35,018 nucleotides of DNA from Haloplasmatales bacterium 4B (GTDB lineage: Bacteria > Bacillota_I > Bacilli_A > Haloplasmatales > Haloplasmataceae). A model generated the notes under the pieces. The model worked only from the letters and a program-made list of their open reading frames with translations, was not told the DNA's origin and made no database searches. The position numbers were made by a program, and so were the translations under genes. The stretch lies in assembly GCA_003586005.1 (NCBI GenBank), contig NSKI01000024.1:1-35018 (forward strand), written 5' to 3'. Shown here in pieces: positions 1 to 35,018 of this stretch (within the stretch, counting starts at the first letter, position 1; the number at the start of each line of letters is the position of its first letter).

Positions 1-699
1 GATAAAAATTCACAAATATTTAATATATATGATAGAAAATACCATAATATAGATACTACCAGACTTATGATTGATAATTTAAAAATTAATGTAGAATCAG
101 AAAAAATAAATTTATATGGATATATTATTGATACCAAGACTACATATTTAGATATAAAGGCTGGTAATAGGCAGGAAAATATATCAATGATATTTAATCA
201 TTTAGATCCATTTATGTTTAACGAGTTAATAATGCACCTTTATGATAGTTTTACTAAGCTATCAGAAAATGAATACTATAATCGTGACGTTATTGATTTA
301 CTTTTTTTCAAATTTTTTAAGAATGAACAAAAGATTAGTTATAATAACGATAGGTATTATTTATATATGGAAAATATTAGAAACGTTAGCCCACACTCTA
401 AAAACACATATATTAACTCAAAAGATAATTTATTAATTCCGTGTTATGAAGATGATAAGGATGAAATTGATAAAGTATTTACTGATTCCATTGAAATTAC
501 AAATCTATCTAAACAAACAGAAATTCTTTATACCGCAAGTTCAAAGCTTGCTTATTCTGATAGTAAATTGATTTCAATTTTAACAGAAGGAAATAAAATG
601 TTTTCTGGCCATATCACATTTTCATTTGAAATAAAAACAATAAAGCAATATTTTAATCAAGAAGTTTTAAAAGATGTAACCTTAACAGCAAAAACATAA
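1..699 (+). CDS. Unrecognised protein, 5' end outside window
   Basis: The reading frame is open from the first base of the window, so the first ATG inside it (67) is probably internal and the gene is cut by the window edge. At least 232 residues are visible. They are polar and rich in Asn, Lys, Tyr and Ile, with no membrane segment, no signal peptide in the visible part and no motif I recognise. The C-terminal stretch has alternating beta-type character (ending around FEIKTIKQYFNQEVL). It is followed by a transposase relic and then by the convergent yebC gene, so it has no downstream operon partner. No function is proposed. Confidence 0.6.
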   Translation, partial: DKNSQIFNIYDRKYHNIDTTRLMIDNLKINVESEKINLYGYIIDTKTTYLDIKAGNRQENISMIFNHLDPFMFNELIMHLYDSFTKLSENEYYNRDVIDLLFFKFFKNEQKISYNNDRYYLYMENIRNVSPHSKNTYINSKDNLLIPCYEDDKDEIDKVFTDSIEITNLSKQTEILYTASSKLAYSDSKLISILTEGNKMFSGHITFSFEIKTIKQYFNQEVLKDVTLTAKT

Positions 700-737
700 T
701 TGAAGAAAACAATAAAAAAATCACTCAGACTTTGGTA

Positions 738-901
738 AGTTTCCCTTAAAGTAGACAGTGCAAAAAAATGAAGTGTGCTAACTACAGATTGGGAATCTTT
801 TTTTATGGGAAACGATTAATGAGACTTATTGGTATCTCGTCTAAGATAAATTAAAGGGCTTGATTCCGTTTGAATATCGAAATCAAGCCTTATTAAGTTA
901 A
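738..901 (+). pseudogene. Relic of an IS3-family (IS150-like) transposase
   Basis: Two short pieces of an IS3-type OrfB lie in different frames. Bases 807-851 read GKRLMRLIGISSKIN, which resembles the N-terminal HTH_21 region that precedes the DDE core. Bases 845-901 read KLKGLIPFEYRNQALLS and then a stop, the typical C-terminus of these transposases. The whole DDE catalytic core between them is missing. Upstream, around 738-770, the sequence CCTTAAAGTAGACAGTGCAAA resembles the left end of such elements, but I cannot find a matching right end. This is an internally deleted, inactive element. The C-terminal match is the more secure of the two. Confidence 0.6.
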
Positions 902-920
902 ATATATATTTATAAGTATA

Positions 921-1643
921 CTACTCTAATTCAACATTATGATATATTTCTTGAACATCATCTAGTTCATCTAGTAAACCAATTAAACGATTAAAGTTCT
1001 CTTTATCTTCTTCTTTTTCTAATTTTATATAGTCCATAGGAATCATGGAAATTTGATCTACTTCGATATTAATATTACTATTTGCCTCTTCTAATGCGGT
1101 TTTAATTTTATAAAGATCTGTTGGATTACCATAAACTGTTATCACATCATCATCAACTTCAATATCGTTTACATCAATATCAGCATTAATCAAGATTTCT
1201 AATGTTTCTTCTTCATTTAAACCAGTAAATGAAACAATAGAGTAGTTATTGTACATAAACGAGACACTTCCAGATACACCCATTTTGTTTTTTGTCTTTG
1301 TAAAACAATTACGAACTTCACTAACTGTTCTATTAACATTGTCAGTTAAGCAATCTACAATTACTGTAACTGCACCAGGGCCAAATCCTTCATATCTAAC
1401 TGAAGTATAATCCTCTTGAACACCACTTGAAGCTTTTTCAATAGCTCTTTTAATAATATCAGTAGGAACTTGAGCTTTTTTAGCTTTTTCAATAATTCTT
1501 TTTAATGATATGTTCATTTCTGGGTCAGCGACTCCTTGTTTAGCTGCAATATAAATTTCTTTTCCATATTGAGAGTAGACTTTTGTTTTTGCAGCAGCGG
1601 TTTTAGCCATTGCAGCTTTGCGTACTTCAAATGCTCTTCCCAT
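921..1643 (-). CDS. yebC: YebC/TACO1-family protein (YeeN/YebC2 type)
   Basis: This 240-residue protein begins MGRAFEVRKAAMAKTAAAKT and continues with YGKEIYIAAKQG, the hallmark N-terminus of the YebC/TACO1 family. The short form with YSQYGKEIY is closest to the Bacillus YeeN (YebC2) branch. The family was long annotated as transcriptional regulators. Work on TACO1 and bacterial YebC supports a role in translation, helping ribosomes at difficult proline-rich stretches. The start is placed at the ATG at 1643, because the ribosome binding site GAAAGG (1653-1658) lies 7-9 bases upstream. A longer frame from TTG at 1652 would overlap that site. The gene diverges from typA and has its own promoter. 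The family call is secure; the cellular role is from family knowledge. Confidence 0.93.
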   Translation of the reverse strand: MGRAFEVRKAAMAKTAAAKTKVYSQYGKEIYIAAKQGVADPEMNISLKRIIEKAKKAQVPTDIIKRAIEKASSGVQEDYTSVRYEGFGPGAVTVIVDCLTDNVNRTVSEVRNCFTKTKNKMGVSGSVSFMYNNYSIVSFTGLNEEETLEILINADIDVNDIEVDDDVITVYGNPTDLYKIKTALEEANSNINIEVDQISMIPMDYIKLEKEEDKENFNRLIGLLDELDDVQEIYHNVELE

Positions 1644-1682
1644 AAATATCAACCTTTCGTTTATTAAAATATTAACATTATA

Positions 1683-1711
1683 ATTTTAAACTATTTTAGT
1701 GTATTTCTCAA
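1683..1711 (-). promoter_or_regulatory. Promoter for yebC
   Basis: On the minus strand a -35 box TTGAGA (1706-1711) and a -10 box TAAAAT (1683-1688) are 17 bases apart, 40 bases upstream of the chosen yebC start. Confidence 0.55.
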
Positions 1712-1884
1712 CTTTTTTTAAAAAAAGAAAGAAAATTATGAATTTCTCTCTACAAATTAGCTTATTAATAAACCATTTTGGTTATTACAGGAATTAAAAC
1801 TAAATAAATACTATAGATATCTTCGCATAAAATAGTAATATTAGTCAAAATTTAATAAAAAACTTAGTTTATCATCAAAAATCA

Positions 1885-1913
1885 TTGATTAATAGGAAAA
1901 TTGAAGTTAAAAT
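1885..1913 (+). promoter_or_regulatory. Promoter for typA
   Basis: A -35 box TTGATT (1885-1890) and a -10 box TAAAAT (1908-1913) are separated by 17 bases, 34 bases before the typA ATG. An overlapping TATAAT at 1913-1918 is an alternative -10. Confidence 0.5.
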
Positions 1914-1947
1914 ATAATTTGTATGCGAAAAAAAGGATGGTAACATA

Positions 1948-3771
1948 ATGAATAATAGGCAAAAAATCATCAACATCGCGGTTATTGCACACGTAGATGC
2001 TGGTAAATCAACTTTAGTAGACGCTTTTCTATCACAAAGTGGTGTTTTTAGAGCTAACGAAGAAGTTGTAGATTGTGTAATGGACAGCAATGATTTGGAA
2101 AGAGAACGTGGAATTACAATATATTCTAAAAACTGCTCGGTTATTTATAAAGATTTTAAAATTAACATTGTTGACACACCAGGACATGCGGATTTTTCTT
2201 CAGAAGTCGAAAGAATAATGAAAACTGTTGATACCGTAATTTTATTGGTTGATTCAAGTGAAGGACCAATGCCACAAACAAGGTTTGTTTTACAAAAATC
2301 ATTAGAATTAGGGATAAGACCGATTCTACTAATAAATAAAATTGATAAAAAAGATCAAAGAGCTGATGAGGTAGTAAATATGGTATTTGATTTATTTGTT
2401 GAGCTTAGCGCAAATGAACAACAATTAGACTTCCCGATATTATATGGAATTGCCCGTGAAGGTGTGGTTAGATATGAAATGGAGGATCAAAATAAAGATT
2501 TAGTGCCATTATTTGAGACTATAATTGATCATGTAGATAGTTATCCTGATTTAAATGAGGAACCCCTTCAACTACAGGTTTCTTCATTAGGTTACGATGA
2601 ATATATTGGTAGATTAGGTATTGGTAGAATTTTTCAAGGTAAAATTAGTGAAGGACAAACAGTATCAGTATTTAATCGTGACGGAAATATTGTAAAGCGT
2701 AAAATTTCACATGTGTTTATTTATACTGGGTTAAAAAAAATATCAGTTCATGAAGCATATAGTGGTGATATAGTAGTTCTATCTGGAATTAGTGATATTT
2801 CAATTGGAGAGACCATATGTGAAGAAAACAAAGTTATACCAATGGAATTAATTAAAATTGAAGAACCAACATTATCGATGAATTTTTTAGTAAATAAATC
2901 ACCTTTTGCCGGTTTAAGTGGTAAATTTGTTACATCTAGACATATTAAAAGCCGTTTAGAAAAAGAATTAGAGGTTAACGTTGGATTAAAAGTTGAACCC
3001 ATTAACGACGTAGAGGGTTTTAAAGTTTCTGGTCGTGGGGAGTTACACTTATCAATTTTAATTGAAAATATGCGCAGAGAAGGATATGAATTAGCAATCT
3101 CTAAGCCTGAAGTAATTATGCATCGTGAAAATGATAAATTAATTGAGCCAGTTGAACGTGTAATTTGTAATGTGCCTGAAGAATATACAGGTGCTGTAAT
3201 AACAAAATTAAATTTACGTAAAGGAACACTAGTTTCAATGAATGTTGAAAGTAATTATGCAAGAATTGAATATTTAGTATCAACTCGAGGTTTAATTGGA
3301 TATCGTAGGGAATTTATTAATGATACAAGAGGAAAAGGAACTTTGATTAGAAGGTTTGACACTTTTGATGATTATAAAGGAGAAATTCCACAACGGGAAA
3401 ATGGAGTTATGATATCTCAAGTAACGGGTGAATCAATGACGTATTCACTATATAATTTAAGTGATCGTGGACAGATGATTATTAATCCAGGGATCAAAGT
3501 ATATGAAGGAATGATTGTTGGTATTTGCAACAAAAATACTGATTTGACAGTCAATCCATGTAAAAACAAAAAGCTAACAAATATGCGTTCATCAAGTAGT
3601 GATGATTCAATGCGGCTTCAAACTCCAAGAATTTTCACTTTAGAAGAAGCATTAGAATTTGTAAATGACGATGAACTAGTAGAAGTTACTCCAAAAGACA
3701 TTAGATTAAGAAAAAAACATTTAACCTTATTAGAACGTAAAAGAAATCAAAAAGAATTTGTTGTAATTTAG
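1948..3771 (+). CDS. typA: TypA/BipA ribosome-associated GTPase, divergent
   Basis: This 607-residue protein has the usual TypA length and domain order: GTPase domain (about 1-200), EF-Tu-like beta barrel, EF-G-like domains III and V, and the TypA-specific C-terminus. The G motifs are visible: P-loop AHVDAGKST (14-22), RGITI (54-58), DTPGH (76-80) and NKID (130-133). SGRGELHLSILIENMRREGY and TRGLIGYR are diagnostic of TypA rather than EF-G. TypA/BipA binds the ribosome and helps 50S assembly and growth at low temperature or under stress. The P-loop is unusual: most TypA proteins have AHVDHGKTT, while this one has the AHVDAGKST form seen in EF-G and TetM. The ribosome binding site AAAGGATGG precedes the ATG by 7-8 bases. 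A second, canonical copy elsewhere in the genome is possible. Confidence 0.92.
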   Translation: MNNRQKIINIAVIAHVDAGKSTLVDAFLSQSGVFRANEEVVDCVMDSNDLERERGITIYSKNCSVIYKDFKINIVDTPGHADFSSEVERIMKTVDTVILLVDSSEGPMPQTRFVLQKSLELGIRPILLINKIDKKDQRADEVVNMVFDLFVELSANEQQLDFPILYGIAREGVVRYEMEDQNKDLVPLFETIIDHVDSYPDLNEEPLQLQVSSLGYDEYIGRLGIGRIFQGKISEGQTVSVFNRDGNIVKRKISHVFIYTGLKKISVHEAYSGDIVVLSGISDISIGETICEENKVIPMELIKIEEPTLSMNFLVNKSPFAGLSGKFVTSRHIKSRLEKELEVNVGLKVEPINDVEGFKVSGRGELHLSILIENMRREGYELAISKPEVIMHRENDKLIEPVERVICNVPEEYTGAVITKLNLRKGTLVSMNVESNYARIEYLVSTRGLIGYRREFINDTRGKGTLIRRFDTFDDYKGEIPQRENGVMISQVTGESMTYSLYNLSDRGQMIINPGIKVYEGMIVGICNKNTDLTVNPCKNKKLTNMRSSSSDDSMRLQTPRIFTLEEALEFVNDDELVEVTPKDIRLRKKHLTLLERKRNQKEFVVI

Positions 3772-3772
3772 T

Positions 3773-3789
3773 AATTGTCAATGACAATT
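3773..3789. repeat. Perfect 8-bp inverted repeat after typA
   Basis: AATTGTCA and TGACAATT flank a single A directly after the typA stop. It is too AT-rich and lacks a T-tract, so it is unlikely to terminate on its own; it may be a protein-binding palindrome or chance. Confidence 0.3.
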
Positions 3790-3870
3790 ATCTAGAGAAA
3801 TAAACAGGTGTGTTAGTGACTGTAAAAGCAAAGTTTGTCCACAAATTATTGGGAACTATAGTTTTCAAAT

Positions 3871-3904
3871 GACCGTCGACTTTATTGTCGGCGGTTTTAT
3901 TTGA
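3871..3904 (+). terminator. Rho-independent terminator of the typA unit
   Basis: The stem ACCGTCGAC (3872-3880) pairs with GTCGGCGGT (3887-3895) over nine positions with one G-T wobble, a six-base loop and a following T-rich run. Its T-run abuts the -35 box of the next promoter at 3901. The 80 bases between the typA stop and this stem hold no gene that I can see. Confidence 0.8.
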
Positions 3905-3929
3905 CAATAAAGGAGTTTTCATATAAAAT
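3901..3929 (+). promoter_or_regulatory. Promoter of the GH16 relic / lacI unit
   Basis: A consensus -35 TTGACA (3901-3906) and a -10 TAAAAT (3924-3929) are spaced by 17 bases. It points into the GH16 relic and the repressor gene behind it, so the repressor is probably autoregulated through the operator just downstream. Confidence 0.75.
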
Positions 3930-3934
3930 ATATC

Positions 3935-3948
3935 CGAAATCGTTTTCG
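3935..3948. promoter_or_regulatory. LacI-family operator O1
   Basis: CGAAATCGTTTTCG is the reverse complement of the site before the GH30 gene (6832-6845) and differs at one position from the reverse complement of the site at 5766-5779. It begins exactly five bases after the -10 box, over the expected transcription start, the classic position for repression. The central CG and flanking GAAA/TTTC halves are typical of LacI/GalR proteins. Confidence 0.75.
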
Positions 3949-3961
3949 ATAATAGGGAATT

Positions 3962-4427
3962 ATGAAAAACTTTAAATTAAGTTTACAATAACTCTACTAG
4001 TATCTTGTGTTAAAAACGTACATAATACAGCTTATACAATTTTAGCTACGACTGAAGATCAACTCCCTGTTGATTTACGGAAATGCGGTGAACCATATAA
4101 AGGTGATTATACTGTTATTTGGTGTGATGAATTTAATTACAATGTAGTCCCTAATCCAAACAAGTGGAAATACGACATAGGTGGTGGCTGGGGTAATCAG
4201 GAAGTTATGATTTAAGCATGAAATTCTCTAGTTTTTGGGAAGATAATTTATACCACTTCTATTTTGCCACTGGTGGTTTTGATAAATGGAGAACAATTAC
4301 TGCCATTAAACCAATTACACTTGTTAAAGATGAAAATTCACAAAAATATATGCGCGTAGTACAGAAGTATGGAGATGTATTTTGGTTAAACTGGTTCAAA
4401 CTAGAAAAAAGGAATAGTGAATTATAA
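3962..4427 (+). pseudogene. Broken GH16 laminarinase-type lipoprotein with CBM6-like tail
   Basis: The ATG at 3962 follows a ribosome binding site (AGGGAA). MKNFKLSLQ is followed, after a frameshift near 3985, by TITLLVSCVKN, which looks like a lipoprotein signal with a lipobox cysteine. The same frame continues to DYTVIWCDEFN, NKWKYDIGGGWGNQE, the characteristic N-terminal strand region of GH16 endo-beta-1,3-glucanases, and stops at 4213. The next frame (4218-4427) reads TGGFDKWRTI and GDVFWLNWFKLE, like the C-terminal half of a CBM6 carbohydrate-binding module. The roughly 200 residues between, including the catalytic ExDxxE motif, are gone. The 69-residue frame at 4218 should not be taken as an independent gene. 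The GH16 assignment is strong and the CBM6 assignment moderate. Confidence 0.75.
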
Positions 4428-4451
4428 CATTCTCATATTAGGAGTGAAAAA

Positions 4452-5465
4452 ATGTTAACAATAAAAGATATATCAAAAAAAACAGGATATTCTATTACAA
4501 CAGTTTCAAAAGCTTTTAATGGATATAGTGATATAAGTGATAAAGCAAAAAAAACAATTCTTAAAACAGCTAAAGAACTTGGATATCAGCCCAATGCGAG
4601 TGCAAGATCTTTAGTTACCAAAAAAAGCTGGACGATCGGAGTAGTTTTTGAAGAAAGAACTGGCGTTGGAATAACTCATCCTTTTTTTGGAAATATATTA
4701 GATAAATTTAAGAACTATGTTGAAAAAGAAGGCTATGATATTTTATTTATTTCTCAACTAATCGGTATTAGTGGCAATAGTTATATTAATCATTGTCGAC
4801 AAAAGGGAGTAGATGGAATTATCATATTATGTTCTTATGTTGAAGAAAATTCTATAAAGTGTTTAATTGAAAGCAATATTCCTAGTATTGTGATTGATCA
4901 TGATACTGATTTAACAAATTGTATTTATACAGATAATTATAAAAGCACTTATAACGCTGTTAAATATTTAATAGACAAAGGTCATAAAAAAATAGCGCAT
5001 ATTCATGGTGATTTACAATCTTACGCTGGTAGTGAACGTCTTAAAGGCTATAAGCAAGCATTAGCTGACCATAATTTACCTTATAAGGACGCTTTCTTGT
5101 TTGAAGGAATTTCTTACTCGATGAAAGAAGGACATCAAAGAGGTTTAGAAATTGCTACCATGGTTAATAAACCAACAGCAATTGTTATTGCTGGTGATAA
5201 TCTAGCTATTGGAGTAATGAAGGCTTTTCAAGAACAGAACATTGAAATACCAGATGATATTTCGATTATTGGTTTTGATAATATCGAATTATCAAATTTA
5301 GTAACTCCTTCTTTATCTACTATAAACCAAGATAAAGAACAAATTGCTTATCTAGCAGCCAAGTGCTTAATAAACCAAATTGAAAATAAGGCAAAAAAAT
5401 ATGACAAGATTAAGATTAAAGGAAAATTAATTGAAAGAAATACTGTTAAAAATATTTGCAAATAA
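4452..5465 (+). CDS. LacI/GalR-family repressor of the beta-glucan locus
   Basis: This 337-residue regulator has the canonical layout. The helix-turn-helix is at residues 2-24 (TIKDISKKTGYSITTVSKAF), followed by the hinge helix (QPNASARSL) and a periplasmic-binding-protein-like effector domain to the C-terminus, with the family signatures IIGFDNIELS and TPSLSTINQD. The ribosome binding site TAGGAG lies 7-8 bases before the ATG. The three matching operators at 3935, 5766 and 6832 flank its neighbours and are the likely targets; the effector is probably a gluco-oligosaccharide or its phosphorylated breakdown product (inference). It is not obviously CcpA, given its position inside a catabolic cluster. 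Confidence 0.92.
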   Translation: MLTIKDISKKTGYSITTVSKAFNGYSDISDKAKKTILKTAKELGYQPNASARSLVTKKSWTIGVVFEERTGVGITHPFFGNILDKFKNYVEKEGYDILFISQLIGISGNSYINHCRQKGVDGIIILCSYVEENSIKCLIESNIPSIVIDHDTDLTNCIYTDNYKSTYNAVKYLIDKGHKKIAHIHGDLQSYAGSERLKGYKQALADHNLPYKDAFLFEGISYSMKEGHQRGLEIATMVNKPTAIVIAGDNLAIGVMKAFQEQNIEIPDDISIIGFDNIELSNLVTPSLSTINQDKEQIAYLAAKCLINQIENKAKKYDKIKIKGKLIERNTVKNICK

Positions 5466-5739
5466 GGGCTAGTAAAATGGTTTTTTGGAGAAGAATACAA
5501 AATAAAAGGTAAAATTGAGTATTATATTTTTTGGGGTTAAGTTAAAAATCAAATATCTGGAGAAATTGTCCAAACAAATGTTGATTTATATCTGAAACCT
5601 AAAATTGTAAAACTATTGCTTTTTCAAGTTAGAAAAAGATACAAACATTCATTATAAATTTCTACAAGATTCAACAGAATTAGAAATCGATGTTTCTATC
5701 TTAAAAAAACAATCCAATTTGTCTGTATTTATTGACTGA
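5466..5739 (+). pseudogene. Possible decayed coding remnant between lacI and the reductase
   Basis: No intact gene lies in this stretch. Two open pieces in different frames look like former coding sequence: about 5544-5658 (contains SGEIVQTNVDLYLKPK) and about 5636-5739 (contains QDSTELEIDVSILKKQ, ending SVFID and a stop). The second resembles the C-terminal beta-sandwich strands of several glycoside hydrolases, but I cannot name a family. Given the two decayed GH16 genes nearby, a third lost hydrolase is plausible but not shown. Confidence 0.3.
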
Positions 5740-5760
5740 AAATATATAGTAAGGTATAAT
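5732..5760 (+). promoter_or_regulatory. Promoter of the reductase-GH30-phosphorylase unit
   Basis: A -35 TTGACT (5732-5737) and a perfect -10 TATAAT (5755-5760) are 17 bases apart. The arrangement with the following operator is the same, to the base, as at 3901-3948. Confidence 0.85.
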
Positions 5761-5765
5761 ATTCA

Positions 5766-5779
5766 CGAAAACGGTTTCG
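5766..5779. promoter_or_regulatory. LacI-family operator O2
   Basis: CGAAAACGGTTTCG lies over the predicted transcription start, five bases after the -10 box, and matches O1 and O3 except for one central G. Confidence 0.78.
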
Positions 5780-5803
5780 GTCAACTTTTTTTTGGAGGTA
5801 AAA

Positions 5804-6796
5804 ATGAATTTTAAAGCAAGCAAAAATCAATATCAAAATATGATTTATAATAAATCTGGAAATAGTGGTTTAAAACTACCTGCTATCTCTTTAGGATTGT
5901 GGCATAATTTTGGAAGTGTTGATAATTTTGATAATGCAAAAGCAATGCTTCTACAAGCATTTGATTTAGGTATAACCCATTTCGATTTGGCGAATAATTA
6001 TGGTCCTAATCCAGGAAGCGCAGAGACAACACTTCGAAAAGTATTAAAAAGAGAGCTTCAATCTTATCGTAATGAGCTTGTTATATCAACAAAGGCTGGT
6101 TATGGAATGTGGCCTGGCCCTTATGGTGATTTTGGTTCAAAAAAATATCTTGTTTCAAGCTTAGATGATAGTTTGAAAAGATTAGGTTTGGAATATGTAG
6201 ATATATTTTATCATCATCGACCAGATCCTAATACACCACTAGAAGAAACAATGAGAACATTAGATTTATTTGTTCGCCAAGGAAAAGCATTGTATGTTGG
6301 TATATCTAATTATAGTGCAAACGAAACTAAACTGGCTTCACAAATTTTAAATGATTTAGGAACTCCTTGTTTAATTAATCAATCTTCTTATTCAATGTTT
6401 AATCGCTCTATTGAAGATAGTTTATTAAATGTTTGTGAACAAGAGGGAATAGGAATTATGGCCTTTATGCCTCTTCAACAAGGATTATTAACTGATAAAT
6501 ATATAAACGGAATACCAGCTAATTCAAGAGCGGCTGGAGGAAGTCCTTTTTTAAATCAAAATGATATTAATGAAAGTAAAGTAAATAAAATTAAAGCTTT
6601 AACTGCGATAGCCCAAAATAGAGAACAAAATTTAGCACAAATGGCTATTGCTTGGGTTTTAAGACATAAAGCAGTTACTTCAGCATTAATTGGAGCTAGT
6701 CGTCCATCGCAAATTATTGATAATGTTAAAGCCTTATCTAATTTGAATTTTACAGAGTATGAATTGAATAATATTGAAAATATATTAACTACATAA
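5804..6796 (+). CDS. Aldo/keto reductase, YghZ (AKR14)-like
   Basis: This 330-residue NAD(P)H-dependent reductase has the (beta/alpha)8 AKR pattern, with the catalytic tetrad visible as D61, Y66, K97 and H137/H138. LPAISLGLWHNFG, GSAETTLRK and GMWPGPYG match the YghZ branch, whose E. coli member reduces L-glyceraldehyde 3-phosphate and methylglyoxal. The start is the ATG at 5804, because GGAGG (5794-5798) lies five bases upstream; a longer frame from TTG at 5792 would overlap that site. It is the first gene after operator O2, so it probably acts on an aldehyde or sugar-derived carbonyl from glucan breakdown, though the true substrate cannot be read from sequence. Confidence 0.88.
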   Translation: MNFKASKNQYQNMIYNKSGNSGLKLPAISLGLWHNFGSVDNFDNAKAMLLQAFDLGITHFDLANNYGPNPGSAETTLRKVLKRELQSYRNELVISTKAGYGMWPGPYGDFGSKKYLVSSLDDSLKRLGLEYVDIFYHHRPDPNTPLEETMRTLDLFVRQGKALYVGISNYSANETKLASQILNDLGTPCLINQSSYSMFNRSIEDSLLNVCEQEGIGIMAFMPLQQGLLTDKYINGIPANSRAAGGSPFLNQNDINESKVNKIKALTAIAQNREQNLAQMAIAWVLRHKAVTSALIGASRPSQIIDNVKALSNLNFTEYELNNIENILTT

Positions 6797-6799
6797 TAT

Positions 6800-6819
6800 G
6801 GCAACAAAGTTGTCTTTTT
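6800..6819 (+). terminator. Weak hairpin after the reductase gene
   Basis: GGCAAC and GTTGTC form a six-base stem with one wobble and a three-base loop, followed by TTTTT. It is short, so it probably only attenuates transcription into the GH30 gene. Confidence 0.4.
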
Positions 6820-6831
6820 ATGTAAGGCTAA

Positions 6832-6845
6832 CGAAAACGATTTCG
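6832..6845. promoter_or_regulatory. LacI-family operator O3
   Basis: CGAAAACGATTTCG, the exact reverse complement of O1, lies 22 bases before the GH30 start. I find no convincing -10/-35 pair placed as at O1 and O2, so it may be an auxiliary or road-block site inside the transcription unit. Confidence 0.7.
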
Positions 6846-6867
6846 ATTAAATAAGGATGGTGAAATA

Positions 6868-8202
6868 ATGGAAAATTATTATATAGTAACTTCTAAAACT
6901 ACAAATGAAAAATTTAATAAATATCCTTTATCCTTCACTCAAAAGGATAAGAATATAGCTACTATTAAAATTGATCAAAATATTAAATATCAACAAATAA
7001 TTGGTTTTGGTGGAGCTTTTACAGAGTCTTCGGCTTATACATTATCTAAACTGACTGAAGATAAAAGGAAAGAAGTCATAGAGGCATATTTTAATCAAGA
7101 AAAAGGTATTAATTATTCAATTGGTCGTGTTCATATCAACAGTTGTGATTTTTCTCTAGGAAATTACACTTATGTTTCAAAAAATGATAATAAATTAAAG
7201 ACTTTTGATATTTCGCATGATTATAAATGGGTGGTTCCTTTAATAAAAGCTGCAAGTATCGAACGTGGAGAAAAAATAAAAATTTTAGCCTCACCTTGGA
7301 GTCCCCCAGCGTGGATGAAATCGAACAAAGACATGAATAATGGTGGGAAATTATTAGATGAGTACAAAGATTCATGGGCTTTGTATTATACCAAATTTAT
7401 AAAAGCCTACCAAAAAGCTGGAATAAATATAAAAGCTATAACTGTACAAAATGAACCGGCTGCAGTTCAAGTTTGGGATTCTTGTATTTATAGTGGTGAA
7501 GAAGAGAGAGATTTTATAAAAAATTATCTGGGACCTACAATGGAGCGAGAGGGTTTAGGACACATCAAGATATTAATTTGGGATCATAACCGAGATATTA
7601 TCGTTGAGAGATCAAAGGCAGTTCTTGAGGATCCGGACGCAGCTAAATACGTTTGGGGAACAGCTTTTCATTGGTATGTTAGTGAGGCCTTTGAGAATGT
7701 TTCAAAGGTGCATGAATTGTTTCCTGATAAACACCTGTTATTTACTGAAGGATGTCAAGAGGGTGGCTGTCATATTGGCTCATGGGACACTGGCGAAAGG
7801 TATGCCCGCAATATGATCGGAGATATGAACAATTATTGTGAAGGCTACCTTGACTGGAACCTTTGTCTAGATGAGACTGGTGGACCTAATCACGTGAACA
7901 ATTTATGTGATGCACCAATTATAATCATACCTAAAAAAAATAAGGTCATTTATAATAGTTCCTATTATTATATTGGTCACTTTAGTAAGTATGTTTTACC
8001 AAAAGCTTATCGTATAGCTAGTTTTGTAAGCGATAATAGATTAAATGTAATATCATTTTTAAACCCAAACAATCAAACAGTTGTAGTAGTATTGAATCAA
8101 ACAAATGAAAAGATTTTATATACACTTGAAATAAACAATCAAACCACTACAATTGAAAGTTTGCCACATTCAATTCATACAATAATTTACAATACTAAAT
8201 GA
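6868..8202 (+). CDS. Cytoplasmic GH30 beta-glucanase/beta-glucosidase
   Basis: This 444-residue protein belongs to the GH30 glucosylceramidase-like family, which holds beta-1,6-glucanases and beta-glucosidases. The family opening IIGFGGAFTESSAYTL and the segment SPWSPPAWMK are present. The acid/base is E196 in TVQNEP and the nucleophile E294 in LLFTEGC, both on the expected (beta/alpha)8 strands; the C-terminal beta-sandwich ends the protein. There is no signal peptide, so it should act on imported oligosaccharides. In a locus with laminarinase relics, removing beta-1,6 branches from laminarin fragments is a sensible role (inference). A ribosome binding site AAGGATGG and operator O3 precede it. 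Confidence 0.9.
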   Translation: MENYYIVTSKTTNEKFNKYPLSFTQKDKNIATIKIDQNIKYQQIIGFGGAFTESSAYTLSKLTEDKRKEVIEAYFNQEKGINYSIGRVHINSCDFSLGNYTYVSKNDNKLKTFDISHDYKWVVPLIKAASIERGEKIKILASPWSPPAWMKSNKDMNNGGKLLDEYKDSWALYYTKFIKAYQKAGINIKAITVQNEPAAVQVWDSCIYSGEEERDFIKNYLGPTMEREGLGHIKILIWDHNRDIIVERSKAVLEDPDAAKYVWGTAFHWYVSEAFENVSKVHELFPDKHLLFTEGCQEGGCHIGSWDTGERYARNMIGDMNNYCEGYLDWNLCLDETGGPNHVNNLCDAPIIIIPKKNKVIYNSSYYYIGHFSKYVLPKAYRIASFVSDNRLNVISFLNPNNQTVVVVLNQTNEKILYTLEINNQTTTIESLPHSIHTIIYNTK

Positions 8203-8204
8203 TA

Positions 8205-8702
8205 AAAAAATGGGGAGATTTTGAATTAATAATTTGAAGATCAATTTATTTTTTTAGATTTACCTAAAAGGAGTTATGATATTGGTGGTCATGGATTTGG
8301 AAATAAAGAGTGGCGATTTCATACAGATCGTGAAAAAAATGTTTTATTAATAATGGTCAATTAATGTTAAAATCATGTAAAGAAAATTATGAAAATCGAC
8401 ATTACACATCAGGAAAAATGTTTACAAAAAAATCGTTTACATACAGGAACGAAACATTTGCTGATAGTTTTCACGTATATGGTATTGAATGGGATGAAAA
8501 ATTTATCAAGAAACAAAATGGTTATCAAAAGACAGAAAGGGTACAAGAAATGAATATCCAGTTTCTTTTAATAAGGGTTTTTACTGATATTGAACTTAGT
8601 GTTGGCGGTTAATGGCCTGGGTACCCTGATAATTCGACTTTACTTCCACAAGAATTTAGAATTGATTATGTGAGAGTATATCAAAAAATTAAGAACGTAT
8701 AG
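8205..8702 (+). pseudogene. Second broken GH16 gene
   Basis: Fragments of a GH16 glucanase lie here in order but in several frames. SYDIGGHGFGNKEW is followed, after a shift near 8340, by INNGQLMLKS and NYENRHYTSGKMFTKK. Then come ADSFHVYGIEWDEKFIK and SVGG, an in-frame stop (8610) where the family has Asn, and WPGYPDNST...PQEFRIDYVRVYQK to the stop at 8700. The part between TSGKM and FHVYGIEWD, which should carry the ExDxxE catalytic motif, is deleted. No signal peptide remains. The 82-codon frame at 8364 is only a piece of this relic. With the relic at 3962 this is the second GH16 gene lost from the locus; a former tandem duplicate is possible. Confidence 0.85.
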
Positions 8703-8713
8703 GAGTTGTATGC

Positions 8714-11700
8714 ATGGAAAAGTATTACTATGAAAATGGTGACTTCATAATTGAATCATATGATAAAGCAAAAACTTTTTCAAGTTTTCTCCCTGGTATA
8801 GCAGGGTTAAAAGGAATACCTATTTGGGCTTTTTATGTTAATAGAGGACAAGGGATAGCTAGTTTTGGCATCCAGGGTAAAAATAACCCTATATTAGAAT
8901 TTTCTCCTGCAAACATAAGTTACCAAAATGTTTCTAGAAATGGTTTTAGAACTTTTATTAAAATTAACGACCATGTGATAGAAGCTTTTGATACTTTAAA
9001 TCAAGATGAGTTAATTATCCGGAAAATGTTAATTAATGAAGCAAAAGTAACATTTTCTGAAAGAAATGAAAGAGATGGATATGAAATTAAAGTAGTTTAT
9101 TTCGGAATTCCAAATGAAAATTTTGCTGGTTTAACTAGAAAAGTAGAAATTAAAAATATTAGTAATAATGAATTAAACCTTGAGGTTATTGATGGATTAA
9201 CTTCCATTTTACCTTATGGAATTGATAATGCGGGATACAAGGCAGTCGGGAATTTATTAAGAAGTTGGATGGAAGTTTTTAATTTAAATTCTAAAATTGC
9301 TTTTTACAAGATAAGAGCATCAACATCTGATTCTTCAGAAATTAACGAAGTCAAAAAAGGAAACTTTTATTTATCTTTTTCAAATGAAGAAGTATTAATT
9401 ACACCAATTGTTGATTGTAGTTTAATTTTTGACTATGATACTAGTTTGGGAAGACCAGTTAACTTTATAAACAATTCATTAAAAGATATTCAGGATCAAA
9501 AGCAAGTGACAGCAAATAAGGTTCCTTGTGGTTTTACAGGAATTAGTAAGAAATTAGCTAAAGAAGAAATTGTAAGGATTAATACAATTATTGGTCAATC
9601 TCAAAATTTTGATTATATAAATGAACAAAAAAGTAGATTAGTAAATAATGAATACATTGACAAAAAAGAAAAAGAAGCCTATTTAATTATAAGAAATTTA
9701 ACTGATGACATTAATTTGTCTTCGTCAAACCATTTATTTGATGAATACAGTCGTCAATGTTATTTAGACAATTTTATTCGAGGGGGATACCCTTACATCA
9801 TAAAAAACAAAGATAAAGGTTTTGTATATCACCTCTATTCAAGAAAACATGGTGATTTAGAAAGAGATTATAACCAATTCTCTTTAATTCCAGAGTATTA
9901 TTCTCAAGGAAATGGTAATTTTAGGGATGTAAATCAAAATAGAAGAAATGATGTATTATTTAATCCTAAAGTTGGTATTTATAATATCAAAACCTTTATG
10001 AGCTTAATTCAACTAGACGGATATAATCCGTTGTCAGTAAATGGAACAACATTTTATTTGAAATCCGGAATATCTGTAAGTGATTTAGTAAAAAAATGTT
10101 TTTTAACCCACCAAAAAGAGTTAGAAATAATTTTGACTGATAGTTTTACACCAGGGAAAATAATAAATTATATTTATAATAATAATGTAACATTAAATAT
10201 TAACGAAGAAGAAATGATAGAAGAAATTTTCTCCGTTTCATACCGTAATATTGAAGCGAACTTTGGTGAGGGATATTGGATAGATCATTGGACATATAAT
10301 ATGGATTTGATCGATTCATATATTCAAATATTCCCCGATAAATTTATAGAGTTACTCTTTGAGGATAATACTTATCAATATTTTGATTCTCCAGTTTTTG
10401 TCTACCCTAGAGATGAAAAATATGTAATGAGTAAACAAGGTAAGATTCGCCAATATGGTACTATGATGTATGAAGATAAAGAAAAAATAGAGCGTCTAGG
10501 AATTAGTTTGTATCAAACAAACTGGCTTAAAACTAATTACGGTAAAGGTCAAATTTATAAGACCAATTTATTTGTAAAGTTATTTTCATTAGCTCTAATT
10601 AAATTTACGACATTAGATCCAAGCGGTATTGGAATTGAAATGGAAGCAGATAAACCAGGATGGAATGATGCTATGAATGGCTTACCAGGTTTATTTGGGT
10701 CTGGGATATCAGAAACATTTGAATTGTTAAGAGTTATAGAATTTCTTGAAAAAGTTACTCAAAATTATGAAATAAAAATACCGGTTGAAATTATTGAATT
10801 AATGGATAAAGTGAATCAATACTTAGATAATTATTTTAATAATAAATTTACTCAATTTGAATATTGGGATAAAACTTCAGAAGAAAGAGAATTATTCAGA
10901 GAAAAAACTCGTTTTGGAATAAATGGAAGAGAAGTAACTGTTTTATCTACTAAAATCAAGTTATTTATTAAAAATATTAAAGCCAAGATTATGATTGGGT
11001 TAAACTCAGCAAAAACATTAGGAAATGGAATTTATCCTACTTATTTAATTCACGAACCAATTGAATTTGAAGTGGTAAAAGATAAACTTAATAACGTTGA
11101 ACTAAATCATTTGGGGTTACCAAAAGTTTGTATAAGGAAATTTGAAATGCGAGTTCTTCCTTATTTCATCGAAGCTCCAGCTAAAAGTATGAAGGTAATT
11201 AATGATAAACAATCAAACCGTAAATTACATCAATTAATTCAAAAAACGGATATTTTTGACAAAAAACTATTGATGTATAAAACAAGTGAAAGCCTTGAAA
11301 ATGAATCATTTGAAATAGGAAGAGCAAGAGCATTCACACCTGGATGGTTAGAAAGAGAATCTATCTTCTTACATATGACATACAAATATTTACTTGGATT
11401 ATTAAAAGGTGGCTTATATGATGAATATTTTGAGGCAATGAAAACAAATGTCATACCATTTTTAAATCCAGAAATTTATGGAAGAAGTACATTAGAGAAT
11501 TCATCTTTTATAGCAAGCTCAATTAATCCAAATGAAAAACTACATGGACAAGGGTTTCAAGCAAGATTATCCGGTTCAAATTCAGAGTTTTTAAGTATGT
11601 GGACATATATGATGTATGGTAAAGAACCATTTGTATTGTGTAATAATCAATTAATTGCTCAATTTAAACCGATTATTCCAAATTGGTTATTTGATAAAAA

Positions 11701-11920
11701 TAACGAGTTACAATTTACATTCTTAGGTAAGACATCAGTCACATATATAAATCCACTTAGGTTAGATACTTATAATGAGAATTGTGTTGTTAAAAATATT
11801 ATTATATCAATTAATAATGAGGAAGTAATTTTTAATCAGTCTTACCTTCCTGAAGAATATGCTTTGCTTCTTCGCGAAGGTAGAATTTCAAACATCCAAA
11901 TTAATATAGGAATTAACTAA
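8714..11920 (+). CDS. Large inverting glycoside phosphorylase, GH161/GH94-type
   Basis: This 1068-residue protein has the plan of inverting phosphorylases: an N-terminal beta-sandwich, a linker and an (alpha/alpha)6 barrel. The catalytic acid is probably D652 in DKPGWNDAMNGLPGLFGSG, corresponding to the WND motif of GH94. The length is well above the roughly 800 residues of cellobiose phosphorylases and fits GH161, whose founding member is a beta-1,3-oligoglucan phosphorylase. It should split beta-glucan oligosaccharides with phosphate to give glucose 1-phosphate, saving ATP. No signal peptide is present. The ribosome binding site AGGAG lies eight bases before the ATG, directly after the GH16 relic. 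GH161 versus GH94/GH149 is not settled by eye; a phosphorylase of this clan is secure. Confidence 0.82.
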   Translation: MEKYYYENGDFIIESYDKAKTFSSFLPGIAGLKGIPIWAFYVNRGQGIASFGIQGKNNPILEFSPANISYQNVSRNGFRTFIKINDHVIEAFDTLNQDELIIRKMLINEAKVTFSERNERDGYEIKVVYFGIPNENFAGLTRKVEIKNISNNELNLEVIDGLTSILPYGIDNAGYKAVGNLLRSWMEVFNLNSKIAFYKIRASTSDSSEINEVKKGNFYLSFSNEEVLITPIVDCSLIFDYDTSLGRPVNFINNSLKDIQDQKQVTANKVPCGFTGISKKLAKEEIVRINTIIGQSQNFDYINEQKSRLVNNEYIDKKEKEAYLIIRNLTDDINLSSSNHLFDEYSRQCYLDNFIRGGYPYIIKNKDKGFVYHLYSRKHGDLERDYNQFSLIPEYYSQGNGNFRDVNQNRRNDVLFNPKVGIYNIKTFMSLIQLDGYNPLSVNGTTFYLKSGISVSDLVKKCFLTHQKELEIILTDSFTPGKIINYIYNNNVTLNINEEEMIEEIFSVSYRNIEANFGEGYWIDHWTYNMDLIDSYIQIFPDKFIELLFEDNTYQYFDSPVFVYPRDEKYVMSKQGKIRQYGTMMYEDKEKIERLGISLYQTNWLKTNYGKGQIYKTNLFVKLFSLALIKFTTLDPSGIGIEMEADKPGWNDAMNGLPGLFGSGISETFELLRVIEFLEKVTQNYEIKIPVEIIELMDKVNQYLDNYFNNKFTQFEYWDKTSEERELFREKTRFGINGREVTVLSTKIKLFIKNIKAKIMIGLNSAKTLGNGIYPTYLIHEPIEFEVVKDKLNNVELNHLGLPKVCIRKFEMRVLPYFIEAPAKSMKVINDKQSNRKLHQLIQKTDIFDKKLLMYKTSESLENESFEIGRARAFTPGWLERESIFLHMTYKYLLGLLKGGLYDEYFEAMKTNVIPFLNPEIYGRSTLENSSFIASSINPNEKLHGQGFQARLSGSNSEFLSMWTYMMYGKEPFVLCNNQLIAQFKPIIPNWLFDKNNELQFTFLGKTSVTYINPLRLDTYNENCVVKNIIISINNEEVIFNQSYLPEEYALLLREGRISNIQINIGIN

Positions 11921-12242
11921 ATAAAAAAAAGGAGGAGTTATTGCATACATTTGCTAGTTGATTATGGGCTGGGAAATTGACAAAAAACACTAAGTTTCTC
12001 CGAAGATGAAAAACGTACTTCAACAGAAATGGTACATCTTTTGATAAATGAGAGACCTTATCAGAAGTATCATTTCAATATAGAAATAGAAGTTGTTAAT
12101 TCTATAAAGTATATAAAACATAATATTGTAAAATATTAGATGAAATAATAAACATGTTAGTTTAAAACTTAAAATCAGCAATTTTTGAGAGAATAACAGT
12201 TGATAAAAATACAATATACTTAAATATAAAAAGAAAATAATC
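11921..12242 (+). other. Intergenic stretch with a leftover gene start
   Basis: A strong ribosome binding site, GGAGG (11931-11935), precedes a possible TTG start (11941) that stops after six codons (MHTFAS). A 52-codon open piece follows at 11981-12136 in another frame and ends in a stop. It resembles nothing I know. The likeliest reading is the remains of a further gene of the carbohydrate operon; otherwise the stretch is AT-rich and featureless. Confidence 0.3.
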
Positions 12243-12271
12243 TTTAAACCATAAATCAAACATGGTATAAT
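12243..12271 (+). promoter_or_regulatory. Extended -10 promoter of the M3 peptidase gene
   Basis: TGG followed by TATAAT (12266-12271) is an extended -10; a weak -35 TTTAAA (12243-12248) lies 17 bases upstream. Confidence 0.65.
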
Positions 12272-12311
12272 GTTGTTATATTGTTGTTATTTTAAAATAG
12301 GAGGTTTCAAT

Positions 12312-14006
12312 ATGAATTTTGAGGATTATAAGTATACTCGTCCTAACATGGAAGATTTTAAAAAGAAGTTCAAAAATTTGTTATCTAAATTTAATGACGC
12401 TAAAAGTTTTACTGATCAAGATTTAGCTATGAGTGAAATTAATAACTTGAGAAATGACTTTGACACAATGCAAACGCTCGTTAGTATTAGAAATTCAATT
12501 AATACTACTGATGACTATTATGAGAAAGAAATGGACTTTTTTGATGAAAATAGTCCATTGTATGAAGAACAAATTAATGATTACTACAAAGCGCTAGTTG
12601 GTTCGAAGTTTGGACAAGAATTAGAAAAAAAATGGGGTAAGCATATATTTAATATCGCGGAATTAAAATTAAAAACTTTTTCTCCTGATATTATTGAAGA
12701 ATTACAAAAAGAAAATAAATTATCTAATAATTATCAAAAATTATTAGCTTCAGCTAAAATTATGTTTGAAGGTGAAGAACGTAATTTATCGCAAATGGGA
12801 CCATTTGCACAATCAAAGGACCGTGAAATGCGTAAAAAGGCTCTATTAGCTGTTACAAAATTCTTTACAGAAAATGAAACAAAAATTGATGAAATATATG
12901 ATGAATTAGTTAAAATACGAAATAGAATGGCAAAAAAATTAGGTTATCAAAACTATGTTGATTTGGGATATGCGAGATTAACTAGAACTGATTATAATTC
13001 TGAGATGGTTTCAAATTACCGGAAACAGGTTCTAGAAAATTTGGTACCACTAGCTCAAAAATTGCTAAAAAGACAAGCAAAACGTTTAGAACTTAATAAG
13101 TTAAAGTATTATGATGAGAAATTGGAATTTTTATCAGGGAATGCAAATCCAAAAGGTGAAGAAACATGGATGGTTAATAACGCTAAAACAATGTACTCAG
13201 AGTTATCTAAAGAAACAGATGAATTTTTTACTTTTATGGTTGAACATAACTTAATGGATTTAACAACTAAAAAAGGAAAAGCTGCTGGCGGATATTGCAC
13301 ATACATCGCTAATCACAAATCTCCATTTATTTTTTCAAATTTTAATGGCACTAGTGGAGATGTAGATGTATTAACTCATGAAGCAGGCCATGCCTTCCAA
13401 GTATACAGCAGTCGTCAATTTGAAGTGCCAGAATATAATTTTCCTACCTTAGAGGCTTGTGAAATTCATTCGATGAGCATGGAGTTCTTTACATGGCCTT
13501 GGATGAAATTGTTTTTTGAACAAGATGAAAATAAATATAAATTTTCTCATTTAAGCCAAGCTGTGTTATTTATTCCATATGGTGTGACAGTAGATGAATT
13601 TCAGCATTTTGTTTATGAAAATCCTAATGTAACACCAAAAGAAAGAAAAGCAAAATGGCGTGAAATTGAAAAGAAATATTTACCTCACAAGGATTATGAA
13701 GATAACGATTTTCTAAATAATGGTGGATATTGGTTTATACAAGGACATATTTTTGGATCACCATTTTACTATATTGACTACACTCTAGCCCAAGTTTGTG
13801 CTTTTCAATATTGGGTAAAATCGAGAGAAAACAAAAAAAATGCATGGGAAAGTTATTTAAAATTGTGTCAAGCTGGTGGAACGCAATCATTCTTAAATTT
13901 AGTCCAGTTAGCTGAATTAAAAAATCCATTTAATGATGGCTGCATTAAAGCAGTAGTTAAACCAATTGAAGAATATTTAAATAGTATAGATGATTCTAAA
14001 TTTTAA
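12312..14006 (+). CDS. M3-family oligoendopeptidase
   Basis: This 564-residue zinc metallopeptidase of the thimet oligopeptidase/PepF clan cleaves short peptides in the cytoplasm. The zinc site HEAGH is at 356-360, and E384 in ACEIHSMSME is the third ligand, 28 residues after the first His as expected for the family. The long helical N-terminal half, the channel-forming part of these enzymes, is present. It matches the compact M3 oligoendopeptidases rather than the longer PepF. The start is the ATG at 12312, six bases after AGGAGGT (12299-12305); an upstream in-frame start at 12270 would overlap the -10 box and is rejected. It is a single-gene unit with its own promoter and a following terminator. 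Confidence 0.92.
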   Translation: MNFEDYKYTRPNMEDFKKKFKNLLSKFNDAKSFTDQDLAMSEINNLRNDFDTMQTLVSIRNSINTTDDYYEKEMDFFDENSPLYEEQINDYYKALVGSKFGQELEKKWGKHIFNIAELKLKTFSPDIIEELQKENKLSNNYQKLLASAKIMFEGEERNLSQMGPFAQSKDREMRKKALLAVTKFFTENETKIDEIYDELVKIRNRMAKKLGYQNYVDLGYARLTRTDYNSEMVSNYRKQVLENLVPLAQKLLKRQAKRLELNKLKYYDEKLEFLSGNANPKGEETWMVNNAKTMYSELSKETDEFFTFMVEHNLMDLTTKKGKAAGGYCTYIANHKSPFIFSNFNGTSGDVDVLTHEAGHAFQVYSSRQFEVPEYNFPTLEACEIHSMSMEFFTWPWMKLFFEQDENKYKFSHLSQAVLFIPYGVTVDEFQHFVYENPNVTPKERKAKWREIEKKYLPHKDYEDNDFLNNGGYWFIQGHIFGSPFYYIDYTLAQVCAFQYWVKSRENKKNAWESYLKLCQAGGTQSFLNLVQLAELKNPFNDGCIKAVVKPIEEYLNSIDDSKF

Positions 14007-14345
14007 TTGAAAATAAAGGGAACTTTGTCAAATAATGTAGTATAAAATATCCAATAAAATGATATTAAATTAAATATGAAGGATTAAGCTGAATTGATAT
14101 TATACCTATAGAGTAGACACATAATAAAAAAGGTGTTGCTCTATAGGTATTTTTTATTATAATAAAAGTAATTAGTTTCGGGAGGGAAATTACAGGTGTT
14201 AAAATTTTTCTTATGGTTGAAGGGAAATGTTAAAGTTTTTTTTTGACAAAAAACATCAAAAGTTCCAATTATTATTAAATTTTTGCTCAAAATTGAATAA
14301 AAAAACAAAATTGTGGGAAATATAATAATTTATTATAAACCTTTA
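14007..14345. other. Intergenic region, terminator plus AT-rich spacer
   Basis: Apart from the long hairpin at 14102-14155 and the promoter at 14346, this region shows no open frame or motif I can support. It contains long A and T runs. Confidence 0.5.
14102..14155 (+). terminator. Long hairpin terminator after the M3 peptidase gene
   Basis: ATACCTATAGAG (14102-14113) pairs perfectly with CTCTATAGGTAT (14139-14150), followed by TTTTT. The 25-base loop contains a second short stem, ACAC with GTGT. The stem is palindromic enough to work in both directions. Confidence 0.75.
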
Positions 14346-14374
14346 TTGACTGGCATATACAATTAATGTACACT
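14346..14374 (+). promoter_or_regulatory. Promoter of the secreted-protein gene
   Basis: TTGACT (14346-14351) and TACACT (14369-14374) are spaced by 17 bases, leaving a leader of about 60 bases before the chosen ATG at 14441. Confidence 0.6.
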
Positions 14375-14440
14375 TTTATTAACTACATAGATATATTTAT
14401 AAAAAATGTAGTGAAAATTATTTATAAAGGAGAAAATTGC

Positions 14441-15820
14441 ATGAAATTAAAGAAATTTAGTTTTTTATTACTACTTCTGTTATTGGTATTTACAGTATTC
14501 TTCATTCAAGATTCGAAAACTGCTATGGCAATTCCAATAACTGATCCATTTCCACCTCCAACAACTCCAGATGGTGATTCATATGAATACAATGATAGTA
14601 CTTATTATGCAACAAGAATTGGTTATACAAGTACATACGATGCTACTAGAAGTTATGGAGATATTCATACAAGTAGTGATATCGATTACTTCTATTTTAA
14701 TTTAATTTATGAAAGTACAGTCATTATTCGCCTGGATAATATACCATCAGGTAACGACTATGATCTTAAATTGTACAATGAATCTAAATCTTTATTGGGG
14801 TCATCTACTCTTGGTTCTAATAGTAGTGAAAAAATTGAAAAGGTACTTCAACCTGGCAAATATTATATAAAAATATATTCATACTATGGATACAGCAGTA
14901 GTAATTACAAATTAAGTGTTGAAGAGTTTGGAGCACCTACACCTTTTAGTCAATCTGATGGTGCTAGTTGGGATTATGATCCTGAAAAATCTTATAACTA
15001 TTTACAACATCATGAATATAAAGTGCGTACAATTTTGTATATTAATTACAATCAAAGCCTCTATAATGAAATTATGGATGTCATAAACTTACATAAAGAT
15101 ATATATAAATTCCAGCATATTCATCCAGGGGTGAGTATAGCAAAAGCTTCTGTAAGTTATGTTTTAGATATGTATGAGGGTTATATAAATGATAAAATAT
15201 GTGATGGTAGTAAATTATGCTTGTTTTTACAAGATGTGATTAATAAGACAGAACCAGGTTATGCTGACACACACTCTTTGGAAGAAGCAATTGATGATGT
15301 AATTGCCTCTGCCCTCGATGTATATGTATTAAGTAATCAAGCTTTAAATTACCTACAAAATGTTGTAAACATTGCGATTTGGCTGTCAGCGGAAATTAAT
15401 TATGTGCAACTCCAAAATGAATTAGATGATTTAATAAGTTATGTCAATCAAGCAAAGTTAACAGGGAAAAATATTCAATTTACATTTAGTGGAAGATTTC
15501 AATCAATAGATGGTATTGATTGTACTAATGTAGATGTTAATCAATACACTAGTGAAATTACATATGCAGAGCTGATTAGAGATAGAGTTTTCGGTAATGT
15601 TAATACTTTAAATAGTGATCAAATAATTGATAAATTGTCAGAAAGGTTCGGAGGAATTCCAATAGAATTTGGAAACATAGATTTTTATCATGAAACTTCA
15701 ATGCGATATCATACTGACGATAATATCAATAGTAATACAGAAGAGTTTGGTATGTATGATAATAATTTGAGGTATATGGAAACTAGAACTTATATGAGCT
15801 GGCTATACCCATACCAATAA
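14441..15820 (+). CDS. Secreted protein with PPC (pre-peptidase) domain
   Basis: This 459-residue exported protein of unknown role has a classic signal peptide (KLKK, hydrophobic 6-22, likely cleavage after A30 in TAMA). Residues about 45-150 form a PPC beta-sandwich: EYNDSTYYATRIG, then IDYFYFNL, YDLKLYNE and PGKYYIKIYSYYG. Such domains usually accompany secreted proteases and bind surfaces or carbohydrates. The remaining 300 residues are mixed helical, with one close cysteine pair (CDGSKLC) and no protease motif that I can see. The start is the ATG at 14441, eight bases after AAAGGAG (14427-14433). An in-frame ATG at 14366 would precede the signal peptide by 25 residues and overlaps the -10 region. 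It is monocistronic. Confidence 0.75.
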   Translation: MKLKKFSFLLLLLLLVFTVFFIQDSKTAMAIPITDPFPPPTTPDGDSYEYNDSTYYATRIGYTSTYDATRSYGDIHTSSDIDYFYFNLIYESTVIIRLDNIPSGNDYDLKLYNESKSLLGSSTLGSNSSEKIEKVLQPGKYYIKIYSYYGYSSSNYKLSVEEFGAPTPFSQSDGASWDYDPEKSYNYLQHHEYKVRTILYINYNQSLYNEIMDVINLHKDIYKFQHIHPGVSIAKASVSYVLDMYEGYINDKICDGSKLCLFLQDVINKTEPGYADTHSLEEAIDDVIASALDVYVLSNQALNYLQNVVNIAIWLSAEINYVQLQNELDDLISYVNQAKLTGKNIQFTFSGRFQSIDGIDCTNVDVNQYTSEITYAELIRDRVFGNVNTLNSDQIIDKLSERFGGIPIEFGNIDFYHETSMRYHTDDNINSNTEEFGMYDNNLRYMETRTYMSWLYPYQ

Positions 15821-15909
15821 AAAGCAAGTATAAATGAACTAAATAATTATATTTATATACAAAAAAGTAGTGTGAGTTATTACCTACACCAGATATTATA
15901 GAACCAAAT

Positions 15910-15945
15910 AAAGATGTTATGTTAAAGGCATAGCGTCTTTTTTCT
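15910..15945 (+). terminator. Terminator of the secreted-protein gene
   Basis: AAAGATGTTATG (15910-15921) pairs with CATAGCGTCTTT (15929-15940) with two G-T wobbles over a seven-base loop, followed by a T-rich run. Confidence 0.7.
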
Positions 15946-16003
15946 TTATAAGTCCAATTTTTTATAGCTGAACAAAATAAAAAAAATAATAAAATATAAT
16001 CAT

Positions 16004-16024
16004 GTACCTTGCAATGAAAGGTAC
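16004..16024. promoter_or_regulatory. Palindromic operator, probably for the PadR regulator
   Basis: GTACCTT (16004-16010) and AAGGTAC (16018-16024) are perfect inverted halves around a seven-base centre. The site covers the -35 box of the promoter that reads the PadR operon, which fits autorepression. Confidence 0.6.
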
Positions 16025-16037
16025 CATATGATATAAT
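16009..16037 (+). promoter_or_regulatory. Promoter of the PadR operon
   Basis: TTGCAA (16009-16014) and TATAAT (16032-16037) are 17 bases apart, with TG one base before the -10 (extended type). Confidence 0.75.
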
Positions 16038-16063
16038 ATCCATGAAGTAAAAGGAGGTAGCAA

Positions 16064-16387
16064 ATGAACATTCAGTTTAAAAAAGGAGTACTTGAATTAT
16101 GTGTCCTTTCTGTCTTAGAGCGAAAAAACTGTTATGGGTATGAATTGGTAAATGATATTTCAAAAAGTTTTTCGATTAGTGAAGGGACAATTTATCCACT
16201 ATTATCTCGATTAAAAAAAGATGGATATGTAACTACATATCTAGAAGAATCTCAAGAAGGTCCAACAAGAAAATATTATAATTTAACAAAATCGGGTAAG
16301 GATGTATTATTAGAACTTAAAAACGAGTGGTATAGATTTATAAAAGGGGTTAATCGCCTATTAGATGGGAGTGAAATTTATGAATAA
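16064..16387 (+). CDS. PadR-family winged-helix regulator
   Basis: This 107-residue protein is a short PadR repressor. [24 protein letters not shown], then [21 protein letters not shown] and [17 protein letters not shown], are the winged helix and recognition segments of the family, followed by the C-terminal dimer helix. The ribosome binding site AGGAGG (16052-16057) is well placed. It heads an operon with a DUF1700/HAAS protein and a DUF4097 protein, a frequent trio in Bacillota thought to respond to cell-envelope stress or membrane-active compounds. The effector is unknown. Its stop overlaps the next start by eight bases. Confidence 0.93.
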
Positions 16388-16955
16388 ACAACAATTTATT
16401 AGTATACTTAAAGAGCAATTAAAAGGTATACCTGAGGTGGACAAAAAAGAAGTATTATTTGATTATGAAGAACATTTTGAGATAGGTTTGAGAGAAGGTA
16501 GACGTGAAGAAGAAATCGCATCATCACTTGGAAATCCTAAATCTCTAGCGAAAGAAATTAGAGCTAATTACATGATTAATAAAGTAGAAGAGTCATTTAC
16601 AGCAGGAAATTTCTTCCGAGCATTTTTATCAACATTAGGATTAGGCTTCTTTAATTTAGTTTTTATACTAGGACCTTTTGCTGGTATTGCCGCAGCTTTA
16701 TTTTCTCTAGTAGTAGCAGGTATAGCAATTGTGGGTAGTGGAATTTTTGTCATAGTTGCATCATTCTTTCCAAATTTATTTCAGAATGTTCCTAGCCCAT
16801 TTGTTGGAAGCTTTGTTGGAATATCTTTAGCTTCATTTGGAGTTTTATGGACAATCGGATCGATGTATTTGAATAAATGGTTTTATTTACTAACTATTAA
16901 GTATTTGAAATTTAATTTAAACATAATAGTGAACAGGAGAAATAAAAATGAATAA
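16380..16955 (+). CDS. DUF1700/HAAS-domain membrane protein
   Basis: This 191-residue protein has an N-terminal HAAS-type helical domain (about 1-65: [45 protein letters not shown]) followed by about three hydrophobic segments (70-165). The HAAS domain is found next to PadR regulators and probably senses or relays a signal at the membrane. The start is the ATG at 16380 with GGGAG (16367-16371) before it; an in-frame ATG at 16365 lies upstream of that site. It overlaps both neighbours by exactly eight bases, which suggests translational coupling. Confidence 0.88.
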
Positions 16956-17895
16956 AAAAATAATATTTGGCTTAATAATTGTATTCATTTTATCATCTTT
17001 GGGTGCAATAATAGCTTTTATTGCTACAGATGGAGTAGATTTTAATGAGTCTATTAAGGTTAACGATGAAAAAATATTTTCTATAGATAATGTAAATCAA
17101 ATAGATATAAGTGCATCTAGTGCTGATGTGAATATCATTTTAGTTGAAAGTAATGAAATAAAAGTTAAGTATTACGGAGAAATCAGATGCTTTATTTGTA
17201 ATGCAAAAAATGAACTTAATGGCTCCAAAGAAGATGATAAAATTGAATTTACATCTAAATTTAATACTTTTGGTATCCATTTTTATAACAACATAAAAAT
17301 GGATGTGTATTTACCAAAAACATATGAAAAGGATTTAACTATTTATGCAATTTCATCTGATATTTTGGTTGAAAAATTAACTTTAGATTATTTACATATT
17401 AAATCAGTATCTGGAGATATTTCAGCAAGCGAATTAACTCTTAAAGATGCTAAGTTTAGTTCAACTTCTGGAGATATAGATTTATCTGATGTGAGTGTTG
17501 AAAATATTACACAAATTAATATAACATCAGGAGATTTAACAATGGAATCAGTTAATTCTGATGTTAAATTTAATTTAGAATCAGGTGATGTAGAAGCTCA
17601 CAATTTTCAAGGGGATTTTATTGGTTTAAGTACTTCAGGAAATATAGACATTGATGAGATAGCTAGTGAATTTATTGTTGATATTAACTGTATTTCAGGT
17701 AATGTAAAAATTGATGTTAATAATGATGCTTTATTTAATTTTGTGACCGATACAACATCTGGTAATATTGCAGTCAATTTCGAGTACACTGTTGCTGGGT
17801 CGAGCAATGATAAACATAATGTAGATGGTAGAATTGGAGAAAGTACAAATAATATTAAAATAAAAACATTATCAGGAAATATTATAATTAAGTAA
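16948..17895 (+). CDS. DUF4097 membrane-anchored beta-repeat protein
   Basis: This 315-residue protein has one N-terminal membrane anchor (residues 4-27), and the rest is predicted outside. The body is a repeat protein: SGDI, SGDL, SGDV, SGNI and SGNV motifs recur about every 20 residues (SVSGDISASEL, STSGDIDLSDV, ITSGDLTMESV, STSGNIDIDEI and so on), as in the DUF4097 beta-strand repeat family, which probably forms a beta-helix or solenoid. A cysteine pair, RCFIC, lies before the repeats. It is the last gene of the PadR operon and ends at a terminator. Molecular role unknown; envelope surveillance is the usual guess from context. Confidence 0.88.
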   Translation: MNKKIIFGLIIVFILSSLGAIIAFIATDGVDFNESIKVNDEKIFSIDNVNQIDISASSADVNIILVESNEIKVKYYGEIRCFICNAKNELNGSKEDDKIEFTSKFNTFGIHFYNNIKMDVYLPKTYEKDLTIYAISSDILVEKLTLDYLHIKSVSGDISASELTLKDAKFSSTSGDIDLSDVSVENITQINITSGDLTMESVNSDVKFNLESGDVEAHNFQGDFIGLSTSGNIDIDEIASEFIVDINCISGNVKIDVNNDALFNFVTDTTSGNIAVNFEYTVAGSSNDKHNVDGRIGESTNNIKIKTLSGNIIIK

Positions 17896-17922
17896 TAAGG
17901 AGCTTTTGCTCCTTATTTCTTT
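17895..17922 (+). terminator. Terminator of the PadR operon
   Basis: ATAAGGAGC (17895-17903) and GCTCCTTAT (17908-17916) form a nine-base perfect stem with a TTTT loop. The following T-run is broken by a C. Confidence 0.7.
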
Positions 17923-17952
17923 GAAATAAAAATATGAATTCTAAAAATACAT

Positions 17953-17981
17953 TTTATTTTTTAAATTAAGTATGATATTAT
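17953..17981 (+). promoter_or_regulatory. Possible promoter of the YczE-like gene
   Basis: TATTAT (17976-17981) with TG one base before it, and a weak -35 TTTATT (17953-17958) 17 bases upstream. The region is very AT-rich, so chance matches are likely. Confidence 0.35.
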
Positions 17982-18017
17982 ATATAGGCGAATTAATAAT
18001 GAAGTAGGTAATAGATT

Positions 18018-18644
18018 ATGAAAGTAAATGTTTTAAGATTTGCACTTTACATTGCAGCAATGAATTTAATAGGGTTAGGTGTTAGTTATTATATTATAGC
18101 AAATATCGGACTTGGCTCTTGGGATGTTTTCCATAAAAATATGGCTGATTTTTACGGTCTGTCAGTAGGCACTTGGGTCTTTATAGTTGGTTTTATCGTA
18201 ATTCTAATTTCACAAGTATTTTATTTTCAACCAAAATATTTTTTAGCGATAATTACTGGTCTAATTACGGGGAAGTTAATTGATTTTTGGAGCTATATTT
18301 TTAATTTTTTGACAACAGATGATTTTATAATTAGAATTCCACTGTTTTTAACTAGTATTTTGTTATTAGGAAGTGGAATTTCCCTATTAGTAATGTCGAA
18401 ATTACCCCCATCACCACCTGATGTCTTAATGATAAGTTTAATTAAGAAGTTTAAATTAAATTATTTGAAAGCCAAAACCCTTACTGAGTCTTTACTGTTT
18501 GTTATTGCAATTACAGTTGGTACAATAAATTCTAAGCCTTTTAATAATCTAGGGATAGGGACTTTTATTGTGTTAATAACAATTGGTAGCTCAGTTCAAT
18601 TTTTCTCGCAAGTATGGAAAAAAATATTTGGGGATTTGTTATAG
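18018..18644 (+). CDS. YczE/YitT-type integral membrane protein
   Basis: This 208-residue protein has five or six membrane segments. GLGVSYYIIANIGLGSWDVFHKN and GLSVGTW are typical of the YczE family of unknown function. In Bacillus subtilis yczE lies beside the surfactin genes and affects antibiotic production by an unknown route. A proline cluster (KLPPSPPDV) sits in a loop at mid-protein. The ribosome binding site is weak (TAGGTAA). It is followed after 38 bases by mntP and may be co-transcribed with it. Confidence 0.82.
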   Translation: MKVNVLRFALYIAAMNLIGLGVSYYIIANIGLGSWDVFHKNMADFYGLSVGTWVFIVGFIVILISQVFYFQPKYFLAIITGLITGKLIDFWSYIFNFLTTDDFIIRIPLFLTSILLLGSGISLLVMSKLPPSPPDVLMISLIKKFKLNYLKAKTLTESLLFVIAITVGTINSKPFNNLGIGTFIVLITIGSSVQFFSQVWKKIFGDLL

Positions 18645-18682
18645 TTGGAAATTTAGTTATAATTAAATAGTGAGGTAAAAAT

Positions 18683-19273
18683 ATGTTTGATGTAATAATG
18701 CTATCGGTAGCTTTAGCTATGGATGCATTCGCAATTGCTTTATCTTTAGGAATGTCAGGACTGGTAACGAAATTGAATCAAAAAATACAAATTGGATTTA
18801 CATTTGGTGGTTTTCAAGCAAGTTTATTTATTTTAGGATACTTTACAATATCTTCCTTAGGGGATATGTTTATTTCTACAAATAGCTATTTTGCTGCTCT
18901 TTTGTTGCTTATCCTAGGGATTAAAATGATTAAAGATGCACTAGATACTGGTGGTAATATTTGTGAACACGAGCATTGTTTTGACTGCAAAAAGATCCGC
19001 TGTATAAAAACAGGAGAATATCGTAAATTATCACTTAAGATATTGTTAATTTATGGATTAGCTACTAGTATTGATTCATTAATTGCTGGTGTATCATTCT
19101 ATGGGAAATTAGATAATACTTTATTTGCTACTTTATCAGTTGGAATAATTACTTTTATATTTTCATTCTTTGGTTCAGCCTTTGGAATGAAGTTAAAAAT
19201 GTTTGTTGGTAATAAAGCAAATTTAATAGGAGGTAGTATCCTTATTATCTTGGCAATTAAATCGATTTTGTAA
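18683..19273 (+). CDS. mntP: MntP manganese efflux pump with Cys/His insert
   Basis: This 196-residue, six-TM protein exports Mn2+. The family features are visible: ALAMDAFAIALSLG with the conserved Asp at 14, GGFQASLFILGY, and TSIDSLIAGVSF in the second repeat. The loop between the two three-helix halves carries a cluster not usual for the family: C94-EHEH-C99-x2-C102-x4-C107. It could bind a metal and act as a sensor or gate (inference). No manganese riboswitch leader is present, since only 38 bases separate it from the upstream gene. The ribosome binding site is GTGAGG. Confidence 0.93.
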   Translation: MFDVIMLSVALAMDAFAIALSLGMSGLVTKLNQKIQIGFTFGGFQASLFILGYFTISSLGDMFISTNSYFAALLLLILGIKMIKDALDTGGNICEHEHCFDCKKIRCIKTGEYRKLSLKILLIYGLATSIDSLIAGVSFYGKLDNTLFATLSVGIITFIFSFFGSAFGMKLKMFVGNKANLIGGSILIILAIKSIL

Positions 19274-19383
19274 GCAATATATTAAAAAAATTTAAAATAA
19301 AAAATTTATTCATTTTTTCACATAGAAATTGTCAAAAAGTGCAAAATAATGCATTTTAAACTTTGTGAAAAAAAATACAATTC

Positions 19384-19412
19384 TTTACATTATTTATTAT
19401 AAAGTATATAAT
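19384..19412 (+). promoter_or_regulatory. Promoter of the rnf operon
   Basis: TTTACA (19384-19389) and TATAAT (19407-19412) are 17 bases apart, 36 bases before the rnfC ATG. Confidence 0.75.
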
Positions 19413-19447
19413 TTGTAATGGATGAATTTTAAAAAAGGAGTGTTAGG

Positions 19448-20848
19448 ATGAAGCTATTTAAAGCTAAAAAGGGAATCCATATCCCTGGGAAAAAAGATGG
19501 TACTGCAAAACTATCTTCAATTGAGTTTCTATCACCTGAATATGTCTACATTCCCTTATCAGTTAAAGGGACTGATTTTGATGTTTTAGTAAAACCTGGT
19601 GATATAGTAAAACTAGGGCAAAAAATTGCTCAAAGATCAAAAGGAAAAGGATTACCCCTTGTAAAACATGCTTCTATTAGTGGTGAAGTAGTTAATATAA
19701 AAGAAAGAAAAATGCATAGTTCAGGTCTTCCTTATGTGTGTATACAAATTAAAAATGATTTTAAAGATACACTTGTAGAGGTTACTCCAGTTTCTAATTT
19801 AGACAAGGTTGAAAACAGCCAATTGTTAGAAATTATTAAAGAAGCTGGTATTGTCGGTTTAGGTGGAGCAGGCTTTCCAACATTTTTGAAATATGGAAAT
19901 GTAAAGGATATTGATACTGTCATCTTAAATGGGGCTGAATGTGAACCTTATTTAACTTCAGATTATCGAATAATGTTAGAGCAAACTGACCGTGTCATTG
20001 ATGGGTTAGTTATTTTAATGAAATTAGCAAATGCCAAAAAAGGTATTATAGCTATTAAAAAAGGCAAGAAAGAAGTTTATAAGCAACTTCTTGATGGTGC
20101 ATCTAAATTTAATAATATTTCTGTAGTTGAAATTCCAGATGAATTCCCTGCTGGATGGGAAAGACAAGTTGTTTATCGTACATTAAAACGCTCATATGAA
20201 AACTTTCCATTTGAATGTGGCGTGATTTTAAACAATGTAAGTACTTCTGTAGCAGTATCAAAAGCAGTAAGAGACGGATTACCACTTGTTGAGCGTTTTG
20301 TTACTGTTTCTGGGGAAGGAATTATTCGTCCGCAGAATTACCGCGTTAGAATAGGAACTTTGTCAACAGACCTTATCAAACTGTCTGAAGGTTTAGCAGA
20401 TGATATGGGTGAGTTGCGTATTGTTACAGGTGGTCCTATGATGGGTACTTCACTAAAAACAGAAGAATTTGTTGTTACTAGTGAATTATCAGGAATTTTG
20501 GCTTTACCGGGTGAACATAAATATGAAACACCTCATAATAAACCTGTTGGAGATGTAATATTAGATGTTCTGCATTTTTCAGAACATGATGATCGCTTCT
20601 TTATGCGCGATGAACAACCATGCGTACGTTGTGGAAACTGTGTAAAATATTGTCCTGCTGGTATCCAACCAACATTAATTAGAAGTGCCTCTATAGCAAA
20701 AGATGAAATAATGTTAGATAAATTAGATGTGTCAAAATGTATTTCATGTGGAACATGTTCTTATGTTTGCCCATCTCATATCCAAGTGAGTGAAGCAGTT
20801 AAAAAGGGTAAAGCATATCACGCAGCTAAAAATAGAAATAAAAAGTAA
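19448..20848 (+). CDS. rnfC: Rnf complex subunit C (NADH-binding, Fe-S)
   Basis: This 466-residue peripheral subunit of the ion-translocating ferredoxin:NAD+ oxidoreductase carries the NADH/FMN site, with the glycine-rich GIVGLGGAGFPTFLKY as in complex I NuoF, then a SLBB-type region. It ends with two [4Fe-4S] motifs, C392-x2-C395-x2-C398-x3-C402 and C431-x2-C434-x2-C437-x3-C441. All eight cysteines are in place. The N-terminus (GIHIPGKK) is a degenerate form of the usual GGIHPP start. It opens the operon rnfC-D-G-E-A-(small gene)-B; AAAAGGAG before the ATG is a good ribosome binding site. Confidence 0.96.
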   Translation: MKLFKAKKGIHIPGKKDGTAKLSSIEFLSPEYVYIPLSVKGTDFDVLVKPGDIVKLGQKIAQRSKGKGLPLVKHASISGEVVNIKERKMHSSGLPYVCIQIKNDFKDTLVEVTPVSNLDKVENSQLLEIIKEAGIVGLGGAGFPTFLKYGNVKDIDTVILNGAECEPYLTSDYRIMLEQTDRVIDGLVILMKLANAKKGIIAIKKGKKEVYKQLLDGASKFNNISVVEIPDEFPAGWERQVVYRTLKRSYENFPFECGVILNNVSTSVAVSKAVRDGLPLVERFVTVSGEGIIRPQNYRVRIGTLSTDLIKLSEGLADDMGELRIVTGGPMMGTSLKTEEFVVTSELSGILALPGEHKYETPHNKPVGDVILDVLHFSEHDDRFFMRDEQPCVRCGNCVKYCPAGIQPTLIRSASIAKDEIMLDKLDVSKCISCGTCSYVCPSHIQVSEAVKKGKAYHAAKNRNKK

Positions 20849-20871
20849 TTTACTAGGGAAGGAGAATTATC

Positions 20872-22053
20872 ATGACTAAAATTCAAGTTGGTTCACATCC
20901 ACATATTCATAGTGGAAATTCCACTCATAAATATATGTTGGATTTACCGATTACAACTTACTCAATGGCTATTGTTGCAATTTTAATTCAATTTCTATTT
21001 GTGACTATATATCTCGGAGCTTCATTCTCTGAGGGAATCATCGTAGCGATACAAGCCGCTTTAGTTATTTTTACTGGTGTATTTTCTTGTATTGCAGCCG
21101 AATCTATTTGGAATAGATATGTTAATAAAGAATATAATGATTTTTCTGGGTGGTTTAGAAGCATGGCTACAACATACCCTTCTATTACAGGTATGTTATA
21201 TGCTCTTTCACTACCTATAGGAACACCTTTATATATAGTAATTATTGGTGGTTTCGTAGCGATAATTATTGGTAAATCAATTTTTGGTGGGGTAGGAAAT
21301 AACATCTTCAACCCTGCTTTAGTAGGGCGAGCATTTATCACAATTGCATACGCTACCGCTTTAGGGAAAGCAGTAGACTATACTGGCTTGATTCAAACAA
21401 CAGATGCGATTGCATCTGCATCACCTCTTGTAAAAGCAGCTCAAGAAGGAGCATTGCTTTCATATGAATCATTCAAAAATATATATGGTTCTGTTTGGAA
21501 ATTATTTTTTGGATTTTATCCAAGTGCTTTAGGTGAAAGTTTATCATTCTGGATTATTCTATCATTTATTTATTTATCAATTAAGAAAACGATAGATTGG
21601 TTTGTTCCAGTTATATATATTGGTTTAGTTTTTGTAATGGTATGGGTAGTTGCTTTAGTAAACAACCTAGGAACTCCATTAAGTGAACCTTTTACCTTAC
21701 AAACATTAGGACTTTATTTACCAATATTTCATATTTTAACTGGTGGATTATTGTTTGGTGCTGTCTTTATGGCTACTGAGCCTGTGACTTCTCCAATTAC
21801 ACGTCGTGGACGAGCTTTATTTGCTGTATATTTGGCGGTAATTACTTTTGCAATTAGGATATTAGGTAATCTACCAGAAGGTGTGCTTTATTCAATCTTG
21901 TTTATGAACTTATTTGTGCCAATAATGGATCGCTTTTATATGGGTCAAACTAAAGGCATAAAAAGGAAAGAAATTATTTTATGGATTTTCACACTTTTAG
22001 TTGCTGCAGGTGTAACAGCTTACGCTGCAACTAGTTTGGGAGGTGTGTCATAA
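20872..22053 (+). CDS. rnfD: Rnf complex subunit D (membrane flavoprotein)
   Basis: This 393-residue subunit has about nine membrane segments and the signatures GNNIFNPALVGRAF and ATEPVTSPIT of the RnfD/NqrB family. RnfD carries a covalently bound FMN, normally on a Thr in an S-x-A-T-P-L type motif. Here the matching position is S184 in DAIASASPL, a conservative Thr-to-Ser change that could still allow attachment. The His-rich cytoplasmic N-terminus (HPHIHSG) is a common RnfD start. The stop codon shares one base with the rnfG start (TAATG). Confidence 0.95.
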   Translation: MTKIQVGSHPHIHSGNSTHKYMLDLPITTYSMAIVAILIQFLFVTIYLGASFSEGIIVAIQAALVIFTGVFSCIAAESIWNRYVNKEYNDFSGWFRSMATTYPSITGMLYALSLPIGTPLYIVIIGGFVAIIIGKSIFGGVGNNIFNPALVGRAFITIAYATALGKAVDYTGLIQTTDAIASASPLVKAAQEGALLSYESFKNIYGSVWKLFFGFYPSALGESLSFWIILSFIYLSIKKTIDWFVPVIYIGLVFVMVWVVALVNNLGTPLSEPFTLQTLGLYLPIFHILTGGLLFGAVFMATEPVTSPITRRGRALFAVYLAVITFAIRILGNLPEGVLYSILFMNLFVPIMDRFYMGQTKGIKRKEIILWIFTLLVAAGVTAYAATSLGGVS

Positions 22054-22598
22054 TGAATAAATATATACATTTAACATTAGTATTGCTTATCGTATCAGGC
22101 TTAAGTGGGTTGATTTTAGGCTTTACTAACGAGTTTACAAAAGATGCTATAAGACAAGTTAAATTAGATAATATTAATAAGAATATGAATAAGTGGTTCC
22201 CATCAGTACCACTTGAAAATAAAGAAGAGAATGCTACAGCAGATTATCCTGATTTATCTGACAAAAATGTCGTAAATATTTATGAAGCAAAGGATATTTC
22301 AGACACTTTGGAAGGTTATATATTAGAAGTTAAAGCACCAGATAGCTATGGTGGTGGCATGGTACTATTAGTTGGAATTGATACTGAAGGTAAAGTTGTT
22401 GGATTTACTTATTTATCTTTCAACGAATCTGGACCAGGTGCAAACGTAAGAGAGAATAATTCATTTGTCAATAGAATTGTTGGTAAAGATTCTGTAAATG
22501 ATGTCGATACAGTAACTGGAGCAACATATACATCTACAGCCACATTGAATGGTGTGCAAATTGCTTTAGATTACTTCGATAAAAATTTAAAAGAGTAG
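22053..22598 (+). CDS. rnfG: Rnf complex subunit G (periplasm-facing flavoprotein)
   Basis: This 181-residue protein has one N-terminal membrane anchor (about 5-27) and an extracytoplasmic FMN-binding domain. The covalent FMN motif is TVTGATYTSTA, with T158 as the likely attachment residue; YGGGMVLLVGIDTEGKVVGF is the conserved core of the domain. ApbE-type flavin transferase is needed to load the FMN, and no apbE lies in this window. Length and motif are normal for the family. Confidence 0.95.
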   Translation: MNKYIHLTLVLLIVSGLSGLILGFTNEFTKDAIRQVKLDNINKNMNKWFPSVPLENKEENATADYPDLSDKNVVNIYEAKDISDTLEGYILEVKAPDSYGGGMVLLVGIDTEGKVVGFTYLSFNESGPGANVRENNSFVNRIVGKDSVNDVDTVTGATYTSTATLNGVQIALDYFDKNLKE

Positions 22599-22611
22599 AG
22601 GTGAAGTACAG

Positions 22612-23259
22612 ATGACTAAAAAACAAAATTTTCTAAAAGGTATTTTTTCTGAAAATCCAGTATTTGTTCTTATATTAGGGATGTGTCCTGTACTTGGTGT
22701 TACTTCTACTTTATTTGGTGCACTAGGTATGGGAGTCGCATTTACCTTAGTTTTGGTTTTATCAAACATTATCGTATCTATGATAAAGAATTTTATTCCA
22801 AACGAAGTAAGAATCCCTTCTTTTATAGTTGTAATAGCTACATTAGTTACAATTGTGCAGCTTACAATGCAAGCTTATTTACCAGATTTATACAATCAAT
22901 TAGGAATATTTATTCCCCTAATTGTTGTTAACTGTGTCATTTTAGGTCGTGCAGAAGCTTTTGCAAGCAAAAATAATATACTTGATTCAACTATAGATGG
23001 ATTAGGTATGGGAATAGGTTATACGATAGCAATCGCTATGCTAGCTTTCATTAGAGAATTATTTGGAGCTGGTACATTGACCTTATTCATGTATGGTGAT
23101 GTTAATATTAAATTTAATTTAATACCTAATAATGCCTTTGAGCCTATCTCAATTCTTATATTGGCACCAGGAGCATTTATCACATTAGGTTTATTACTTG
23201 GTGTTATTAACGCCATAAAATTTAATATTGAAAATAAAAAAAGTGTTGGGAGGAGTTAG
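22612..23259 (+). CDS. rnfE: Rnf complex subunit E (membrane)
   Basis: This 215-residue, six-TM protein is homologous to NqrD. LGMCPVLGVTSTLFGALGMG and IVVNCVILGRAEAFASKNN each supply one of the cysteines that, with RnfA, hold the intramembrane Fe-S centre. GAGTLTLFMYG precedes the last helices. Ribosome binding site GAGGTGA. Standard length. Confidence 0.95.
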   Translation: MTKKQNFLKGIFSENPVFVLILGMCPVLGVTSTLFGALGMGVAFTLVLVLSNIIVSMIKNFIPNEVRIPSFIVVIATLVTIVQLTMQAYLPDLYNQLGIFIPLIVVNCVILGRAEAFASKNNILDSTIDGLGMGIGYTIAIAMLAFIRELFGAGTLTLFMYGDVNIKFNLIPNNAFEPISILILAPGAFITLGLLLGVINAIKFNIENKKSVGRS

Positions 23260-23262
23260 AAG

Positions 23263-23850
23263 ATGAGTACAAGTGATTTAATTAAATTAGGTATAGAAGC
23301 TATTTTGATCCAAAACGTAATCCTTACACAATTTTTAGGAATTTGCCCTTTTATGGGTGTTTCTAAAAAAAGCCAATCTGCTATTGGAATGGGGTTGGCT
23401 GTAATATTCGTTATGGTTATATCATCAGGGGTAACATTCGTAATTAATGATTTAATCCTACAACCTAATAAAATTACATATTTACAAACAATAGTTTTTA
23501 TTTTAGTAATTTCAGGTGTAGTTCAATTTGTGGAAATGTTTATTAAAAAAACAGCACCTTTTATTTATAAAACATTAGGCATATATTTACCCCTAATTAC
23601 TACAAACTGTGCGATTTTGGGGATTGCATTGATTAACGTTCAACCTGAAAAAGAGTTTGGGTATGCTGAAATGTTTGTTTATACTATTGGTATATCTATT
23701 GGATTTACATTGGTTATTTATATATTTTCAACTATCCGTGAAAGATTAGAAAACGCAAATGTTCCTAAAGCTTTTAAAGGCACACCAATTGCATTAATCA
23801 CAGCAGGAATTATGTCTATTATATTCTTAGGATTTGCAGGTTTAGTATAA
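23263..23850 (+). CDS. rnfA: Rnf complex subunit A (membrane)
   Basis: This 195-residue, six-TM homologue of NqrE is the inverted-topology partner of RnfE. FLGICPFMGVSKKSQSAIGMG and LITTNCAILGIAL provide its two conserved cysteines for the shared iron centre. It starts three bases after rnfE with GGGAGGAG as ribosome binding site. Only one base separates its stop from the next small gene. Confidence 0.95.
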   Translation: MSTSDLIKLGIEAILIQNVILTQFLGICPFMGVSKKSQSAIGMGLAVIFVMVISSGVTFVINDLILQPNKITYLQTIVFILVISGVVQFVEMFIKKTAPFIYKTLGIYLPLITTNCAILGIALINVQPEKEFGYAEMFVYTIGISIGFTLVIYIFSTIRERLENANVPKAFKGTPIALITAGIMSIIFLGFAGLV

Positions 23851-23851
23851 A

Positions 23852-24100
23852 ATGAATTTTACATCTATATTAACAATGACTTTACTTGTTTTTGGTTTAA
23901 TTTTCTTTTATGCAATTGGTATATATCTTAATAAAAAAACACCATTACCTAGTGGGTGTGATTTGCCTTCGCTAAAGTGTGAACATTGTACGTCAACTTC
24001 ATGCTCTTATTCAGAGCCTAATCGTGTTGAACAAATTAAAACAGAAATTAAGAATAGTTTAAAAAATAAAAACAGTGGGGAAGGTGCTATAAATGAGTGA
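23852..24100 (+). CDS. Small Cys-rich membrane protein, NqrM-like
   Basis: This 82-residue protein has one N-terminal membrane helix (6-26), then NKKTPLPSG and four cysteines, C36-x6-C43-x2-C46-x4-C51, then a short charged helix. The layout (one helix, short linker, SGC, tight cysteine cluster) is that of NqrM (DUF539), which supplies iron for the Cys4 centre between NqrD and NqrE. RnfE and RnfA are the homologues of those subunits, and this gene lies directly after rnfA. I infer a maturation role for the Rnf intramembrane Fe-S centre. The ribosome binding site is weak, so translation may depend on coupling with rnfA. The last eight bases overlap rnfB. That it is a real gene is well supported; the function is inference. 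Confidence 0.75.
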   Translation: MNFTSILTMTLLVFGLIFFYAIGIYLNKKTPLPSGCDLPSLKCEHCTSTSCSYSEPNRVEQIKTEIKNSLKNKNSGEGAINE

Positions 24101-24446
24101 TTCAATGATTCAAATATTAGAAGTAGCAGGTATCGTCGGTGCTATTGGTGCAGTGATTGGTTTAATATTAGCAATCGCAAGTAAAATCTTTCATGTTGAG
24201 GTTGACCCACGTTATGATTTAATCGTTGAGAATTTACCAGGGTTTAACTGTGGAGCTTGTGGCTATGCAGGTTGTTCTGGAATGGCTGAAGGAATACTTG
24301 CTGGAGAAGCTAATGTAAGAAACTGCGCACCAGGAAATGAATTAACTTATGCTAAAGTATCAGCTATCTTAAAAGGTGAAGATCCTGATGCGGTCACTTC
24401 AGTTGAAGAGAAAGCAAAACCGGTTGCAAAACCCAAAAAAGCTTAA
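24093..24446 (+). CDS. rnfB: Rnf complex subunit B, short form without ferredoxin domain
   Basis: This 117-residue protein has the RnfB N-terminal membrane helix (about 9-30) and the RnfB-specific [4Fe-4S] domain, with C53, C56, C61 and C78 in GFNCGACGYAGCSG...NCAPG. RnfB proteins normally continue with one or more ferredoxin-type two-cluster domains that accept electrons from soluble ferredoxin. Here the protein ends after a short Pro/Lys/Ala tail, and a strong terminator follows eight bases later, so this is not a window or frameshift effect that I can detect. Electron entry must use this single cluster or a separate protein. The ribosome binding site is GGGAAGGTG; the start overlaps the previous gene by eight bases (ATGAGTGA). 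Confidence 0.93.
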   Translation: MSDSMIQILEVAGIVGAIGAVIGLILAIASKIFHVEVDPRYDLIVENLPGFNCGACGYAGCSGMAEGILAGEANVRNCAPGNELTYAKVSAILKGEDPDAVTSVEEKAKPVAKPKKA

Positions 24447-24453
24447 ATATAAC

Positions 24454-24480
24454 AAAAAAGCGTTGAAAAACGCTTTTTTT
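24454..24480 (+). terminator. Strong terminator of the rnf operon
   Basis: AAAAAAGCGTT and AACGCTTTTTT form an 11-base stem with a GAAA tetraloop, ending in a T-run. Confidence 0.92.
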
Positions 24481-24558
24481 ATAATCTCTGGAATTAATAT
24501 ATTTTATATCAGTATAATTGAGATAATAATAATAATTTAATATATTTCCAATATGTGT

Positions 24559-24564
24559 TATAAT
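24559..24564 (+). promoter_or_regulatory. Extended -10 box before the dCMP deaminase gene
   Basis: TATAAT with TG one base upstream (TGTTATAAT), 20 bases before the ATG; no clear -35 box. Confidence 0.5.
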
Positions 24565-24583
24565 CTATAATTGAGGTGAAATT

Positions 24584-25060
24584 ATGCGTCAAAATTATAT
24601 TTCATGGGATCAATATTTTATGGGAATTGCCCTATTGTCAGCTCAACGGAGTAAAGATGAAAACACACAAGTAGGGGCGTGTATTGTAAATCCTGATAAA
24701 AAAATAGTAGGTATTGGTTATAATGGGTTACCTTATGGCTGCCAAGATGAAGAGTATCCTTGGGAACGCGAAGGTGAATGGTTAGAAACTAAATATCCTT
24801 ACGTAGTACATGCTGAGCCTAATGCGATTTTAAATTCGACATCAAGTCTAAAAGATTGTACTATCTTTGTAACTTTGTTTCCATGTCATGAATGTTCAAA
24901 ATTGATTATTCAAAGTGGTATAAAAGAGTTAGTTTATTTTGAAGATAAATATCGAGATTCTGAATCAATTATTGCTTCAAAGAAAATGTTGAATTCTGCT
25001 CATGTGACATATCGATTATTTAATGACATAAATATTAATGTAATTACAAACAATAAATAA
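24584..25060 (+). CDS. comEB: dCMP deaminase, ComEB type
   Basis: This 158-residue zinc deaminase has H76-A-E78 (proton shuttle) and P-C101-HE-C104 as the zinc site. NTQVGACIVNPDKKIVGIGYNGLP is the dCMP-deaminase signature. It makes dUMP from dCMP for thymidylate synthesis. The Bacillus name ComEB comes from its place in the competence operon, but it is not itself needed for DNA uptake. An extended -10 box and GAGGTGA precede it. Confidence 0.9.
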   Translation: MRQNYISWDQYFMGIALLSAQRSKDENTQVGACIVNPDKKIVGIGYNGLPYGCQDEEYPWEREGEWLETKYPYVVHAEPNAILNSTSSLKDCTIFVTLFPCHECSKLIIQSGIKELVYFEDKYRDSESIIASKKMLNSAHVTYRLFNDININVITNNK

Positions 25061-25080
25061 AATTAAATGGAGGTGGCATT

Positions 25081-26103
25081 ATGAAATGGGTTAAAAATCA
25101 TATTAAGCAAATAATCATATATATAATTATTTATGCTGGTTTAATGCTTTTTTTTACCTACCCATTACCATATGAATTATATTTGCCAGGTGGAGTAAAT
25201 AGTGCTCAACTGTTTGTTGAATTTGATAATTCATATCCATCTAGTGGCACTTTTAACTCAAGTTACGTTTCAGTTGTCACAAAACCTAGTCCTTTTCAAT
25301 ATTTACTCGCTAAAGCAAATAAAAAGGCTGATATAAATAAGATGGGAAAACTACAAAGTTCTTTGCCAATTAGTGAAATCCTCGAATCAGACCGCCTAGG
25401 GAAAAAAAGTTCTATATATGCATCAATAATTACTGCATATAATCAAGCTAAAAAAGAAATAAATTATACAGAAGCAGGAGTTGTAATAATTTATCGTTAT
25501 TTAGATATGTTAGCCTATGAAAAAATACAAGTAGGAGATATCATAATTGAGGTTAATAACCTTGATGTAGATAATTATTACGATCTTGCAAGTGTAATAA
25601 AGCCTATTTCATGTAGTGAAGATATTAAGGTTACAGTGTTAAGAGATAACAAAGAATTAATATTGAATGTAAGAAAAACTGAAACAGACAATGGATGTTT
25701 ATTTGGGATTTCTACATATAACACTTTTACTAATTATGAAAATATGGTAAGCAATCCCGAATTTGAAATAGTTGATGATTCAGGATATGGTAGTTCTGCT
25801 GGCCTAATTCAAACATTAAGTATTTATAATGCACTAACCGAACTTGACATCTCATTTGGCTTAAAAATAGCAGGAACTGGTACAATTAGCACTGATGGAA
25901 CTGTTGGACCAATAGGTGGTATAAAACAAAAAGTTTTTGGTGCATGTAAGGCTAATGTTGATCTTTTTTTTACACCAAAAGAACATTATGAAGATGCAAT
26001 AAAGGCAAGAGATATTATGAAATCAGATATGGTAATTGTTTCTGTTGAATCATTTAAGGATGCTTTAACTTATCTTTTAAGTAATTATGGTGCAGCAGAT
26101 TGA
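25081..26103 (+). CDS. ylbL: Membrane-anchored PDZ/Lon-type serine protease (YlbL/SepM)
   Basis: This 340-residue protein has one N-terminal membrane helix (about 10-28), a PDZ domain (about 135-205, with VGDIIIEVNNLDV) and a C-terminal Lon-type proteolytic domain. The Ser-Lys dyad is visible: S239 in GSSAG and K282 in GGIKQK, spaced 43 residues apart as in Lon. Relatives are SepM, which trims a competence pheromone in Streptococcus, and YlbL, which degrades a cell-division inhibitor after DNA damage in Bacillus. The substrate here is unknown. Ribosome binding site GGAGGTG. The stop overlaps the next frame. Confidence 0.92.
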   Translation: MKWVKNHIKQIIIYIIIYAGLMLFFTYPLPYELYLPGGVNSAQLFVEFDNSYPSSGTFNSSYVSVVTKPSPFQYLLAKANKKADINKMGKLQSSLPISEILESDRLGKKSSIYASIITAYNQAKKEINYTEAGVVIIYRYLDMLAYEKIQVGDIIIEVNNLDVDNYYDLASVIKPISCSEDIKVTVLRDNKELILNVRKTETDNGCLFGISTYNTFTNYENMVSNPEFEIVDDSGYGSSAGLIQTLSIYNALTELDISFGLKIAGTGTISTDGTVGPIGGIKQKVFGACKANVDLFFTPKEHYEDAIKARDIMKSDMVIVSVESFKDALTYLLSNYGAAD

Positions 26104-26441
26104 AAAATATATTTTTAAAGTATTATTATGCAACATATAAAAACAAATATTACCGAAATATTATGAATTTAACGAGATTTATTACTTTCTTTATAGTTAC
26201 TTTGTTAATTGCCTTTTTTGCTAATCTATACATCTTTGCCTTAATTTCTGAAATGATATTTATAATTACAATTATTATTTCGACGATGTTTTCCTATTTT
26301 ATTAGTTTTAAATATAGTTGCTTAAAAAACGATTATCAGCTTAATCTCAAAATTGCTTATGTTTTTTTATTTAGTGAAGCACTAATTATAACATTTATGG
26401 TTATTTGGCTTTATTGCTATATAAAATCAATATATATTTAG
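26100..26441 (+). CDS. Small integral membrane protein, unrecognised
   Basis: Up to 113 residues with three hydrophobic segments (about 25-45, 47-70, 84-108) and a basic, tyrosine-rich N-terminus. No family recognised. The start is uncertain. A TTG at 26100 overlaps the previous stop (TTGA) and would give tight coupling. The first ATG at 26163 lacks a ribosome binding site. It lies between the Lon-type protease and lspA in one likely transcription unit. Confidence 0.6.
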   Translation: MKNIFLKYYYATYKNKYYRNIMNLTRFITFFIVTLLIAFFANLYIFALISEMIFIITIIISTMFSYFISFKYSCLKNDYQLNLKIAYVFLFSEALIITFMVIWLYCYIKSIYI

Positions 26442-26451
26442 TGGAGGAATA

Positions 26452-26895
26452 ATGTTATTTATAATACTAATTTTAAGTTTAGTTCTATTAGATCAAGTAA
26501 CAAAATATTTAGTTTTAATTTTTATTAATGAACATCAATCAGTAACAATTATTAAAAATTTCTTTCATATAACATCAGTTAGAAATACTGGAGCTGCTTG
26601 GGGTAAATTTGAAAACCAAATGGGATTATTTTATATTATTTCCTTTCTAGCAATTGTTTTTTTTACTTATTACCTAATTACCACTGGAGATTTCTCAATT
26701 AATTATTTTTATACGATTTCGTTAATTTTAATTATATCAGGAACATTTGGTAACTCAATTGACCGGTTATATCGAAAAAAAGTTATTGATTTTCTTGATT
26801 TCCATATTTTTGGTTATGACTTCCCAGTTTTTAATTTTGCCGATATATTTTTAACAATTGGAACAATTGGAATAGCTAAATTTGTTTTACTATAA
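26452..26895 (+). CDS. lspA: Lipoprotein signal peptidase II
   Basis: This 147-residue, four-TM aspartic protease removes signal peptides from prolipoproteins at the membrane. LLDQVTKYLV, TSVRNTGAAWG, GNSIDRL (catalytic D104) and FPVFNFADIFL (catalytic D131) are all present. GGAGGA lies before the ATG. As in many Bacillota, rluD follows directly. Confidence 0.96.
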   Translation: MLFIILILSLVLLDQVTKYLVLIFINEHQSVTIIKNFFHITSVRNTGAAWGKFENQMGLFYIISFLAIVFFTYYLITTGDFSINYFYTISLILIISGTFGNSIDRLYRKKVIDFLDFHIFGYDFPVFNFADIFLTIGTIGIAKFVLL

Positions 26896-26914
26896 ATTGA
26901 ATAGTGGTGGTTAA

Positions 26915-27835
26915 ATGGAGACATTAATATACATTGTGCAAGAACACGATGAATTTGAACGTTTAGATAAATTAGTATCTACTAAGTTCACAGATTTTTC
27001 AAGAAATAAAATTAAAAAAATGCTTGAAGATGAATTAATTTTAATTAACAAGAAAATTGAAAAACCAAGTTATAAAGTTAAGTGGGGAGATATTATTTCG
27101 GTAATTGTTAAAGATCCTGAAGTATCTGACATTCTGCCAGAAAATATTCCTCTTGACGTTTATTATGAAGACGGAGATGTTATAGTAATAAATAAACCAT
27201 GTGGTATGGTAGTTCATCCAGCAAATGGTCATTTATCAGGTACTTTAGTTAACGCAGCTTTATACCATTGTGATGATTTATCTGGAATTAATGGCATTTG
27301 TCGCCCTGGTGTTGTTCATCGAATTGATAAAGATACTTCAGGTCTCTTAGTGATGGCCAAAAATGATAAAGCTCATAATTTTCTAGCGGATCAATTTAAA
27401 GATAAAACGACGAAACGCGTATATTATGCGGTCTGTCATGGTGTTATTCAACAAAATAAAGGAACAATTGATGCTCCAATCGGTCGTAATAAAATTGATC
27501 GAAAAAAAATGGCTGTTGTTGCAGGTGGAAGAACAGCAGTTACCCATTTTGAAGTAATTGAAAGAATAGGTCAATTTACCTTTATCAAATGTATTCTAGA
27601 AACTGGTAGAACCCACCAAATCCGCGTACACATGAGTTATATTGGTTATCCTTTAGTTGGTGATGATAGATATGGTCCTAAAAAGGTTATCGGTAAATAT
27701 GGACAATTTTTACATGCTGCTAAATTAGGGTTCGTTCATCCAAGTAGTAAAAAATATTTGGAATTTGAGTCGCCACTTCCGGATTATTTTAATCAATTTT
27801 TAATAAATATGCGTAAAAAATATTGTGTAGAGTAG
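26915..27835 (+). CDS. rluD: Pseudouridine synthase, RluD/YlyB type
   Basis: This 306-residue protein has an S4 RNA-binding domain (about 12-75) and an RluA-family catalytic domain with HRIDKDTSGLLVMAK (catalytic D138) and ETGRTHQIRVHM. It makes pseudouridine in rRNA; the exact position is not readable from sequence, so the specificity in the name is by analogy. GTGGTGG before the ATG is a moderate ribosome binding site. Its stop lies within the leader of the next gene. Confidence 0.93.
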   Translation: METLIYIVQEHDEFERLDKLVSTKFTDFSRNKIKKMLEDELILINKKIEKPSYKVKWGDIISVIVKDPEVSDILPENIPLDVYYEDGDVIVINKPCGMVVHPANGHLSGTLVNAALYHCDDLSGINGICRPGVVHRIDKDTSGLLVMAKNDKAHNFLADQFKDKTTKRVYYAVCHGVIQQNKGTIDAPIGRNKIDRKKMAVVAGGRTAVTHFEVIERIGQFTFIKCILETGRTHQIRVHMSYIGYPLVGDDRYGPKKVIGKYGQFLHAAKLGFVHPSSKKYLEFESPLPDYFNQFLINMRKKYCVE

Positions 27836-27843
27836 GTGAGAAA

Positions 27844-28998
27844 ATGGATATTAAGAAAATTCAAAGTTCTTTTATGATAGAAAATACAGTCCTTGAAAAT
27901 TTCTCTTTTAATCTAGTCCACTATTTTTTGGATAGACATGGATATTCGATTTTTAATTTTGAAGAGAAAATACTTGAAAATTTTAATCATCCATATTATC
28001 ATATTGTCTATGTTTATTCAAAACCTTTATTTAATGATGTTAATATTGAAACCTTATTTGAAAAAATTGCTATTATTAAAAAAAAATTAAAGCGAGATTA
28101 TTTGCTCTTTAATCCTAGCATATTAATATTAGCAACAAATTGTACATTAGATTTTTCAAAAATAGATATGCCTAAAAATGTTGACTTTGTCAACGCAACT
28201 GAAAAAGAAAAACTATATAATGATGAAATTTTTAAGCAAGTATATCCCGATGTCCTAGATTTTTCAATAGACTTATCTTTTGAAGATTTATCGATTAAAT
28301 TGAATGCTATAAGTATTCTCATGATGAAAAAATTAAATTCAATATTTAATAAGAAACACTATATAGTAAATTTAATTTTAGTTTCATTAATTATTTTAAT
28401 TTATTTGCTAGACAGGTTTTCTCACAATATTTTTAATATTTCCCAGATTATTGATACAATTGTTTTATCTAGAGATAATATTAAGGATAAATATTATTTT
28501 TCCTTTTTGACTAACAATTTGTATGACCCTGAATTATTTTCAATAGGAATTAGCGTATTATTAATTTTAACATTTGGAGTTCACTTGGAGAAAATCTACG
28601 GCTCATTAAGATATTTAGGAATTATTTTAATTACAATGATATTTACAAACGCTATGCTTTTTGCTTTTATTAATTCCGAAGATTACATTGTTGGGTTTAC
28701 ACCGATAATATATACATACATAGGTTCATTCTTTTATGTTGTAGTTTTATTTAGAAGGTATTTGGCACACACCTTAAAAAGGATATTAAAATATAATCTA
28801 ATTTTCTTTATTCTTATTTTATTTTTTGGAAGTTTGGCATCCTTGATATCTTTAATAGCTTCACTGATTGCTGGATTTGTCTGTGCTTTTATAATAGGAG
28901 TGTCTAATGTAAAAAATGGTAATAATAAACATCGTGTATTGGCTTTTGTATTTGTATTAATATTAATAATTCTATGTATTTTAATTGGTTTAAAATAA
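27844..28998 (+). CDS. Rhomboid-like membrane protein, catalytic residues lost
   Basis: This 384-residue protein has a soluble N-terminal domain (1-175) and about seven membrane segments, the overall plan of GluP/YqgP-type rhomboids. FGVHLEKIYGSLRYLGII matches the rhomboid L1/TM2 region. The active site is not conserved: the GxSG motif is GFTP (284-287), and the catalytic His of TM6 is replaced in SLIASLIAGF (about 336-345). It should be a non-proteolytic pseudo-rhomboid. The start is the ATG at 27844, with AGGTGAG in front, overlapping nothing; an in-frame start at 27823 lies inside rluD. Confidence 0.7.
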   Translation: MDIKKIQSSFMIENTVLENFSFNLVHYFLDRHGYSIFNFEEKILENFNHPYYHIVYVYSKPLFNDVNIETLFEKIAIIKKKLKRDYLLFNPSILILATNCTLDFSKIDMPKNVDFVNATEKEKLYNDEIFKQVYPDVLDFSIDLSFEDLSIKLNAISILMMKKLNSIFNKKHYIVNLILVSLIILIYLLDRFSHNIFNISQIIDTIVLSRDNIKDKYYFSFLTNNLYDPELFSIGISVLLILTFGVHLEKIYGSLRYLGIILITMIFTNAMLFAFINSEDYIVGFTPIIYTYIGSFFYVVVLFRRYLAHTLKRILKYNLIFFILILFFGSLASLISLIASLIAGFVCAFIIGVSNVKNGNNKHRVLAFVFVLILIILCILIGLK

Positions 28999-29320
28999 CA
29001 GAGTTTATATCATTATTTAACCCCTTAATCTGAGTGTTTAAATGCATCAGATATTATTAAGTCTGTTTTATCTTTCATTTTCAATATCAAGTGATAACTA
29101 ATCTGATAAATTACAGCCTAAAATGTTAATTACTGATGCATCTTTGCTTGTGGGTAGATAAGCTTGTAAATGGTAATAAAAACCAATGTGTTTATATACA
29201 ATTTTCAAATAATAAAAAATATTGATTATAATATCATAAATACAGTATTTGGCAAATATTATTGCGAAAAATAAATTTATAATCTATTCATTAAAGTTAA
29301 TAAATTAGGGAGGTTGTAAT
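28999..29320. other. Intergenic region without a recognisable gene
   Basis: No open frame of note. ATGCATCAG (29042-29050) and CTGATGCAT (29133-29141) are inverted copies 82 bases apart and could close a stem, but there is no T-run after it. A TATAAT at 29278-29283 may belong to the Nudix gene promoter, without a clear -35. Confidence 0.4.
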
Positions 29321-29782
29321 ATGGGAAGAGCAGCATTTCAAGTTTTGGTAATACCTTTTAAAAAGGTAAATGATGAATTTCTTTACTGCGTATTTAGAAG
29401 AAGTGATAACAGTGAATGCTGGCAATGGATAGCTGGTGGCGGTGAAAATAATGAAACTCCTGAGCAAGCAGCTATTAGGGAATCTTTTGAAGAAGCTGCA
29501 ATAGTTGGACAAACTGAGTTTTATAAACTAGATTCTATGACAATGGTACCAGCGCATTATTTTGAACTAGACGAATATAATAAAGGAACATTGTATGTAA
29601 TACCTGAATATTCATTTGGAGTATATGCAAATTTTCAAATAATTATATCTGATGAACATATAGAATATGAGTGGGTTGACTATAAAACAGCTATGCAGAA
29701 GTTAAAATGGGATAGTAATAAAACTGCATTGTGGGAACTAAATCAAAGATTATTGAAAAAACAAATCTCAAATGATAACTAG
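29321..29782 (+). CDS. Nudix hydrolase
   Basis: This 153-residue protein has the Nudix box G-x5-E-x7-RE-x2-EE (GGGENNETPEQAAIRESFEEA, about residues 46-66). The last conserved Gly of the box is Ala, which many active members tolerate. Members split nucleoside diphosphate-linked substrates such as oxidised nucleotides or dinucleoside polyphosphates; the substrate is unknown here. AGGGAGG precedes the ATG. It has unassigned sequence on its left side and is probably monocistronic. Confidence 0.9.
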   Translation: MGRAAFQVLVIPFKKVNDEFLYCVFRRSDNSECWQWIAGGGENNETPEQAAIRESFEEAAIVGQTEFYKLDSMTMVPAHYFELDEYNKGTLYVIPEYSFGVYANFQIIISDEHIEYEWVDYKTAMQKLKWDSNKTALWELNQRLLKKQISNDN

Positions 29783-29831
29783 TTTCAGTTATTATGGGGG
29801 ATTTTTTGTTTTATTGTGGACTTTTTTTTCA

Positions 29832-29837
29832 TATAAT
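29832..29837 (+). promoter_or_regulatory. Possible -10 box before yqfC
   Basis: TATAAT, 16 bases before the ATG at 29854; a -35 cannot be assigned with confidence. In spore formers yqfC/yqfD are read by sigma-E, but I do not see a convincing sigma-E motif. Confidence 0.35.
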
Positions 29838-29853
29838 GTTTTAGGTGATAAAA

Positions 29854-30120
29854 ATGAAGAAGATGACCAATATCTTTTCAAAAATAAAAAATGTTAATGA
29901 TCAATTATTTTTAAATAGTGAAAAAATAACAATTGTTGATCAAAATAAAGTTCTTATTCAGAATTATAATGAAATTAAAGAAATTCAAGATGAAATAATT
30001 CAGTTGTCAAAAATAACTATCAGAGGTAGTAAATTAAAAATTAATAGTATAAGCAAATATTTTATTGAAATTTCAGGGATTATCCAAAAAGTAGAATTGG
30101 GAGAGATAAATTATGATTAA
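29854..30120 (+). CDS. yqfC: Sporulation protein YqfC (YabP/YqfC family)
   Basis: This 88-residue protein has a short helical start and the beta-rich YabP/YqfC fold with ITIVDQNKVLIQNYNEIKEI and IRGSKLKI. In Bacillus, YqfC is made in the mother cell under sigma-E; its action is unknown. The start is the ATG at 29854, five bases after AGGTGA; a GTG at 29845 would overlap that site. It overlaps yqfD by eight bases (ATGATTAA). The family call rests partly on the neighbour yqfD. Confidence 0.75.
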   Translation: MKKMTNIFSKIKNVNDQLFLNSEKITIVDQNKVLIQNYNEIKEIQDEIIQLSKITIRGSKLKINSISKYFIEISGIIQKVELGEINYD

Positions 30121-31276
30121 TGAAGTAATGATTTATTCTGTTATTATAAAAATAAATAAAAAAAACTTAATTCGAGTTAAACAATTGTTTTCATACATTG
30201 TAAAAGTTACTAAAATTGAAAATGAGTTTTATTATATAAGAATTATAGAAAGAGACATAAAAAAGCTTGATAATGTAGGAATTGATTATGAAATAATTTC
30301 TTATAAGGGATTAAAATATATTTATCAAAAGCTGATTTTAAATTTAGGTGTTACAATTGGTATAATCCTTTTTTTATTAATTTTATACATTAATACTTTA
30401 ACGATTAAAGAAATTTCATTTTCTACACATACTAAAGATAATGAAAAGATCAAAGCTATTATTAATAGTAATTTAAAATCAGTTAATAATATTAAATTCC
30501 TAAATACAGATATTAATGAAATTAATTTAATTTTAAGAAAACAGTTTAGTCATTTTGAATGGATTAGTGTAGAGAAAGATGGTTGTGTTCTATATGTTAC
30601 AATCTTAGAACCTAGTATTATTAATAAGCAAATTGAACATATTGATGGTTATGGAGATTTAGTGGCTAAAAGTGATGGTTTAATTAAACTATTTAAAGTT
30701 AGTCATGGAATTCCCATTGTAAATAACAATCAATATGTAAAAAGTGGTGATTTACTTGTAACTGGTAACCTTCGTTATAATAATTTTGACGAAAGTACAT
30801 TTTATGTTCCTGCAAGCGGTGAAGTTTTCGCGGAGGTATGGTATACTAAAGAAATTGAAGTTTTCAAAAAATCAAGTGTGATTGAATATACAGGTAGAAT
30901 AGCCTCAGATAAAAAGTTGTCAATTTTTGGTGTTGATATTAAATATAAGAATGCAGACCATAAATATTTGGATTATGATACGGAAACTAGTTTTAATCGG
31001 CTTAAGATTTTTAAAAAATATTTGCCATTTGGTACAAAAAAAATTTATTATTTGGAAAAAAATGTTATAATGAATGTATATGATGATAAAACATCATTAC
31101 AATATGCAGCGTCTGTTATAAGAAAAGAAATGTATAATAAATTTAGAGAAAACGACAGGATATTGAGCATAGAATTAATCTCGAAATTAGAAGATGTTGA
31201 AAAATTCACATACACTTTTTTTGTTAAAACATATGAAGATATCGCAATGTTTCAAAGGAGAACAATGAATGAGTAG
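30113..31276 (+). CDS. yqfD: Sporulation protein YqfD
   Basis: This 387-residue protein has a small N-terminal domain, one membrane helix (about 76-96) and a long extracytoplasmic part, as in YqfD of spore formers (about 400 residues). Recognisable pieces are IKEISFSTHTKDNEKIKAII and ISVEKDGCVLYVTILEP, then a barrel-sandwich-like segment, GIPIVNNNQYVKSGDLLVTG. YqfD is a sigma-E-dependent membrane protein needed for normal sporulation in Bacillus and Clostridium relatives. It overlaps phoH by eight bases (ATGAGTAG). Confidence 0.88.
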   Translation: MINEVMIYSVIIKINKKNLIRVKQLFSYIVKVTKIENEFYYIRIIERDIKKLDNVGIDYEIISYKGLKYIYQKLILNLGVTIGIILFLLILYINTLTIKEISFSTHTKDNEKIKAIINSNLKSVNNIKFLNTDINEINLILRKQFSHFEWISVEKDGCVLYVTILEPSIINKQIEHIDGYGDLVAKSDGLIKLFKVSHGIPIVNNNQYVKSGDLLVTGNLRYNNFDESTFYVPASGEVFAEVWYTKEIEVFKKSSVIEYTGRIASDKKLSIFGVDIKYKNADHKYLDYDTETSFNRLKIFKKYLPFGTKKIYYLEKNVIMNVYDDKTSLQYAASVIRKEMYNKFRENDRILSIELISKLEDVEKFTYTFFVKTYEDIAMFQRRTMNE

Positions 31277-32252
31277 TGTTGTAGAACTTGGTTATAAATT
31301 TAATAGTATTGAAGAATCTATCGCTATAATCGGTATTCACGATAGACATCTACGTTTATTAGAGGAATATTTTATTACTAAAATTATTACTCGTGGTGAA
31401 GTTGTTTTTGTTTCTAATAATTTATCAGATATTAAAAAAAAGCAATTACTACAAATTTTTAATACCTTATCGACGATAATTAAATATGAAAACAATATTA
31501 ATGAAAGAGATATTTTATATTGTTTTAAAATGTTAGAAAATAATAAATTAGATGAACTTATCTCCATTTATAGTAATAAAGTAATTGTTGGAAAGCAATA
31601 TAGTGGTAAACCAATTAGTGCTAAGACTTTTAATCAAAAAAAGTATATAAAAGCAATTGATGATCATGATTTAGTTTTTGGAGTTGGTCCAGCCGGGACA
31701 GGCAAAACATACTTGGCTGTCGTTAAAGCCATCACATCACTAAAATCACAGGATGTAAAAAGAATTATTTTAGCTAGACCAGCTGTTGAAGCAGGTGAAA
31801 GCTTAGGTTTCTTACCAGGGGATTTAAAAGAAAAAGTAGATCCATATTTAAGGCCTCTATATGATGCTTTACATGATACATTAGGTTTGGAAAATACCGA
31901 GAGTTTAATTGAAAAAGGAACTATTGAAATTGCTCCGCTTGCTTATATGCGTGGTAGAACCTTAGATGATGCTTTTGTTATTTTGGATGAAGCTCAAAAT
32001 ACAACTGAACAGCAAATGAAAATGTTTCTTACTCGATTAGGTTTTAACTCAAAGATGGTTGTAACAGGAGACATTTCCCAAATTGATTTACCAAGAGGAA
32101 TTAATTCAGGTCTAGTCACCGCTATTAAAATATTGCAGGATATCGCTAGTATTTCAATCTGTAAATTTGATATTTCCGATGTAATTAGACATCCGTTAGT
32201 TCAAAAAGTATTAGATCGCTATGAAAAACACGAAGCAAAGAAGGTTAAATAA
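31269..32252 (+). CDS. phoH: PhoH-family ATPase
   Basis: This 327-residue P-loop ATPase has Walker A GPAGTGKT (140-147) and Walker B VILDEAQN, with an N-terminal KH-like region. PhoH proteins lie next to ybeY in most bacteria and are linked to RNA metabolism and ribosome maturation; the exact activity is not settled. In Bacillus the HD-domain gene pgpH (yqfF) stands between phoH and ybeY, but here it is missing and the stop of phoH shares one base with the ybeY start. Confidence 0.95.
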   Translation: MSSVVELGYKFNSIEESIAIIGIHDRHLRLLEEYFITKIITRGEVVFVSNNLSDIKKKQLLQIFNTLSTIIKYENNINERDILYCFKMLENNKLDELISIYSNKVIVGKQYSGKPISAKTFNQKKYIKAIDDHDLVFGVGPAGTGKTYLAVVKAITSLKSQDVKRIILARPAVEAGESLGFLPGDLKEKVDPYLRPLYDALHDTLGLENTESLIEKGTIEIAPLAYMRGRTLDDAFVILDEAQNTTEQQMKMFLTRLGFNSKMVVTGDISQIDLPRGINSGLVTAIKILQDIASISICKFDISDVIRHPLVQKVLDRYEKHEAKKVK

Positions 32253-32719
32253 TGTTAGATATAGCATTTGTTAATGAAACAAAAGAAACACTTACAAATA
32301 TTGAAGAATTGATAAATGAGGTTTTTGCAGAAACCATGAGAACTGAAAACAACAATCAGTTCTTTGAAGTTAGTGTTATTTTGGTTACAAAAACAAAAAT
32401 TCAAGCAATTAATAAACTTTATCGTGATATCGATAAAGTTACTGATGTAATATCTTTTGCTTTATTTGATAAAACTGATGATTTTGATATAATAATAAAA
32501 GATGGGAATATAACTACTTTAGGTGATATTTTTATCTGTTTAGATAAAGCTAAAGAACAAAGTGAAGAGTATGGTCATTCACTGCTACGAGAAATCGCCT
32601 TTTTAGCTTGTCATGGTTTGCTTCATTTATTAGGATATAATCATAATAATCTTAACGATGAAAAAATTATGTTTAATAAACAAAAACAGATATTAAATAA
32701 TTTAAATATAAATAGATAA
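32252..32719 (+). CDS. ybeY: rRNA maturation endoribonuclease YbeY
   Basis: This 155-residue zinc protein has the site H121-GLL-H125-LLGYN-H131 and the upstream VTDVISFAL, both diagnostic. It acts in 16S rRNA 3'-end maturation and 70S quality control. Translation is probably coupled to phoH through TAATG. Confidence 0.96.
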   Translation: MLDIAFVNETKETLTNIEELINEVFAETMRTENNNQFFEVSVILVTKTKIQAINKLYRDIDKVTDVISFALFDKTDDFDIIIKDGNITTLGDIFICLDKAKEQSEEYGHSLLREIAFLACHGLLHLLGYNHNNLNDEKIMFNKQKQILNNLNINR

Positions 32720-32732
32720 AGGATGATATTGT

Positions 32733-33137
32733 ATGAATAAAGAAGAACTAATCCAAAAAGCAATCCAAGCAAGGGATAATGCCTATACACCATATTCAAA
32801 ATTCAATGTAGGTTGCGCGTTGTTACTGAAAGATGGTAGTGTAATTATAGGTGCTAATATCGAAAATGCATCATACGGGCTTACAAATTGTGCAGAAAGA
32901 AGTGCCTTATTTGCCGCATATTCAAAAGGATATAGACAAGATGATATTTTATCAATGGCAATTGTAGGGGACACAGATAAATTTATTTCACCTTGTGGGG
33001 CTTGTAGACAAGTTATAAGCGAATTAGTGAATGAAAAAACCGCAATATATTTATCAAATTTAAATAATGATCTTAAAGAAGTAAACAAACATGATTTATT
33101 ACCATTTAGTTTTACTAATAAAGACATGGAAAAATAG
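32733..33137 (+). CDS. cdd: Cytidine deaminase
   Basis: This 134-residue tetrameric-type enzyme has C53-A-E55 and P-C88-GA-C91 as zinc and catalytic residues; YTPYSKFNVGCALL is the standard N-terminus. It turns cytidine and deoxycytidine into uridine forms for salvage. The diacylglycerol kinase gene dgkA, which usually lies between ybeY and cdd in Bacillus, is absent. Confidence 0.95.
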   Translation: MNKEELIQKAIQARDNAYTPYSKFNVGCALLLKDGSVIIGANIENASYGLTNCAERSALFAAYSKGYRQDDILSMAIVGDTDKFISPCGACRQVISELVNEKTAIYLSNLNNDLKEVNKHDLLPFSFTNKDMEK

Positions 33138-33145
33138 GAGCAGTG

Positions 33146-34051
33146 ATGGATAAAGCATTTAAATCTGGTTTTATAACAATAATTGGGAGACCTAATGCCG
33201 GTAAATCAACATTTGTTAATCAAGTACTTAAACAAAAAATCGCAATTATTAGTGATAAACCACAAACAACAAGAAATAAAATCCAAGGCATATATAACAC
33301 AAGTAATTCACAAATGATATTTATTGATACACCTGGAGTTCATAAACCAAAACATAAATTAGGTGAGTTTATGAACCAAATTGCGTTAAAAGCAGTAAAT
33401 GAAGTTGATATAATAATGTTTATGATTAGTGGAAATGAAAGTTTGAGCACAGGAAATAAGTATATTCTCGAACGGTTAAAACATATTAAACAACCTGTTT
33501 TCCTGATCATTAATAAGATTGATTTGATGAGTAAAGCTGAAATATATAATACTATATCTGAATATCGGAATGAATTTAATTTTACAGAAACAGTGCCAAT
33601 TTCTGCTCTCACTAATGAAAACGTAGATAATTTACTTAGTTTATTTAATAAATATTTATCAGTTGGTCCAAGATTTTATCCAACTGATTCTGTTACGGAT
33701 CACCCAGAACAATTTATTATTAGCGAATTAATTCGTGAAAAGGTATTACTTAATACAAGGGAAGAAATACCTCATTCTATTGCTGTTGTTATTGATCAAA
33801 TAAAAAAACGAGCTAAAACTCATGTTATTGACGTTTTAGCGACAATAATTGTTGAAAGAGGTTCACAAAAAGGAATTATTATTGGTAAAGGTGGTCAGAT
33901 GCTAAAAAATATTGGCAGCTTAGCAAGAATTGATATTCAAAATTTACTTGGTAGTAAAGTTTTTCTTGAATTATGGGTTAAGGTTATACCTGATTGGCGA
34001 AATAAACCCCATCTATTAAATGAATTTGGTTATAAAGAAAATCAGTATTAA
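33146..34051 (+). CDS. era: GTPase Era
   Basis: This 301-residue protein has G1 GRPNAGKST, G3 DTPGVH, G4 NKID and a C-terminal KH domain with GIIIGKGGQMLKNIG. Era binds the 3' end of 16S rRNA and assists 30S assembly. The start is the ATG at 33146, with AGGAG at 33137-33141; an overlapping GTG at 33143 is less likely. Position after cdd and before recO is the Bacillota order. Confidence 0.96.
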   Translation: MDKAFKSGFITIIGRPNAGKSTFVNQVLKQKIAIISDKPQTTRNKIQGIYNTSNSQMIFIDTPGVHKPKHKLGEFMNQIALKAVNEVDIIMFMISGNESLSTGNKYILERLKHIKQPVFLIINKIDLMSKAEIYNTISEYRNEFNFTETVPISALTNENVDNLLSLFNKYLSVGPRFYPTDSVTDHPEQFIISELIREKVLLNTREEIPHSIAVVIDQIKKRAKTHVIDVLATIIVERGSQKGIIIGKGGQMLKNIGSLARIDIQNLLGSKVFLELWVKVIPDWRNKPHLLNEFGYKENQY

Positions 34052-34124
34052 TAGCTAATTTTATAAATAATTTTTTGATTTTTGTTTATCCTAATATTAG
34101 TTAATAGGAGAAAGGAAAATTGAA

Positions 34125-34298
34125 ATGAAAAAAGAAGCATGGGACCAATTTATAAATTCTGGTAGTGTGGATGACTATCTAAATTATAAAAAAAGACAAA
34201 AACGATATTTAAATGAAATGGGAACAGAAGTAATTATAAAAGATAGTAAGAGGGATCATCGTGTTAGAAACAATAGAAGGGATTGTAATCAAAAATAG
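34125..34298 (+). CDS. yqzL: YqzL-family small protein
   Basis: This 57-residue frame begins MKKEAWDQFINSGSVDDYLNYK, matching the W..F..TG.v..YL.yK core of YqzL, the small protein that sits between era and recO in Bacillus. AGGAGAAAGG lies before the ATG. Its 3' end runs 38 bases into recO, and the tail (RDHRVRNNRRD) is probably not conserved. Function unknown. Confidence 0.8.
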   Translation: MKKEAWDQFINSGSVDDYLNYKKRQKRYLNEMGTEVIIKDSKRDHRVRNNRRDCNQK

Positions 34299-34983
34299 TG
34301 ATTACCAAGAAAAAAGTAAAATTTTACAAGTTTTTTCTAAAGAGCATGGGTTAATTGGAATTTTATTAAAAGGTGCAAATAATTATAAAAATAATAATTT
34401 CGCTTTAATACAACCAATTAGCCATGCCTTTTTCAATATAAATTATTATAATGGTTTGTCTAAATGTTATAATGGTGAATTGATAAATTCATTTCATTCT
34501 TTGAAAAATGATTTTTCAAAGAATATATATATTTTTCATATTTTTGAATTAATTTACAAAAATTTAGAACAACATCAAAAAAACTCATATCTATTTGATA
34601 TATTATTAAAAATAATCGAGATTATGGAAAAAAGCACTGATATAATTCAAATAAAACTATTAACAATCTATTTTGAATTAAAATTATTATATTTTATTGG
34701 CGTATTTCCGGAAATATCGAAATGTGTCGAATGCGGTAGTTCAAAACATATTACAAATTTCGACATTTCAAAAGGTGGATTTGTATGTGAGAAATGCATT
34801 GATCCTCGAAGTAAAATTTTTTCAGTAGATTCACTACAAGTGCTATATCAATTGTTTTATCAAGAACTAGATAACTTTAATTATGATATTAATGATAAGA
34901 TAATTAGCGAATTACAATTACTATTAAGAGAATATTATAATTATCATTTAGGAATAAAAACAAATTCGTCAAAATACTTTTAA
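34261..34983 (+). CDS. recO: DNA repair protein RecO
   Basis: This 240-residue protein has an N-terminal OB fold (EGIVIKNSDYQEKSKILQVFSKEHGLIGILLKG) and a zinc finger, C-x2-C (CVECG) and C-x2-C (CEKC), in the C-terminal part. RecO loads RecA on SSB-coated DNA with RecR. The start is GTG at 34261, seven bases after AAGAGGG. It ends a few bases before the promoter at the window edge, so glyQS or another gene probably begins just outside. Confidence 0.95.
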   Translation: MLETIEGIVIKNSDYQEKSKILQVFSKEHGLIGILLKGANNYKNNNFALIQPISHAFFNINYYNGLSKCYNGELINSFHSLKNDFSKNIYIFHIFELIYKNLEQHQKNSYLFDILLKIIEIMEKSTDIIQIKLLTIYFELKLLYFIGVFPEISKCVECGSSKHITNFDISKGGFVCEKCIDPRSKIFSVDSLQVLYQLFYQELDNFNYDINDKIISELQLLLREYYNYHLGIKTNSSKYF

Positions 34984-34989
34984 AAGTAC

Positions 34990-35018
34990 TTGACATATAT
35001 ATATATATTACCTATAAT
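34990..35018 (+). promoter_or_regulatory. Fully consensus sigma-A promoter at the window edge
   Basis: TTGACA (34990-34995) and TATAAT (35013-35018) are exactly 17 bases apart. The spacer is mostly an alternating TA run. The gene it reads lies outside the window. Confidence 0.85.

Follow-up and report, generated by a model that had tools for sequence, protein, structure and literature searches.

What is the role of a small, cysteine-bearing membrane protein whose gene lies between rnfA and rnfB? The question arises from the window analyzed here, a stretch of 35,018 nucleotides of contig NSKI01000024.1 from Haloplasmatales bacterium 4B, in which the gene order rnfC-D-G-E-A-[small gene]-B occupies positions 19448-24446, with the subunits identified by Pfam and NCBIfam (Table 1). 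The small gene is tightly packed behind rnfA, with 1 nt between the last position of rnfA (23850) and its own ATG; rnfB starts at 24093 and overlaps the small ORF by 8 nt. The protein encoded by 23852-24100 (+) is MNFTSILTMTLLVFGLIFFYAIGIYLNKKTPLPSGCDLPSLKCEHCTSTSCSYSEPNRVEQIKTEIKNSLKNKNSGEGAINE, and its cysteines form the motif S34-G35-C36-x6-C43-x2-C46-x4-C51, which follows TPLP. A single-chain AlphaFold2 model contains one confident helix at residues 3-29, within a block of pLDDT 90-98 over residues 1-30, and a loosely structured tail of low confidence. The basic residues (KK) right behind the helix would, by the positive-inside rule, place the cysteines on the cytoplasmic side. A preliminary description of this DNA had reported a one-helix protein with an SGC-x6-C-x2-C-x4-C cluster between rnfA and rnfB, and the ORF, the motif and the predicted helix all agree with that description.

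Table 1. Positions of the rnf genes, the small gene and its parts in the window.
Feature	Positions	Strand	Description	Evidence
rnfC	19448..20848	+		TIGR01945 1.5e-108
rnfD	20872..22053	+		PF03116 1.1e-75
rnfG	22053..22598	+	FMN-binding	PF04205, TIGR01947
rnfE	22612..23259	+	215 aa, cluster cysteines C25 and C108	TIGR01948 6.5e-74
rnfA	23263..23850	+	195 aa, cluster cysteines C28 and C116	TIGR01943 3.6e-75
Small Rnf-companion gene	23852..24100	+	82 aa, one transmembrane helix and Cys cluster, ATG start	
Predicted transmembrane helix codons	23858..23938	+	Residues 3-29, predicted N-out/C-in	AlphaFold2; positive-inside rule
Cys cluster codons	23957..24004	+	C36 to C51, C-x6-C-x2-C-x4-C	Motif and conservation
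rnfB, short form	24093..24446	+	117 aa, helix and small FeS domain only	PF04060 1.8e-12

The small gene represents a real family, far beyond chance, because homologues with 52-70% identity are found at the same place within the taxonomic family of the window and carriers number 86 of the 295 genomes surveyed. The closest homologues come from MAGs of Haloplasma and Haloplasmataceae, and a narrower-alignment search returned six loci, three of them in Haloplasma/Haloplasmataceae MAGs, two in Bacilli MAGs of the same family and one in Erysipelotrichaceae. A first scan of genome contigs with the window protein alone gave no match. C43, C46 and C51 are kept in 103, 103 and 102 of 103 unique sequences, respectively, so that three of the four cysteines noticed in the window are nearly invariant among orthologues (at least 102 of 103), and C36 is kept in 79. 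P33 is present in 102 of these sequences, N27 in 90 and T30 in 88. Together these counts suggest a family core of a helix, LN[KR][KR]TPxP and CxxCx4C, to which the fourth cysteine appears to be an optional addition. No relative of the small protein was found in the PDB or in PHROGs, and no NCBIfam model matched the window protein even at E 10; scattered NCBIfam matches of single members within the family were judged meaningless. No Pfam or NCBIfam model describes the family. A literature search, with subscription journals mostly outside its coverage, returned no description of such a gene. We conclude that this is an undescribed protein family with an NqrM-type build and its own cysteine pattern, partner complex and distribution.

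The partner complex is evident from the co-occurrence of the small gene with rnfA. When 100 related genomes were searched with a single-sequence query, 52 were matched and every convincing carrier also had rnfA. A 22-member profile (carriers defined by E 3e-5 or better) was then applied to the 295 Bacilli genomes of a phylum draw, and here the small gene was found in 86 genomes, rnfA in 96 and both in 85 (Fisher p 1.6e-60, phylogeny ignored), with joint presence and joint absence alternating inside at least eight families. Furthermore, 81 of 92 copies lie 0-47 nt downstream of rnfA on the same strand, and a small gene adjacent to rnfA occurs in 80 genomes. The small gene is nearly obligate in Rnf-bearing Bacilli, and the earlier proposal of a dedicated Rnf companion, recurring behind rnfA in the operons of relatives, is borne out. 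The sole carrier without any detectable Rnf-Nqr protein, G242, has its copy at L088 3151-3387, which is either an orphan or the result of an assembly gap. Four genomes of the first survey that appeared to carry the gene without rnfA (G019, G032, G081, G082) were rejected as spurious, with weak matches (E 0.007-0.08) in mostly long or stop-containing frames. Conversely, five Rnf genomes that seemed to lack the gene (G014, G028, G047, G067, G097) have divergent or relocated copies. In G067, which has a longer RnfA (231 aa), the motif was not found fused to the RnfA C-terminus.

Copies outside the operon, elsewhere in the genome, are present in G009, G011, G021, G031, G044, G062, G067, G093 and G097. 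Several of them adjoin a gene pair, dCMP deaminase-like and then Lon/PDZ-protease-like, that also stands behind rnfB in the window. These relocated copies apparently act in trans. Additionally, in G009 and G040 one copy of the small gene stands against two short-RnfB Rnf operons. The small Cys protein is encoded a second time at L119 3318-3518 and L105 2708-2851, near CsoR-like and copper/heavy-metal genes (identified by eye); the L105 copy is a degenerate paralogue that lacks the third cysteine.

Eleven of the rnfA-bearing genomes among the 295 gave no profile match. In four of them (G016, G038, G065, G261) the gap between rnfA and rnfB encodes a peptide of 35-57 aa with one helix and at least three clustered cysteines, for example MIGFVIVLLLFILTFILYRVNKTKEKCKGCDLCQL. 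In six others (G048, G072, G088, G095, G263, G276), the only rnfA is Nqr-like and scores low. At the five Nqr-like loci that were read, the RnfA/RnfE-like genes adjoin an NqrF-like gene and a large FMN-binding gene, and Fer2, FAD and NAD domains were confirmed by Pfam in the NqrF-like protein of G048; G276 was assigned to this type from its score and genus. All four [2Fe-2S] cluster cysteines are kept in the four Nqr-like complexes that were aligned, and no small gene was found in the Bacilli with an Nqr-like complex only. These operons (L035, L038, L039, L040, L100) occur alone or beside Rnf and without NqrM. In them a protein of 600-675 aa (FMN_bind confirmed for L035) precedes the RnfE/RnfA-like genes, which are followed by an NqrF-like protein of 358-362 aa (Fer2/FAD/NAD confirmed for L035).

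A second feature of the carriers concerns RnfB. In structurally characterized complexes, a C-terminal RnfB domain with 2-7 [4Fe-4S] clusters accepts electrons from ferredoxin (PMC12174285). The RnfB of Bacilli departs from these proteins because the multi-cluster C-terminal domain is missing. In the window, RnfB gave no Pfam match to a Fer4 (ferredoxin) domain, and the RnfB proteins of the 78 unique rnfA-gene-rnfB arrangements, 89-192 aa in length, are all devoid of the CxxCxxCx3C ferredoxin motif. G078 (locus L042), the eleventh of the rnfA-bearing genomes without a profile match, is the only one from Bacilli in which a ferredoxin-type RnfB (267 aa, Fer4 domains) was seen; it has no credible copy of the small gene anywhere in the genome, and its rnf operon is possibly an acquired one of clostridial type. 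Similarly, RnfB of 192-429 aa is encoded directly behind rnfA in the Clostridia examined (Acetoanaerobium, Monoglobus, Vescimonas), in Fusobacterium and in E. coli, with no small gene between the two, and searches through the complete records of Acetoanaerobium, Fusobacterium and E. coli yielded no credible copy. One E. coli profile match (E 0.003) was rejected as spurious, since it covered 28 positions of a frame with a stop. The uniformly short RnfB of the carriers, and the lack of a copy in G078 and in the ferredoxin-type Rnf examined, establish a rule in these data: the small gene accompanies Rnf with a ferredoxin-less RnfB. The ferredoxin-accepting domain is missing from nearly all Bacilli Rnf examined. 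Close relatives of the same family as the window have an RnfB of 183-192 aa with a tandem second CTTCGxPGC FeS-like domain, still without ferredoxin domains (L002 942-1505, L003 1741-2295, L007 1715-2266, L008 899-1477).

The preliminary description had further likened the protein to NqrM and proposed that it builds the Fe-S centre between RnfA and RnfE. As far as can be judged from the sequences, the architectural resemblance to NqrM is genuine, and common ancestry is unproven. Like NqrM, the small protein has a single N-terminal helix, basic residues and a cysteine cluster predicted by the positive-inside rule to be cytoplasmic, in the order helix, KK/RK-[TS], Cys, then CxxC or CxC, Cys. Both are of similar length (66-82 aa), and both are operon-borne accessories of a complex of the RnfA/RnfE-NqrE/NqrD type. 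However, NqrM has GSCGG followed by CxC-x3-C or CxxC, whereas the small protein has C-x6-C-x2-C-x4-C, with a first cysteine that is not invariant. The small gene lies within rnf between A and B and nqrM behind nqrF/apbE; unlike nqrM, it accompanies Rnf and is absent where an Nqr-like complex is the only one. In Prevotella and Parabacteroides, no NqrM-like ORF was found adjoining nqrF. A profile search with PF04400 (NqrM, DUF539) matched neither the window protein nor any of the 22 members; none of the 100 relatives rose above the cut-off, and there was no match at the small-gene loci. For a more sensitive comparison, 13 real NqrM sequences, obtained from plasmid-collection records, were aligned. 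Using hhalign, the helices were matched with each other, as were the Cys regions, over 43-45 columns, and P was 1.9e-4 (alignment A2) and 5e-4 (deeper set), scores that shuffled NqrM columns also reach, in 7/200 cases with helix and tail shuffled and in 13/200 with the tail only (3.5-6.5%). GSCGG is present in all fetched NqrM and absent from the small protein. The one-helix, cysteine-cluster architecture stands. Kinship with NqrM is not supported by PF04400, and the profile-profile values, which some shuffled columns attain, allow it without demonstrating it. The proposed role at the RnfA/RnfE centre is weakened as well, with cluster-bearing complexes lacking the gene and the gene following the ferredoxin-less RnfB. 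The small protein is not a general builder of RnfA/RnfE-type [2Fe-2S] centres, because the Nqr-like-only complexes of Bacilli keep the four cysteines without the gene and the ferredoxin-type Rnf examined also lack it.

Several known kinds of protein could account for such a gene. A true NqrM orthologue that moved into the rnf operon would explain the shared feature order and the hhalign values of about 2e-4 and 5e-4, but the missing PF04400 matches and GSCGG and the scores of the shuffled columns mostly refute membership and make this origin improbable. It is more doubtful still that the protein is one of the FeoB-associated Cys-rich membrane proteins (PF12669), a general iron-uptake accessory in the rnf operon by chance. 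These proteins are likewise short, with one helix and a Cys-rich tail, and PF12669 is the best Pfam match of the window protein (E 0.029), with 7 of the 22 members also matching weakly. However, the window protein reaches 15.1 bits against a curated cut-off of 27, its gene neighbors rnfA with no adjacency or fusion to feoB, and clear FeoB-associated proteins exist at other loci in G006, G033 and G044 besides the small gene. If the protein neither delivered a cofactor nor transferred electrons, it might sense redox state or metals or stabilize Rnf, which would fit the small size, the membrane anchor, the cysteines and the degenerate paralogue near genes judged by eye to be CsoR-like and copper genes. 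The lack of any DNA-binding or catalytic domain and the strict placement among structural subunit genes make such a role quite unlikely. The Azotobacter Rnf likewise has an extra small associated subunit, RnfH, which is set apart by its description, not by sequence: it lacks a cofactor, and other complexes contain no subunit homologous to it (PMC12174285).

Two readings carry more weight. The one we favor, at a probability somewhat short of even, is that the small protein acts in trans as a factor for Fe or Fe-S assembly that is specific to Rnf; more broadly, the protein probably helps, in a dedicated role, to build or supply the Rnf iron-sulfur relay. It would be a membrane-anchored accessory specific for the Bacilli-type Rnf with its ferredoxin-less RnfB, working as NqrM does for Na+-NQR. 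Through the single helix, the CxxCx4C site would be kept on the cytoplasmic face of the membrane, next to RnfA/RnfE/RnfB, and the three (often four) cysteines may bind Fe or a labile Fe-S unit. This could be passed either to the intramembrane [2Fe-2S] of RnfA/RnfE or to the single [4Fe-4S] of the short RnfB; we infer that one of these clusters is served. The NqrM-like feature order, the co-occurrence with rnfA and the position behind it argue for an assembly factor, as do the 35-57 aa gap remnants that still have the helix and three cysteines. The invariance of only three cysteines suits an open or labile site, and relocation, together with single copies beside two Rnf operons in G009 and G040, fits an assembly factor better than a fixed subunit. 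An rnf operon can hold maturation genes, since apbE lies directly behind rnfB in some operons, and nqr operons carry apbE-nqrM. Pairwise distances of the small protein track RnfE best, with partial correlations of 0.31-0.44 against 0.06-0.16 for RnfA/RnfB in the full set and 0.23 against 0.09-0.13 in the dereplicated set, which is a hint only, since RnfE is the longest marker and the result may reflect length. Counting against assembly, Clostridia, Fusobacterium and E. coli have the same RnfA/RnfE cysteines without the gene, as do the Nqr-like-only Bacilli with all four, and the carrier G242 has the gene without Rnf. C36 is not invariant, although it sits at the position of an NqrM cysteine that is reportedly essential. 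Finally, the perfect linkage to ferredoxin-less RnfB points to RnfB rather than to the RnfA/RnfE centre.

The same linkage, and the fact that the RnfA/RnfE centre is made elsewhere without the gene, keep a somewhat less probable but plausible alternative in play, namely an extra structural subunit in the module for electron input, making up for the shortening of RnfB. Soluble ferredoxin would then reduce the small FeS domain that RnfB retains by way of this subunit, which would offer either a Cys-ligated centre anchored in the membrane or a place to dock. The short RnfB in 78/78 arrangements, free of CxxCxxCx3C, and the absence of the gene wherever RnfB is long, both in G078 and in Clostridia, Fusobacterium and E. 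coli, are consistent with this role, as is the CxxCx4C spacing, which is the spacing of the first three ligands in the RnfB FeS domain. The N-terminal part of RnfB (PF04060), encoded next door, likewise has a helix and then a C-x2-C-x4-C triad; the small protein differs in lacking the fourth ligand and the FeS domain and in being encoded by a separate gene besides RnfB. However, the three invariant cysteines, also the number kept in the remnants, would be a small set for a stable electron-transfer cluster. The number of copies does not track the number of Rnf operons, either, and the gene may sit far from rnf. The correlation with short RnfB, moreover, rests on few independent switches, because nearly the whole class Bacilli has the short form. 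The assembly and input readings converge if the cluster that the assembly factor loads is the one [4Fe-4S] of the short RnfB. It is also possible, if tentative, that the Rnf of Bacilli is distinct in requiring a seventh component, this membrane-anchored three-to-four-cysteine protein, to carry or insert the redox centre that is missing. An ion-pumping redox complex would then have a module of a new kind, serving electron input or assembly. With a gene of this size, housed in the operon and almost always present where Bacilli have Rnf, one deletion can test the question.

Other rearrangements of Rnf were observed among the relatives. In three with small genomes, RnfD carries the FMN-binding domain as a C-terminal fusion (L030 4078-5499, L036 1951-3384, L032 1798-3243), and rnfG is represented by a helix peptide of ~30-43 aa between rnfD and rnfE, a rearranged, minimal Rnf. 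In G006 (3.2 Mb main contig; L202 1333-2729, 2752-3925), rnfC and rnfD are each split into two frames, which reflects either sequencing error or real disruption.
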